A DNA stretch of 49,120 nt, taken from assembly GCA_016865895.1 (NCBI GenBank), contig VGNY01000003.1, forward strand, positions 1-49,120, read 5' to 3'. Under the pieces are notes generated by a model. The model was given only the letters and a program-made list of their open reading frames with translations, did not search any database and was not told where the DNA came from. This document shows positions 1-49,120 of this stretch, in pieces. The stretch comes from Chloroflexota bacterium. Its GTDB lineage: Bacteria > Chloroflexota > Dehalococcoidia > GIF9 > UBA5629. How positions within the stretch are numbered: position 1 is the stretch's first letter; the number at the start of each line of letters is the position of its first letter. A program made the translations under genes and the position numbers.

Positions 1-143
1 CGGCCGGAGTTTCTATCCGATGTATTCTGGGAGAGAATCGTTCGAACCAGCACCGAAATCGGACTCTGCCGCGGCTGCCATTCACGCTTACCATACTCCG
101 CACTCAGTAGCTTGAGAATTTGTCCAACGCTCAGTCTAACCAT
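1..143 (-). CDS. Endonuclease III-like DNA glycosylase, 5' part only
   Basis: The minus strand reads open from an ATG at 143 to the window edge, giving about 47 residues. They match the N-terminal start of HhH-GPD base-excision glycosylases: a short amphipathic lead-in, then PISVLVRTILSQNTSDRNS, the characteristic ILSQNT..D block of the Nth/MutY family. Nth removes oxidised pyrimidines and cuts the abasic site. The catalytic Lys/Asp and any iron-sulfur cluster lie outside the window, so Nth cannot be told from a MutY-like or other HhH-GPD member. The gene diverges from prs. Confidence 0.75.
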   Translation of the reverse strand, partial: MVRLSVGQILKLLSAEYGKREWQPRQSPISVLVRTILSQNTSDRNSG

Positions 144-175
144 CTCACAATTATTATAACAAGCTTAGCCTCATT

Positions 176-214
176 CCCTCTCCCTCGACGGAAGAGGGCT
201 AGGGTGAGGGTGGG
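176..214. repeat. CCCTCTCCC/GAGGGTGAGGG type intergenic repeat
   Basis: A pyrimidine-rich CCCTCTCCC segment is followed by GAAGAGGG and AGGGTGAGGG. CCCTCT at 176-181 can pair with AGAGGG at 193-198. This resembles a short repeat often found dispersed in bacterial intergenic DNA. It lies between the nth-like start and the prs promoter; no coding sense is visible. Confidence 0.5.
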
Positions 215-241
215 ACACAATAACCCATTTGGTGCTATAAT
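212..241 (+). promoter_or_regulatory. Predicted sigma70-type promoter of prs-secA
   Basis: A perfect TATAAT at 236-241 is preceded by TGC, an extended -10. GGGACA lies at 212-217 with an 18-base spacer and matches TTGACA at four of six positions. The start codon of prs follows at 271 with GGGGTG just upstream as ribosome-binding site. The call rests on motif match and position only. Confidence 0.55.
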
Positions 242-270
242 TATCTCACTAAACCATGATGGGGTGACTA

Positions 271-1209
271 ATGGATGAACTGAAAGTTTTCACCGGCAAC
301 GCTCACCCAGTTCTAGCCCAGGCTATATGTGAATATCTGAGCATACCTCTGGGTAAAGCTGAGGTCTTCGAATTCCGCAACGAGAATATCTTCGTCCGCA
401 TCCTGGAAAACGTCCGTGAACGAGACGTCTTTGTTGTTCAGCCATTATCCTCGCCGGTCAACAAGAACTTAGTAGAACTCCTTATAATGATTGATGCCTT
501 TAAGCGGGCCTCTGCCGGTAGAATCACCGCCGTCATCCCCTACTACGCCTACGGCCGCACCGACAAAAAAGACCAGCCCCGAGTGCCTATCACTGCCAGG
601 CTAATAGCTGACCTACTTACCACCGCTGGCGCCAACCGCCTGCTAACCATAGACCTCCACGCTGCCCAAATTCAGGGCTTTTTCAACATACCGGTTGATG
701 AACTCACCGCTCTGTTTATCCTTAGCGATTACTGGAAACAGAAAGCACTGGATAACCTGGTAGTCGTCGCCACCGACATCGGCATATCAGCGCACGCCCG
801 TGACATGGCAGCCAAGCTTAACGCCCCGCTGGCTATCATCGAAAAGAGGCGAGTAGGTAATGTTGACACCACTGAAACCCTCGACATTATCGGTCAGGTG
901 GAAGGTATGCGTGCCTTAACCATAGACGATGAAATTGATACCGCCGGCTCTCTGGTCGGCGCTGTGAACACTCTATTAGAGCACGGCGCTACCGAAGTCT
1001 ACGCCTCCTGCACCCATCCTGTGTTCTCAGGTCCAGCTAAAGAACGAATAGATAAGTCACAAGTTAAAGAAGTAGTCGTCACCGATAGCCTCCCCGTTGG
1101 CAAAGACAAGATGCTGGACAAAATCACCGTCCTGCCCATAGCTCCGCTCCTCGGCGAAGCCATACACCGCATCCACACCGGCCTATCTATAGGCGCCATG
1201 TTCGAGTAG
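271..1209 (+). CDS. prs: Ribose-phosphate pyrophosphokinase
   Basis: Makes PRPP from ribose-5-phosphate and ATP for nucleotide, histidine and NAD synthesis in the cytosol. At 312 residues it is a normal length. Visible family marks are [13 protein letters not shown] (the usual YARQDRK-type ATP segment, modified), [18 protein letters not shown], the EKRR catalytic loop and the PRPP loop [11 protein letters not shown]. The usual PDxGGxxRA ribose-5-phosphate loop reads [12 protein letters not shown], a noticeable departure. secA starts 7 bases after the stop, so the two are probably cotranscribed. The function is secure; the altered loop may affect regulation or metal use. Confidence 0.93.
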
Positions 1210-1216
1210 AAAAATT

Positions 1217-3883
1217 ATGCTTAAGTGGCTCGGTAGCCTTGTTGATTCCAACGAAAAAGAACTGAAACGTCTTGAGCCTATTGTAGACGAGATAAACTCG
1301 CTTGAGCCTAATTTCCAGAAACTCAGCGACGCTGAACTCCGCGCTAAGACCGATGAGTTCAAAGCCCGTCTAAAAAATGGCGAGACGCTGGATGATATAC
1401 TGCCTGAAGCCTTCGCCGCCGTCAGAGAAGCCGCCAGACGTACTATAGGTGAACGCCACTTCGATGTCCAGCTTATGGGTGGCATCGTCCTCCACCAGGG
1501 AAAAATCGCCGAGATGAAAACCGGCGAAGGTAAAACCCTGGTTGCCACCCTACCTCTATATCTAAATACCCTCAGCGGCGACGGTTGCCACCTCGTCACC
1601 GTCAACGATTACCTGGCACGGCGAGATGCCTACTGGATGGGACCCATATACCATGCCCTCGGCCTTACGGTCGCCAGCATCTATCCCCCACAGAGCCCCG
1701 CCGAGCACCTGCCAGCTCGCCTTTATGACCCCGACTACACCGATGAAAAGGACACACGCTGGCCCCACTTTCGACCCATCACCCGCCGCCAGGCCTACGA
1801 AGCCGATATAACCTACGGCACCAACAACGAATTCGGCTTCGATTACCTCAGAGACAACATGGCCATAGACCTGTCTCAATATGTCCAGCGTCCGCTTAAC
1901 TACGCCATCGTAGACGAGGTGGATAACATACTTATTGATGAAGCCCGTACGCCGCTAATAATCAGCGGTGCTGCCGAAGAAGCCACTGAAAAATACAACA
2001 TCTTTGCTCGACTGGTCCCCCAGCTCAAACAAGACGAAGACTACACCATTGAAGAAAAGGAACGCCAGACCTACCTAACCGAATCAGGCATGACCAAGCT
2101 GGAAAGATGGCTGCGCCGCGATGGCTTGCTCAAAGCCCCAAGTCTCTATGACCCGGCCAACTACGGTCTCAATCAGTACATGGAAAATGCCTTGAAAGCC
2201 CATGCTCTGTTCAAAAGAGACCGTGACTACGTAGTCAAGGACGGGCAGGTTATCATTGTTGATGAGTTCACCGGCCGGTTGATGTTCGGTCGGAGATACT
2301 CAGAAGGGCTACATCAGGCCATTGAAGCCAAAGAAAGGGTCAAAATTCAGCGTGAAAGCATAACTCTAGCCACCATCACCTTCCAGAATTACTTCCGACT
2401 CTACAAGAAACTGGCTGGCATGACCGGCACCGCCGCCACCGAAGCCGAGGAGTTCCACAAGATTTACAAGCTTGAAGTTGTCGTTATACCCACAAACAAA
2501 CCGATGATTCGCATTGACAACCCCGACCAGATTTACAAGGACGAAGAGACCAAATTCAAAGCTGTCGCCAGGGAGATTGAAAACCTCCACCAGCAGGGCA
2601 CGCCGGTGCTCATCGGCACCGTCTCCATCGAGAAATCCGAGCTTTTAAGCGATATCCTAAAAAGGAGAGGCATACCTCACGAGGTGCTCAACGCTAAAAA
2701 CCATGAGAAGGAAGCCGGCATTATCGCCCAGGCTGGCCGCGTAGGCGCTGTCACCGTGGCTACCAACATGGCCGGGCGTGGTGTCGACATTATACTTGGA
2801 GGTAAAAAGCCTGAAAAACCAAAACGCGAGGATTTCCAGGACGAAGAAGAATGGCAGAAGGAACTCAAAAAATGGCAAAGGGAAGAACGGGAATGGCAGG
2901 AGGAGCATGACAGGATAATTCAGCTCGGCGGTCTTCACGTCGTCGGCACTGAGCGCCACGAAGCCAGACGCATTGATAACCAACTCCGCGGCCGCTCTGG
3001 AAGGCAAGGCGACCCCGGCAGCTCCCGTTTCTACGTCTCGCTGGAAGACGATGTTGTCCGTCGCTTTGGCGGCGACCGCATCAAAGGCTTCATGGACTGG
3101 GCTGGCTTCGATGAAAACACGCCTATCGAGCATTCCATGGTCAGCAAAAGCATAGAAAACGCTCAGGTGAAGGTCGAAGGCTACCACTTCGATATCCGCA
3201 AACACCTGGTTGAATATGACGACGTGGTCAATAAGCACCGCGAGGTAATCTATGCCGAGCGCAGGAAAATCCTTGAGGGCGCTGACCTCAAGGCGAACAT
3301 ACTGTCTATGGTTCGGGGGGAAATCGAAAAAACGGTAGCCGCTCACTGCGGCAGCGAGTTAATGGAGCCAGATTCTGCCGGCTTAATCGAAGACCTTGCC
3401 ACCATTTTCCCACCAACACCTGAACTCAACCCCAACACCCTATCTCAGATGAAGCCAAAACAAATCACTGATAAGTTGATTGACTATGCCGGGCAATTGT
3501 ATGAGCAGCGAGAAAAAGAGATAGGCACTGAAAACATGCGGCTGCTGGAAAGACTGGTGATGCTCCGAGCCATTGACAGCTTATGGAAAGACCACCTCAC
3601 TGCCATGGACCACCTTCGTCAGCAGGCTGGCCTTTTTGCCATGCGGCAGATTGAGCCCATAGTCGTCTACAAAAAAGAAGGCCACGCATTCTTCGAGAGC
3701 CTCATCGCCGGCATCAATTATGAGGTCGTCCACACCATTTACAAGGTCAACATCACCGTCAAAGAAGCCCCCGCTCGGAGGCAACCCCAGAGAGCCGCCG
3801 TCCCCGCCGGCAGAAAAGTCGGCCGCAACGAACCCTGCCCCTGCGGCTCAGGCAAAAAATACAAACACTGCTGCGGCAGATAA
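1217..3883 (+). CDS. secA: Preprotein translocase ATPase SecA
   Basis: Motor ATPase that drives unfolded preproteins through SecYEG. The 888 residues include Walker A ([17 protein letters not shown]), the [19 protein letters not shown] Walker B region, the GTAAT linker region, [14 protein letters not shown] and [10 protein letters not shown] helicase motifs, and a C-terminal SEC-C zinc motif [15 protein letters not shown]. An extra stretch (roughly YPPQSPAEH to RPITRRQ) sits in the first nucleotide-binding domain, and a charged [11 protein letters not shown] segment lies before [12 protein letters not shown]. Both look like lineage inserts. The last 18 codons plus stop are duplicated exactly 741 bases downstream. 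Confidence 0.97.
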
Positions 3884-3932
3884 ATACCAATATCAAAACT
3901 GTATTGATATTTCTCCAATATTATGATATACT
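3827..3932 (+). repeat. Direct repeat copy 1: secA 3' end plus downstream promoter
   Basis: Bases 3827-3884 (the last 18 codons of secA, its stop and one A) recur without mismatch at 4568-4625. The similarity continues, diverged and with a one-base indel, through the promoter ending at 3932 (matching 4674). The two copies flank vapBC. The arrangement suggests target-site or attachment-site duplication, or tandem duplication, at the secA 3' end. Confidence 0.9.
3904..3932 (+). promoter_or_regulatory. Predicted vapBC promoter
   Basis: TTGATA at 3904-3909, a 17-base spacer and TATACT at 3927-3932, with TG one base before the -10. Transcription would start near 3939, about 30 bases before vapB. 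AAGAGGG at 3956-3962 serves as ribosome-binding site. VapBC promoters are usually repressed by their own antitoxin complex; the AT-rich stretch after the -10 could be the operator, which is inferred. Confidence 0.65.
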
Positions 3933-3968
3933 ATTTTTATTATAAAATATATATTAAGAGGGCTTAAA

Positions 3969-4172
3969 ATGAAAACACTAATTGATATACAAGATGACTT
4001 GATGAATGAGCTACTAAAGGAAACGGAGGTCAAAACGAAGAAGGAAGCTGTTATCACTGCCATAAAAACCTATCTCAGCTTAAAAAAGAGGCAGAGGCTG
4101 GCATCGCTCATCGGCAATTATGAATTCGGATACACGGCGCAGGATTTAGAAAGAATGAGGACTGATGGATAA
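3969..4172 (+). CDS. vapB: VapB-type antitoxin
   Basis: A protein of 67 residues with a ribbon-helix-helix start (MKTLIDIQDDLMNELLKETEVKTKKEAVITAI, quoted only as its run of positions 1-32) and a LKKRQRL segment, then a C-terminal tail GNYEFGYTAQDLERMR that would bind the toxin. It overlaps vapC by 8 bases, the usual coupled arrangement. The family binds its own promoter and neutralises the VapC RNase. Assignment is by fold pattern and context; the exact subfamily is open. Confidence 0.85.
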   Translation: MKTLIDIQDDLMNELLKETEVKTKKEAVITAIKTYLSLKKRQRLASLIGNYEFGYTAQDLERMRTDG

Positions 4173-4566
4173 AGTAATAGTTGACACCTCAGCCTGGATA
4201 GAATCTTTTCGTCCCTCAGGTGAAGCCAAGCTAAAAGAAATTCTCAAAGAGTTAATATCCGATGGGGAAATATTCCTACCCGGCATCATAAAAACAGAAT
4301 TACTACGAGGAACAAAGTCAAAGAAAGAATTCCAGATGCTCAATGAGCTCTTAGACAGCCTGACTTACCTCTCTGTAGAAGACGATTTCTGGGGTCGATT
4401 AGCCAAATTCTCCTTTAACCTCCTTCGAGAAGGCATCACCGCCCCTCTAACAGACACCTACATTGCCCTTCTAGCGATCGAAAAAAATGCGCCGCTCCTC
4501 CATCGTGACACCCATTTTGATTTGATAGCCCAGAAAACCGGGCTTAAAATATTGGAAGTTAAATAA
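4165..4566 (+). CDS. vapC: VapC-type PIN-domain RNase toxin
   Basis: A PIN-domain protein of 133 residues. [12 protein letters not shown] holds the first acidic metal ligand, [13 protein letters not shown] the conserved Glu, and [29 protein letters not shown] the later Asp residues. PIN toxins cut tRNA or rRNA using Mg2+ and stop growth when released from VapB. All acidic positions expected for activity are present, so it looks intact. The stop codon at 4564-4566 falls two bases before the duplicated secA tail. Confidence 0.9.
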
Positions 4567-4567
4567 A

Positions 4568-4674
4568 AACGAACCCTGCCCCTGCGGCTCAGGCAAAAAA
4601 TACAAACACTGCTGCGGCAGATAAAACCTACAGTCTTCAACTTGATTGATATTTCTCCCTACTTCTGACATACT
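4568..4674 (+). repeat. Direct repeat copy 2: orphan secA tail plus promoter
   Basis: Bases 4568-4625 are identical to 3827-3884 and would still encode [18 protein letters not shown] and a stop, but no start codon or secA body precedes them. The reading frame is closed by the vapC stop. From 4626 the copy diverges but keeps a TTGATA-17-CATACT promoter matching the one before vapB. This is a non-coding relic that now provides the leader for the next gene. Confidence 0.9.
4646..4674 (+). promoter_or_regulatory. Predicted promoter, duplicated copy
   Basis: TTGATA at 4646-4651, 17 bases, CATACT at 4669-4674. It shares TTGATATTTCTCC and GACATACTA-like bases with the vapB promoter. It would give an 85-base leader before the small gene at 4767, which has a strong AAGGAGGAG ribosome-binding site. 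Confidence 0.55.
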
Positions 4675-4766
4675 AATTCTAATAAACGTGATGGACTTGG
4701 AGAGATTGAGCAATTGACATCTCAACTCCAAGCTGCGGTAGAAAGGAACAGACACAAGGAGGAGAC

Positions 4767-4988
4767 ATGAGCCAAATCAAAGAACCAGCAAAGGTTGAAA
4801 TTAAAGTAGGACTTTCTATCAAAGATTTGATTACCGCTCTCCGAGGATTAAATGACGAGGACAGAGAGTTCTTTATTGAAAACCTCCTAGCTGCAACCAA
4901 TCCTGAATACTTGGAAAGCATTAGAGAAGCAAGAGAGGAATACAAAGAAGGAAGAACCGTTCCCTTTGAAAAGGCGTTCAAGGGATAG
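4767..4988 (+). CDS. RelB-like orphan antitoxin, putative
   Basis: A protein of 73 residues. The first part (VEIKVGLSIKDLITALRGL) could form a small dimerisation or DNA-binding unit. The tail YLESIREAREEYKEGRTVPF with FEKAF resembles the toxin-wrapping helix of RelB/Phd-type antitoxins. A clear AGGAGGAG lies 6 bases before the ATG. No toxin gene follows: the next gene is another antitoxin-like protein. It may be an orphan, or may act on a toxin elsewhere. Recognition rests on the C-terminal pattern only. Confidence 0.55.
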   Translation: MSQIKEPAKVEIKVGLSIKDLITALRGLNDEDREFFIENLLAATNPEYLESIREAREEYKEGRTVPFEKAFKG

Positions 4989-5008
4989 GTCAAATCTGAA
5001 TGAAGTGA

Positions 5009-5014
5009 TATACT
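5009..5014 (+). promoter_or_regulatory. Possible -10 element upstream of hicB-like gene
   Basis: TGATATACTAAT at 5007-5018 contains TATACT with an extended TG and repeats the -10 wording seen before vapB and at 4669. No convincing -35 lies upstream. The gene starts 30 bases further on. Confidence 0.35.
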
Positions 5015-5043
5015 AATCTCAAGTAACCCAAGAGGTAATTGAA

Positions 5044-5268
5044 ATGAAGAATTATCGTTTCTCAATAATCGTAGAAAAGGATGAAGATGGCTATTTCGTC
5101 TATTGTCCAGACCTTCAGGGCTGTTACACACAAGGCGACACTTTCGAAGAGGCTATGGCGAATATAAAGGACGCTATCAAGCTTCACATAGAAGACCGCT
5201 TGGCAAGTAACGAGCCTATCACCACCTCGGAGATTGTCAGCCTCTCCAGCTTAGAGGTAACGGCTTGA
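5044..5268 (+). CDS. hicB: HicB-family antitoxin, no HicA partner
   Basis: A protein of 74 residues with the HicB/UPF0150 partial RNase H-like fold: FSIIVEKDEDGYFVYCPDLQ, then GCYTQGDTFEEAMANIKDAI and a helix LHIEDRL. HicB normally neutralises the mRNA interferase HicA and often carries a C-terminal DNA-binding domain, which is absent here. No HicA-like double-stranded-RNA-binding fold is encoded up- or downstream, so this is a solitary antitoxin. GAGGTAATTGAA precedes the start. Confidence 0.85.
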   Translation: MKNYRFSIIVEKDEDGYFVYCPDLQGCYTQGDTFEEAMANIKDAIKLHIEDRLASNEPITTSEIVSLSSLEVTA

Positions 5269-5395
5269 GACAGATATTACTGGCGAATAAATTATTGAAC
5301 TGGAAGATATTCAGTTTAGGCTTCATCGTGATTAAGAGCAAGAGATTGAGATAGCATGATATCCGGGCTTTGGCAATTCGATTTTGGAGAGTGGT

Positions 5396-6379
5396 ATGAG
5401 CTATCACATCCTGCTTACTAAACTCGTTAATTTCAAGGTATGTTTAGAAAGAGGAACCTACGGGGGAATCTATTCAACCGGTTCTCCAAAGTCTGAACAA
5501 ATGAACGCCGAGGTCATAGCAGGATTTGCCGGGATCAAAGCAGGCGATTTTGTGTTGTTTTATGTCAAAAATGAGGGGATTTATGGGCTATGGAAAATCA
5601 CAAGCGATCCTTTTTATGATGACGAACCACTCTGGAATGACCCGGACCAAACCTTTCCCTATAGAATTTGTTTTGAACCAGTCGTGCGAGAATTTAGCCG
5701 TCCGATTGCTCTGAGTGACATACTGGATCTCAGGGACAAAGGCAAGATTTGGACATTTGATTTAACGACGTTTACTAAGAAAAGCCACTATCCTATTACC
5801 ACTGAGGAAGGCAAGGAACTAATTCGATTATTGCTCAGGAATAATCCGATTTACGCTCCCCCTAGGCCAATACCGAATCCTTACCTACCAGTGACAACAA
5901 GGCCTTTGCCGATACAATTAGATTATGACAAAAAGGGACGTTTGATTTACGAAGGCTATCTTAACGCTTGGTTTATGCAAGCTTTCGCCAAGGGTAGACT
6001 AAAAGGACTTATTGGCGACTACAGCGATTTCATAAATCACGTCCCAACCTCGTTCAATAAAGTAATGGACATTTTTCTGACCCATGTGACAAATATTGAT
6101 GGAGTTGACATTCTTCATAAATTCACCTGTATTGAACTAAAAACGGGTACTGTAACAGAAGAAGATTTGAATCAGATCGTAATGTATGAGAATTGGCTGA
6201 TAAGGAAACTTGCACAGGGTGATTCAGAAATGGTCCAAAGCATACTCGTTGGTTTTGAGTTCGACGAAAAGGTTCTGAACTATCGGGAGAAAAGAAGAAT
6301 AATTGAAGAAAAGACAGTAAGATTACTGAAATACACAGTGGATAGGGAAAGGCGCCAAATTACTCTCAATGAAGAATAG
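5396..6379 (+). CDS. EVE-like domain fused to NucS-like PD-(D/E)XK nuclease
   Basis: I chose the ATG at 5396 (327 residues) because GGAGAG lies just before it; an in-frame TTG at 5384 is less likely. Residues 1-125 resemble an EVE/PUA-like domain (GIKAGDFVLFYVKNEGIYGL, then LWND, FPYRICFEP), a fold that reads modified bases in defence proteins. After a proline-rich linker, residues 180-300 look like a NucS-type nuclease: an N-terminal Glu in LIYEGYLNAWF, Asp in KVMDIFL, the E-x-K of CIELKTGTV, and Q...Y in DLNQIVMYENW. It may be a type IV-like restriction enzyme. It is followed 8 bases later by a zinc-ribbon gene. Domain calls are by motif only. Confidence 0.7.
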   Translation: MSYHILLTKLVNFKVCLERGTYGGIYSTGSPKSEQMNAEVIAGFAGIKAGDFVLFYVKNEGIYGLWKITSDPFYDDEPLWNDPDQTFPYRICFEPVVREFSRPIALSDILDLRDKGKIWTFDLTTFTKKSHYPITTEEGKELIRLLLRNNPIYAPPRPIPNPYLPVTTRPLPIQLDYDKKGRLIYEGYLNAWFMQAFAKGRLKGLIGDYSDFINHVPTSFNKVMDIFLTHVTNIDGVDILHKFTCIELKTGTVTEEDLNQIVMYENWLIRKLAQGDSEMVQSILVGFEFDEKVLNYREKRRIIEEKTVRLLKYTVDRERRQITLNEE

Positions 6380-6387
6380 GAGGTAGT

Positions 6388-6615
6388 ATGGGAAAATATA
6401 AGTGTTCAATTTGCGGCTATAGTGGAAGCGAGTTGATATTTGAGCTTAACGATTACACCTATTGTCTGGCTTCAAACGAAGAGGATCCTGAATTCATCGA
6501 TAATTGTCCAACTTGGGTAAATGATAATGGACCTGGAGATTCAGAAATTGGCGAACCAGTTGGATGTCCTAAATGTCATGCATGGGGCGTAGATAAGTTC
6601 GAGGCTACTGAGTAA
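6388..6615 (+). CDS. Small zinc-ribbon protein of unknown function
   Basis: A 75-residue protein with a YKCSICGYSG knuckle near the start and a second PVGCPKCHAWGVDKF knuckle near the end, enough for one four-cysteine zinc ribbon. The middle is acidic (NEEDPEFIDN). An AGGAGG lies 5 bases before the ATG, and the nuclease gene ends 8 bases upstream, so it is probably co-translated. It may be a partner or adaptor of the nuclease; this is inferred from position. Confidence 0.65.
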   Translation: MGKYKCSICGYSGSELIFELNDYTYCLASNEEDPEFIDNCPTWVNDNGPGDSEIGEPVGCPKCHAWGVDKFEATE

Positions 6616-6622
6616 GATAGAC

Positions 6623-7302
6623 ATGGCTTGGAAGAGCACGACCATTGACGTATGTAAAGAAGAAGGTCGACAAACCATTGGATACGATATAGCCCCGGCA
6701 CATCCTGAAGTTATACAGAACGATGCTCGGCGTATACCACTTCATGACGACTCTGTGGATATGGTATTCATAGATTCACCCTATTCCGACAACATAAATT
6801 ACTCCGACCACCCAGACTGCATCGGCAAGATTTCGTGTGAGGACGAACGTTTCTTCGAAGAGCTTGACAAAGTTGCGGCTGAGATACACAGGATTCTTAA
6901 GCCTGGCAAAGTAATGGCTTGGCTAATTGGTGACCAATGGGTTAAGAAAAAATTTACAGCCGTAGGCTTCAAATTATATGAGCGCCTGTGTAAATACTTC
7001 GAAACTGTAGATGTTATTTCCATAGTCAGAAGAGGGCAAACTTCAAATACAGGGCTTTGGCACAATAGAGCAAGAAGGTTTAACTTTTATCTCCGCGGCT
7101 TCAAATACCTCTTTATAATGCGCAAGCCCATAATCGAAACTGAGAAAGACGAGCAAAACCGCTCGGTAAAATGGGCTAGATACGAGAGAGGCGAAACGAA
7201 GAAAAGAAGTAAAACCAAAAGTGCTTCTTCAATCACGGCAACCCCGACTGGGAGTGGATAAAGGAACGGATTGAGCATTATAATAAAGTGAGCGAAGCAT
7301 AG
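6623..7302 (+). pseudogene. Truncated and frameshifted N4/N6 DNA methyltransferase
   Basis: The open frame 6623-7261 holds a DNA methyltransferase core: TTIDVCKEEGRQTIGYDI (the end of the AdoMet-binding region), VDMVFIDSPYSDN (motif IV, DSPY instead of DPPY/SPPY) and IHRILKPGKVMAWLIGDQW. The residues normally preceding TT, the DPFxGSG of motif I, are missing; before STT the frame reads only KIDMAWK and has no good start. Near 7199-7215 the frame seems to slip by -1: the current end is a low-complexity tail, while the next frame reads protein-like KCFFNHGNPDWEWIKERI and stops at 7302. It is probably a decayed modification enzyme. Confidence 0.7.
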
Positions 7303-7325
7303 ATAATTCGGAGAGAATAGAGTTC

Positions 7326-7517
7326 ATGAAACAACCAAAAAGCGAATTCATAACTGACGCCAACGGCAAGAAGAAGGCGGTGATTCTAGATATAAGCCTT
7401 TATCAGGAAATTCTGGAAGACTTGGAAGACCTTCGCCTTTTGGCCGAAAGAAAAGACGAAGCCACAATTCCCCTCAGTGAAGTGGAAAAGAGGCTAAAGG
7501 CACGTGGCCTCCTATGA
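7326..7517 (+). CDS. Phd/YefM-type antitoxin
   Basis: A 63-residue protein. KSEFITDANGKKKAVILDIS followed by LYQEILEDLEDLRLLAER is the typical prevent-host-death pattern, in which a short beta unit recognises DNA and a long helix binds toxin. The tail IPLSEVEKRLKARGLL is the toxin-binding segment. It overlaps the RelE gene by 14 bases. The pair forms a complete type II toxin-antitoxin module, and the antitoxin should also repress the pair. Confidence 0.85.
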   Translation: MKQPKSEFITDANGKKKAVILDISLYQEILEDLEDLRLLAERKDEATIPLSEVEKRLKARGLL

Positions 7518-7767
7518 AGTCAGAATAACCCACTCAGCAGAGGAAGAGCTTCTTAAGCTTGATAAATCTGTAGTCCCCGCTGTCTGGCAAAAAATAAAGG
7601 CGTTGGCAGAACAACCAAGGCCAAGACAATGCAGAAAGTTGAGAGGGACAGAGAAATCATACCGTCTTAGAGTAAGGGGCTATCGCATTGTCTATACTAT
7701 CGACGACAAGCAAAGACTAGTTACAATCGTAGCCATCCGACATAGAAGGGAAGTATATCGTGGGTGA
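7504..7767 (+). CDS. relE: RelE/ParE-family toxin
   Basis: An 87-residue protein starting at GTG 7504 inside the antitoxin gene. YEVRITHSAEEELLKLDKS, then KLRGTEKSYRLRVRGYRIVY and a closing IVAIRHRREVYRG are the classic RelE fold signature; the basic residues in the last strand act in ribosome-dependent mRNA cleavage. It appears intact. Its TGA overlaps a GTG of the downstream polX frame, so read-through coupling to polX is possible. Confidence 0.9.
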   Translation: MASYEVRITHSAEEELLKLDKSVVPAVWQKIKALAEQPRPRQCRKLRGTEKSYRLRVRGYRIVYTIDDKQRLVTIVAIRHRREVYRG

Positions 7768-7775
7768 GGAGGCCA

Positions 7776-9497
7776 ATGAAAAACACCGCTATTGCTAAAG
7801 TATTCCAGGATATGGCTGATTTGCTGGAGCTTAAGGGGGAGAACCCGTTTAAGATTCGAGCCTACCAGCGGGCTGCTCGCACCATCGAGCACCTGCCTAA
7901 AGAGATAGAAATAATGCTCGAAGAAGGCGAGGACTTGCAAACTATACCCGGCGTCGGCGAGGCAATAGCCAAGAAAAGCACCGAACTGGTAAGAACCGGG
8001 AAGCTTCGTGTCTACGAAGAGCTTAAGGCTGAGTTCCCTGAAGGCATAACTACACTGCTCGAAATCCCCGGCATCGGACCCAAGACAGCAAAGCGGCTCT
8101 CTACCGAGCTGGGAATTAAGTCCGTGGATGACCTGGAGCAGGCTATTAAAGACGGACGAGTCGCCAGTCTGTTCCGCCTCGGCGATAAGACAGCCGATAA
8201 TATACTGCAGCAAATCCAAGCCCTGCGCCGTAAAGACCAGCGTATACCCATAGGCGAAGCCCTGCCCGTGGTGGACGAGGTCCTAAACGCCCTTCGACCC
8301 ATGCTGGGCGTAAAGAACCTGACCGCTGCTGGCAGCCTGCGCCGCTTCCGAGAGACTGTGGGCGATATAGACCTCATGGGCACCGCCGATAATCCCGAGG
8401 ATGTTATCAATGCCTTCGTCAAACTGCCCCAGGTAAGGGAAGTACTGGCTAAAGGTCCCACTAAAGCCAGCATCATCCTCCCCGGCGGACTTCAAGCTGA
8501 CTTGAGAATGGTGGAGCACAACTCCTTCGGCTCGCTGCTCCAGTATTTCACGGGTAGCAAGCAGCACAACATCGCCCTCAGGACCAGGGAACAGAAAAAG
8601 GGGCTCAAGCTGAGCGAATACGGCATAACTGACACTAAGACCAACAAGCTGGAGAAATTCGCCACTGAAGAAGCCTTCTACCGCCGACTGGGACTTCAGT
8701 ACATTCCACCAGAGCTGAGAGAAGACATGGGGGAAATAGACCTTGCCGAGCAAGGCAAAATCCCCAAGCTGGTGGAACTGCCAGACATAAAGGGAGACAT
8801 CCACGTTCACACCGACTGGAGCGATGGCCATGACTCCATCGAAGCCATGGCTCAGGCAGCCAAAGCCCTCGGTTATCAGTACGTGGCAATCACTGACCAT
8901 TCAGCAGGACGAGGCGTCGCACACGGACTTAATGAGGAACGGCTGCGACAGCAGATGGACGAAATCAAAAGGCTAAACCAGCAGCTCAAAGGATTTCGTA
9001 TCCTCACAGGTACTGAGGTAGACATCCGCGCCGATGGCAGCATAGACCTGCCTGATGGACTTTTAGCTGGCTTAGACATCGTGATTGCTGCTATCCACTC
9101 AGCCATGACTCAAAGCGAAGCGCAGATAACCAGGCGCATCCTCGGCGCTATTGAAAACCCGCATATTGATGTTATTGCCCACCCTACTTGCCGCCTTTTG
9201 GGTGAGCGAGAGCCGGTAGCCGTTGACATGGAAGCTGTTTTCCAAGCTGCCGCCAAATACGATAAGGCCCTGGAAATAAACGCCATGCCCAGCCGGCTCG
9301 ACTTGAAAGATATTCATGTCTACCGGGCTAGGGAGCTGGGAATAAAGCTAATCATGGGCACAGATGCCCACAGCACTGCCCAGCTAGGTTTTATGCGTTA
9401 TGGCATCGGTGTTGCCCGTCGCGGCTGGTGCCAGCCCAAACATATACTCAACACCTGGGCCATAGAGAAAATACTGGCTTTTCTTAAAAGACAATAA
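7776..9497 (+). CDS. polX: DNA polymerase/3'-5' exonuclease PolX
   Basis: Family X repair polymerase that fills short gaps in base excision repair. The ATG at 7776 (573 residues) follows AGGAGG; an in-frame GTG at 7764 overlaps relE. The N-terminal 8 kDa-like domain has helix-hairpin-helix motifs (IPGVGEAIAKK, IPGIGPKTAKR). The nucleotidyltransferase signature GSLRRFRETVGDIDLMG and QADLRMV provide three Asp metal ligands. The C-terminal PHP domain begins at GDIHVHTDWSDGH and carries further His/Asp ligands (ITDHS, HPTCR, GTDAHS), giving the Mn-dependent exonuclease. Length and order are typical of bacterial PolX. Confidence 0.96.
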   Translation: MKNTAIAKVFQDMADLLELKGENPFKIRAYQRAARTIEHLPKEIEIMLEEGEDLQTIPGVGEAIAKKSTELVRTGKLRVYEELKAEFPEGITTLLEIPGIGPKTAKRLSTELGIKSVDDLEQAIKDGRVASLFRLGDKTADNILQQIQALRRKDQRIPIGEALPVVDEVLNALRPMLGVKNLTAAGSLRRFRETVGDIDLMGTADNPEDVINAFVKLPQVREVLAKGPTKASIILPGGLQADLRMVEHNSFGSLLQYFTGSKQHNIALRTREQKKGLKLSEYGITDTKTNKLEKFATEEAFYRRLGLQYIPPELREDMGEIDLAEQGKIPKLVELPDIKGDIHVHTDWSDGHDSIEAMAQAAKALGYQYVAITDHSAGRGVAHGLNEERLRQQMDEIKRLNQQLKGFRILTGTEVDIRADGSIDLPDGLLAGLDIVIAAIHSAMTQSEAQITRRILGAIENPHIDVIAHPTCRLLGEREPVAVDMEAVFQAAAKYDKALEINAMPSRLDLKDIHVYRARELGIKLIMGTDAHSTAQLGFMRYGIGVARRGWCQPKHILNTWAIEKILAFLKRQ

Positions 9498-9537
9498 TGT
9501 AATGCGACACTTCAAGGCCGCCTTCCTATAGCGAGTG

Positions 9538-9585
9538 TAGCCTCGACCCTTTAGGGTCGAGTTCACGAGGTTAAAGCCTCGCAGT
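9538..9585. repeat. Double-hairpin palindromic repeat (GTAG-GACCC family)
   Basis: CTCGACCCTTTAGGGTCGAG at 9542-9561 is a perfect palindrome around a short centre, followed by CGAGGTTAAAGCCTCG at 9566-9581. The same two-hairpin design recurs at 48857-48912 and 49072-49120. It sits between polX and the next gene and may also help end transcription, though there is no T-run. Confidence 0.75.
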
Positions 9586-9617
9586 TAAATTACTACCAAA
9601 TTGAGAGAACCTCAAAA

Positions 9618-10319
9618 ATGCCACCAAAAGAGCTCAAAGACATCTCGAATACACAGACCGAAGCTGATGCCAGAGCAATCGAGCACCTTAAACAAGCTGT
9701 AGCTAAGGGCAAGCACTGGTATCTGGCTTTGCTCGAGACTATCGGATTGTGGAAAAGCTCTGAAGAAAATTACCGAGGGCGCCACTACCGCTACTTAATT
9801 GCTGGTGAGGCTTTTGATTGGCTGGTACTGGCTGAGCGCTTGTGTGACGAAATCAGCGAGTCCATACCGGAAAAGGAGAGAATCGACCTCCTTTTCTTTG
9901 ACCGGCCACCACTAGAGCTTACTCGTGAGGAATTCAAGAAGCTTATTGGGCCAGCCAAATATAAGGCTTATCTCAACTACCTTTACGGCATTCTGGCTGA
10001 GGAGGCTCTGATTTCGGCTGTAGTTGATGAGATTCGTAAGGAGCGTCGGGCTCTAGGCTCGAATAGACATGAGGACATTGTGGACAAAGCGTATCATCGG
10101 ATTTATGGTGAAAATCAGCAAACCCTGCTCGACAGCTTCAGAAGAGAAAAGCAGTATCCCAAACGCAAATCCATGACCCTGACTGAATTTAAGGAATTCG
10201 CCTACTGGCTATTCAACTATCGAGTTGAAAGATGTGACAAGTCACGAGTTGCCAGCGATACCAAGAAAGCCCTGACGAAGATACAAAGCGACCTTGCAGC
10301 CAAAAAGCTACACCTCTAA
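9618..10319 (+). CDS. Conserved-looking helical protein of unknown function
   Basis: A 233-residue soluble protein without a signal peptide or membrane segment. It is rich in charged helices: AIEHLKQAVAKGKHWYLALL, a central AGEAFDWLVLAERLCDEI, then DEIRKERRALG and a basic C-terminus ending AAKKLHL. I do not recognise a family, and no catalytic motif stands out. It follows polX after a repeat, on the same strand, and has no partner gene. Codon use looks ordinary, so it is probably a real gene. Confidence 0.6.
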   Translation: MPPKELKDISNTQTEADARAIEHLKQAVAKGKHWYLALLETIGLWKSSEENYRGRHYRYLIAGEAFDWLVLAERLCDEISESIPEKERIDLLFFDRPPLELTREEFKKLIGPAKYKAYLNYLYGILAEEALISAVVDEIRKERRALGSNRHEDIVDKAYHRIYGENQQTLLDSFRREKQYPKRKSMTLTEFKEFAYWLFNYRVERCDKSRVASDTKKALTKIQSDLAAKKLHL

Positions 10320-10341
10320 ACAACACGATTCAATACCCACC

Positions 10342-10401
10342 CCCAAATTCCAAACCCTAAGCATCAAATTTCAAACAATATCAAAATTCTAACAACCAAA
10401 T
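10342..10401 (+). repeat. AT-rich dispersed repeat, left copy
   Basis: CCAAACCCTAAGCATCAAAT, then TTTCAAACAATATC and AAAATTCTAACAACCAAA. A diverged copy lies in opposite orientation at 10802-10850, so the cupin gene is bracketed by inverted copies. The simple CAAAT/CTAA-rich wording resembles a dispersed intergenic repeat. Confidence 0.55.
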
Positions 10402-10422
10402 TGTTGCAGCCATTGATTAGCT

Positions 10423-10788
10423 TCAAATCCATTCCAAATCGGTTTTGGTTAGCTCACCACCAGCATCACCAGTATTTGGAGTACCTGCTGGCTCAATAAG
10501 CAATACTTTGCATTCTTGTTTAGCATATGGTTTGTGCTCGACTCCCTTTGGAATAACAACCATATCGCCTGCTTTTAAATGTAAGGGTCTATCCCTTAAA
10601 TCAATCTGAAAATTGCCGTCAATTACAATAAATGCCTCATCCGTTTCAGGGTGTCGGTGCCAGATAAAATCGCCAAAGGACCTAACTAATTTAAAATGAT
10701 AATCATTCATTTGGGCAATAATCTTAGGTGAAAACCGTTCACTGAACTTAGAAAATTTCTCTTCAAAATTTATTACTTTAATTTCCAT
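10423..10788 (-). CDS. Small cupin-domain protein
   Basis: A 121-residue single-domain cupin. The first cupin motif is recognisable in GDFIWHRHPETDEAFIVIDG (two His and a Glu as metal ligands), and the second in LKAGDMVVIPKGVEHKPYA with its His. Such one-domain cupins serve as mannose-6-phosphate-isomerase-like or sensor proteins of mostly unknown substrate. It is monocistronic, points toward polX and away from valS, and is flanked by inverted AT-rich repeats. The fold is sure; the substrate is not visible. Confidence 0.85.
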   Translation of the reverse strand: MEIKVINFEEKFSKFSERFSPKIIAQMNDYHFKLVRSFGDFIWHRHPETDEAFIVIDGNFQIDLRDRPLHLKAGDMVVIPKGVEHKPYAKQECKVLLIEPAGTPNTGDAGGELTKTDLEWI

Positions 10789-10801
10789 TGTTTAACCCCT
10801 A

Positions 10802-10850
10802 AGATTTTTAGTCATTAGAATTTGTTTGATATTTGTGTTTTGGGATTAGG
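10802..10850 (-). repeat. AT-rich dispersed repeat, right copy (inverted)
   Basis: Read on the minus strand this gives AATCCCAAAACACAAATATC, AAACAAATTCTAATGAC and TAAAAATC, similar to 10342-10401 in the opposite direction. It lies just upstream of the cupin start. Confidence 0.5.
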
Positions 10851-10872
10851 AACTTCTAGATGTGCGCTACAT

Positions 10873-13590
10873 CTAGCTGAGCTGTGCCAGTTCCTGTTCC
10901 AATCTCAGCAGCTTGTCTTTGTAGCTTTGAAGTTTGCCTCGCTCTTTATCCACAACTGCTGCCGGTGCTTTGGACACAAAAGCAGCGTCTTTCAGCCGTT
11001 GCTCCAGACGCTCAATTTCCCTTCGAAGTATATTGGTTTCATCCTCCAAACGTCGTCTTTCAGCTTTAAGGTCAACCATACCAGCCCAGGGCAAAACCAC
11101 CTCCGCTTCCTTCAGAACCAGCGCCAGTGCTTTTTCCTCTTTCGCTTTTCGCTGTTCGCGACTCAAAACAGCTAGCGGTCGAGCCTTGGCCAGAGTCTCA
11201 ATAACCTCAGACTTCGAAGCTATAGCTGATTGAAGCTTATCAGTATAAATGCGAGCTTCAATCCAACTGGCCACCGCCACTTTGTATTCCGCCCGCGCAT
11301 TGCGTATGGAGCGGATAATTTCAATCACTGATTCCATCACTCGCTCAGCCTCGGGGTCAAAAGCTCTCCCATTGACAACCGGGGATGGTGCAACCATGAT
11401 GGAATCTGAAGCAAGGCTCCCATTGGGCAAACGCTGTTTCAAATTCTGCCACAGCTCTTCAGTGATGAACGGCATAAAAGGGTGGAGAAGGCGAAGTGTC
11501 GTCTCCAGAACAAGAGATAAAACGGGCAGCGGAGAGGAATTTGACTGGGGCAAGCGGATTTTAGCTATCTCAATGTACCAGTCACAAAACTCACCCCAGA
11601 AAAAATCGTGGATTTGCCGCTCAGCTTCACCGAACTGGAAATTGGACATCAACTCAGTTACATTCGACACAAGGCGATTAAGCCGACTCAAAATCCAGCG
11701 GTCTTCTATCGGCTCACCTTGCGCTGCTACCAGCTTCGCCAGTGCCTGCCACAAGTCTACCCCCTTCAATCTTGCCAACACCGCAACCTCAGTTAGTGCC
11801 TGACCCTTTTTCGGTTCGACATCGAGGCTCTGACACACAAATCTGGCAGCGTTCCACAGTTTATTGGCAAAGTTGCGCCCGGCTTCCAACCTATGCTGAC
11901 CGAGATTGATATCGTTTCCCGGAGAAGTACCGGTAGTTACAGCGAAACGAAGGGCATCAGTGCCATATTCCTCTATGGCATCGGTGGGACTTAAAACATT
12001 CCCCCGCACCTTGCTCATCTTCTCACCTTTTTCGTCCCGAATCAGTCCATGCAGATAGACCGTGTGGAAAGGAATATCACCAGTGTCCTCCAGCCCCATC
12101 ATAATCATCCTGGCAACCCAGAAAAATAGTATGTCATACCCTGTTTCCATAACCGAGGTGGGGTAAAAATAAGCTAGGTCGTCGGTAGCTTCAGGCCAGC
12201 CCAAAGTCGAGTGCGTCCACAATGCTGAGCTGAACCAGGTATCGAGCACATCGGGGTCTTGAACGATATCATTAGAGCCACAATGGCTACAGCTTGAAGG
12301 TTCATCAACAGATACTGTCAGCTCGCCACACTTGCGACAATACCACACCGGGATTCGATGCCCCCACCATAACTGCCGACTGATGCACCAATCGCGAATA
12401 TTCTCCATCCAGTTGAGGTAGACCCTGGTAAAGCGCTCCGGTACTATAACAATTCGCCCATCGGTAACCGCTTCTATTGCTGCATCAGCCAACGGCGCTA
12501 CCTTGACAAACCACTGTTTGCTAACCTGAGGTTCAATCATCGTCTGGCAACGGTCGCAGTGCCCCACCGAATGGGAATGTGGCCCAATCTTTTCCAGCAG
12601 CCCAGCCTTCTCAAAGTCGGTTAATACCTGTTGGCGGCAAACAAAACGGTCAAGTCCAGCATAAGGGCCAGCTTCGTCATTCATGGTAGCATCTGGATTC
12701 AATATGTTTACTATCGCCAGGCCCTGTCGTTCTGACATCTCAAAGTCCACCGGGTCATGCCCTGGAGTAATCTTGACCGCGCCGGTGCCAAACGAAGGGT
12801 CAACTGCACTGTCGGTGATTATAGGAATCACCCTGCCGATGACCGGAAGGACAACCTTCTTACCGACTAGCCCTTCAAAACGCTTATCCTCTGGATTCAC
12901 CGCTACCGCAGTATCGCCAAGGTAGGTCTCAGGTCTGGTAGTCGCTACGGTGACATAGCCATCACCGTCGGCGAAAGGATAGCGGAGGTAATACAGATTA
13001 CCTGTTATGTCTTTGTGCTGTACTTCCAAATCAGAGAGAGCAGTCTGGCAGCGAGGACACCAGTTTATAATCCGCTCGCCCCGATAAATGAGCCCCTTGT
13101 TGTATAAGCGGGCGAAGGCAGTTCGCACCGCCCGACATGGTCCATCGTCAAGAGTAAAACGCTCCCGAGTCCAATCACAGGAAGCCCCTAATCTCTGATG
13201 CTGATAGGTAATCGAATGCCGTGCCTTTTTCACCCATTCCCAGACACGCTCAATGAACTTTTCTCTGCCCAACTTATGTCGGTCTAGCCCTTCCTCAGCC
13301 AGTTTCTGCTCCACCACCACCTGAGTAGCAATGCCAGCATGGTCAACCCCAGGCAGCCACAGAGTAGGCTCACCCCTCATCCGATGCCACCTGACCATAA
13401 TGTCCTCCAGCGTAGCCGTCAGTGCATGCCCCAGATGTAGCTCTCCGGTGACATTAGGCGGCGGCATAATGATGACGAACGGTTTCCTCTTGTGGTCTAT
13501 CTTCGGGATGAAATAACCTTGCTCCATCCAGAAGCTGTACCACTTCTGCTCAACTTGACCTGGCTCATAAGCCTTTGGAATTTCAGTCAT
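10873..13590 (-). CDS. valS: Valyl-tRNA synthetase
   Basis: Class I synthetase that charges tRNA-Val and edits misactivated threonine. At 905 residues it is a usual bacterial length. The catalytic domain shows PPPNVTGELHLGHAL (HIGH motif) and EKMSKVRGN (KMSKS motif); between them lie the editing domain (TTRPETYLGDTAVAVNP) and zinc-knuckle cysteines (CRKCGEL, CSHCGSN). A C-terminal coiled coil (LKAERRRLEDETNILRREIE) ends the protein, typical of ValRS. No T-box-like leader is evident in the short upstream gap. Confidence 0.97.
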   Translation of the reverse strand: MTEIPKAYEPGQVEQKWYSFWMEQGYFIPKIDHKRKPFVIIMPPPNVTGELHLGHALTATLEDIMVRWHRMRGEPTLWLPGVDHAGIATQVVVEQKLAEEGLDRHKLGREKFIERVWEWVKKARHSITYQHQRLGASCDWTRERFTLDDGPCRAVRTAFARLYNKGLIYRGERIINWCPRCQTALSDLEVQHKDITGNLYYLRYPFADGDGYVTVATTRPETYLGDTAVAVNPEDKRFEGLVGKKVVLPVIGRVIPIITDSAVDPSFGTGAVKITPGHDPVDFEMSERQGLAIVNILNPDATMNDEAGPYAGLDRFVCRQQVLTDFEKAGLLEKIGPHSHSVGHCDRCQTMIEPQVSKQWFVKVAPLADAAIEAVTDGRIVIVPERFTRVYLNWMENIRDWCISRQLWWGHRIPVWYCRKCGELTVSVDEPSSCSHCGSNDIVQDPDVLDTWFSSALWTHSTLGWPEATDDLAYFYPTSVMETGYDILFFWVARMIMMGLEDTGDIPFHTVYLHGLIRDEKGEKMSKVRGNVLSPTDAIEEYGTDALRFAVTTGTSPGNDINLGQHRLEAGRNFANKLWNAARFVCQSLDVEPKKGQALTEVAVLARLKGVDLWQALAKLVAAQGEPIEDRWILSRLNRLVSNVTELMSNFQFGEAERQIHDFFWGEFCDWYIEIAKIRLPQSNSSPLPVLSLVLETTLRLLHPFMPFITEELWQNLKQRLPNGSLASDSIMVAPSPVVNGRAFDPEAERVMESVIEIIRSIRNARAEYKVAVASWIEARIYTDKLQSAIASKSEVIETLAKARPLAVLSREQRKAKEEKALALVLKEAEVVLPWAGMVDLKAERRRLEDETNILRREIERLEQRLKDAAFVSKAPAAVVDKERGKLQSYKDKLLRLEQELAQLS

Positions 13591-13627
13591 ATCTCAAACC
13601 CCAGCTATAAAGCTTTTTAAATGCAAT

Positions 13628-13644
13628 ACGACCCTTTGGGTCGT
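13628..13644. repeat. Short palindrome ACGACCC-TTT-GGGTCGT
   Basis: A perfect 7-base inverted repeat around TTT, the single-hairpin form of the GACCC/GGGTC palindromes found at 9542, 24581, 48864 and 49079. It lies upstream of valS. Confidence 0.6.
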
Positions 13645-13695
13645 CTGTCCACAGCTGCTTGTATCTTTACCAACTAACTCGTCGATCAACTATAA

Positions 13696-13752
13696 GTAGG
13701 GACAGACCTTCAGGTCTGTCCATTTCGGACAGGTCTAAAGACCTGTCCCTAC
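13696..13752. repeat. 57-base palindromic repeat with GTAGGGACAG ends
   Basis: Begins GTAGGGACAGACCT and ends with the near-complement AGACCTGTCCCTAC; an inner AGGTCTGTCC pairs with GGACAGGTCT across ATTTC. This is a small miniature-element-like repeat. Its distal end overlaps the last codons and stop of the HicB-like gene at 13735-13923. Confidence 0.8.
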
Positions 13753-13923
13753 ATTTTCTGCAAGGTCTCTATTAGCTTCAATAATCAATTGTGTAGCTTC
13801 CTTCAGGTTTTCTCTTACTTCCTTCAAAGTCCGTCCCTGAGTATTTACCCCTGGAAGCTCCTCCACATAGCCAATATACCAGTCTCCCCTTTTCTCAATA
13901 ACTCCGGTAAACTCTCGTGACAT
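13735..13923 (-). CDS. Solo HicB-like (UPF0150) protein
   Basis: A 62-residue protein with FTGVIEKRGDWYIGYVEELP, then GVNTQGRTLKEVRENLKEAT, the HicB fold. No HicA neighbour and no DNA-binding tail. It starts 10 bases after coaBC ends and may be the last gene of that operon. The final residues (VGTGL) and stop codon are supplied by the palindromic repeat at 13696-13752, which suggests the repeat inserted into the 3' end and trimmed or replaced the original C-terminus. Confidence 0.75.
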   Translation of the reverse strand: MSREFTGVIEKRGDWYIGYVEELPGVNTQGRTLKEVRENLKEATQLIIEANRDLAENVGTGL

Positions 13924-13932
13924 TTCTTCTCC

Positions 13933-15420
13933 CTACGCTTTCCTGAGGCGATACTTCTTCAGTGGTTCAACAACCTCAAAGATAACTCCGTCACCAGACT
14001 TAAGCTCAGGATGCGCTTCGTACCACTTACCTAAACCTTTGCGCAGTTCAAGAGCACGATGGGTGCCACTCTTACAGAGACCCGCAGTAGTTTCAATTTC
14101 GCCTATGTCGGTTAACAGTGTTAATGACCTCTTGAACTCAGGAAATAGCCCCCTCTCAGCTACTGGAATGTGAATAAAATGACTATTTATATACGAAGGT
14201 TTCAATATGATCTCGAATCTCTTGCTCGCCTTGTCCAATAGCTCCACAACCCTATCCAGAATCCTATCCGCCACCTGCCTTTTGGGCAAAAGAGGTAACT
14301 CCTCAACTTTACCTTTACGGTCTATTATCACCACCTGGTTGGTATCAGCACCTATGCCACTACCCTTGGCAGTAATGTCGTTGGCAACGATAAGGTCAAG
14401 CTGCTTCCTCTGTAGCTTCTCTTTGGCATTTGCTACCATGTTCTCACTTTCCGCAGCAAAGCCAATACGGAGGAATTTCCCCTTCACCTCTCCAAGAATA
14501 TCAGGCGTCCTCTCCAGTTCCAGCGTCAGGCTAGCAACCTGTTGTCGCTTAATCTTGCTCTCAGCGACCTTTTTGGTTCGGTAGTCAGCTACTGCCGCTG
14601 CCATAATCAAGGCATCGGCCTTATCTACAGCCTTTTTCACCGCTTCGTACATTTCCTGGGCAGTGCCAACATTAACCACATCTACACAAACCGGCTTAGG
14701 GAGAGCACTGGGCGCACTTACCAACACCACCTGGGCACCCCTATCTCTAGCTGCCTCTGCCAGAGCATAACCCATCTTACCCGAGGAGCGATTAGTCAAG
14801 CATCGGACTGGGTCAACAGGTTCTTGAGTACCGCCAGCAGTTACCACTATCTTTTTACCAACTAAATCACCACTTCTGCCCAACACCTGGCATATAGTAC
14901 CCAAAATCTCACCTACGTCAACCAGACGTCCCAGTCCCGTTCCGCCTGAGGCAAGTCGACCGTAAGCCGGGCCAACGATAGTAAAACCGCGCGCCTGCAG
15001 CTTAGCCAGATTATCCTGAGTTATCTGGTTTTCATACATAGCCGCATGCATCGCCGGTGCTATGACAATCGGTGCCTTGGTCGCCAGCACCGTACAGCAC
15101 AACATATCATCAGCAATTCCAGCAGCTAACCTGGCTATCGTGTTGGCCGTAGCTGGAGCTATAACCACCACATCAGCAGCTTCAGCCAAAGCCACGTGTT
15201 CCACACTGAACTCGGAATTTAACTCAAACATCTTGGTAACTACAGGCCTGCCGGTGATGTTACGGAAGGTGAGCGGGGTTATGAATTCAGTGGCTGCTTC
15301 AGTCATAATGACCTCAACCTTAGCTCCCGCTTGTGTTAACTGGCTGGCCAAGTCAGCAGCTTTATAAACGGCAATACTGCCTGTTACCCCGAAAACTACA
15401 GTCTTTCCTTCTAACCCCAT
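13933..15420 (-). CDS. coaBC: Bifunctional CoaBC with an extra C-terminal domain
   Basis: Makes 4'-phosphopantetheine from phosphopantothenate: CoaB couples cysteine using CTP, and CoaC decarboxylates using FMN. Residues 1-180 are the flavoprotein half (GVTGSIAVYKAADLA; catalytic His in EHVALAEAADVVVIAPAT; APAMHAAMY in place of the usual PAMNxxMW). Residues 185-398 are the ligase half (VTAGGTQEPVDPVR, LTNRSSGKMG, AAAVADYR, VANDI). CoaBC normally ends near residue 400; here about 95 residues follow (LKPSYINSHFIHIPV to SGDGVIFEVVEPLKKYRLR), which I do not recognise from this family. coaX lies 4 bases upstream. Confidence 0.94.
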   Translation of the reverse strand: MGLEGKTVVFGVTGSIAVYKAADLASQLTQAGAKVEVIMTEAATEFITPLTFRNITGRPVVTKMFELNSEFSVEHVALAEAADVVVIAPATANTIARLAAGIADDMLCCTVLATKAPIVIAPAMHAAMYENQITQDNLAKLQARGFTIVGPAYGRLASGGTGLGRLVDVGEILGTICQVLGRSGDLVGKKIVVTAGGTQEPVDPVRCLTNRSSGKMGYALAEAARDRGAQVVLVSAPSALPKPVCVDVVNVGTAQEMYEAVKKAVDKADALIMAAAVADYRTKKVAESKIKRQQVASLTLELERTPDILGEVKGKFLRIGFAAESENMVANAKEKLQRKQLDLIVANDITAKGSGIGADTNQVVIIDRKGKVEELPLLPKRQVADRILDRVVELLDKASKRFEIILKPSYINSHFIHIPVAERGLFPEFKRSLTLLTDIGEIETTAGLCKSGTHRALELRKGLGKWYEAHPELKSGDGVIFEVVEPLKKYRLRKA

Positions 15421-15424
15421 TTCC

Positions 15425-16198
15425 TTAGTCCTTAGCCTTGTTCATTTCGTAAATCAAACGCAAGCCCTCAAGCGTCAAGTCGAGGTTTACCACCTCGATT
15501 ACCGGTGTTTCCCGGGCCAGGAGTTCAGCATAGCCCCCAGTGGCCACTACTTTCACCTCACCTCCGAGTTCCTGTTTAATCCGCCCCACTATGCCTTCAA
15601 TCAACCCAGCATAACCGAAAACTATACCGGACTGCATAGCGGCCACAGTACTTCTGCCGATAGCCCGTTTGGGGTGAGTCAATTCCACTCGAGGCAGTAC
15701 TGCAGTGCGGGCAAACAAAGCTTCAGTGGCAATAGCAATCCCTGGAGCAATAGCCCCGCCAAGGTAATCACCTTCTTTGGATACAGCATCAAAAGTGGTG
15801 GCAGTACCCAGGTCAATGACAATCACCGGACCACCGTACAGATGATGAGCCGCTACAGCGTTCACTATTCGGTCAGCGCCAACCTCCCTCGGGTTATCCA
15901 TACTGATTCGCACTCCTGTTTTCACACCTGATTCTACCACTAAAAGCAAAACTTTCAGATAGCGTCGGCAGGTTTCCTCAAAAACGCTTACCAGCGGAGG
16001 AACAACACTGCACAATATCGCATCTGTAATCTGGGAAGCAGCAATACCCTGGCGCTCGAAAAGATTGAGCATCAAGCTGGCATACTCATCCGGCATACGA
16101 TGAACCCCGGTAGCTATCCGCCAGGTAGCCTTCAACTTGCTATCATCAAAGACGCCGATAGTGATATTAGTATTGCCGACATCAACTGTTAATAACAT
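15425..16198 (-). CDS. coaX: Type III pantothenate kinase
   Basis: Phosphorylates pantothenate in the first step of CoA synthesis. At 257 residues it is normal for CoaX. The ASKHA fold marks are DVGNTNITIGVFDD (phosphate 1), NPREVGADRIVNAVAAH, DLGTATTFDAVSKEG (phosphate 2) and GGAIAPGIAIATEALF. It lies immediately upstream of coaBC, with nnr 15 bases before it, forming a CoA and cofactor-repair operon. Type III enzymes are not inhibited by CoA. Confidence 0.95.
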   Translation of the reverse strand: MLLTVDVGNTNITIGVFDDSKLKATWRIATGVHRMPDEYASLMLNLFERQGIAASQITDAILCSVVPPLVSVFEETCRRYLKVLLLVVESGVKTGVRISMDNPREVGADRIVNAVAAHHLYGGPVIVIDLGTATTFDAVSKEGDYLGGAIAPGIAIATEALFARTAVLPRVELTHPKRAIGRSTVAAMQSGIVFGYAGLIEGIVGRIKQELGGEVKVVATGGYAELLARETPVIEVVNLDLTLEGLRLIYEMNKAKD

Positions 16199-16213
16199 AA
16201 CACCCCATCAAAA

Positions 16214-17779
16214 CTACGATTCTGGCTGTTTGAGTCCCATTATCACCTTAGGTATCACCGGCAAAAGGTCACTAGCTAACATGCCGGCATCACCCAACTC
16301 TTGTCTGACCACCTCTCCAGCCTGGCCATGAAGATAGACACCACAAGCTGCAGCATCAAAAAGAGATAACCCCTGGGCCACCAAACCAGCAACTGCACCA
16401 GCAAGGACATCGCCAGTCCCCGCCGAGGCTAATCCCGGGTTAGCAATCTGGCTAATTTTAGCTCGCCCATCAGATGCCGCCACAATAGTATAAGCCCCTT
16501 TAAGCACAATCACCTTCCGCCACTCCATAGCCGCTTTCCGAACGACCTCTAAACGCTGCCGCTGTACTTCCTCCACTGAAATTCCAGCTAGCCGCGCCAT
16601 CTCACCAGGATGTGGCGTAAGTATAGCATCCTGATTCAGCTTCTGCCACCAATTCGGTATTTGCGCTAACGTATTTAAAGCATCAGCATCAAGAACTAAA
16701 GCCGAAGAGGAACTTTTTGATAGGTCAAACAGAGTGGACTTGATAAATTCCACAACTTGCGCCTTCTGTCCCAGACCACAACCTACAAGCAAAACTTCAT
16801 AGTCAGACAACCACTGCTTTAGGACAGACCTTGCCTCAGCAGCGATTAGTCCAGCTTCAGCCTCCGGTAGAGGGGCATAAGTCACTTCGGTCAGTTTTGC
16901 TGCCAGAATCGGCTGAAGGCTCGAAGCAGTGGACAACGTTACCAGACCAGCCCCCACCCTGGCTGCTCCCATGCAGGCAAGATAAGCGGCCCCGATGTAG
17001 TTAACTGAGCCGGCCACTACCAGCACCCTGCCAAAGCTCCCCTTATTGGCATGAAGAGGACGCTTAGGCAACACTGAACTGGCCCAAGCTTCGGTGATTA
17101 ATTCGGTGGCTATATTTTCAGCCAGACTCGGTGGTATGCCGATGTCAGCTACAATAACTTTGCCAGCTCTTTCAGAACCGGGAAAGTTGAATAACCCGGG
17201 CTTGGGATAACCGAGGGTGACAGTAGCATCAGCATAAGGACAGCTCGGGTCGACAGCCCCGATATCGGAATCAATCCCAGAAGGCACATCAACAGCAACA
17301 ACAAAAAGCATGGGATTCTTTTGTTTAGCGGCTGCTACTCTGGTCAGCACTTGCTTAAATACACCTTCAACAGCCCGACTTCTACCTGTACCAAAGACAG
17401 CATCAATCACTACTTCGGAAAGGACCAAAAGCCTGTCCAAGTTAGTCCAACCTTTATCCTGGTCAGCTTGAATAACAGATATACCACGCTCTTTAGCTAA
17501 TGCCAGGTTCTTATCATCCGCCGAACGCTGACTACACAGGTAAAGAGTAACCTCAGCACCCCAATCCTCAAGGTAACGCCCCGCCACCAAACCATCACCA
17601 CCATTATTGCCCGGGCCAACCATAACCAGGATATGCTTGCCCATAACATTGCCGATGAGTTTCCTTGTCTCCTCGGCTACAGCTCGCCCGGCATTCTCCA
17701 TCAACGTCTCGGTAGTCAACCCAATGCTAGCAGCATTGCGGTCAATCTCCCGCATTTGCTCCGAAGTAACAACCTTCAT
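16214..17779 (-). CDS. nnr: Bifunctional NAD(P)HX epimerase/dehydratase
   Basis: Repairs hydrated NAD(P)H. The N-terminal YjeF epimerase half shows MREIDRNAASIG, ETLMENAGRAVA and GPGNNGGDGLVAGRYL. The C-terminal ADP-dependent dehydratase half shows ILTPHPGEMARL and NPGLASAGTGDVLAGAVAGL. I chose the ATG at 17779 (521 residues). An upstream ATG at 17893 would add 38 residues that are merely a translation of the palindromic repeat at 17821-17885. The stop lies 15 bases before coaX. Confidence 0.93.
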   Translation of the reverse strand: MKVVTSEQMREIDRNAASIGLTTETLMENAGRAVAEETRKLIGNVMGKHILVMVGPGNNGGDGLVAGRYLEDWGAEVTLYLCSQRSADDKNLALAKERGISVIQADQDKGWTNLDRLLVLSEVVIDAVFGTGRSRAVEGVFKQVLTRVAAAKQKNPMLFVVAVDVPSGIDSDIGAVDPSCPYADATVTLGYPKPGLFNFPGSERAGKVIVADIGIPPSLAENIATELITEAWASSVLPKRPLHANKGSFGRVLVVAGSVNYIGAAYLACMGAARVGAGLVTLSTASSLQPILAAKLTEVTYAPLPEAEAGLIAAEARSVLKQWLSDYEVLLVGCGLGQKAQVVEFIKSTLFDLSKSSSSALVLDADALNTLAQIPNWWQKLNQDAILTPHPGEMARLAGISVEEVQRQRLEVVRKAAMEWRKVIVLKGAYTIVAASDGRAKISQIANPGLASAGTGDVLAGAVAGLVAQGLSLFDAAACGVYLHGQAGEVVRQELGDAGMLASDLLPVIPKVIMGLKQPES

Positions 17780-17820
17780 AATCCCAAACCGCCTTTCACA
17801 ATCTATCCAATAATCCCGCC

Positions 17821-17885
17821 TGTCATTCTGAGGGAGCGAAGCGACCAAAGAATCTAGAGACGCTTCGCTGCCACTCAGGGTGACA
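17821..17885. repeat. TGTCATTCTGAG-type inverted repeat
   Basis: TGTCATTCTGAGGGAGCGAA at the left end is mirrored by TTCGCTGCCACTCAGGGTGACA at the right (imperfect), with CAAAGAATCTAGAGAC between. Related but less complete copies lie at 41789-41942 and 44450-44518. It resembles a miniature inverted-repeat element without coding capacity and sits between the Mut7-C gene and nnr. Confidence 0.8.
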
Positions 17886-17903
17886 GCTAACATTCACTAT
17901 TTA

Positions 17904-18398
17904 TTACTTCTGCGCTGCGAACATCTCCAGTTCCCGGCTCATTGCCTCCCAGTGTGTCCCTTGCCAGTAGATGCGATGGCAGGACCGGCATTCCATAAAC
18001 TTGCTCCGGGTCTTGAAGACATAAGGTGGCACCAAATCTCGCACCTCGTCCTTATCCTTCTCCACTAAGACCTCATTACATTCGAGACAGATAGAAAACG
18101 GCCTGAAGCAGTCCAGTTTTAAGACGTCAACAACCTGCCGCAATTGTGCCTTGTGGTCACTATTCTCAATAAGGATGGCTTTAAGTCTACCACTTGTTAT
18201 CACCCGTCGCCTCATAATCTGTGTGTCCTTAGTCAAAATCACCCTATTCTGCGCCAAAGCGGTTTTGACCATCTTGCCATCGTCCTCCCCAGTAAAAAGC
18301 ACAGCATCGTATCCCATTATCCTTAGCCACTTCGCCAGTTTACCAACATTATGGTCAACAATAAACTTGATTTCCACAGCCTGTCCCATTCCAGCCAT
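17904..18398 (-). CDS. Mut7-C RNase domain protein with zinc ribbon
   Basis: A 164-residue protein. The PIN-like Mut7-C domain starts VEIKFIVDHNVGKLAKWLRI, with GYDAVLFTGEDDG and RVILTKDTQIMRRR supplying acidic residues. It ends with a zinc ribbon (CLECNEVL, CRSCHRIYW). Proteins of this type are predicted RNases, sometimes linked to toxin or RNA-decay functions. The start codon overlaps the stop of the upstream transporter gene, indicating coupling. The domain call is firm; the target is unknown. Confidence 0.85.
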   Translation of the reverse strand: MAGMGQAVEIKFIVDHNVGKLAKWLRIMGYDAVLFTGEDDGKMVKTALAQNRVILTKDTQIMRRRVITSGRLKAILIENSDHKAQLRQVVDVLKLDCFRPFSICLECNEVLVEKDKDEVRDLVPPYVFKTRSKFMECRSCHRIYWQGTHWEAMSRELEMFAAQK

Positions 18399-19066
18399 TA
18401 CCTAACACTAAGAGGATTAAAATCGACTCCGTAATCGTAGACATCAATGCCTTCTTTCCGCTTCAAATAACCTACAACAACATACGTCAACGGGGTAGCT
18501 ATAATCTCATAGACAGACTTCACCAACCAGTGGCCCAGAATCATAACACCCAACACAGAAAGTGGCAGCACCCCCACAAAAGCAATGGTTAGAACGACCA
18601 CAGTATCTACACCCTGTCCTACCAAAGTGGAGCCGATAGTTCTCGTCCACAGCCACCGGCCCTTGGTCATTATCTTCATCTTAGCCAGGATGAAGGAATT
18701 GCTAAACTCGCCCGCAAGATAAGCTAGAAAAGAAGCTAACAGGAAACGAGGGGTACTACCCAAAATACGTTCATAAGCACCCTGTGCCTCAAAGACCGGC
18801 GCTGGAGGCAATATTTTGGCTATCCAGATAGCCACCACTGTCACCAAATTACACAAAAAACCAAGCCAGATTACACGCCGTGCCTGCTGATAACCATAAA
18901 CCTCAGTGAGAATATCGCCGATAATGTAGCTCAAAGGGAAAATTATTATCGCTGCTGGTAGAATTATGCTGCCGATACTTACCTGCTTCGCAATTATGAT
19001 ATTAGACGTAATCAAGCAGGTGACAAAAAGAGCTGTCACTACAACAAATCTATGAGAAAAAGTCAT
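18398..19066 (-). CDS. yhhQ: YhhQ-family queuosine precursor transporter
   Basis: A membrane protein of about 222 residues with six or so hydrophobic helices. Family marks include the TCLITSNIIIAKQV start, LSYIIGDILTEVYGYQQARRV and the region AYLAGEFSNSFILAKMKIMT, RTIGSTLVGQGVDTVVVLTI. YhhQ/QPTR proteins import preQ0 or preQ1 for queuosine synthesis. I use the ATG at 19066; an earlier start at 19141 would lie within corA and add an unlikely lead. No preQ1 riboswitch can sit upstream, because corA occupies that space. Confidence 0.88.
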   Translation of the reverse strand: MTFSHRFVVVTALFVTCLITSNIIIAKQVSIGSIILPAAIIIFPLSYIIGDILTEVYGYQQARRVIWLGFLCNLVTVVAIWIAKILPPAPVFEAQGAYERILGSTPRFLLASFLAYLAGEFSNSFILAKMKIMTKGRWLWTRTIGSTLVGQGVDTVVVLTIAFVGVLPLSVLGVMILGHWLVKSVYEIIATPLTYVVVGYLKRKEGIDVYDYGVDFNPLSVR

Positions 19067-19094
19067 GGTGAAAGCCTTTGCACCCAAGTCAACC

Positions 19095-20057
19095 CTAGAT
19101 CCAATGCCTGCGACGGAAGAACCAGAGCATAGCCACAGCAATGCCTAGCATGATGAGAAGTATTATCACCAAAGGCCATAAGTTGGGAACTTGTTCTTCC
19201 CCGCCAGGTAAACGGATATTCATACCATAGATGCTGGCAAGTAGAGTTGCTGGCGCCATAATCGCCATGACTATAGTCAGTATCCGCATTACCTCCTGAA
19301 TTCGATGCGAGGTTAGCCAGTTGCTGGTATCTGCTAACCCATCCACCACCTCCTTACAGTCTTCCAGACCATCCCAAATCTTGCGGATATGGTCAGCAAT
19401 ATCGCCAAAATATATGTCCTGGTCTTCTTTCAAAAAGGGATATTCTTCCTTCTCCAACATCTCAACTACACTGACCTGTGGGTGAATAACGCGACGGAAA
19501 GAGATAAGGTCCCGTCGAATCATCATGATTTCATGTACCGTTTCTGGAACCGGCCTAGCAAAAATAAGGTCTTCCAACTTCTCAGCGTTATCTACCACCT
19601 TGTCAAGAATCGGGAAACAGTAATTAACCAATCTATCCAGTATATGATAAAGCAAAAAGCCTGAACTACGACTCATATATGCGCTACATATACCTTCATC
19701 AACATGGCACTCATTAAAAAATTTAGCCAGCGGCTTCAAATCACCTGACTTGTGAATAGTGACCACATAAGTTTCACCGATGAATATATCGACCTCACTG
19801 GGTGTGGTTACCCGATTCTCTTTGTTAAACACAGGAAAATGCAGCACGATAAAAAGGTGGTCGGGGTACTCATCGATTTTAGGACGTTGCACTCGGCTCA
19901 AGACATCGTCTAGATTGAGAAGGTGGAAGTTAAAGCGCTGAGCCAAATACTCCACATCCTGCATGGTTGGCTTTTCTATATAGACCCAGTTCAGTTTACC
20001 ACACTCAATCAAGCTCACATTTGACGTTTTCTCTTCATTAACCAATGGCATTGACAT
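19095..20057 (-). CDS. corA: CorA-type magnesium/cobalt transporter
   Basis: A 320-residue inner-membrane Mg2+ channel. A long acidic cytoplasmic domain with helices (VVDNAEKLEDLIFARPVPET, HRIQEVMRILTIVMAIMAP) leads to two C-terminal transmembrane helices; the YGMN selectivity signature is present (LLASIYGMNIRLPG), followed by NLWPLVIILLIMLGIAVAML and a basic end FFRRRH. It is the first gene of the run toward coaBC. Length and motif match the family well. Confidence 0.95.
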   Translation of the reverse strand: MSMPLVNEEKTSNVSLIECGKLNWVYIEKPTMQDVEYLAQRFNFHLLNLDDVLSRVQRPKIDEYPDHLFIVLHFPVFNKENRVTTPSEVDIFIGETYVVTIHKSGDLKPLAKFFNECHVDEGICSAYMSRSSGFLLYHILDRLVNYCFPILDKVVDNAEKLEDLIFARPVPETVHEIMMIRRDLISFRRVIHPQVSVVEMLEKEEYPFLKEDQDIYFGDIADHIRKIWDGLEDCKEVVDGLADTSNWLTSHRIQEVMRILTIVMAIMAPATLLASIYGMNIRLPGGEEQVPNLWPLVIILLIMLGIAVAMLWFFRRRHWI

Positions 20058-20204
20058 GTCTCAATCACCAAAGAGATAAAATCTTGCCTTATTTTACCAC
20101 AATTTGAAGGCTAAGAAGCGGTCAATATATCAGGCAAGTCTTAAATAGGGGATAAATCGTAACCCTGAAACTGACTCCGCTTTTTATAAAGGGAACTACA
20201 AAGT

Positions 20205-21776
20205 CTAAACTTTCCGCCCAGATTCTAACTGAAATCCGCAGTTGTTTATTATCAGCCTGCCGTCCATAAAAAGGGCAGCTACCCGGCTTCCTAAAACGTG
20301 CAAATCCTCAAGTGGGTCACCGTCAACTATCGCCAGGTCAGCCGTTTTGCCAGTTTCAATAGAGCCAAATTCCTTTTCCAACCCCATTGCGTAGGCACTA
20401 TTGATTGTGGCAATCCGCACCGCATCAGCACCACTAAACCGTATATCATCAGGCTCTTTATTCATAATAAGGTCGAACATGTTTATTTCATGTCCTATCA
20501 TCGCCGGCGTACACATAGGAATACCCCCGTCATTTCCGCATGCTATAAGAGCGCCTTGCTCAAAAAGCATCCTGAAATTTTCCACACCATCAGAAATCAT
20601 ACTCGAATAGTATTTATACATTACAGATGTATCAATAATACCCATAGCTTTCAATTTGCCAGTGCTGATTTGGCGAAACGCTTTCATCACACTATCTCTT
20701 AATTCAGGTATCCAGTATTCATTCGCAAGAGCCGCCCAAGTCTTGTCCCTGAACTCCGTTACCCTATCCATATCCGGATGGTCATTGTAGGGATTTCCTC
20801 TGACCTTCCAGCAAAGGTCGTAAGCCACCGAGAGCGTAGGTTCAACAATGCAACCCGCTGACTTGAAAGCCTCTACATCCGCCTGAGTAAGGCGGGCATT
20901 GGCGGGGATATGTGCGAGTGATGAAACACCGCTTTTCACTCCACGTCGAAAGGACTCTACAGAAGTATGATGCATGGTAGCCTTAACATTCCTACGCCAT
21001 GCTTGGTCTGTCAGGGCTTCCATCTGTTCCAGTGTCATTATTGTCGCATCAGGCTTGAAATTACTCAAATTCTCACGCTGTTCCCCAATTTTAATAAGGT
21101 CAGCACCTCGTTCGTCAATGGCTCTATCCACCGCGTCTCTGACCTGCCTTTCATTCGCATCCATCGGAAAAACCACAACACCAGAATAATCTTTTTCATG
21201 GTCAACAATCGGCATACCCAAGGCATAATATAGCAAACGCACCATCGGAGTAACCTTCGGTGACATATAGCCACCTGGCTGGGTCACCACTACCGCTTGT
21301 AAAATGCGTGGGCCCCATATTTCTTTTCTAAAAATTCTATCCCTCAGCGCCCTGCTAGGACGCAAATCATCTCCCCATGCGTCCCTAATGTTTGTGATGC
21401 CGTGGGCAAGGCATTCAGCCATGCTTTTTGCCATTTGCTTCTCGCGATATTTTCTACTGAGCTTCGAAGCATGCATGTCAAACAACAACGAAGGCGTTGT
21501 TAGAATTGCATGACAGTGAGTATTGAAGAGTCCCGGAAGCACGGTTTTGCCCTTCAGGTCTACTATGAAGTCGGGGGTTATATTTCGGGGCTCACCCGGC
21601 AGGCCGGGCATAGCTTTAATCTTTTTCCCCTGGACGATGACTCCTACCTGAGGAAGAAAATAGCAACCATTTACAACGTCGAGGAATCGGCAGTTTTTTA
21701 GCTCTACACAGGCATCATCCCCAGGCTCATATTCTTCGACAAAATGAACCTCAGGATAATCTCTCTTATCAGCCAT
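20205..21776 (-). CDS. Metal-dependent amidohydrolase
   Basis: A 523-residue amidohydrolase-superfamily protein. The beta-sandwich start ends in GKTVLPGLFNTHCHA (H-x-H metal ligands). A likely carboxylated Lys lies in RGADLIKIGEQ, the later His residues in VKATMHHTSVESF and SSLAHIP, and the catalytic Asp in ALIACGNDGGIPM. The C-terminal sandwich reads GKTADLAIVDGDPLEDL, typical of imidazolonepropionase/prolidase-like members. The gene is the last of the ABC/CoA-ligase cluster, so it may hydrolyse an amide or cyclic form of the imported compound; this is inferred. Confidence 0.88.
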   Translation of the reverse strand: MADKRDYPEVHFVEEYEPGDDACVELKNCRFLDVVNGCYFLPQVGVIVQGKKIKAMPGLPGEPRNITPDFIVDLKGKTVLPGLFNTHCHAILTTPSLLFDMHASKLSRKYREKQMAKSMAECLAHGITNIRDAWGDDLRPSRALRDRIFRKEIWGPRILQAVVVTQPGGYMSPKVTPMVRLLYYALGMPIVDHEKDYSGVVVFPMDANERQVRDAVDRAIDERGADLIKIGEQRENLSNFKPDATIMTLEQMEALTDQAWRRNVKATMHHTSVESFRRGVKSGVSSLAHIPANARLTQADVEAFKSAGCIVEPTLSVAYDLCWKVRGNPYNDHPDMDRVTEFRDKTWAALANEYWIPELRDSVMKAFRQISTGKLKAMGIIDTSVMYKYYSSMISDGVENFRMLFEQGALIACGNDGGIPMCTPAMIGHEINMFDLIMNKEPDDIRFSGADAVRIATINSAYAMGLEKEFGSIETGKTADLAIVDGDPLEDLHVLGSRVAALFMDGRLIINNCGFQLESGRKV

Positions 21777-21871
21777 TTAATAGCCCCAACTTCAGCTACT
21801 ACTCTGTCTAGCAGTCTCAAAAAGTTGGCAAAAATGAGGGGCTTCTCTATTATCCAGTTCTGAGCCTTAGC

Positions 21872-23155
21872 TCAATAAACCCGCTCATCAACTATCAGTT
21901 TATGAAGTTCAGGTATTACCCCTTTGGCTACAAATTCAACCCGGTCAACCTTGATTCGCACCGCGTCACTCACAACCTTATTTAACTCCTGAGCCAGTTT
22001 CTCCTTATCAACCCCCTCCTCACCCTTGAGTTCCACTTTAAGCGTTAACTCGTCTCGATGACCAGGCCTGGTCACTACCGCCTGATACTGGGCAACCTGT
22101 GGAAATTTAACCATCGCTGGCTCAAGCTGCCGAGGATGGATAAACATGCCTCTGGTTCTAACAGCATCACCTACTCTACCCAAAAGGCGTGTAATCCGTA
22201 GAGCACTCCTGCCACAAGGACAAGGTTCTTCAATCCAGCCAGCAAGGTCTCCAGTGGCGAATCGTATTAATGGATAAATCTCATCAATCGGAGTCACTAC
22301 CACTTCGCCAACTTCGCCAGGGCCTACCGGCTTTCCAGTTTCATAACTAATTATCTCTACTATAACTTCCTCGGCTATATGCATACCATTTCTCTCACTG
22401 CACTCATAAGCCATAAAGCCAACATCAGCCGTCCCGTAGGCATCTCTGGTAGCAATGCCATACTTCTCCTCAACCAATTTCCTGATTTGACCACCACCCA
22501 TCTCACCGCCAATGCAGGCTAACTTGAGGTTGAAATCTTTGCGAACATCAAAGCCCATCTCCTCGGCTTTATTGATGATATTCATGAAAAAGCCCGTAGT
22601 TCCGAAAAATCCGGTAACTTTAAGCTGGTGCATAACTTGAACCTGAAGTTCAGTGTTGCCCACCCCCATAGGTATAACCGTAATTCCGGCTCGTCTCATT
22701 GCTTCATCAACCATGTGCCCCGCAGGCACCAGATGATAAGACCAGGTATTGATAACAACGTCACCCTTGCCAAAACCAAGAGACTTTACTAGGGAGACAA
22801 GCCGCTGCCAGAAACCTTCACTTTGATGATGTGGGTCATAGATGGGACCAGGAGAAACGTATACCCTCTCCAAATCTCCTATAGGGACAGTCACTAATCC
22901 GCCAAGAGGCGGATTATTTTTGTACAAATCCACCAGTTCGTCCTTCCTCAGGAGAGGCAAATTCTCCAAATCCTTGATGCCCGACACTGCAGATGGTTTA
23001 ATGCCTGCTTTATCAAATCTCGCCCTGGTTGCCGGAGCCTTTTCATAAGCATAAGCAACTAACCACTTCAGACGTTCATCCAGATACTTCCGCCTCTCTT
23101 CCCGAGACATCTTCTCCAATACTTCAAATGAAGATGCAGCTTTTTTGGTTCTCAT
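21872..23155 (-). CDS. Phenylacetate-CoA-ligase-like protein, paralogue A
   Basis: A 427-residue adenylate-forming protein of the PaaK family. It shows the PaaK lead APATRARFDKAGIKPS, ENLPLLRKDELVDLY, GITVIPMGVGNTELQVQVMH, the YGTADVGFMAYEC acceptor region, RFATGDLAGWIEEPCPCGR and a C-terminal GMFIHPRQLEPAMVKFP domain. The usual SSGTTGKPT phosphate loop is replaced by SPGPIYDP (residues 101-108). It is closely related to the next gene (same layout, about 40 bases apart). The substrate, perhaps an aryl or short acyl acid, is unknown. Confidence 0.88.
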   Translation of the reverse strand: MRTKKAASSFEVLEKMSREERRKYLDERLKWLVAYAYEKAPATRARFDKAGIKPSAVSGIKDLENLPLLRKDELVDLYKNNPPLGGLVTVPIGDLERVYVSPGPIYDPHHQSEGFWQRLVSLVKSLGFGKGDVVINTWSYHLVPAGHMVDEAMRRAGITVIPMGVGNTELQVQVMHQLKVTGFFGTTGFFMNIINKAEEMGFDVRKDFNLKLACIGGEMGGGQIRKLVEEKYGIATRDAYGTADVGFMAYECSERNGMHIAEEVIVEIISYETGKPVGPGEVGEVVVTPIDEIYPLIRFATGDLAGWIEEPCPCGRSALRITRLLGRVGDAVRTRGMFIHPRQLEPAMVKFPQVAQYQAVVTRPGHRDELTLKVELKGEEGVDKEKLAQELNKVVSDAVRIKVDRVEFVAKGVIPELHKLIVDERVY

Positions 23156-23201
23156 TACTTCCCCCTTCGTTTATTCTTAGTTCAAGTAACTTGTAATGTA
23201 G

Positions 23202-24476
23202 CTAATACTTTCGCTCATCAACAATGCGTTTGGCGCCTTCAGCAATAATGCCTTTGGCAACAAACTCCACGCGATCGAATCTTACTTTGCACACATCTCT
23301 GAAATCCTTATCTAGTGCAGTCTTCAGTTTCTCCTTATCAACAGTCTCGTCGACAAGCTCAACTTTGAGAACCATCTCATCTCTGTGTTGAGGGCGCACC
23401 ACCACCAGCTGATACCGCGAAATCTCAGGAAATCTAGAAATGACTTCGTCTGATTGCTTAGGGTGGACAAACATCCCCCTCACCCTGACAGCCTCCCCAC
23501 TCCTTCCCATAATCTTCGGTACCCTCGGTGTTGTCCTTCCGCAACCGCATGGCTCTTCAACAAAGCAGGCCAGGTCACCAGTACCAAAGCGAATCAGCGG
23601 ATAAACTTCATCAAACGGGGTCACTACCACCTCGCCAACCTCACCAGGGGTGAGTTGCTTCCCTGTTGCTGGGTCCACTATCTCAACTATGGCATCACAA
23701 CTAACATGCATACCTGCCTGTTTCTCGCACCCTGTAGCTATTGTCCCTATGTCAGCCGTGGCATAATTATCTCCACCCATACAGAAAATTCCATACTTCT
23801 CCTGGAACAGTTTCCTCAGCGGTTCTCCCCCCATTTCTCCACCAACCATAGCCCATTTCAGATTGAAATCTTTTTTAAAATCATACCCCATCTCCTCAGC
23901 TTTATCTATGATAATTTTAAGAAAGCTGGGAGTGCCGACAAAACCATGCACCTTGAGGTCGTGCATAATCTGTACCTGTAGCTCGGTATTTCCGGTGCCT
24001 GTGGGGACAACGGTAAACCCTAAATTCCTGAGTGTTTGGTCAACTCCCAAGCCCGCAGGTGTTATGTGATATGACCATGTATTCATTACAATCTGCCCTT
24101 TGCCAAAGTCGGATGACATGCCAGCTCCCATACCGAAACCTCTCTTGCGTTGCGGGTCGTAAATAGGGCCTGGCGACTGATATATCCGCTCCAGACTATC
24201 CATAGGCACAGCTAGATACCCACCAAATGGAGGATTCGCCTTTTGGAGAGCAATCAAATCATCCTTCCTCAACAGCGGAATTTTTTCCAAATCCTTCACA
24301 GTACGAATATCGCTAGGCTTTACCCCAGCCTTGTCGAACCGCTCCTTTACCGCAGGTGCCCTCTCATAAGCATAAGTGATTATCTCACTCATTCTCCCCT
24401 CTAGGTATTTCTGCCTCTTCTCGGGAGCCATCCTCTCCAACTCCTGGGGTGACGGCCCAGATGCTTTCTTTTCCAT
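23202..24476 (-). CDS. Phenylacetate-CoA-ligase-like protein, paralogue B
   Basis: A 424-residue paralogue of the previous gene with the same order of motifs: PAVKERFDKAGVKPSDIRTV, PLLRKDDLIALQ, SPGPIYDP again at 101-108 in place of SSGTTGKPT, GFTVVPTGTGNTELQVQIMH, DNYATADIGTIATGCEKQ, RFGTGDLACFVEEPCGCGR and GMFVHPKQSDEVISRFP. Both enzymes would activate carboxylic acids as acyl-adenylates and CoA thioesters if the altered loop still binds ATP. Side-by-side paralogues suggest either a heterodimer or two substrates. Confidence 0.88.
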   Translation of the reverse strand: MEKKASGPSPQELERMAPEKRQKYLEGRMSEIITYAYERAPAVKERFDKAGVKPSDIRTVKDLEKIPLLRKDDLIALQKANPPFGGYLAVPMDSLERIYQSPGPIYDPQRKRGFGMGAGMSSDFGKGQIVMNTWSYHITPAGLGVDQTLRNLGFTVVPTGTGNTELQVQIMHDLKVHGFVGTPSFLKIIIDKAEEMGYDFKKDFNLKWAMVGGEMGGEPLRKLFQEKYGIFCMGGDNYATADIGTIATGCEKQAGMHVSCDAIVEIVDPATGKQLTPGEVGEVVVTPFDEVYPLIRFGTGDLACFVEEPCGCGRTTPRVPKIMGRSGEAVRVRGMFVHPKQSDEVISRFPEISRYQLVVVRPQHRDEMVLKVELVDETVDKEKLKTALDKDFRDVCKVRFDRVEFVAKGIIAEGAKRIVDERKY

Positions 24477-24580
24477 GTTTCCCTCCCTCTTGACGATTTG
24501 ATGAAATAAATTATGCCTGATTTAGCACATCTGCACAAGACCTATAACAAGAGAGTCTTGGAATTTTTTTGAAAACGAGT

Positions 24581-24600
24581 TGCGACCCCACAGGGTCGCA
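24581..24600. repeat. Palindrome TGCGACCC-CACA-GGGTCGCA
   Basis: A perfect 8-base inverted repeat around CACA in the 180-base gap between livF and paralogue B. Same GACCC/GGGTC family as those at 9542 and 49079. It could act as an intra-operon hairpin; there is no T-run to make it a clear terminator. Confidence 0.6.
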
Positions 24601-24656
24601 TAATCTATGCATGACAAAACTAAAGTTTGGCCACTAAAGCCTACTAAAACTCTTTT

Positions 24657-25451
24657 CTATGCCAGCCATCTCTTCCGCCTCCGATAGTGTTTCACCTCTC
24701 GATAACTCTTCCTCTCACCAACCTGGCTAAGCCCAAGATAAAACTCTTTTATGTCTTCATTATCCCGCAACTTTTCTGCCGGTCCATCCAGAACTACCCT
24801 ACCATTCTCCATAACATAACCATACACAGCAATCGATAACGCAGCTTTTACATTCTGCTCCACTAACAACATCGCCGTCTTCTCTTCAGTATTTATCCTT
24901 TGGACAATCTCAAAAATCTCGTGGACTAATTTAGGACTAAGACCTAATGATGGCTCGTCAAGGAGCACAACCTTAGGATGTATCATCAACGAACTGCCGA
25001 TAACCAGCATCTGCTGCTCACCGCCGGAAAGATAGCCGGCTACATTATGGCGAAGGTCTTTCAGCCTCGGAAAATACTCGTAAACCAAGTCCAGGTCTTT
25101 ACCCAGCCTGGCACCATCACCAGTCACATAAGCACTCGCTTTTAAATTCTCCTCCACCGTCAAATGGTCAAATAGACGCCTCCCTTCCATAACCTGCACA
25201 ATCCCCAACTTCACAATCTCCTCAGGATTCTTTCTATCTATTCTCTCTCCCTCAAATTCAATGCTGCCATCAGTTACCTCACCAACCTCGGTCCTGAGTA
25301 AACCAGATATTGCCTTAAGAGTCGTAGTCTTGCCAGCACCATTACCGCCAAGCAATGACACAATCTTCCCCGGTGCTACCTCCAAAGATACACCCTTCAA
25401 CACCAGTATGACATTATGGTAAATGACCTCAATATTATTGAGCCGTAACAT
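24657..25451 (-). CDS. livF: Branched-chain-type ABC transporter ATPase LivF, operon 1
   Basis: A 264-residue ABC ATPase. Walker A GGNGAGKTTTLKAISGL, signature YLSGGEQQMLVIGSSL, Walker B VVLLDEPSLGLSP and switch His region LLVEQNVKAAL are all present. LivF pairs with LivG to energise uptake through LivHM. A basic tail (EVKHYRRRKRW) extends beyond the usual end. It lies downstream of the binding-protein gene, separated by a stem-loop. Confidence 0.93.
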   Translation of the reverse strand: MLRLNNIEVIYHNVILVLKGVSLEVAPGKIVSLLGGNGAGKTTTLKAISGLLRTEVGEVTDGSIEFEGERIDRKNPEEIVKLGIVQVMEGRRLFDHLTVEENLKASAYVTGDGARLGKDLDLVYEYFPRLKDLRHNVAGYLSGGEQQMLVIGSSLMIHPKVVLLDEPSLGLSPKLVHEIFEIVQRINTEEKTAMLLVEQNVKAALSIAVYGYVMENGRVVLDGPAEKLRDNEDIKEFYLGLSQVGERKSYREVKHYRRRKRWLA

Positions 25452-25468
25452 CTAATTTACCTTATAAC

Positions 25469-25497
25469 GGCAGGCCCCCGCCAAGCGGGGGTCTGCC
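25469..25497 (-). promoter_or_regulatory. Stem-loop between livK and livF
   Basis: On the coding strand GGCAGACCCCCGC, loop TTG, then GCGGGGGCCTGCC forms a stem of 7 plus 5 GC-rich pairs with one A-C mismatch. No U-run follows, so it is unlikely to be a full intrinsic terminator. It sits just past the binding-protein stop codon. Such stems often protect the upstream mRNA and raise the level of the abundant binding protein. Confidence 0.65.
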
Positions 25498-25509
25498 AAA
25501 TCTCTACTC

Positions 25510-26784
25510 TTACTTCTTGTATTCGGCTGGCCTCAAATCGGGACAGGTGACCCAATCGGTAACCGGCAGCAGCTTGCCTTCCTGAACATTGAAGATACGA
25601 GTTTCCCTCGGCTCTGGCTTATCCGCAGCATATGTGTATTTGGTCAAGCCCAGAGGGCTATACTCCTTCAGTTTGATGAACTGATTCTTCAGCGCCGCAC
25701 CATCAAGCTTATCCCAGCCAACTTCCCTAGCCGCTTTTTCCACACAATAACAAACAGTATAGATCTGACCCCACACGGCAAGGTAACCCATCACCCTCTC
25801 TTTCGGCGCTCTATTATTTTTATCGGCAGTAGCAATGGCTAAGGCAACACCCTCAACATCAGGCATTGACCAGGATGCATAGCTGCGTGGGCCAACCACC
25901 CCATCAGCAAGCGCACCTGCCAACATGACAGCAGACTCATCCATACCCCACGGACCACTAGCACGATGAACCTTGCCCGGGGTAGTATCATAAAGGTCTT
26001 GATTCAACATACCTAAAGCCGCAGCGCTCTTATGAATTACTCCCGGGCCATGAGCTAGCGTATTGTCATACACCCAGTTAGCCCCTGCGGCCTTTATCGC
26101 CGTCATCTGGGTAGACACATCCAGGTCCCTTAAACCAAAAACACCTTCATATACAATCTCGACACCTTTGTTTTGCGCATAGTTCCGTGTTTCTTCAACC
26201 ATTATCGCCTTGCCATAAGGATTGTCCCAGGTGAGTATAGCCAATTTTACCTTCTGCCCTGTCTTCTTAGCCCAGACATCAGCCAACCAATCAATAGTAG
26301 CGCCCATGGAATCTGAATATCCCGGGATGGTAGAAAATTCATTCCCTACAGGATAAAGGGACTTAACTCCTGGGCTGTTACTGAAGCAAAATATATTATC
26401 TTCTACAAAGCGCTCCTTCAGCGCTTCAGCCTCGGCTGAGCCATAAATGAGCGTTACGACAGGATAGGGCTTCGATTCCTTGAATGCAGCATAAGCCGCC
26501 AATGCGGCATCTAGCTTGCCCCCAGTGTCTCGAAACATGTGGTCCACGGGGACTCCGTCAATTCCACCCCGTTCTGCGTTGAACCAAGCTACGAAATCAG
26601 TAAAGCCGGTCACCAGAGGTGCCGTAATCCCTGCATAAGGCCCACTCAAGTCACCAAAATGATGAATAATGAACTTGTCCGGCTTAGCTACCGGTGGCGG
26701 TGCCGGCTTAGCACAGCCAAGAACCGGCGTCAACATCAACGCCACTATTACCAGCGCTATTGTACTAATGTTTCTCTTGGTCAA
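25510..26784 (-). CDS. Lipoprotein substrate-binding protein, operon 1
   Basis: Periplasmic-type (family 1) binding protein of the branched-chain amino acid transporter class, about 424 residues. I chose the TTG at 26784, which lies 6 bases after AGGAGG; the TTG at 26805 would read through that ribosome site. The lead peptide ends in a lipobox (LTPVLGC) and a proline-rich tether KPAPPPVAKPD. The mature part shows FGDLSGPYAGITAPLV and WLADVWAKKTGQKVKLAILT. The neighbours are CoA ligases, so the ligand may be an organic acid rather than an amino acid. Confidence 0.88.
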   Translation of the reverse strand: MTKRNISTIALVIVALMLTPVLGCAKPAPPPVAKPDKFIIHHFGDLSGPYAGITAPLVTGFTDFVAWFNAERGGIDGVPVDHMFRDTGGKLDAALAAYAAFKESKPYPVVTLIYGSAEAEALKERFVEDNIFCFSNSPGVKSLYPVGNEFSTIPGYSDSMGATIDWLADVWAKKTGQKVKLAILTWDNPYGKAIMVEETRNYAQNKGVEIVYEGVFGLRDLDVSTQMTAIKAAGANWVYDNTLAHGPGVIHKSAAALGMLNQDLYDTTPGKVHRASGPWGMDESAVMLAGALADGVVGPRSYASWSMPDVEGVALAIATADKNNRAPKERVMGYLAVWGQIYTVCYCVEKAAREVGWDKLDGAALKNQFIKLKEYSPLGLTKYTYAADKPEPRETRIFNVQEGKLLPVTDWVTCPDLRPAEYKK

Positions 26785-26855
26785 ATCACACCTCCTTTTC
26801 GCCAAGACTAAAAACTCCTCGCTACTGTTTTTAATTACCTGCTATTCTCACCCCC

Positions 26856-27917
26856 TCAATAAGCAAAGGGACGCAGCCGATAGGATGTCTTGAATATCTC
26901 CCATCTGTGGGCTAACCCTCTTGGCTCAAAGATTATAAACAGCATGATGACTAAACCGTAAACTATCGGGCCAAGAGCTGCCTGAAGAAAGGCTCCCCAA
27001 GCCACAAAAATCCCCGATAGCCACATCCCTAATACCTTGGTCAATTCGTCAAGAATGCGTAAGAACGCAACACCAAAAACAGCCCCAGCCGTGCTACCCA
27101 TGCCTCCCACAATCATCATCCCCACATACCATATTGAATCCATCAAGGTGAAGTGGTCAGGATTTATGGCCCGCATCCAGTGCGCCCAGAGACAACCAGC
27201 AACACCAGCATACACCGAGCAAATGAAAAAGGCAAGCAGCTTATACCGAAAAACATTAACCCCCTGTACCTCAGCCGCTAGGTCATTATCCCTGATGGCG
27301 ATGAAGGCCCTGCCCACTCCCGTTCTAACCAGGTTTTTGGCAAAGAAAGTCATCAACACTGCTATGGGGATGATTATGTAAAACATACTTTGAGCCGATG
27401 TGCAAGCAAAATCACCTATTCTTGGTGCTGACACTCTCATGCTATGTACTCCGCCAGTAATACCCTCCAGAGGATTGCTTATTAGAGCCGGAATTATGAA
27501 CTGAGCTGCTAATGTCGCCATAGCCAGGTAGAAGCCTTTAACCCTCAACGAGGGCAGACCGAAAATCAATCCGATTATACCGGCACTAAGGGCTGCGCAA
27601 GGCAAAGCTGCCCAAAATGACCAACCCAGCTTCGCAGTTAGTATGCCCGAGGTGTAAGCTCCCACTGCCATGAACGCTGCCTGTCCCAGCGAAATCTGGC
27701 CACAATACCCGGTAAGTATGTTAAGTCCATGGACCGCAATCAAGCTAATGCCAATAAAATTGAGTAAGTTCAGCCAGCGGCCGCTGAGGAATAGCGGTAG
27801 ACTAAACAGGAAAACAAGTCCAATTACCAGTATTATCCACTGCAGACGGGTACGGACAATCGCCATATCTTTGGCGTAACTTTCATCATAAGTACCACAG
27901 GGACGAGCTACCGCCAT
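26856..27917 (-). CDS. livM: ABC transporter permease LivM, operon 1
   Basis: A 353-residue integral membrane protein with about nine hydrophobic helices (for example WIILVIGLVFLFSLPLFLSG). Family marks are LTGYCGQISLGQAAFMAVGA and RAFIAIRDNDLAAEVQGVNV followed by FKLLAFF-like YKLLAFFICSVYAG and IVGGMGSTAGAVFGVAF. It starts 2 bases after livH with AAGGA upstream of the ATG. It forms the channel with LivH. Confidence 0.92.
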   Translation of the reverse strand: MAVARPCGTYDESYAKDMAIVRTRLQWIILVIGLVFLFSLPLFLSGRWLNLLNFIGISLIAVHGLNILTGYCGQISLGQAAFMAVGAYTSGILTAKLGWSFWAALPCAALSAGIIGLIFGLPSLRVKGFYLAMATLAAQFIIPALISNPLEGITGGVHSMRVSAPRIGDFACTSAQSMFYIIIPIAVLMTFFAKNLVRTGVGRAFIAIRDNDLAAEVQGVNVFRYKLLAFFICSVYAGVAGCLWAHWMRAINPDHFTLMDSIWYVGMMIVGGMGSTAGAVFGVAFLRILDELTKVLGMWLSGIFVAWGAFLQAALGPIVYGLVIMLFIIFEPRGLAHRWEIFKTSYRLRPFAY

Positions 27918-27919
27918 TA

Positions 27920-28792
27920 CTATATCCTTTCTATCCTCTTAAGCCCAAAAAGCCCCTCAGGGCGGATAATCAACACCACAAGCAGGATAATATAAGGTGT
28001 TATCTCCATCATCCACGTTGCAACTAAACCCCCAGCCAGGTTCTCCAGCACCCCCACCGTCAGCCCACCAATCAAGGCACCACCAATAGAATCCAGCCCA
28101 CCGAACAATACCGCTGGAAAAGCCTTGAGACCAATTAGAGCCAAAAATTGACTTACGCCGAGTCGATACCCAAGAAGCATGCCGCCCACGGCAGCTACCA
28201 CCCCACACAACGCCCAGCTCATGCTGAAAATGGTCCTGACATTTATCCCCCGTGCCTGAGCCACTTGATGGCTTTCAGCAGTGGCCCGCATAGCCAATCC
28301 CATCCGCGTCCGCTGATAGAACAAAAACAACAGAACAAAAAGAGCCATAGCCAAAAAGAATGACCACAACAGGTCATGAGAAAATACTATACCGCCAATA
28401 GATACTGGAGCTCCAGGTAAGAACTCGGGCAGCCTATGCTGATAAGCGCCCCAGATGCCCATTGCTACCCCATTTAAGAAATAAACTAAAGCCAGGGTTA
28501 CCAACACCGCGCTCAACAGTGGCTGACCGATGAGTGGCCGCAGTGTAAATCTCTCTATCAGCAGCCCCAAAGCAATACTGCCTACCAAACTGACCACTAG
28601 GCTAATCCATACAGGCAAGCCAAATTGCTCCATAGACATCCAGAAGAAAAAGGCGCCAAACATCATCATCTGCCCTATGGCGAAGTTGAAAACGCTGGTG
28701 GACTTGTAAACCAACACTATCCCAAGTGCAATAAGTGCGTATACACCGCCCACCATCAATCCGTTAGCTGTATACTGAAGTACTGCTTCCAT
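27920..28792 (-). CDS. livH: ABC transporter permease LivH, operon 1
   Basis: A 290-residue permease with eight or so membrane helices. The family block VYALIALGIVLVYKSTSVFN then FAIGQMMMFGAFFFW opens the protein; MRATAESHQVAQARGINVRT and FGGLDSIGGALIGGLTVGVL are conserved. It lies 5 bases after the acyl-CoA ligase stop and is intact, unlike the livH of the second operon. Confidence 0.92.
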   Translation of the reverse strand: MEAVLQYTANGLMVGGVYALIALGIVLVYKSTSVFNFAIGQMMMFGAFFFWMSMEQFGLPVWISLVVSLVGSIALGLLIERFTLRPLIGQPLLSAVLVTLALVYFLNGVAMGIWGAYQHRLPEFLPGAPVSIGGIVFSHDLLWSFFLAMALFVLLFLFYQRTRMGLAMRATAESHQVAQARGINVRTIFSMSWALCGVVAAVGGMLLGYRLGVSQFLALIGLKAFPAVLFGGLDSIGGALIGGLTVGVLENLAGGLVATWMMEITPYIILLVVLIIRPEGLFGLKRIERI

Positions 28793-28797
28793 CGTCT

Positions 28798-30693
28798 TTA
28801 ATCCACCGAGTTAATTTTGATAGCCGTCGTTATAGTACCCTTCCTGCCATCACGATAGGTAATCGGTGCCTCCACAGCCATCTCGCTGGCTCCGCTGTAC
28901 AACGCGTCTATAAGTTCCTTGTAACGCTCCTCAACAAAAGTTCGCTTTATCTTCCGTGTCCTGGTCAGTTCCGCTTCATCAGCATCAAACTCACGATGCA
29001 AGTTAGCAAATTTCTTTATCCTCGCCCACTCTGGCAGGTTCTTATTTATCCTTTCAATGTCCTTACGAATAAGCTCAATTACTTCCGGCTTCTGAGATAA
29101 ATCAGTAAATGTAGTGTACGGTATACGCCTGGCTTCAGCCCAACGACCAACATTATCTAATTCTATGTTTATTATGCAGACAACATAATCCTTGTCCCCA
29201 CCGCCAATAGTCAATACATCCTTTATATACGGACTGAACCTCAACCTGATTTCAGCATACTGCGGTGAGAACTTACGCCCACCACTCAACTCCCGCAAGT
29301 CATTCATCCTGTCCATGACGATAAGATGTCCATCATCGGTGATATGACCAAAGTCACCGGTATAATACCAGCCATTCTTGAGTTTCTCCGCAGTAGCCTC
29401 AGGGCTCTTATAATAGCCGGAGAATAAGTTTTCGCCTTTGACTATTATCTCCCCATCATCAGATAGCCTGATTTCAACCCCTGGCATTACAGGGCCCGAT
29501 GTTTCTGGTCTCACATCATCGTCTCTGTGAAGGGTGGCAAGACCGCCCTCAGAACTGCCATAAAGCTGCTTGATGTTGACGCCAATGGCCCGAAAGAAAC
29601 GGATGACATCAGGGCTGATGGGCGCTGCTGCCGTATAAGCCATCCTAATTTTGGATAATCCCACTTTGTCTTTAAGGTCCCTAAATACCATCCAATGAGC
29701 CAGAAAATGCAGAAGGCGCCAAAATAAACCCGGCTTCTTCCTAGCCACCTGAATATCGGTGTACTTGTAGCCCACGGGCAAAAACAGATGATATAAGAAC
29801 CTGTTAAAAGGCGTGGTATCAATTATCTTAGCCTGTATTAGACGATTTACGCTCTCCCAATTACGCGGTCCCCAAAAAAGGACCTGAGCACCAATTTCCC
29901 TGATGTTCTCCTGTACGGTTTCAGGCTCCTCAGGAAAACTGACTTCCATACCAGAAACCAGCGACCCAGCAATACCCAAACCCTGCTCTGTAATCCAGGC
30001 TGGCGGCAAGAACGAAACATACTGCTCATCCTCACGCCATCTGTCCACATTCCACCAAGCTTCACCTGCCTGAATTGCGGCACTATGTCTCAACATCGCA
30101 CCCTTAGGCAAGCCAGTCGTGCCTGAGGTATAGCAAAAAACAGCTACATCTTCCCCACTGCCCCGCTCTAAGTTCGCCTCGAACAAACCTGGGTGAAGTT
30201 TCTCGTATTCTTTACCCAGATGGATAACTTCATCAAAACTCATTAAAATAGGGTCATCGTAGTTCCATACCCCTTTAGGGTCCCAGTAGATGACCTTCTT
30301 AAGCAATGGAAGTTCATCCTTGATCTGAAGTAGCTTGTCCACCTGCTCCTGGTCATGGGCTATCACAATCTTAGAATCAGAATGTTCAACAAAATACTTG
30401 ACCTCAACAGGCATACAATCGGTAAATACGCCAACCACAACTCCACCAGCTGCTTGAGTCGCCAGCTCTGCCCAATACCACTCTGGCTTATTCTCACCCA
30501 AAATCGATACCTTGTCTCCTCGCTCCAATCCCAGGCTTATCAAGCCCAGAGAGAAGTACTTAACCTTCTCGTAATAGTCTTTCCAAGTATAAATCTGCCA
30601 AATGCCGAACTCCTTGACCCTCATGGCAACCTTCTTGTCGCCATACTTGTCATAGTTTTGCTTCAACAGTTTGGGTAAAGTAGGCGCTACCAC
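28798..30693 (-). CDS. AMP-forming long-chain-type acyl-CoA synthetase
   Basis: A 631-residue ANL-family ligase. ATP/AMP motif CYTSGTTGLPKGAML, motif LYGSSEGG, GWYYTGDFGHITDDGHLIVM and the C-terminal hinge DRMNDLRELSGGRKFSPQYAE are present. It starts at GTG 30693 with GGAGG upstream. It lies within the ABC operon, between livG and livH, so it probably activates the imported acid to its CoA ester as it enters (vectorial activation). Chain-length preference cannot be read from sequence. Confidence 0.92.
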   Translation of the reverse strand: MVAPTLPKLLKQNYDKYGDKKVAMRVKEFGIWQIYTWKDYYEKVKYFSLGLISLGLERGDKVSILGENKPEWYWAELATQAAGGVVVGVFTDCMPVEVKYFVEHSDSKIVIAHDQEQVDKLLQIKDELPLLKKVIYWDPKGVWNYDDPILMSFDEVIHLGKEYEKLHPGLFEANLERGSGEDVAVFCYTSGTTGLPKGAMLRHSAAIQAGEAWWNVDRWREDEQYVSFLPPAWITEQGLGIAGSLVSGMEVSFPEEPETVQENIREIGAQVLFWGPRNWESVNRLIQAKIIDTTPFNRFLYHLFLPVGYKYTDIQVARKKPGLFWRLLHFLAHWMVFRDLKDKVGLSKIRMAYTAAAPISPDVIRFFRAIGVNIKQLYGSSEGGLATLHRDDDVRPETSGPVMPGVEIRLSDDGEIIVKGENLFSGYYKSPEATAEKLKNGWYYTGDFGHITDDGHLIVMDRMNDLRELSGGRKFSPQYAEIRLRFSPYIKDVLTIGGGDKDYVVCIINIELDNVGRWAEARRIPYTTFTDLSQKPEVIELIRKDIERINKNLPEWARIKKFANLHREFDADEAELTRTRKIKRTFVEERYKELIDALYSGASEMAVEAPITYRDGRKGTITTAIKINSVD

Positions 30694-30706
30694 CTATCCC
30701 TCCACG

Positions 30707-31567
30707 TTACTCTTCTTCTCCCAAATATGCCTTAATTACTGCAGCATCAGCCTTGATTTTATCAGGCGTGCCCTCAGCAATCTTCTTGCCAAAATCTAGA
30801 ACCACAATTCTGTCAGCAATATCCATAACCACGCCCATATCATGCTCCACCAAAATTATGGATTTGACGCCATCCCTCAACACCGGTGTATCTGGATATG
30901 TTTCACCCTGCCCTTCAAAAATATCAATAATGAATCGAGCCATATCTTCTTTCTCCTCAACATTCATTCCCGCCATTGGCTCATCTAAAAGCAAAAGCTT
31001 TGGCTCCAACGCCAAAGCTCTACCTAAGTCAACACGCTTCCTCTGCCCATAAGGAAGAGACCCTACTACCTTCTTCCTTATCGGCTCCATCTCTAGAAAA
31101 TCAATAATATCCTCCACTACACGCCGATGCTTAATCTCTTTGTTGTGTTCCCAACCAAAGTAGATAGCTCCAGTTACGAAATTCGGTTTCAAATGAACAT
31201 GCCTTGCTGCCATTAGGTTGTCCAACGTGGTCAGCCCGGTATAAAGCTGTATGTTCTGAAAAGTCCGCGAAATGCCTAGCTTGGCAATCTTGTAAGATGG
31301 GAGTCGCGTGATTGTCTGGCCATCGAAATTAATAACGCCCCTGTCTGCACGATAGAAACCATTTATACAATTGAGCAGGCACGTCTTTCCAGCCCCGTTA
31401 GGTCCGATGATAGCGAGTATCTCCCCCTCTCTTACCTCAACATTAACCTCTGAAAGCGCTTCCAAACCGCCAAAGCTGAGAAATAGGTCCCGAACCTGTA
31501 ATTTTACCCCTGCTTTCCCCGTGATAGCCAATGCCGACCCCTCGCTTCCAAAACCATCAATAACCAT
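30707..31567 (-). CDS. livG: Branched-chain-type ABC transporter ATPase LivG, operon 1
   Basis: A 286-residue ABC ATPase. Walker A IIGPNGAGKTCLLNCINGFY, LivG-specific GISRTFQNIQLYTGLTTLDN, a signature changed to LPYGQRKRVDLGRAL, Walker B LLLLDEPMAGMN and IILVEHDMGVVMDIADR. It is the first gene of operon 1. Its start ATG lies only 6 bases after a strong -10 element, so the mRNA is probably leaderless. Confidence 0.93.
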   Translation of the reverse strand: MVIDGFGSEGSALAITGKAGVKLQVRDLFLSFGGLEALSEVNVEVREGEILAIIGPNGAGKTCLLNCINGFYRADRGVINFDGQTITRLPSYKIAKLGISRTFQNIQLYTGLTTLDNLMAARHVHLKPNFVTGAIYFGWEHNKEIKHRRVVEDIIDFLEMEPIRKKVVGSLPYGQRKRVDLGRALALEPKLLLLDEPMAGMNVEEKEDMARFIIDIFEGQGETYPDTPVLRDGVKSIILVEHDMGVVMDIADRIVVLDFGKKIAEGTPDKIKADAAVIKAYLGEEE

Positions 31568-31573
31568 CTACAG

Positions 31574-31601
31574 ATTATAACACCAACATGAACTTTGTCA
31601 A
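31574..31601 (-). promoter_or_regulatory. Strong predicted promoter of the ABC/CoA-ligase operon
   Basis: On the minus strand a consensus TTGACA (31601-31596), a 16-base spacer and a consensus TATAAT (31579-31574) with extended TG. Transcription would begin at or next to the livG ATG at 31567, leaving no ribosome-binding site. Confidence 0.75.
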
Positions 31602-31668
31602 TCAGTCAAAGTACCTATCTAACTGACCAAAGCAAGCAAAGAAACACATGCTTCAACAGAAATTGGAC

Positions 31669-31697
31669 TTGATTGATGAGCAATAAAAAGCTATAGT
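31669..31697 (+). promoter_or_regulatory. Predicted promoter of the lacD-pyk-pfkB operon
   Basis: TTGATT at 31669-31674, 17 bases, TATAGT at 31692-31697. An ATG at 31704 falls at the expected transcript start; the family-consistent start is 31734. This promoter diverges from the livG promoter, with about 70 bases between the two -35 boxes. Confidence 0.6.
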
Positions 31698-31733
31698 CTT
31701 AACATGGAGGTTTCCCGAAGGGAAGGGTGTGAA

Positions 31734-32732
31734 ATGACAAAACTGAGCGTTGGCAAAATCAGGGGTTTACAGCAGATTTCGACGCCTGAAGGAGTCTTCA
31801 CAATGTGCGCCATGGACCATAGAGGCTCCCTCAAGGCTATGATTGAAAAGGAGCAACTTGATGACAATGTTGACTACCAAGAATTGGTAGAACATAAGCT
31901 GGAGCTGTGCTCTACATTAGCTCCCCATGTTAGTGCAGTCCTGCTGGACCCCAACTATGGCGCTGCGCAGTGCATCACCGGAGGAGTTCTTCCCGGATAC
32001 ACTGGTTTGCTCATCAGCATCGAGGCTACTGGCTACGAAAGTGACCCCCAAGGACGAATAACCACCTTGCTCGACGGCTGGAGTGTAGAAAAAATCAAAC
32101 GGATGGGTGGCTCAGCAGTAAAAATTCTGGTCTACTATCGCCCCGATTTGGCAGAGGTCGCCAGTAAACAGTTAAAAACAATACAGATGGTAGCAAAAGA
32201 TTGCCTGCAGTACGACATACCTTTTCTCGTTGAACCCAAAACCTACGCCACAGAAGGAGAAGACACTAAATCATCGCATTTTTCTACCCGTAAACCAAGC
32301 CTGGTAATCGAAACCGCCCGGCAGGTCACATCATTGCCAATTGATGTTCTTAAAGCAGAGTTTCCCGCCGACATAGAGTACGAAACAAATAGAGAAAAAC
32401 TTCTACAGTTCTGTCAACAATTAAATGAGGCTTCACAAGTGCCTTGGGTCATCCTAAGCGCTGGCGTAGACTATGAAACATTTCGTGAAGAAGTCAAAAT
32501 TGCCTGCAGGGCTGGTGCTTCTGGATTCCTCGGCGGCCGGGCTATCTGGCAAGAAGCCATACATTTTGCGGATAAAAAGGAGCGAGTGAAATTCTTGTCG
32601 ACTACCGTAGCTGACAGGTTAAAAGAACTGGCCGAGATAGCCGCAAAATATGCAGTTCCTTGGTACCGCAAATTTGGCATTGAAGCTAACAATTTAACTG
32701 TCATTCAGGAAAATTGGTATAGGAGCTACTAA
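31734..32732 (+). CDS. lacD: LacD-type tagatose/fructose-bisphosphate aldolase
   Basis: Class I aldolase of the LacD family (332 residues from ATG 31734, which gives the usual MTKLSVGKIRGLQ start; an ATG at 31704 would add ten residues). CAMDHRGSLKAMI, LLDPNYGAAQ, FLVEPKTYATEGE and LPIDVLKAEFPAD (likely Schiff-base Lys) fit the family. It cleaves tagatose-1,6- or fructose-1,6-bisphosphate to triose phosphates. Because pyk and pfkB follow, it may serve as the glycolytic aldolase in this organism. Confidence 0.88.
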   Translation: MTKLSVGKIRGLQQISTPEGVFTMCAMDHRGSLKAMIEKEQLDDNVDYQELVEHKLELCSTLAPHVSAVLLDPNYGAAQCITGGVLPGYTGLLISIEATGYESDPQGRITTLLDGWSVEKIKRMGGSAVKILVYYRPDLAEVASKQLKTIQMVAKDCLQYDIPFLVEPKTYATEGEDTKSSHFSTRKPSLVIETARQVTSLPIDVLKAEFPADIEYETNREKLLQFCQQLNEASQVPWVILSAGVDYETFREEVKIACRAGASGFLGGRAIWQEAIHFADKKERVKFLSTTVADRLKELAEIAAKYAVPWYRKFGIEANNLTVIQENWYRSY

Positions 32733-32745
32733 AATAGCAAATAAG

Positions 32746-34188
32746 ATGTCTGTAAAGATTCTACGCAACCCTCCCCGAAGGACGAAAATAGTCTGCACTA
32801 TTGGTCCGAGTACCTGCTCAGCATCGGTGATGAAAGAGCTACTCAACGCTGGCATGGATGTAGCTAGAATCAACTTCTCCCATGGCACCCATAAGGAGCA
32901 CGCCAGCTATATAAAAATTCTCCGCCAGATAGCTAAACAAGCTGGCTTACCACTAGCCATAATGCAAGACCTACCCGGGCCAAAAAATAGAACGGGAAAA
33001 CTTAAAAAAGGCACCGTTGAACTCAAAGAAAATTCGAGTTTTGTCCTCACCACAAGGGAAACACTAGGAGATGAACGCAAAGTATCAGTAGGTTTGCCTG
33101 GCTTGCCACAAAGCGTCAAACCCGGAGATATGATATTCCTTGATGATGGCACTATAAAGCTAAAGGTAACATCTACCAGCAAAACCGAGGTTGATTGCCA
33201 GGTGGTAGCCGGTGGTAGCCTTGGAGAGGAAAAAGGTATCAATATACCCGGCATGAAGTGGAGTGCCCCCACAATCACAGACGAGGACTGGAATCATTTG
33301 CTTTTCGGTCTGAAACATAATATAGATTTCATAGCTTTATCTTTTATTAAAGAAGCCGACGATGTTCTGAAAGTAAAAAATTTCCTACAAAAGAAGAAGA
33401 AGGCCCCAGCGATTATAGCCAAGATCGAGAGGCGGGAAGCTCTGGACAACCTTGGAGAAATACTAGCGGTAGCCGATGGTGCCATGGTTGCCCGCGGCGA
33501 CCTGGGTATCGAAATTCCAATACAAAGAGTGCCTGTAGTTCAAAAGGAAATCATTCACAAGTGCAACCATTTGGGGAAGCCGGTTATTGTAGCTACTCAA
33601 ATGCTGGAGTCGATGGTGAATACACCCCACCCCACTCGAGCTGAGGTCACTGACGTAGCCAACGCCATTTTTGATGGTGCCGATGCTGTCATGCTGTCAG
33701 AAGAAACCGCCATCGGCAACTACCCGGTAGAAGCTGTATCAATGATGACTCAAATTGCCATGGAAGCGGAGACAGCCCTACCCTACGAAGAGATTTTGGC
33801 AAACAAGGGTAAAGACCTCCAACCTCAAACCGATGATGCCATCAGCTACGCAGCTTGTCATACTGCCCACCAACTAAGAGCATCTGCCATCATAGCCTTT
33901 ACTTCTTCAGGCAGTACTGCCAGACGTGTTTCCAAGTATCGCCCCAAGGTACCGATTCTTGCTATCACCCCCAACCAGACAACACAGAGACAATTATCAC
34001 TATCTTGGGGAATACAAGCCTTTCAAATACCCGAGCCTTCAACTATAGCCGCGCTATTCTCACGAGGAGCTAGAGTCGCCAAGCGAACCGGGTTAGCCCA
34101 CGAAGATGACTTGGTTGTTATCACCGGCGGTGTACCTATCGGTATCTCCGGCAGTACCAACCTATTAAAAGTGGAGACAGTCAAATGA
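32746..34188 (+). CDS. pyk: Pyruvate kinase
   Basis: A 480-residue glycolytic enzyme making ATP and pyruvate from phosphoenolpyruvate. The visible marks are RTKIVCTIGPSTCS, ARINFSHGTHKEH, the catalytic block IIAKIERREALDNLGEIL, the signature GAMVARGDLGIEIPIQRVPV and ATQMLESMVNTPHPTRAEVT. The C-terminal domain is standard length without the extra PEP-utiliser-like domain. The gene lies 13 bases after lacD, and its stop overlaps the next start (ATGA). Confidence 0.96.
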   Translation: MSVKILRNPPRRTKIVCTIGPSTCSASVMKELLNAGMDVARINFSHGTHKEHASYIKILRQIAKQAGLPLAIMQDLPGPKNRTGKLKKGTVELKENSSFVLTTRETLGDERKVSVGLPGLPQSVKPGDMIFLDDGTIKLKVTSTSKTEVDCQVVAGGSLGEEKGINIPGMKWSAPTITDEDWNHLLFGLKHNIDFIALSFIKEADDVLKVKNFLQKKKKAPAIIAKIERREALDNLGEILAVADGAMVARGDLGIEIPIQRVPVVQKEIIHKCNHLGKPVIVATQMLESMVNTPHPTRAEVTDVANAIFDGADAVMLSEETAIGNYPVEAVSMMTQIAMEAETALPYEEILANKGKDLQPQTDDAISYAACHTAHQLRASAIIAFTSSGSTARRVSKYRPKVPILAITPNQTTQRQLSLSWGIQAFQIPEPSTIAALFSRGARVAKRTGLAHEDDLVVITGGVPIGISGSTNLLKVETVK

Positions 34189-35123
34189 TAGCTACAGTAA
34201 CTTTAAATCCGAGCCTGGACAAAACAGTTACCGTAGACGAGTTGGTAATAGACGAAACCAATCGATGGACCAGTCTGCGCCGAGACCCCGGTGGCAAGGG
34301 AATCAATGTCTCCCGAGTTGTTCACGAGCTTGGTGGTGAGACCATTGCTTATGGTCTCATCGGCGGCATTGACGGCAAAACATTCAAGCATCTCCTTAGA
34401 CAACAGGGAGTCCCTTTTGACCTTACATCAATCAGAGAGGACGTAAGGACCAACTTTATCATCACCGATTTGAAAACTCGCCGCCAAACTAGAATTGACG
34501 CCCCGGGACCACACATCTCCAGGCATGAGTTGGACAATCTAATAAACAGGATAGCAAATATCAAACCGAAACCTGATTTCATTGTCTTCGCCGGCAGTGT
34601 CCCTCCTGGAATACCTGATGATATATATCGGCGATTAATAGAGGCAGCTAAAAATAACGGTATTAAAACTGCCCTCGATTCCGACGAAAAATGGCTGAAG
34701 GAGGGAATAAAAGCCAAGCCGAACGTCATAAAACCAAATGTGCACGAAGCGGAAGAACTGCTCGAGACAGAGCTGGCAAACGAGGAGGCAATAGTTAGGG
34801 CAGCAAAGACCCTGGTCAATCAAGGCATCGAGGTTGTAGCAATCTCCCGGGGCAAGGATGGACTCATAGTTGCCACTGGGGAAAATGTTCTAAAGGCAGT
34901 ACCACCTCAGGTAGAGATACACAGCACTGTCGGTGCTGGTGACTCGACCGTCGCCGGGCTGGTGCTTAAGCTGAGCCAAGGATATGGAATCAAGGAGGCC
35001 TGTCGTTGGGCAGCGGCAGCAGGAACTGCAGCCACATTAACCCCAGGCACTGAGCTCTGCCGCAGAGAAGATGTGGAAAAACTTCTCCCTCAAGTGAAAG
35101 TAGAACAGCTATCCACTATGTAA
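34185..35123 (+). CDS. PfkB-family sugar kinase (1-phosphofructokinase/LacC type)
   Basis: A 312-residue ribokinase-family enzyme. TLNPSLDKTVTVDELVIDE and RDPGGKGINVSRVVHELGGE are the typical FruK/LacC start, and STVGAGDSTVAGLVLKLSQG holds the anion hole and catalytic Asp. Members phosphorylate fructose-1-phosphate, tagatose-6-phosphate or fructose-6-phosphate to a bisphosphate, the substrate of the co-encoded LacD aldolase. The four-base overlap with pyk indicates translational coupling. Which sugar is used cannot be decided here. Confidence 0.92.
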   Translation: MIATVTLNPSLDKTVTVDELVIDETNRWTSLRRDPGGKGINVSRVVHELGGETIAYGLIGGIDGKTFKHLLRQQGVPFDLTSIREDVRTNFIITDLKTRRQTRIDAPGPHISRHELDNLINRIANIKPKPDFIVFAGSVPPGIPDDIYRRLIEAAKNNGIKTALDSDEKWLKEGIKAKPNVIKPNVHEAEELLETELANEEAIVRAAKTLVNQGIEVVAISRGKDGLIVATGENVLKAVPPQVEIHSTVGAGDSTVAGLVLKLSQGYGIKEACRWAAAAGTAATLTPGTELCRREDVEKLLPQVKVEQLSTM

Positions 35124-35216
35124 GTTAAGAAAGACTCAGAACCCCTAAACAAACCAGGATACTACCGCGACTACGGCAGCATTCCAAAGATAGTAAGTTC
35201 AAAAGTGTCCTTATTT

Positions 35217-36395
35217 TTACTTAATATCAACCAGCCTCATTCGAACATTCTTGTAGCCAGCTTTAGCCGCAGGGTCTTTCTCCACCTTCCAAAGTTCAAA
35301 GGTGCCGGAGACTCGGTCGCCATTGTCGTCGAAAGTGATAATGCCGCTGGCGCCATCATAATTCTGCCCTATTTTTAGAAGAGCATCCCTTGCAGCCGCA
35401 CCATCATAGGCACCTGCTCTCTCTATTGCCTTGGCAATCATCGCTATGGCATCGTAAGTAGTATCACAATAAACACTGGGGTCTTTTCCCGAGGCAGCTT
35501 GGTAGGCAGCAGCGAACTTATCATAAGCGGCACCAGAAGGACCAGCAGCTCTAGTACCAGCAATAATTGCCTTCGCCATAAATTCAGCACATTTCGGTTC
35601 CACAAACATGCCATCACCATAGTTGCCATCACAGCCCAGCCAGGCGATTTTATCCAATCCCATCTCAAAAGCCTGTTTAAAGACTATGATGCCATCCTCG
35701 GCATAAGTAACAGCAAGAACCACGTCCGGGTTACTACCTCTAATTCTTTCCAGTTCGGTGCGATAGTCCTTTTTAGCTGGGTCGAAATGTATTGATACTA
35801 CATGCTTACCTGCCCATCCAGCCTTCTTAAGCGCATCAACCAGCGCCTTCTCTAATCCTACACCGTAAGGATTATCCTGAACTACGGTGGCCAATTTGGT
35901 GAACCCCTTCTCCAGAACAAATTTGGCCAATATTTCACCTTGAAAAGCGTCATGAGGCGTCGTGCGGAATACCCACTTTTTCCATCGCTGCTCAGAAATC
36001 GCTGGTGAAGTAGCAGATGGCGTCACCATCAACACCTTTTTCTCAGCTAAATAAGGTCCCGAGGCCATGGCTGCACCACTGGTCATGCCACCAACAAGCA
36101 CCTTCACCCCGTCTATATCAACCATCTTTTTGACGCGATCTAGGCACTTGGCTGCCTCCGTAGCATCATCCTCTTCTATTAACTGTACTTGCTTCCCCAG
36201 CACCCCACCAGCAGCGTTTATTTCTTTAACCGCAAGCCTAGCACCTTTCATCATATCCTCACCCATAGGACCTAACAAGCCTGTGGTAGACAGTACACAG
36301 CCTATTTTAATTGCCCCAACTTCTTTTGGAGCACAAGCCACTGCTGGTACAAGCAAACACAGAGCAAATATTACTAATAATAACTTTTTAACCAT
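35217..36395 (-). CDS. livK: Branched-chain amino acid-type binding lipoprotein, operon 2
   Basis: A 392-residue binding protein. The signal sequence MVKKLLLVIFALCLLVPAVAC ends at a probable lipidation Cys (one residue per position, 20 before it), then IKIGCVLSTTGLLGPMGEDM, GARLAVKEINAAGG and LGKQVQLIEEDDATEAAKC, the LivJ/LivK pattern. The gene is last in operon 2, separated from livF by 125 bases with its own promoter. Both Liv systems of this window have separate binding proteins, so they probably take different ligands. Confidence 0.92.
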   Translation of the reverse strand: MVKKLLLVIFALCLLVPAVACAPKEVGAIKIGCVLSTTGLLGPMGEDMMKGARLAVKEINAAGGVLGKQVQLIEEDDATEAAKCLDRVKKMVDIDGVKVLVGGMTSGAAMASGPYLAEKKVLMVTPSATSPAISEQRWKKWVFRTTPHDAFQGEILAKFVLEKGFTKLATVVQDNPYGVGLEKALVDALKKAGWAGKHVVSIHFDPAKKDYRTELERIRGSNPDVVLAVTYAEDGIIVFKQAFEMGLDKIAWLGCDGNYGDGMFVEPKCAEFMAKAIIAGTRAAGPSGAAYDKFAAAYQAASGKDPSVYCDTTYDAIAMIAKAIERAGAYDGAAARDALLKIGQNYDGASGIITFDDNGDRVSGTFELWKVEKDPAAKAGYKNVRMRLVDIK

Positions 36396-36495
36396 GTATC
36401 ACCCCTTCTTTAATATTTGATGTTTGAACCAATTCAGCGCGAAAATAACCTTTGGTTAATCACCCCCACTCCCAAAAATTTAATGCTGGTGTCCA

Positions 36496-36524
36496 ATTTA
36501 GCAATAAACGCAAATTCGTGTCAA
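36496..36524 (-). promoter_or_regulatory. Predicted separate promoter of livK (operon 2)
   Basis: On the minus strand TTGACA at 36524-36519 overlaps the livF stop codon. A 17-base spacer leads to CTAAAT at 36501-36496. It would allow extra expression of the binding protein. GGGGTGATAC precedes the livK ATG. Confidence 0.5.
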
Positions 36525-37249
36525 CCCCTTTTGGACTCTAATCCCAAATAACGCTGTCTGGAAGAATCATCTGCAAACAAAGACTCAGCAGCTCCTTCTA
36601 TAGCACAGGCACCATCAACCAAAACGTAACCTCTTTCAGCAATACTCAAAGCCTTTCTAACATTTTGCTCTACTATCACTATGGCTGTGCCCGCTCTTTC
36701 TATACTCCCCAGCTTGGATACGATTACTGAGATCGGCTTAGGAGATAACGAAGCTAACGGCTCATCAAGCAGCAGGACCCTAGGCTGAGCCATCATAGCC
36801 CTTGCTATAGCTAACATTTGCCTTTCACCACCACTCAAGTTTCCCGCCAGAGCATTTCTCTTCGCTTCAAGTTCAGGGAACATCTCAAATATCTCCGCCA
36901 CCCCAACTTTAATAGAAGCTTTACCTCTTCTATGATATGCTCCCATATCCAGGTTCTCGGCTATAGATAAATTAGGAAAGACATTGCTTATCTGTGGGAC
37001 ATAACCTATACCTAGACTTATCAAGCGATCCGGGGCCATACCAGTGACATCCTGCCCCTGGTAAAATATTCGGCCACGGAACAGCTTGGCAAAGCCGAAC
37101 AAACTCTTAAGCAACGTAGACTTGCCGCTACCGTTTGGTCCCACAATAGCCACAATTTCACCATCGCCTACTGCAATGGAAACATTATGCACGATAATAA
37201 CATCGCCGTAGCCAGCATCAATATTCTCCATAGCAAGCACAGGTGACAT
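36521..37249 (-). CDS. livF: LivF ATPase, operon 2
   Basis: A 242-residue ABC ATPase: Walker A IVGPNGSGKSTLLKSLFGFA, signature NLSGGERQMLAIARAMM, Walker B VLLLDEPLASLSP and IVIVEQNVRKALSIAERG. It lies 3 bases after livG and forms the ATPase pair with it. It is intact in every motif. Confidence 0.93.
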   Translation of the reverse strand: MSPVLAMENIDAGYGDVIIVHNVSIAVGDGEIVAIVGPNGSGKSTLLKSLFGFAKLFRGRIFYQGQDVTGMAPDRLISLGIGYVPQISNVFPNLSIAENLDMGAYHRRGKASIKVGVAEIFEMFPELEAKRNALAGNLSGGERQMLAIARAMMAQPRVLLLDEPLASLSPKPISVIVSKLGSIERAGTAIVIVEQNVRKALSIAERGYVLVDGACAIEGAAESLFADDSSRQRYLGLESKRG

Positions 37250-37252
37250 CTA

Positions 37253-38014
37253 CTACTCCCCGAAATAGATTTGATAGAACTCAGGATTTCGCACTACATC
37301 CTGTGGCTCGCCTTGAACCACTATCTTGCCCTTATCCATGACATAAACCCAATGAGCAAAGTCAAACAATAGCTCCAGCCTGTGCTCAATGATGAAGAAA
37401 CTTAATCCTTCTCGACGCAAGTTCTCAATACCCTCAAAGATCCTCCTCCCCAACTTGGGATTCACTCCAGCCGCAGGCTCATCAAGAAGTAACAATGTTG
37501 GAGAAGCCATAAGCCCTCTACCTATCTCCAAAAGCTTCCTCTGCCCACCAGATAGTTCCCCAGCCGGAGAAAGAGCCAAACGGTCTAGCTCCAAAAGTTC
37601 GAGTATTTCCATTGCCCTATCTGCAAACTCCACCTCTTGTTTTTGCCAATCGCCTCTTAAGAAAAGGCTATTTAAGAAACTATCACCTTGATGCCCTCGT
37701 GCCGCAACCAGCATGTTATCTAAGACACTCAGACCTTGAAACAGTCGAGGTATCTGAAAAGCACTTACCAGCCCCAGAGCATAAATCTGGTGAGGAGCCA
37801 AATGGCTAATACAAGTACCGTTGAAATAAATAGCCCCCTCGTCAGGTCGATGAAGCCCGAGGATTGTATTAAATAAAGTGGTTTTTCCACTACCGTTAGG
37901 TCCTACTAATCCCCAAATGCTGCCACTTCTGACACCCAGACTTACTCCATTGACCGCGTAAACGCCGCCGAAATGCTTGCTAACTTCCCTTATTTTTAGT
38001 AGCTCTTCTTCCAT
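37253..38014 (-). CDS. livG: LivG ATPase, operon 2
   Basis: An ABC ATPase of about 253 residues. Walker A LVGPNGSGKTTLFNTILGLH, FQIPRLFQGLSVLDNMLVAA, signature ELSGGQRKLLEIGRGLM, Walker B LLLLDEPAAGVNP and FFIIEHRLELLFDFAHW. I use the ATG at 38014, two codons after a TTG. The start overlaps the end of livM by 35 bases, which is strong evidence of translational coupling. Confidence 0.93.
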   Translation of the reverse strand: MEEELLKIREVSKHFGGVYAVNGVSLGVRSGSIWGLVGPNGSGKTTLFNTILGLHRPDEGAIYFNGTCISHLAPHQIYALGLVSAFQIPRLFQGLSVLDNMLVAARGHQGDSFLNSLFLRGDWQKQEVEFADRAMEILELLELDRLALSPAGELSGGQRKLLEIGRGLMASPTLLLLDEPAAGVNPKLGRRIFEGIENLRREGLSFFIIEHRLELLFDFAHWVYVMDKGKIVVQGEPQDVVRNPEFYQIYFGE

Positions 38015-38921
38015 GACCAACTCTATCTATCGCTTTCGTCTTAACTTTGCTTTCCCGTAACAAGCCTTGAGGTCTATAGAGCAAAATCAAAATAATTAAA
38101 ACACCAAATAAGATATACTGCAAGTTGCTAGGGTCTACAGCTAAAGCCAGATAATCTTTGGCTATATTTGTCCCCCGGTCAAAAAGCATCACCAACGCAG
38201 CACCCAGCAACGCACCCCAGTTATTAGCTGGCCCATCCAAGATAACCATTATCCACACAGTAAAGGTAATCATAGGCATAAACATATAAGGGTCAATAAA
38301 CTGAATATACTGAGCATAAAGACCACCAGCTAATCCAGCTATAGCTGAACCTAGCGCGAATATCTGAGCTCTATATTTAGCTCTATCCTTACCTAATGCC
38401 TCAGCAGCTATCTCATCCTCTCTTATAGCTCGTATCACCCTGCCATAAGGAGAATTAGCCAACAGTTGAACTACCAGAAAACAGATGACTAGACAAAGAT
38501 AAACCAAGCCTATGTTTACCAGAACACCGACACGAGCAGAGGCACCGGCTACAGAAATAGCTGGAGAGACAGCCATGCCCCAAACACCACCAATCCAGCG
38601 CTCAGATTTCACAACCAGTCTCAAGATTTCACCAAAGGTTAAAACTACTATCGCTAAATGATCTTCTCTCAACCTCAGAGTGGGAAGAGAAACCAGAAAT
38701 CCAACTGTAGCCGAGACCAATGCACCTGCAATTAGGCAAAGGTAAAAGGAGACACCGATTTCAGAGAGAAGAGCATAGGAATAAGCACCAACAAGAAAAA
38801 AGGCAACTTTACCGAAGTTAGCCAGACCTGCAAAGCCAAACTCCAGGTTCAAGCTCAATGACATTATGCCAAAGATGCCAATAAAAACAATAAGGTCAAG
38901 AACATAAACTAAAGGATCCAA
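37980..38921 (-). CDS. livM: LivM permease, operon 2
   Basis: A 313-residue membrane protein with about nine helices. LNLEFGFAGLANFGKVAFFL is the conserved LivM entry region, YGRVIRAIREDEIAAEALGK the cytoplasmic loop, and VILDGPANNWGALLGAALVM the late conserved loop. The start codon immediately follows the livH stop. The C-terminal tail (KAIDRVGHGRRATKNKGS) runs over the livG start. Confidence 0.92.
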   Translation of the reverse strand: MDPLVYVLDLIVFIGIFGIMSLSLNLEFGFAGLANFGKVAFFLVGAYSYALLSEIGVSFYLCLIAGALVSATVGFLVSLPTLRLREDHLAIVVLTFGEILRLVVKSERWIGGVWGMAVSPAISVAGASARVGVLVNIGLVYLCLVICFLVVQLLANSPYGRVIRAIREDEIAAEALGKDRAKYRAQIFALGSAIAGLAGGLYAQYIQFIDPYMFMPMITFTVWIMVILDGPANNWGALLGAALVMLFDRGTNIAKDYLALAVDPSNLQYILFGVLIILILLYRPQGLLRESKVKTKAIDRVGHGRRATKNKGS

Positions 38922-39811
38922 CTAAGCTCTCCTAAACAACATGGCTAACCCCTGTGGTTTAACAATCAAGGTTATTATCAAAATCAGGAAGGCTATGGCA
39001 ACACGATACTCTGTAGATAGTCCTAAAGATATCAGAGCCACTACTCCGAAATTTTCAGCCATTCCAATGACAAAAGCTGCGACTATCGAGCCATAAAAAT
39101 TGCCGATACCTCCCAAAATAGCCACAGCGAACATGGGTAATATGATATCCCAACCCGTCATAGGCCAAATCTGGGTATCCGCAGCGCGAAATATGCCAGC
39201 GATAGCAGCCAAACCAGCACCGATAAACCAGGTTATCCAAATCACTCTACTAACATTAATTCCAGAAGCTAATGCCAGCTCGGGATTGCTAGAAGTCGCT
39301 CGAATAGCTTTACCTATCTTGGTCCGCACCAAGACAAAGTGCATGACAAGTGCCAGGGCTATAGCAGCAAAGATAAGCCACAACCATAGCCCGTGACCCG
39401 CAGTGGACCTATCTCAAACGAAGACCAAGTTGTAGTAAAATACGAAGGCTTCCAACCCCAAAGTGCACCAAGAGAGTACCTGAGCACAAAACCTAAAGCA
39501 ATCGAGGCTACCATGAGATGAATGATGGAGGCACCTCCTTCGGCCAGCGGTTGAAAAATCCCACAGTAACATAACACTCCTATTGTTCCAGTGACTAAAA
39601 AAGCAACAACCAGGGCTGCTAGAAAACCTAACCCCAATTGTTCAGCCACTAAATAGCCAATAAAAGCGCCTAATGAGATGAATTCGGCATGAGCAAAATT
39701 AGGAAATCTAGACAGACCATAAGTCAAGGTGAGCCCCACAGCCCCAATAAGATAAAGATTACCAGTAACCGCTGAATTGAAGAAAACCTGCGCCCAATTA
39801 ACCTCAACCAC
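38922..39811 (-). pseudogene. livH: LivH permease split by a frameshift, operon 2
   Basis: Two frames together make one LivH. The first (39811-39359) covers VNWAQVFFNSAVTGNLYLIG to SSFEIGPLRVTG and then runs into a stop. The second (to 38922) continues LWLWLIFAAIALALVMHFVL, GKAIRATSSNPELALASG and AILGGIGNFYGSIVAAFVIG. One missing base near 39388-39400 joins them: the coding strand has ACGGGCTATGG, and ACGGGGCTATGG would restore TGLW. A lost G in a G-run may be a real mutation or an assembly error. All other operon genes are intact, which favours a sequencing slip. Confidence 0.85.
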
Positions 39812-39873
39812 AATGAATAACTATACCATACAAAAGCTATCTAGCCAAAGTGGTAATATTCTAAAAGAAAGGC

Positions 39874-40518
39874 TTATTTATTGTCCGCGTCCGCCAAATA
39901 AGCCTTCAACTGAATTAGGCTCGTTAATGCATTGCGTCCATCGCTTTGCTGTTTCCTATCCAGATAGAAGGCTTGGATACCTATCTCTCTAGGAGCAACA
40001 AAATCGAACTGTAGGTTATCGCCCACATGAACTACTCGTTCGGGCTGAACTCCCATCGCCTGACACACCCTCAAATAGAATTCAGAGGTTTTTAGCTGCT
40101 TGTAATCCGTAAGCGAGGAAAAGACTCTCGTGAAGTAAGGTTCGATATCACGAAGAAGGTGATTCAGAAAATCTCGCGTTGAGCCGGAGGCTATAACGAG
40201 CTTATACTTTCCACTTAATGAAGCCAGCACCTCTCCAACTTCAGGGTAGTAACAAACCTTACTCCGACATGTCTCCATTACTGAGTCAGGGGTACCTAAA
40301 CCAAGCTTATCAAACCAATAGCGAACATCGTACCATTCCAATCTCTGGTCGCCTACCTTACGGTATTCCTCCTCGACGGTCTTTCTAGCCAGCTCGAAAT
40401 CAATACCATTCCTCTCAGCATAGCGTTCAGGAATGGCTTCAAACCAGACAGCATAGCTGAAGTCTGGCGTCACCAGAGTACCTTCGGCATCGAAAGAGAC
40501 TACCTTGATCTCACTCAT
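39874..40518 (-). CDS. HAD-superfamily hydrolase
   Basis: A 214-residue Rossmann-like phosphatase. Motif I is VVSFDAEGTLVTP (nucleophile Asp, second acidic residue replaced in the DxxGT manner of REG-2/HDHD3-like members), motif II VIASGSTRDF, and motif IV VVHVGDNLQFDFVAPREIG. The cap contains YDVRYWFDKLGLGTP. Substrate is not deducible. It lies directly upstream of the Liv operon 2 on the same strand (gap 62 bases), possibly by chance. Confidence 0.85.
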   Translation of the reverse strand: MSEIKVVSFDAEGTLVTPDFSYAVWFEAIPERYAERNGIDFELARKTVEEEYRKVGDQRLEWYDVRYWFDKLGLGTPDSVMETCRSKVCYYPEVGEVLASLSGKYKLVIASGSTRDFLNHLLRDIEPYFTRVFSSLTDYKQLKTSEFYLRVCQAMGVQPERVVHVGDNLQFDFVAPREIGIQAFYLDRKQQSDGRNALTSLIQLKAYLADADNK

Positions 40519-40558
40519 ATCTACACATCCCCAGGAGACATCTCCAAATCAAGACTTA

Positions 40559-40725
40559 CTATCTCAGTCCTACCACTCTATAAACAACAACTGGTTCTGC
40601 TTCGCCCTTAAATGATTGAGACTCCAGTTCCTCAACCTTTACATAGCCACTCAAGAGGCGATAGGTCTCAGAGTCAATCCACACCTCACCGCCAGGAGTA
40701 ACACTACAAATGCGAGAACTATATC
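40559..40725 (-). pseudogene. Remnant of an adenylate/guanylate cyclase C-terminus
   Basis: About 55 codons on the minus strand read RICSVTPGGEVWIDSETYRL, LSGYVKVEELESQSFKGEAE and PVVVYRVVGLR before a stop at 40559. This is the end of a class III cyclase domain (the region after the dimer-interface Arg/Asn, ending in FKG..EPV.VY). There is no start or catalytic region; a stop lies directly upstream in frame. In the next frame the same strand reads DGADDIVLAFVVLLLAV, possibly another remnant. Confidence 0.7.
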
Positions 40726-40839
40726 GTCAGCACCGTCAATTACTGCATAGGATAGAGGCATTAAGGGACTCATGTCAATTAACAACCTAATTCCACTGCT
40801 ATTGACTTTACCGACTAACATTGTTATCTTTGTGTTGGT

Positions 40840-41691
40840 ATGGCAAACGTGGAGTTGAATGTTATTACGAGCGGGAATATTCCCTGGAGTGTTAAGAGGG
40901 AAATAGAAAACACATTCCGCGACTGCTATCGCCGGTTTGGGTCTAATGTCCCCTACAAAGTCGAAGTTCACATAGTGAATAGGGGGACGGATATGCATGC
41001 GCTCCTCAAAGAGGAAAAACTCAGACGTGGCATCACTACTAGTGGCGATGAGGAGTTTATTTGCTCCCATGATGCCTGGCGCGGTTATCCCCGTGTAATC
41101 TGCTGTCTGGAAAGATTAAATGCGCTTAACAAATTAGCTAGAGTAGGAGCAGTAAGACATGAAGCCGCTCACAGTGCTCTCCATGGCTCGCTGGAGTATT
41201 ACATTTTCAGAATGCCTGATGATTGTCAACATACAGCGGCGATTAAGGGGCTTGATTCATCTGTGCTAGACCAAGCCCTTTATTTCGTGTCTGTAGCAGT
41301 TAAGGATTTTGAAGCTACTAGATTTTTAGTTCACCATGACTTCATTGGCTGCCAGTTTGCCTTTGCCTTAGAATGGCTCCAACCTTCGGAGCAAGACAAA
41401 TCAGCCTGGAAGTTAGCTCAAGCAAATCGCCAAGCAAAATTCATCTTCCTGACAGCTTTGCTTAAGCCGATACTCTTCGCTCATCCGTTGCTGGCCTTGC
41501 CACGGTCAAAAAAGATTTCCCTGGAACACCAAGTTCAATTAGCGAGAAAAGTGGAAGAACTGTTGGAATACCTAGGTACTGCTGAACAGAATAGATTGCT
41601 ACAGGTGACAAGTATGATAGCGGAAGACTCCACCGATGACACCCACAGGAACGTTGACTCTGCCATGCGCCAAGCTATGAACCTAGCCTAA
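40840..41691 (+). CDS. HEAAH-motif metallopeptidase-like protein
   Basis: A 283-residue soluble protein with no signal peptide. The zinc-binding HExxH motif is seen at residues 107-111 (VGAVRHEAAHSALHGS), and an acidic residue lies downstream (VAVKDFEATRFLVHHD) that could be a third ligand. The N-terminal part carries a beta-rich start (VELNVITSGNIPWSVKREIE). The rest is helical. No family is recognised beyond the zincin-like motif. The gene is alone on its strand between the cyclase remnant and a repeat. Confidence 0.65.
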   Translation: MANVELNVITSGNIPWSVKREIENTFRDCYRRFGSNVPYKVEVHIVNRGTDMHALLKEEKLRRGITTSGDEEFICSHDAWRGYPRVICCLERLNALNKLARVGAVRHEAAHSALHGSLEYYIFRMPDDCQHTAAIKGLDSSVLDQALYFVSVAVKDFEATRFLVHHDFIGCQFAFALEWLQPSEQDKSAWKLAQANRQAKFIFLTALLKPILFAHPLLALPRSKKISLEHQVQLARKVEELLEYLGTAEQNRLLQVTSMIAEDSTDDTHRNVDSAMRQAMNLA

Positions 41692-41788
41692 CTTGCTAAT
41701 TACAGGCTTATCCAGCAATAGTGTATTCCCTAATAATTACTGGATTTTGCAAATCATGATGAGGTCGTTTTGTAGTTGCCTCTTTCTT

Positions 41789-41942
41789 TGTCACTCTGAA
41801 CCCGTTTTATCGGGATTTACCGGGAGAGGAATCTCACCCTTTGTACGCAGTTTCGCCTTATTTAGATTCTTCGGTCGCGGAGTTTGCCCTGAGTTGAGAT
41901 TCTTCAGTCGCTCTTCCATAGAAGGGCTGCCTCAGAATGACA
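41789..41942. repeat. Composite TCATTCTGAG-type repeat in a 308-base gap
   Basis: The gene-free stretch 41692-41999 contains TGTCACTCTGAACCCG at one end and CTGCCTCAGAATGACA at the other, with two GATTCTTC(G/A)GTCGC-like units between (41867-41879 and 41898-41911). It is related to the inverted repeat at 17821-17885 but longer and rearranged. A GGAGG at 41980-41984 and TATAAT at 41991-41996 precede rtcA. Nothing else is seen in this gap. Confidence 0.65.
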
Positions 41943-41999
41943 TTAAACGAAGGGCGCTCTCAGAGATGACACGGGGCCCGGAGGTAACTTTATAATCAC

Positions 42000-43049
42000 A
42001 TGATAGAAATAGACGGTTCTGTCAAATCGGGCAGTGGGACACTGCTGCGTTATGGCATCAGCCTGGCTACTCTGCTTGGTGAGGAACTGCACATGTGGAA
42101 TATCAGAGCAGGTAGAGGCAAGCCCGGTTTGCGTCCTCAGCATCGCCAATCGGTTCTAGCCTGCCGGAATATGTCCCATGGCATTGTGGAAGGCGCGGAG
42201 GTGGGGTCAATGGAGATATATTACAAACCGGGCAAAGACATAAAAGGTGGTCACTACAAATGGGATATAGGCACCGGCGGCTCAACCACAATGCTCGCTA
42301 TGACCTTGCTACCTGTAGCCTGTTTTGCCAAGGAGCCGAGCACGTTTGACATTTCGGGTGGCCTGTTCCAAGATTTTGCTCCTTCAGCTTACCATATGAA
42401 ATACGTCCTTTTCCCTACTTTACAGAAAATGGGAATAAACGCTGATTTAGAAGTCAAACGCCCCGGATATGCTGAACAAGGAGGTGGCATCATAAAAGTT
42501 GGTGCTGAACCGGTGGCAGACAAGATTAAGTCTATTAAACTTCTTAAACCAGGTGAGGTCAAGCAAATAAACGGGATTGCCATTTGTTCACACTTAAAGC
42601 AAAACAGGGTTAGCGACCGGATGGCAGAAGAATGTTACCGAACACTGAAACAGGATGGCTATAATGCCAGAATAAAGGCAACTTATGACACTACAGCCAA
42701 CCATGAAGGTGCTGCCTTAGCCATTTGGGCAGAAACTGACGCTTACCTTTTCGGCTCGGACAGAGCTGGAAAAAGGGGAAGGCGGGCTGAAAACATCGGA
42801 AGCTACGTAGCTAATAACCTAATTCAGGATATCAAGTCTGGAGCTACGGTTGATAGATTTCTGGCCGACCAGTTAATAATCTATGCTGCTCTAGCTGATG
42901 GTGCAACTGAGTATATTGTACCTCGAATAACTGACCACGTTGAAGCTAACCTATGGCTGGTAGAGCACATTTTGGGTAAATTCAGTGCCAGAACAAAGAT
43001 AATTGGCAATCGGCTCAAGATAAAAGGTGTGGGTTATGCCCATAGGTAA
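42000..43049 (+). CDS. rtcA: RNA 3'-terminal phosphate cyclase
   Basis: A 349-residue enzyme that uses ATP to form 2',3'-cyclic phosphate ends on RNA through an AMP-His intermediate. MIEIDGSVKSGSGTLLRYGI, RAGRGKPGLRPQHRQSVLAC, GTGGSTTMLAMTLLPVACFA and the late APxGxx-like PRITDHVEANLWLVEHIL region (likely nucleophile His) match RtcA. No rtcB ligase or rtcR regulator is nearby. The expected family length is about 340. Confidence 0.92.
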   Translation: MIEIDGSVKSGSGTLLRYGISLATLLGEELHMWNIRAGRGKPGLRPQHRQSVLACRNMSHGIVEGAEVGSMEIYYKPGKDIKGGHYKWDIGTGGSTTMLAMTLLPVACFAKEPSTFDISGGLFQDFAPSAYHMKYVLFPTLQKMGINADLEVKRPGYAEQGGGIIKVGAEPVADKIKSIKLLKPGEVKQINGIAICSHLKQNRVSDRMAEECYRTLKQDGYNARIKATYDTTANHEGAALAIWAETDAYLFGSDRAGKRGRRAENIGSYVANNLIQDIKSGATVDRFLADQLIIYAALADGATEYIVPRITDHVEANLWLVEHILGKFSARTKIIGNRLKIKGVGYAHR

Positions 43050-43054
43050 AGAAA

Positions 43055-43618
43055 CTAAATACCGACGCTACTTAGGAGCTCTTGCTTTAGGCTGCTCAAT
43101 CTTTCTTCTAATGGCCGTGCTAAATCGTTCAGCCTCTTTTGCCATTCCCCTTTAGCTCGAATGTTAATCTGGTTGATAGCTGTGCCTGAAATCCTTAACT
43201 GGTGTAGTATCTCCCTACCAGCCCTTTCTATCTCTCGCCTCTCATTATTCTCGGCCTCCCGGTATTCATGGAAAAGCTCTTTTATCTTGTCCATAATCTG
43301 CGCTGATGCTTCAGCCTTGGATAAACTGAGAATGCCTTGGCCTATCTCATCCAATTTTAGACTATATTCTAGGTCAATGCCTTCGACTAATCGGTGAAGT
43401 ACTGCCTGGCTTATTAATCCCTTATCCTGGCCACTATGTTTGCTAAGTTCAGCCTCCAGAAGACGAACATCATGCTGGCTAATGTATTTCTCAGCCAGCG
43501 TCTTTCCAATCAGGCGGCATCTGTTCTCTCTCTGCTTTTTCCGTTCCTCGGCTGTTAGCTCGCCTAGCTTATTGGCTTTCTCCTGGGCTATTTCCCAGGC
43601 GCTTTTGATTTCTCCCAC
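43055..43618 (-). CDS. Charged helical protein of unknown function
   Basis: A 187-residue, almost entirely helical protein, strongly charged: WEIAQEKANKLGELTAEERK, KTLAEKYISQHDVRLLEAEL, KIKELFHEYREAENNERREI, LNDLARPLEERLSSLKQELL. Coiled-coil formation is likely. It is convergent with rtcA (5 bases between ends) and divergent from the MBL gene. No catalytic motif is seen and I do not recognise the family. Confidence 0.6.
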   Translation of the reverse strand: MGEIKSAWEIAQEKANKLGELTAEERKKQRENRCRLIGKTLAEKYISQHDVRLLEAELSKHSGQDKGLISQAVLHRLVEGIDLEYSLKLDEIGQGILSLSKAEASAQIMDKIKELFHEYREAENNERREIERAGREILHQLRISGTAINQINIRAKGEWQKRLNDLARPLEERLSSLKQELLSSVGI

Positions 43619-43644
43619 TTATCTCAAACTTTACTAGAATCTAA

Positions 43645-43674
43645 TTGGTCTTCGGCGGCATTTTACACTATAAT
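43645..43674 (+). promoter_or_regulatory. Predicted promoter of the MBL hydrolase
   Basis: TTGGTC at 43645-43650, an 18-base spacer and a consensus TATAAT at 43669-43674. The ATG at 43693 lies only 18 bases after the -10, so the leader would be about a dozen bases and holds no clear ribosome-binding site. Confidence 0.5.
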
Positions 43675-43692
43675 TAAATTAGATTCAAAACT

Positions 43693-44430
43693 ATGCATCA
43701 GTCATCTAAATACTTTCAGTCTGTTCAGCTTGCTGAAGGCTTTTACTGCTACATCTGGCAGGGAAGGGGCAATAATTGCAACAGTTGCCTTTTTGCCAAC
43801 GTGCTCCGGGGTGAGCGTCCTCATGTCATCGTTGACCCGGGGCACATAACCAATGAGATGGGAGAAACTTGCCTCGATTATTTGAGCAAAGCTATAGAAG
43901 GAGATGGTTTCAAAGTTAGTGACATAGGCTTGATAATCAATACTCATAGCCATCCAGACCACTGCCAGGCAAATGAGTCAGTGATTAAGAAAAGTGGAGC
44001 TTGGGTCACTTTGTCTGCAGAAGAAGACGAATTTCGCAATACACTAGGGAAAAAGTTGTACTCCATGTTCAGAATGAAAGCGCCACAATTCACGCCCTTT
44101 TTCTTCCTCAAAGAGGGGACCTTGGAGCTAGGTGCTAAGAATAAAACTACACTCCAGGTTTTTCACACGCCGGGTCATTCCCCGGGCTCGATTTGCCTGT
44201 ACTGGCCCGACAATAAGCTCCTGATAACCGGAGATGTAGTCTTTTATGGCAGCATTGGCAGGACAGATTTTCCCAGCGGCAGCCTCTCATTGCTCAAGAG
44301 AAGTATAGACAGGTTATCGCAGCTTGATGTAGAGTGTCTGGTCCCCGGGCATAACACCGAATACGGCAGCATCATAAAAGGTAAGCTGAATGTAGAACGC
44401 AACTTTCAGGCAGTAAAATTGTTTCTCTAA
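43693..44430 (+). CDS. MBL-fold metallohydrolase
   Basis: A 245-residue metallo-beta-lactamase-fold hydrolase. The metal motif NTHSHPDHC (HxHxDH), the second His in VFHTPGHSPGSICLYW, the bridging Asp in LLITGDVVFYGSIGRTDFP and the last His in LVPGHNTEY are all present, so it should be active. The GSIGRTDFP phrase is glyoxalase II-like. The physiological thioester or other substrate is unknown. Confidence 0.9.
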   Translation: MHQSSKYFQSVQLAEGFYCYIWQGRGNNCNSCLFANVLRGERPHVIVDPGHITNEMGETCLDYLSKAIEGDGFKVSDIGLIINTHSHPDHCQANESVIKKSGAWVTLSAEEDEFRNTLGKKLYSMFRMKAPQFTPFFFLKEGTLELGAKNKTTLQVFHTPGHSPGSICLYWPDNKLLITGDVVFYGSIGRTDFPSGSLSLLKRSIDRLSQLDVECLVPGHNTEYGSIIKGKLNVERNFQAVKLFL

Positions 44431-44449
44431 AGGTTTACCTGTCACCATG

Positions 44450-44518
44450 GGCAATAGCGAAGAGTCTCAAAGTGCAGCATTAAGCGAGAGGGAGATTATT
44501 CGCTGCACTCAGAATGAC
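44450..44518. repeat. TCATTCTGAG-type repeat, degraded copy
   Basis: On the minus strand it reads GGTCATTCTGAGTGCAGCGA at one end, then AATCTCCCTCTCGC, AATGCTGCACTTTGAGACTC and TTCGCTATTGCCC. Same family as 17821-17885. It lies between the MBL gene and the next. Confidence 0.6.
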
Positions 44519-44546
44519 CTAGGTAAGGGTAGTAGGTTAGACTTCT

Positions 44547-45221
44547 ATGGAAGCCGATGAGAGAATTCAACATGCTATAGAGCACACAGAGGTGGTGAGG
44601 CCGCCTAAACAAAGTCTGGCTACCTTCGGCGCCACCAATATATACTATTATCTGGTTACCGAATTGACAGAGTGGGTAAATGTGGTTAGAGAAGGGAGAG
44701 TAATTGCTGCCCGACCAAAAATCGTAACCCCTTCTTATTTAATTAATCTCGAGGGATTTAGTCCACAGGCTAGAAGATTTATAGAGATGATGGCGGAAAG
44801 ATATCCCCATGAGCCCGGCATTTTTTACACGTACAAGAATGAGCCTAGAGAAATGAACATTGTTTCAGAATCTGTTCAGGCAGTGATAGAAAAACTTAAC
44901 CGACGTATAGATAGCCAGCGCGACCCACTAAGCGCCATCATTAAAGGTGTTGAAGAGCTCTGGGATGTGTCTCTGCTCAAGTTTACTTACGAGTTAACCA
45001 AAAGCTCGGTGTCTAACAATGTAGCTGAGCTGGAAAGAAGCGGACTTTTGCATACAGATGCTGCCGGTGTACCCCGAGACGCCAGAAATTATATCGAAGA
45101 GCTTTTCGAAAAAACAAAGCGAGACCCGTCTTGGGCACCTGAGCTGATATCTGAATTAAGACGATGGGGCCTGTTTTACGAGTATCAAGACAGGTTTCTC
45201 AGCCTGTTTAAGAAAAGATGA
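44547..45221 (+). CDS. Protein of unknown function with HTH-like segment
   Basis: A 224-residue protein. The N-terminal half (ATFGATNIYYYLVTELTEWV, REGRVIAARPKIVTPSYLIN) looks globular. Residues around 135-170 read VSLLKFTYELTKSSVSNNVA and ELERSGLL, resembling a winged-helix recognition unit. The C-terminus is charged and helical (WAPELISELRRWGLFYEYQD). I do not know its family; a DNA- or RNA-binding regulator is possible. It is separated from the wHTH gene at 45404 by a 182-base promoter-like gap. Confidence 0.6.
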   Translation: MEADERIQHAIEHTEVVRPPKQSLATFGATNIYYYLVTELTEWVNVVREGRVIAARPKIVTPSYLINLEGFSPQARRFIEMMAERYPHEPGIFYTYKNEPREMNIVSESVQAVIEKLNRRIDSQRDPLSAIIKGVEELWDVSLLKFTYELTKSSVSNNVAELERSGLLHTDAAGVPRDARNYIEELFEKTKRDPSWAPELISELRRWGLFYEYQDRFLSLFKKR

Positions 45222-45319
45222 TGGCTTCTAAATCTTATCACAGGTAGTTTTTTGTTTACCGGAAACAGAACATTCTTCTTGTGAAAACCGAAGGTTTTTG
45301 AAATAGTTGTCTAAGCCTA

Positions 45320-45350
45320 TTGACAAGAGTGCTTATAGTGGTACTATATT
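45320..45350 (+). promoter_or_regulatory. Possible promoter of the winged-helix gene
   Basis: A consensus TTGACA at 45320-45325 is followed after 19 bases by TATATT at 45345-45350, inside an AT-alternating stretch (GTACTATATTATATACTG). The spacer is longer than ideal. The AT-rich run could be an operator for the downstream regulator. Confidence 0.35.
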
Positions 45351-45403
45351 ATATACTGTAATGCCGGATACAGGGCGCTAGGAGATAGCAAGAGAGCAGT
45401 GCC

Positions 45404-45676
45404 ATGAACCTGAGAAGGTGCAATATCGAAATAATAGGTGACATGCTCAGGATAGGTGAGAATGGGGCTGGCAAAACTAAAATAATGTATAGCGCCAACA
45501 TGAGCTATAGCCAGTTACAAAAATATCTAAGCTTTCTTATCAGCCACGATTTCATTGATAGACTAGAAGTAGGCAATCCGAAGGTGACTTACCGGGTGAC
45601 TGAAAAAGGATTAGCTTTATTGAAAAGCATAGATACTGTACTGGAAGTTCTTGAATTCCGAGATGATAATTATTAG
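45404..45676 (+). CDS. ArnR1-like winged-helix regulator
   Basis: A 90-residue one-domain protein. CNIEIIGDMLRIGENGAGKT then KIMYSANMSYSQLQKYLSFL (helices 1-3), FIDRLEVGNPKVTYRVTEKG (wing) and a C-terminal helix ALLKSIDTVLEVLEF are typical of the archaeal-type ArnR1-like wHTH family also seen in Chloroflexota. These proteins act as small dimeric repressors. It starts a group of small genes leading to the GH3 gene and may control them; that link is inferred. Confidence 0.82.
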   Translation: MNLRRCNIEIIGDMLRIGENGAGKTKIMYSANMSYSQLQKYLSFLISHDFIDRLEVGNPKVTYRVTEKGLALLKSIDTVLEVLEFRDDNY

Positions 45677-45756
45677 TTTGAGTTCCTACTTGGTCTTCGA
45701 GTTGTATTTAAAGTGCTCAGGTTAATTCGTTAATTTTTGAAGAGGAGGAGTTGCCT

Positions 45757-46083
45757 ATGCCCGAAAAAAGAATGCTCATAGTAGACTCTGATGTAATAAG
45801 GAAGATAGATGAAAACCGAGGTGATATGACCATTTCGGATTTTATCAGCTTTCTTATCGACAGCCAGTTGAAACAGGATGCCAATGGACAAAATAGTAAC
45901 CACGTAACTAAAGAGGAATTCCGCCAGTTCGAACAGGGGATAAGAGAACTTCTGCGCAACTTTTTAGAATTTTTCCTCAGCTACGGACTAGAGTTGGGCA
46001 AACAACCAACAGATAGAGAGCTTGACAAGCTAGCTCACAAATTACAGGCCATGGGCATCAGTACCAAAGCCAAGAGCACCTAA
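45757..46083 (+). CDS. Small protein with ribbon-helix-helix-like start
   Basis: A 109-residue protein starting at ATG 45757 after AGAGGAGGAG. The first residues (KRMLIVDSDVIRKIDENRGD then MTISDFISFLIDSQL) fit a short strand and two helices of a ribbon-helix-helix or CopG-like unit; the rest (EEFRQFEQGIRELLRNFLEF) is amphipathic helix. It is preceded by the wHTH gene and followed by GH3. Function unknown; a DNA-binding helper is a fair guess. Confidence 0.6.
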   Translation: MPEKRMLIVDSDVIRKIDENRGDMTISDFISFLIDSQLKQDANGQNSNHVTKEEFRQFEQGIRELLRNFLEFFLSYGLELGKQPTDRELDKLAHKLQAMGISTKAKST

Positions 46084-46228
46084 AAGCCACACCTGCCCCA
46101 TTGCCTCCTCGCATTATACCCTCATTCCAATACGATAGAACTATCTTCTAGAACACAATCACTTCCCAAGCTAATTCAAACGTGCCATAGTAGTCCTAGG
46201 CTATTTAGTTTAGCTGAGGAGGTGCATT

Positions 46229-47905
46229 GTGTCTAAAATTCTGGAATTCTGGTACCAGGGGAGGCACGAGGAGCTGTGGCAGATGTGCTGTGGCTTTATA
46301 GACTTAAGCCTGGAGCAGTTTATGGCTATCCAGAAACGGTTGTTATTGGAGCAGCTCAGACTGCTTAAGAATTGCGAATTAGGCAAGAAGTTGATGCGTG
46401 GTGCCATGCCCGAAACTGTGGATGAGTTCCGGGAGCTGGTACCACTGACTACATACGCTGACTATTGCCCTGAATTGATAGAGTACAGAGAAGACGTATT
46501 ACCAACAAAACCTTTGTTGTGGCAGCATTCTGCAGGCAGGTCGTCTGAGTATGGATTTAAGTTGACTCCGTATAAATGGGTGCCCCTCACTACTAGATTC
46601 TGTCATGAGCTTGGAGTGCTGATGTTTGGTGCCGCGATTTTTGCCAGTTGCAAGACAAGAGGTGACCTCTCAGGACTTAGAGACCATGCTAAGGTTGTCT
46701 ACACCGTAGCTCCCAGACCTTACACCTCAGGTGTCCTAACTTACATTATGAGGGAACAAACCAATTCAGACTTTCTACCGCCCCTTGAGGAAGCGGAAAA
46801 GATGCCTTTCGAGGAAAGAATTGAACTTGGCTTTAGACAGGCTCTTTCTCAGGGGATTGATTTCTTCTTTGGTATGCCTATCGTTCTTGTCGGCGTTGGT
46901 GAAAGGCTTAGCCAGCGGTCAAATAAAGCAGACATTCGTCCCTTATTGTCCGAGCCAAGGGCATTGTTCCGCCTAGCTAAAGGATTGGTTAAGAGCAAGC
47001 TGGCTCGCCGTCCCATGCTGCCCAGGGACCTGTGGTCAATCAAGGGAATTATGTGTGGTGGTACTGATGGCGTTGTCCTCAAAGAGCGGATAAAGAATTT
47101 ATGGGGCAGATATCCCTTGGACACCTACACTTGTAGTGAAGCTGGCATTATAGCTACTCAGACCTGGGACTATAATAGTATGACCTTCATTCCCAATCTT
47201 AATTTCCTCGAGTTCATTCCGGAGGCGGAGTATACAAAGTGGGAGTTGGACAATTCCTACCAGCCGAAGACAGTGCTGCTTAGTGAGGTGAAAGCCGGTG
47301 AAAACTATGAGGTAGTCATCACCAACTTTCATGGTGGAGCTATGGTCAGGTACAGAATGAAAGATGTAATTAAGATAACTTCTCTGAAAAATGAAAGGCT
47401 CGGCATCGATATCCCGCAAATGACCTTTGAAGGCCGACTTGATGATATTATCGATATTGGTGGCATGATCCGTTTGACAGAAAGGGCAATCTGGCAGGCA
47501 ATAGAAACTACTAATATTCCTTACGCGGACTGGACAGCGCGTAAGGAGGTTGTTGATGGAAGGCCAGTACTTCACCTCTATATAGAGCTTAAAGACAACT
47601 ATATTGCCAGTGAGAAGGGTGTAGCTACAGCAGTACTCCAGCAGCTTAGAAAGTTTGATGAAGGCACTTTCTACGGCAGCTTGGCACGTATCGCAGACCC
47701 GAATCCGCTCAAGGTTACCTTGCTGTCTTGCGGTGCTTTCACTGATTACATAGCTCAGCGGCGGGCTGAAGGCGCTGATTTAGCTCATCTAAAGCCTCGT
47801 CACATCAATCCCTCAGAGAGGGAGCTTTCATTGTTAGGGGAGAAGATGAAAGTTGTGCCTGTAGAGGCGGCTGTGACTGAGACTGAAGTTGCGGCCAGGC
47901 AATAG
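46229..47905 (+). CDS. GH3-family acyl-adenylating enzyme
   Basis: A 558-residue bacterial member of the GH3 (auxin-responsive promoter) family, starting at GTG 46229 after GAGGAGG. GH3 enzymes adenylate a carboxylic acid and join it to an amino acid or another amine. The start (EFWYQGRHEELWQMCCGF), LVPLTTYADYCPELIEY, the modified phosphate loop WQHSAGRSSEYGFKLTPYKW, TYTCSEAGIIATQTW and ITNFHGGAMVRYRMKDVIKI are typical. The SAM methyltransferase 80 bases downstream may act on the same product. The substrate is unknown. Confidence 0.88.
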   Translation: MSKILEFWYQGRHEELWQMCCGFIDLSLEQFMAIQKRLLLEQLRLLKNCELGKKLMRGAMPETVDEFRELVPLTTYADYCPELIEYREDVLPTKPLLWQHSAGRSSEYGFKLTPYKWVPLTTRFCHELGVLMFGAAIFASCKTRGDLSGLRDHAKVVYTVAPRPYTSGVLTYIMREQTNSDFLPPLEEAEKMPFEERIELGFRQALSQGIDFFFGMPIVLVGVGERLSQRSNKADIRPLLSEPRALFRLAKGLVKSKLARRPMLPRDLWSIKGIMCGGTDGVVLKERIKNLWGRYPLDTYTCSEAGIIATQTWDYNSMTFIPNLNFLEFIPEAEYTKWELDNSYQPKTVLLSEVKAGENYEVVITNFHGGAMVRYRMKDVIKITSLKNERLGIDIPQMTFEGRLDDIIDIGGMIRLTERAIWQAIETTNIPYADWTARKEVVDGRPVLHLYIELKDNYIASEKGVATAVLQQLRKFDEGTFYGSLARIADPNPLKVTLLSCGAFTDYIAQRRAEGADLAHLKPRHINPSERELSLLGEKMKVVPVEAAVTETEVAARQ

Positions 47906-47987
47906 CACCAGAGTGCAGCCCAAAAATGTTTGCTCTGCTATTTTGGATAAATAACTTGATAACTGAAAAGCAAAGGGGAGGAAATTA

Positions 47988-48806
47988 ATGGCAAAATCAC
48001 AAGTCATCGAGAGAGAAGAAATTAACCTCAGGATAGAGGATTCAGTTTCTGAAGAATTGAGGTTCTGGCAGGAGTTTAACCAATTTACCCGCAGCAAACT
48101 CGGTCGTCCGTATCTTGAAGGTAAACTTTATGAGGAGTTAAAAAGGGGGATTATAGAGTTTTTGGGCTCGCCGGAAGGATGCTGGCTCGATGCCGGGTGT
48201 GGGAACCTACCGGCATCTAAATGGATTTTGGAAAAGGCACAGGGAAATGTACAAATTTGGGCTGGTGATATTGACGTCAATGGAGCTAATGAGGAAATTA
48301 GACAAATCAAAGACGCCCGTCTGATTACAATCGTGAATACAGACCTCACAGAAGAATGGCCATTCCCAAACGATTTCTTCGACGGTATCGTTGGAAACCA
48401 TGTTTTTACCTTTTTGACCAGAGCCCAAAAAACGGCAGAGAAAGCGAATGGAGTATTGAAAGAAGCTCTCCAAGAGGCCTACAGGGTTTTAAAACCGGGA
48501 GGAATACTAATCTGGACTATGCCCAACAAAAACGCCAGTACGTTGCGTGGATTGTTACACGTCCTGAAGTATTTGTTAGACCCTTCCCGCTGGCGAAAAT
48601 ATGGGCACTCTCTCCTCTTGACTTACTTGAAGACAATGAGATATACCCGGAAAATCGAACGGAAAAATAAAAAGGGGATTTATACACTTTTAGAAAAAGA
48701 GGAATGCGAGCGAATACTTCGCTCGATAGGTTTTACAGATTTGGAATGGAAGGATGTCTTTGCCAAACAATCTTGGCTAAGCAGAGCTAAGAAACCAGCT
48801 TGTTAA
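47988..48806 (+). CDS. Class I SAM-dependent methyltransferase
   Basis: A 272-residue protein. The AdoMet-binding motif I is CWLDAGCGNLPASKWILEKA, followed by IWAGDIDVNGANEE (acidic ribose binder), FPNDFFDGIVGNHVFTFLTR (motif post II) and EAYRVLKPGGILIWTMPNKN (motif III), as in UbiE/COQ5-like small-molecule methyltransferases. It has an AGGGGAGGAAATTA ribosome site. It is the last gene before the repeat tract; its nearest functional partner is GH3. Confidence 0.88.
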   Translation: MAKSQVIEREEINLRIEDSVSEELRFWQEFNQFTRSKLGRPYLEGKLYEELKRGIIEFLGSPEGCWLDAGCGNLPASKWILEKAQGNVQIWAGDIDVNGANEEIRQIKDARLITIVNTDLTEEWPFPNDFFDGIVGNHVFTFLTRAQKTAEKANGVLKEALQEAYRVLKPGGILIWTMPNKNASTLRGLLHVLKYLLDPSRWRKYGHSLLLTYLKTMRYTRKIERKNKKGIYTLLEKEECERILRSIGFTDLEWKDVFAKQSWLSRAKKPAC

Positions 48807-48856
48807 GAGTGTGTTTATCAATAATTCATTCCTAATGTAGCTCAGTCTCTCCGAAA

Positions 48857-48912
48857 ATGTAGTCCCGACCCTTTAGAGTCGGGTTCCCGAGGCTGAAGCC
48901 TCGGGGCTACAT
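48857..48912. repeat. Complete double-hairpin repeat with ATGTAG/CTACAT ends
   Basis: Runs from ATGTAG to CTACAT (6-base terminal inverted repeats) and contains CCCGACCCTTTAGAGTCGGG and CCGAGGCTGAAGCCTCGG hairpins in tandem. It is the clearest example of the family also seen at 9538-9585 and 49072-49120. It lies in the 314-base gene-free tail 48807-49120. Confidence 0.85.
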
Positions 48913-48946
48913 GTTTAATGTGCATCACCAATGTAGCTACAACTTT

Positions 48947-48961
48947 TCCCACAAAGTGGGA
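48947..48961. repeat. Palindrome TCCCAC-AAA-GTGGGA preceded by ATGTAGC
   Basis: A 6-base inverted repeat around AAA, 10 bases after ATGTAGCTAC. It looks like a degraded single-hairpin variant of the same repeat family. The stretch from 48962 to 49071 holds no recognisable gene or motif. Confidence 0.5.
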
Positions 48962-49071
48962 GAGCAAATAGTCAGTTAGAATTTTCGGACAGCCTCTTTT
49001 TACACCCCACACCAAATCTAATATTTCTATATGCTTGTTGTGATATCCCACCAACGTACGTATTTTTTAAC

Positions 49072-49120
49072 ATGTAGTGCGACCCTTCAGGGTCGCCTTT
49101 CCATAGGAGGCTTCAGCCTC
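49072..49120. repeat. Double-hairpin repeat, cut by the window edge
   Basis: Starts ATGTAGTGCGACCC; the GCGACCCTTCAGGGTCGC hairpin is followed by TAGGAGGCTTCAGCCTC, where the window ends. Same design as 48857-48912. Confidence 0.75.

Follow-up and report, generated by a model that had tools for sequence, protein, structure and literature searches.

A predicted modification-dependent EVE-NucS-type nuclease and its small partner gene beside a methyltransferase relic in a Chloroflexota bacterium

Introduction

Between secA and a polX-type gene of a Chloroflexota bacterium, three reading frames follow one another closely: a nuclease gene, a gene for a small ribbon protein, and a methyltransferase-like frame. 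The initial annotation of this DNA treated them as a candidate base-modification-sensing nuclease operon, whose zinc-ribbon partner and gene order it did not recognise as a known system and which lay inside a toxin-antitoxin island. The question raised by the locus is which of these genes form the working unit, what that unit does, and whether a methylase belongs to it. The DNA analyzed here, referred to as the window, is 49,120 nucleotides long and makes up the whole of contig C3. Although the genome bin has a contamination of 8.9%, the flanking secA and polX products are 86% and 89% identical at the protein level to those of genome G003, and the locus is therefore not an obvious contaminant.

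The secA-polX site

The features of the site are listed below, with coordinates in the window, strand, and description.

1217..3883, +, secA, bounding the variable site on the left
3827..3884, +, secA 3' end, repeat copy 1
3969..4566, +, VapB-VapC module between both secA repeat copies (Pfam)
4568..4625, +, second repeat copy of the secA 3' end (58 nt, 100% identical)
4767..4988, +, RelB-like antitoxin without toxin (toxin present in G023)
5044..5268, +, HicB antitoxin without HicA (Pfam; HicA present in G023)
5396..6379, +, EVE-nuclease fusion, 327 aa, starting at ATG 5396
5396..5842, +, EVE (PUA-like) reader domain, residues 1-149 (Pfam, profile, Foldseek)
5951..6376, +, NucS-like PD-(D/E)XK nuclease domain, residues 186-327 (invariant columns; NucS/EndoMS fold matches)
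6388..6615, +, ZnR, acidic protein of 75 aa (pI 4.1) with a rubredoxin-like Cys4 ribbon
6623..7261, +, 5'-truncated remnant, without the SAM loop, of an N4/N6 methyltransferase of the BsaWI-associated kind (model positions 102-313)
7207..7287, +, C-terminal remnant of AP (an acidic gene of ~75 aa), joined out of frame to the methyltransferase end
7326..7767, +, RelB/ParE toxin-antitoxin module between the methyltransferase relic and polX (Pfam)
7776..9497, +, polX-type polymerase/PHP gene, bounding the variable site on the right (presumably polX, a name given from reading its sequence)

The region between secA and polX is a defence hotspot in this order (window 1217-9497; L096, L097, L106, L110, L111, L112, L113). 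Its occupants alternate between EVE-nucleases, BsaWI-type restriction-modification (R-M) systems, EVE-nuclease-methyltransferase operons, and a second EVE protein, and restriction modules are interchangeable at this place across the order.

At the left border, the terminal ~45-58 nt of secA are duplicated (window 3827-3884 and 4568-4625; L106, L107, L108, L014). A single toxin-antitoxin module, such as VapBC, VapC with an antitoxin, HicBA, or RelBE, lies between successive copies, of which G023 has four. Pairs of the repeat also occur without a recognised toxin-antitoxin pair, in G005 and G030. The secA 3' end looks like a place of stepwise insertion of toxin-antitoxin cassettes, and no recombinase was seen at the repeats. 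The toxin-antitoxin island is real in its VapBC and RelB/ParE pairs but partly broken, two antitoxins having lost toxins that G023 still has. Downstream of polX, the window contains an open reading frame of 233 aa (9618-10319) with no Pfam match and no convincing match in NCBIfam or PADLOC.

The EVE-nuclease fusion

The first half of the 327-aa protein is an EVE domain. Pfam EVE is found at residues 47-143 (E=2.5e-8, 34.4 bits against a curated cut-off of 23), and a profile built from 23 homologues retrieves PH1033 (9.4e-13, 1wmm) and MJECL36 (9.2e-12) for this half. With regard to a possible pocket for a flipped modified base, an aromatic-Gly motif, Y22-G23, and hydrophobic positions are kept in the homologue alignment. 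For the second half, the same profile gives a weak match to NucS (0.052). Nine columns are invariant over the 23 homologues, including E186, D225, E247-x-K249, Q260, and Y264, which are the set expected of a PD-(D/E)XK nuclease.

A structure model based on 23 sequences reached a pLDDT of 91.2 and a pTM of 0.90, while an earlier model of the nuclease from only 3 sequences (pLDDT 39) was useless. In Foldseek searches, the EVE half of the model matches 1wmm (5e-8) and VcaM4I (6yex, 6e-5), and the second half matches NucS (2vld, 4.7e-4) and EndoMS (5gke, 3e-3). The NucS-like assignment is thus supported by the profile, the invariant columns, the model, and the Foldseek matches. The protein belongs to the EVE-domain proteins, by a score above the curated cut-off and by its fold, and to the NucS-like PD-(D/E)XK nucleases, by its E...D...ExK...Q core and fold. 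It is not NucS/EndoMS proper, as its N-terminus is an EVE domain and no Pfam NucS_C match is reported. A reader is therefore fused to a nuclease, as in Type IV enzymes, and the gene is under purifying selection (dN/dS about 0.1). The initial annotation had proposed this fusion, with its acidic and lysine positions, and had named structure prediction as one way to check it; the fusion and these positions are confirmed.

Small partner genes behind the nuclease

The ZnR gene begins 8 nt past the nuclease stop, and Cys 6, 9, 60, and 63 of its product are invariant in 4 homologues. The weak matches of ZnR are to rubredoxin-type ribbons, and consequently its metal could be either zinc or iron. The proteins have a pI of 4.1-4.9, and dN/dS is 0.17-0.34 where dS is measurable. 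Of 246 related genomes, 4 have ZnR, and in all of them it lies immediately behind this nuclease, with a gap of 0-8 nt. The tight linkage first proposed for the ribbon gene is therefore upheld.

A survey of gene neighbourhoods shows that this linkage holds in one direction: ZnR always adjoins the nuclease where it is present, but other close relatives of the nuclease have a different small gene at that position. The close clade comprises 17 loci, the window included, with nucleases 52-81% identical. Its partner slot holds ZnR in four loci, a second Cys-knuckle type (motif CGECNW...GLCGECF) in two, AP in six, a 156-aa protein in two, and no recognised partner in three (L030, L031, L119). ZnR as an obligatory partner is rejected, since in 13 of the 17 loci the slot holds some other small gene or no recognised one. 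In the nuclease tree, two ZnR loci form a group with the window (100/99), and the sister of this group is a pair with AP (Methanoperedens and G528). The pair with the 156-aa protein nests beside an AP locus, while the fourth ZnR locus has no resolved place near the base. This distribution of partner types on the tree indicates that partner genes are exchanged.

AP is an uncharacterised acidic family of ~75 aa (pI 4.1-4.9) with no Pfam match (e.g., L026 7997-8221). It is found in 32 of the 246 genomes, behind EVE nucleases, methyltransferases, methyltransferase-HNH pairs, and others. Its occurrence behind many restriction genes, in bacteria as well as archaea, accompanies its listing here as a candidate restriction regulator or inhibitor. 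A small-partner slot beside restriction genes, filled by several unrelated families in both bacteria and archaea, is of interest in its own right.

Two further gene types were observed near such loci. In L052, L054, L061, L067, and L072, a second EVE fusion of ~290 aa (EVE 4.4e-6) with a different C-terminal half is followed by AP. Upstream of some EVE-nucleases (L003 2534-2944, L004 999-1409, L014 2525-2935) lies a 136-aa protein that resembles the nuclease half and appears to have no ExK motif; going by its sequence, it could be a dead partner subunit.

The methyltransferase relic

The third reading frame (6623-7261) represents the C-terminal two thirds of a methyltransferase (MTase) and aligns to about 102-313 of the full-length model. 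In the alignment, DPMAGSGTTIDVCK of the full MTase of G003 stands opposite (D)MAWKSTTIDVCK in the window, and the glycine loop DPMAGSGTT has become (D)MAWKSTT. The first ~100 residues and the SAM loop are missing, and the locus therefore does not have the intact cognate methylase of a Type II system. The last ~18 residues of the frame are an out-of-frame scrap of AP; in G003 and G005, as in the window, the 3' end of the MTase runs out of frame into a C-terminal remnant of AP.

The origin of the relic can be read from related genomes. In G003 and G005, which belong to the same family as the window, an intact pair of restriction endonuclease (REase) and MTase occupies the same secA-polX site, in the order secA, BsaWI-type REase (PF18643, E=3.9e-30 in G003), MTase of 307-312 aa, polX. 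No PF18643 REase is present at the window locus, which is therefore not a BsaWI-type R-M system itself. G064, which belongs to another family of the order, has the same nuclease-ZnR pair at this site. The window and G064 have a common MTase breakpoint (position 98-102), and G064 has lost most of the remaining MTase. G003 and G005, set against the window and G064, are natural before-and-after loci for the replacement of one defence by another.

Fragments of R-M genes lie nearby in 9 of the 17 close loci. Five loci have MTase fragments (the window, G064, L021, L029, and L032), and L021 also has an REase fragment upstream. In G490 an MTase fragment lies upstream, and REase fragments occur in G528, G513, and L031 (NgoMIV type). 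An intact MTase was found in none of the checked flanks of the 17 loci with three MTase profiles and a motif search, a combination that could miss other MTase classes; in some loci the flank on one side was as short as 0.2 kb, and three loci had 1.5 kb. Persistence without a cognate methylase, a mark of Type IV enzymes, is thus seen in the 17 close loci over flanks of partly 0.2-1.5 kb. A three-gene operon of nuclease, ribbon protein, and working methylase is rejected: the supposed DNA methyltransferase core is not a partner of the nuclease but the relic of a separate BsaWI-type R-M system.

Horizontal spread and distribution

Between the window and G064, dS is 0.93 for the nuclease, while it is saturated for secA and polX. 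Consequently, the cassette has moved horizontally. The distribution of the nuclease is patchy (17 of 246 genomes). No close relative of it was found in viral contigs, phage genomes, or plasmids, which gave one weak plasmid match; ZnR and AP were not found in viral contigs, nor AP in plasmids. Methyltransferases for 5mC occur in 4 of the 17 nuclease-carrying genomes as against 50 of all 246, which does not support avoidance of 5mC methylases by the carriers. As the carriers are not depleted in these enzymes, 5mC as a target gets no support.

Proposed function of the gene pair

The reading preferred here, with a probability of roughly 0.62, is that the functional unit consists of two genes, the EVE-NucS-type endonuclease and its small ribbon partner, that the unit is modification-dependent (Type IV-like) and needs no methylase of its own, and that the cassette replaced a BsaWI-type R-M pair. 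For the EVE-nuclease itself, a nuclease for modified DNA is the best reading of its predicted function. The nuclease is kept by selection while the MTase decays, and it moves between hosts without one, which fits a modification-dependent enzyme. The locus suggests that the gene pair settled in older R-M remains and is independent of that methylase; the working unit of reader-nuclease and small partner can in this way be separated from older debris. The pair probably attacks chemically modified foreign DNA, which would give it an antiphage role.

The proposed mechanism is as follows. The EVE half would probably flip and read a modified base, and the nuclease half would then cut the DNA, so that the protein would act as a modification-dependent (Type IV-like) restriction enzyme with no methylase of its own required. 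The ribbon protein probably modulates the nuclease or assembles with it, because close relatives have a different small gene in its place. The cassette spreads horizontally, and here it replaced the BsaWI-type pair between secA and polX and left the back end of the methylase behind.

It is doubtful, though conceivable, that the target of the close EVE-nuclease clade is the methyl mark of BsaWI/NgoMIV-type systems themselves (possibly N4-methylcytosine). The arrival of the nuclease would then make a resident methylase lethal, the nuclease would survive only where that methylase is destroyed, and the exchangeable metal or acidic protein would restrain it. If true, this would account for the presence of R-M fragments beside the nuclease and for the absence there of any intact methylase: one defence system would be evicting another.

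It is unlikely that the protein is a Type II restriction enzyme that recognises an unmodified sequence through its EVE-like domain, with an adjacent or distant methylase for protection. Diverged homologues (about 20-28% identity) do adjoin intact MTases in L003, L004, L014, L016, L017, and L019, in compact operons with amino-MTases or Dam-like D12 MTases (in L016 in the order BsaWI-type REase, nuclease, MTase), and several other N4/N6 MTases elsewhere in G000 could provide protection. However, the checked flanks of the 17 close loci yielded no intact MTase, that of the window has no SAM loop, and the nuclease survives with no methylase, which speaks against a classical Type II enzyme and for a modification-dependent one. 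Moreover, no methylase travels with the cassette as it moves between lineages and sites, and a recipient would die if cutting needed protection.

A role in DNA repair, as a NucS/Vsr-like nuclease whose EVE domain senses the damaged or mismatched bases at which it cuts, is quite improbable. NucS/EndoMS is indeed the nearest match of the catalytic half, and L030, in a probable ATPase operon, has neither a recognised partner nor R-M debris, but the NucS N-terminal domain is absent, and the patchy distribution, horizontal transfer, and repeated siting among R-M fragments and toxin-antitoxin modules fit defence better. It is very improbable that the protein belongs to the toxin-antitoxin island as a toxin-like or RNA-directed nuclease, for which the ribbon or acidic protein would serve as antitoxin: the small, often acidic partner (ZnR, AP) directly downstream inside a toxin-antitoxin hotspot and the occurrence of EVE domains in toxin-antitoxin contexts too (PMC7641849) would agree with it, but L030, L031, and L119 have no recognised partner, AP also goes with quite different restriction genes, and PD-(D/E)XK, the type of the nuclease half, is a DNA-cutting one.

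Comparison with known systems

A literature search found nothing on EVE with NucS, EVE with BsaWI, or secA with toxin-antitoxin in Dehalococcoidia. The secA-polX defence hotspot and the toxin-antitoxin modules between copies of the secA 3' end are new. Among individual proteins, the best sequence and structure matches of the EVE half are UPF0310 PH1033 and MJECL36 (1wmm, 2p5d), but these are stand-alone EVE proteins without a nuclease. NucS/EndoMS (2vld, 5gke) has the C-terminal PD-(D/E)XK core in common with the window protein, in which EVE replaces the NucS N-terminal domain. From the BsaWI-type Type II systems (PF18643 REase with N4/N6 MTase) the MTase fragment derives, whereas the window locus has no such REase, its MTase is a relic, and its EVE nuclease and that REase are not related.

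VcaM4I, the EVE domain of which flips 5mC/5hmC (PMC7897488), likewise joins an N-terminal EVE reader to a nuclease (fold match 6e-5); its catalytic domain is HNH, while that of the window protein is PD-(D/E)XK. The nearest known relatives are the EVE-PD(D/E)XK fusions, a class described as predicted Type IV enzymes (Bell, Wolf, and Koonin 2020, PMC7641849), with core architecture and defence context alike. The architecture of the fusion is thus a described one. New are the NucS-type catalytic half, the exchangeable slot for a ribbon or acidic partner, and the recurrent location in broken BsaWI/NgoMIV-type R-M loci, which the consulted sections of that paper do not mention.

Follow-up and report, generated by a model that had tools for sequence, protein, structure and literature searches.

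Two adjacent genes on the minus strand of the window (the whole stretch of DNA analysed, 49,120 nucleotides from a Chloroflexota bacterium) encode proteins that resemble PaaK (the acid-activating enzyme phenylacetate-CoA ligase) and have the sequence SPGPIYDP where the P-loop is expected. The question raised by this locus is what a protein of the PaaK fold could still do with such a loop. Protein A (P0001, 427 aa; 21872..23155) and protein B (P0002, 424 aa; 23202..24476), both defined by open reading frame and translation and assigned through Pfam, TIGR02155 and AF2 models, share 57% identity. The source genome has no further full-length relative by TIGR02155, its two remaining matches being partial.

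The SPGP loop and the family that carries it

An earlier note had placed SPGPIYDP at residues 101-108 of both paralogues, on the SSGTTGKPT of PaaK, and alignments bear this out. The loop lies at 22832..22855 in protein A and at 24153..24176 in protein B (both minus strand), in the position of the P-loop or A3 motif, and phmmer aligned it to SSGTTG(K/N)P of the solved PaaKs 2Y27, 2Y4O and 4R1L; E. coli PaaK gave the same correspondence. All 114 aligned members read (S/T)PG(P/A) in the loop. Because the second position (94 in E. coli numbering) is proline in 114/114 members and the fourth (96) in 112/114, the SPGP loop is not a matter of chance. In the same numbering, position 97 is I, L, T or V, position 98 is mostly aromatic and position 99 is Asp or Glu in 112/114 members. 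In the AF2 model of protein A the loop is followed by a helix (residues 113-126) that B-type proteins lack, their corresponding segment measuring 20-23 residues versus 27 in A-type proteins.

No SSGTTG loop was found elsewhere in proteins A and B. A displaced P-loop was considered at GTTG, residues 185-188 of protein A, and rejected since this motif is not conserved and reads GTPSF in protein B and the rest of the family. Search bias was likewise rejected as the source of the loop: of the 79 genome-scan members examined, 44 mismatch the SPGP search peptide and came to light through a second one, and all 44 carry the loop. As a separate observation, one further B-type gene (L007, 888-2159, plus strand) reads SLGPIYDP, the sole non-proline at that position among the aligned SPGP-type proteins.

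Proteins A and B exceed the Pfam cut-offs for AMP-binding_C_2 and AMP-binding (30.8 and 31.6 bits against a cut-off of 29.9; 39.7 and 39.8 bits against a cut-off of 25), and both miss the TIGR02155 equivalog cut-off of 646.3 bits, with 200.9 bits for protein A and 189.5 for protein B. A genome scan found at least 594 encoded relatives, of which 80 were kept for analysis. By database labels, many of them belonging to metagenome bins, these come from Chloroflexota, Thermodesulfobacteriota, Pseudomonadota, Bacillota, Myxococcota, Aquificota, Armatimonadota, Gemmatimonadota, a WOR-3 bacterium and one Jordarchaeum. SPGP-type proteins are present in at least nine phyla. In a tree of 49 SPGP rows versus 30 others, built after removal of the A3 and A10 columns, the SPGP proteins form one clade (SH-aLRT 100), indicating one change. 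The dN/dS values of 0.03-0.08 within the family denote strong purifying selection.

These data bear on the idea that the proteins are decaying leftovers of PaaK. Catalytic motifs have indeed been lost, and B-type proteins additionally lack the post-loop helix; against this stand the low dN/dS, the single clade that spans phyla and the fixation of specific new residues, and we give decay next to no credence. The argument that the change is shared and conserved, and so is not decay, was already made in the earlier note, and the single clade, the dN/dS and the many phyla now uphold it. For the family, pseudogene decay is refuted by dN/dS, although this leaves room for inactivity of an individual copy.

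The composition of the pair varies among relatives. One locus (L008) has two B-type copies, of which the second runs off its contig, and another (L180) has a truncated B copy adjoining an intact A copy; the pair has therefore been remodelled within the family. An Aquificota-labelled SPGP gene (L069, 9992-11188, plus strand) is interrupted by an in-frame stop within the stretch analysed.

Adenylation motifs and the predicted fold

Motifs were counted in an alignment of 147 proteins, 114 of them of the SPGP type. A three-residue gap covers the A10 catalytic lysine (K424 in E. coli) in 114/114 SPGP members. In the window, the A10-equivalent C-terminus is IPELHKLIVDERVY in protein A (21875..21916) and IAEGAKRIVDERKY in protein B (23205..23246), both on the minus strand and both aligned with the catalytic lysine of GKxxR deleted. 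The GKxxR signature occurred in 0/80 and 0/32 SPGP tails versus 3/3 canonical controls. The A5 glutamate is replaced by aspartate in 93 of the 114 members, and the A8 motif GRxDD often reads GRxG[D/E]. Retained are the A7 aspartate (114/114), the A8 arginine (112/114) and the A5 tyrosine (109/114). The motifs outside the loop had previously been taken as intact, which does not hold for the deleted A10 lysine, the mostly substituted A5 glutamate and the often altered A8. Nor is GMFxHP a canonical motif; it is the SPGP-family variant of PaaK GVNVFP, with Phe in place of Asn338 of the E. coli protein. Several family-specific residues (His137, Pro140, Phe336 and Asp/Glu107 in protein B numbering) align with the active-site region of PaaK.

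The P-loop binds the phosphates of ATP, the A10 lysine contacts the alpha-phosphate in adenylation and is highly conserved throughout, A7 and A8 contact the ribose, and mutation of the P-loop in related ligases causes large losses of activity (PMC8388817). Considering these roles together with the conservation pattern, the parts required for adenylation are lost and the adenosine site is retained. The earlier note had also raised a different use of ATP. If the proteins were ordinary ATP-dependent ligases that hold ATP in another way, the retention of the fold, the core and the A7 and A8 residues would be accounted for, and SPGP is conserved as strictly as a working catalytic loop. However, two separate adenylation elements, the A10 lysine included, are missing together in every member, and we consider an ordinary ligase improbable.

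Both AF2 models (mean pLDDT 91.9 for protein A and 91.3 for protein B) have an ANL/PaaK-like fold over their full length. Their best structural matches are 2-hydroxyisobutyryl-CoA ligase (6HE0, in the thioester-forming state) and BT_0428 (4R1L). Against 4r1l_C, the model of protein A gave a Z of 42.0 over 410 aa at an rmsd of 2.1, and that of protein B a Z of 38.2 over 403 aa. BT_0428 has a Cys/His/CxC pattern in common with SPGP proteins; unlike them, both it and 6HE0 show the canonical SSGTTG/TSGTTG loop when aligned. Chains in the thioester-forming or CoA-bound state (6he0, 2y4o, 4r1l_C) can be superposed on the two models over 400-423 residues, whereas for chains with ATP or in the post-adenylation state (such as 2y27 and 6hdx) the aligned length is only about 314-331 residues; the comparison covers these two SPGP models, and a default preference of AF2 could play a part in it. 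The match to the thioester-forming state fits a protein that would have no need of the adenylation state.

Characterized PaaKs (TIGR02155; 2Y27, 2Y4N, 2Y4O) resemble the SPGP proteins in the full-length fold (2y4o, rmsd 2.4-3.0 over 400-407 aa, about 30% identity) and have in common with them the AMP-binding and AMP-binding_C_2 domains, the A7 aspartate, the A8 arginine and the adenine-contacting tyrosine. The SPGP proteins differ from them in the missing P-loop and A10 lysine, an A5 position that is mostly aspartate, scores of about 200 bits against the 646-bit cut-off, a separate clade and other gene neighbours. The EhpF-type phenazine biosynthesis protein (3HGU) is another atypical ANL fold (fold search Z of 21-22) with 14-15% identity; 3HGU is not known to have the C-terminal domain that is retained in SPGP proteins. 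AjiA1 and NatL2 (6WUQ, 6SIW, 6TM4) are also atypical members of the PaaK family, described as held in one conformation (PMC8388817), but they are benzoxazole biosynthetic enzymes that align over only 303-326 aa at 23-25% identity.

Liv and FadD genes beside the SPGP pair

In the window the minus-strand order is LivG, FadD, LivH, LivM, substrate-binding protein (SBP), LivF, protein B and protein A. The first gene of the module encodes a LivG-type ABC ATPase (30707..31567, profile match) and is followed by a FadD-like acyl-CoA synthetase (28798..30693, profile matches and motifs) with an intact YTSGTTGLPKG, A5 Glu, A7 Asp, A8 Arg and A10 Lys. Next come LivH-type (27920..28792) and LivM-type (26856..27917) permeases identified by profile matches, a Liv-type SBP (25510..26805, Pfam Peripla_BP_6) and a LivF-type ABC ATPase (24657..25451, profile matches). 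A putative sigma-70-like promoter at 31574..31601 (minus strand), a consensus match of 12/12 with the TG of an extended -10, ends 7 bases ahead of the listed LivG start; the LivG transcript may therefore have almost no leader, or LivG may in truth start further in. The gap between LivF and protein B contains a terminator-like hairpin by pattern match (24581..24600, minus strand), and the SPGP pair may form a transcription unit of its own. An Rfam search returned no RNA element. An amidohydrolase gene (20205-21776, minus strand) lies between CorA and protein A, without a counterpart at that site in the relatives compared.

Across genomes the typical cluster is LivG-FadD-LivH-LivM-SBP-LivF-PaaK, with the SPGP gene just downstream of LivF. 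In 50/80 SPGP loci the gene immediately upstream is a LivF homologue of the same orientation, with a median gap of about 75 bp as measured from BLAST match ends, and FadD is found in the flank of 36 of the 47 loci that have at least 8 kb upstream. The FadDs of these clusters carry every adenylation motif (40/40). Co-occurrence was scored with cut-offs of 380 bits or more for SPGP and 600 bits or more for the FadD type, chosen by eye at the gap in the distributions. Among 301 Chloroflexota genomes, SPGP occurs in 39, the FadD type in 37 and both in 37 (Fisher p 2e-45), and in a Desulfobacterota sample (198 genomes; the phylum of Dethiosulfatarculus) there were 63 with SPGP, 86 with FadD and 54 with both (p 9e-17); these p-values ignore shared ancestry, the Chloroflexota genomes falling into 15 families that are not phylogenetically independent. 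The two Chloroflexota genomes with SPGP and no FadD type are incomplete. SPGP and FadD lie within 10 kb of each other in 33/39 Chloroflexota genomes, and 4-8 kb apart on one contig in at least 33 Desulfobacterota genomes. The earlier note had suggested looking for a distinct clade with shared neighbours, and the SPGP clade with its Liv/FadD surroundings is what was found. Two small, closed, single-contig genomes of about 1.5 Mb in the same class (L194 and L195, from G117 and G076) have the complete Liv-FadD-SPGP cluster, worth recording for reduced genomes.

The linkage has limits. The rule that FadD is always paired with SPGP holds in the Chloroflexota sample and fails in the Desulfobacterota sample, where SPGP has no close FadD in nine genomes and a further 32 carry FadD but no SPGP. 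In at least six genomes of the same family with both flanks covered, the SPGP gene or pair lies between CorA or its neighbour and an aldolase gene, without Liv or FadD, and three further genomes of that family show the same stand-alone arrangement on one side. Most of these genomes carry Liv/FadD modules at other sites. The window genome has nine FadD copies of this type, each sharing a contig with a LivM, and one SPGP locus. At more distant loci (L047, L068, L051, L052) SPGP genes lie amid housekeeping genes (FtsH/GlmM or nicotinate phosphoribosyltransferase) and not beside Liv. One strict operon everywhere is ruled out by these distant loci and the lone copies at the shared site. Since lone SPGP genes occur with FadD and Liv encoded elsewhere, a physical complex is not implied, and the lone copies, the single SPGP locus against nine FadD copies and the hairpin therefore speak for functional co-occurrence and not for one fixed operon.

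Nor is linkage to Liv unique to SPGP genes. Canonical PaaKs in other genomes (L168, L170) also adjoin Liv genes; therefore, Liv linkage alone does not separate the groups. A second Chloroflexota PaaK group, which keeps SSGTTGKP and GKAKR, adjoins Liv together with two pyruvate/indolepyruvate-oxidoreductase-type subunits and an ACT protein. Such clusters (L204, L206) resemble those of SPGP in that PaaK adjoins a Liv-type ABC transporter, and differ in their canonical motifs, their POR/TPP and ACT genes and the lack of FadD. The ligases described in PMC13186573 have an SSGT-type P-loop motif, and that paper mentions neither "transporter" nor "FadD".

Some stand-alone SPGP copies adjoin a CoA-transferase, a thiolase and a mutase (L072) or a thioesterase (L100). 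Such neighbours, and the conserved His137, Pro140, Phe336 and Asp/Glu107 in what aligns as the active-site region, could point to a different acyl-CoA reaction, such as CoA transfer or hydrolysis, through the family-specific histidine and the loop Asp/Glu. However, among the matches listed the proteins resemble neither a CoA-transferase nor a thioesterase fold, and we regard a different reaction as distinctly improbable. CoA transfer had been among the functions suggested in the earlier note and finds no support, the fold being plainly ANL/PaaK: no CoA-transferase family or fold was matched, only ANL families and, among the structures listed, only ANL folds.

A proposed role alongside FadD

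That the altered protein has been kept across many phyla, usually with an intact FadD (a fatty-acid-activating enzyme) and an importer encoded next to it, suggests that it became a dedicated partner and not an enzyme acting on its own. With slightly more confidence than doubt, we favour the view that the pair belongs to an ancient adenylation-deficient subfamily of the PaaK fold (ANL) that acts as partner of a Liv/FadD module for uptake and activation and that probably binds acyl-AMP or CoA esters. Sequence comparison shows that both adenylation elements are gone and the adenosine contacts kept, and it also shows the single clade, the purifying selection, the gene linkage and the co-occurrence; we infer the inability to adenylate, a ligand among AMP, acyl-AMP and CoA esters, the action together with FadD and any remaining catalysis. 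Having a tight SPGP turn in place of the P-loop and no A10 lysine, the protein would make no acyl-adenylate from ATP. It would retain the acyl pocket and the contacts to AMP or adenosine, rest in the thioester-forming conformation and work with the FadD and the Liv-type ABC importer that are usually encoded alongside. FadD would spend the ATP, and its activated product (acyl-AMP or acyl-CoA) would be bound by the SPGP protein, which, as the module's dedicated partner, would either complete the transfer to CoA or hold and sense the ester. Among the functions raised in the earlier note, recognition of a pre-activated substrate or a binding protein fits best, because the acyl/adenosine pocket is kept and the triphosphate loop and catalytic lysine are gone.

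A more specific form that overlaps with this partner role is a half-enzyme, which would not adenylate and would thioesterify FadD-made acyl-AMP to CoA or another acceptor. In acyl-CoA synthetases, A10-lysine mutants lose adenylation and the second half-reaction can persist, which would agree with the retained adenosine and acyl-pocket residues and with the thioester-forming conformation of both models. However, FadD should finish the reaction itself, acyl-AMP is rarely released, and the candidates for a transfer group are limited to the conserved His137 and Asp/Glu107 of protein B; we think such a half-enzyme unlikely. Equally tentative is the stronger proposal that the SPGP protein is an obligate second component of the Liv/FadD system, receiving acyl-AMP or acyl-CoA from FadD, with the two half-reactions split over two proteins.

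The fold and the superfamily are known; no earlier description of the SPGP subfamily or its gene cluster was found in the open-access literature. As the proteins score far below the PaaK cut-off and nevertheless match the family models, SPGP genes are easily mislabelled as phenylacetate-CoA ligases, an annotation that would, in many genomes, wrongly imply the activation of aromatic acids. If the partner role is true, these proteins would make up a conserved, pseudo-adenylating subfamily of ANL proteins whose genetic partner is defined, and the splitting of half-reactions, or a coupling of import to CoA activation, would be directly testable in culturable Thalassospira, Roseibium and Cytobacillus.
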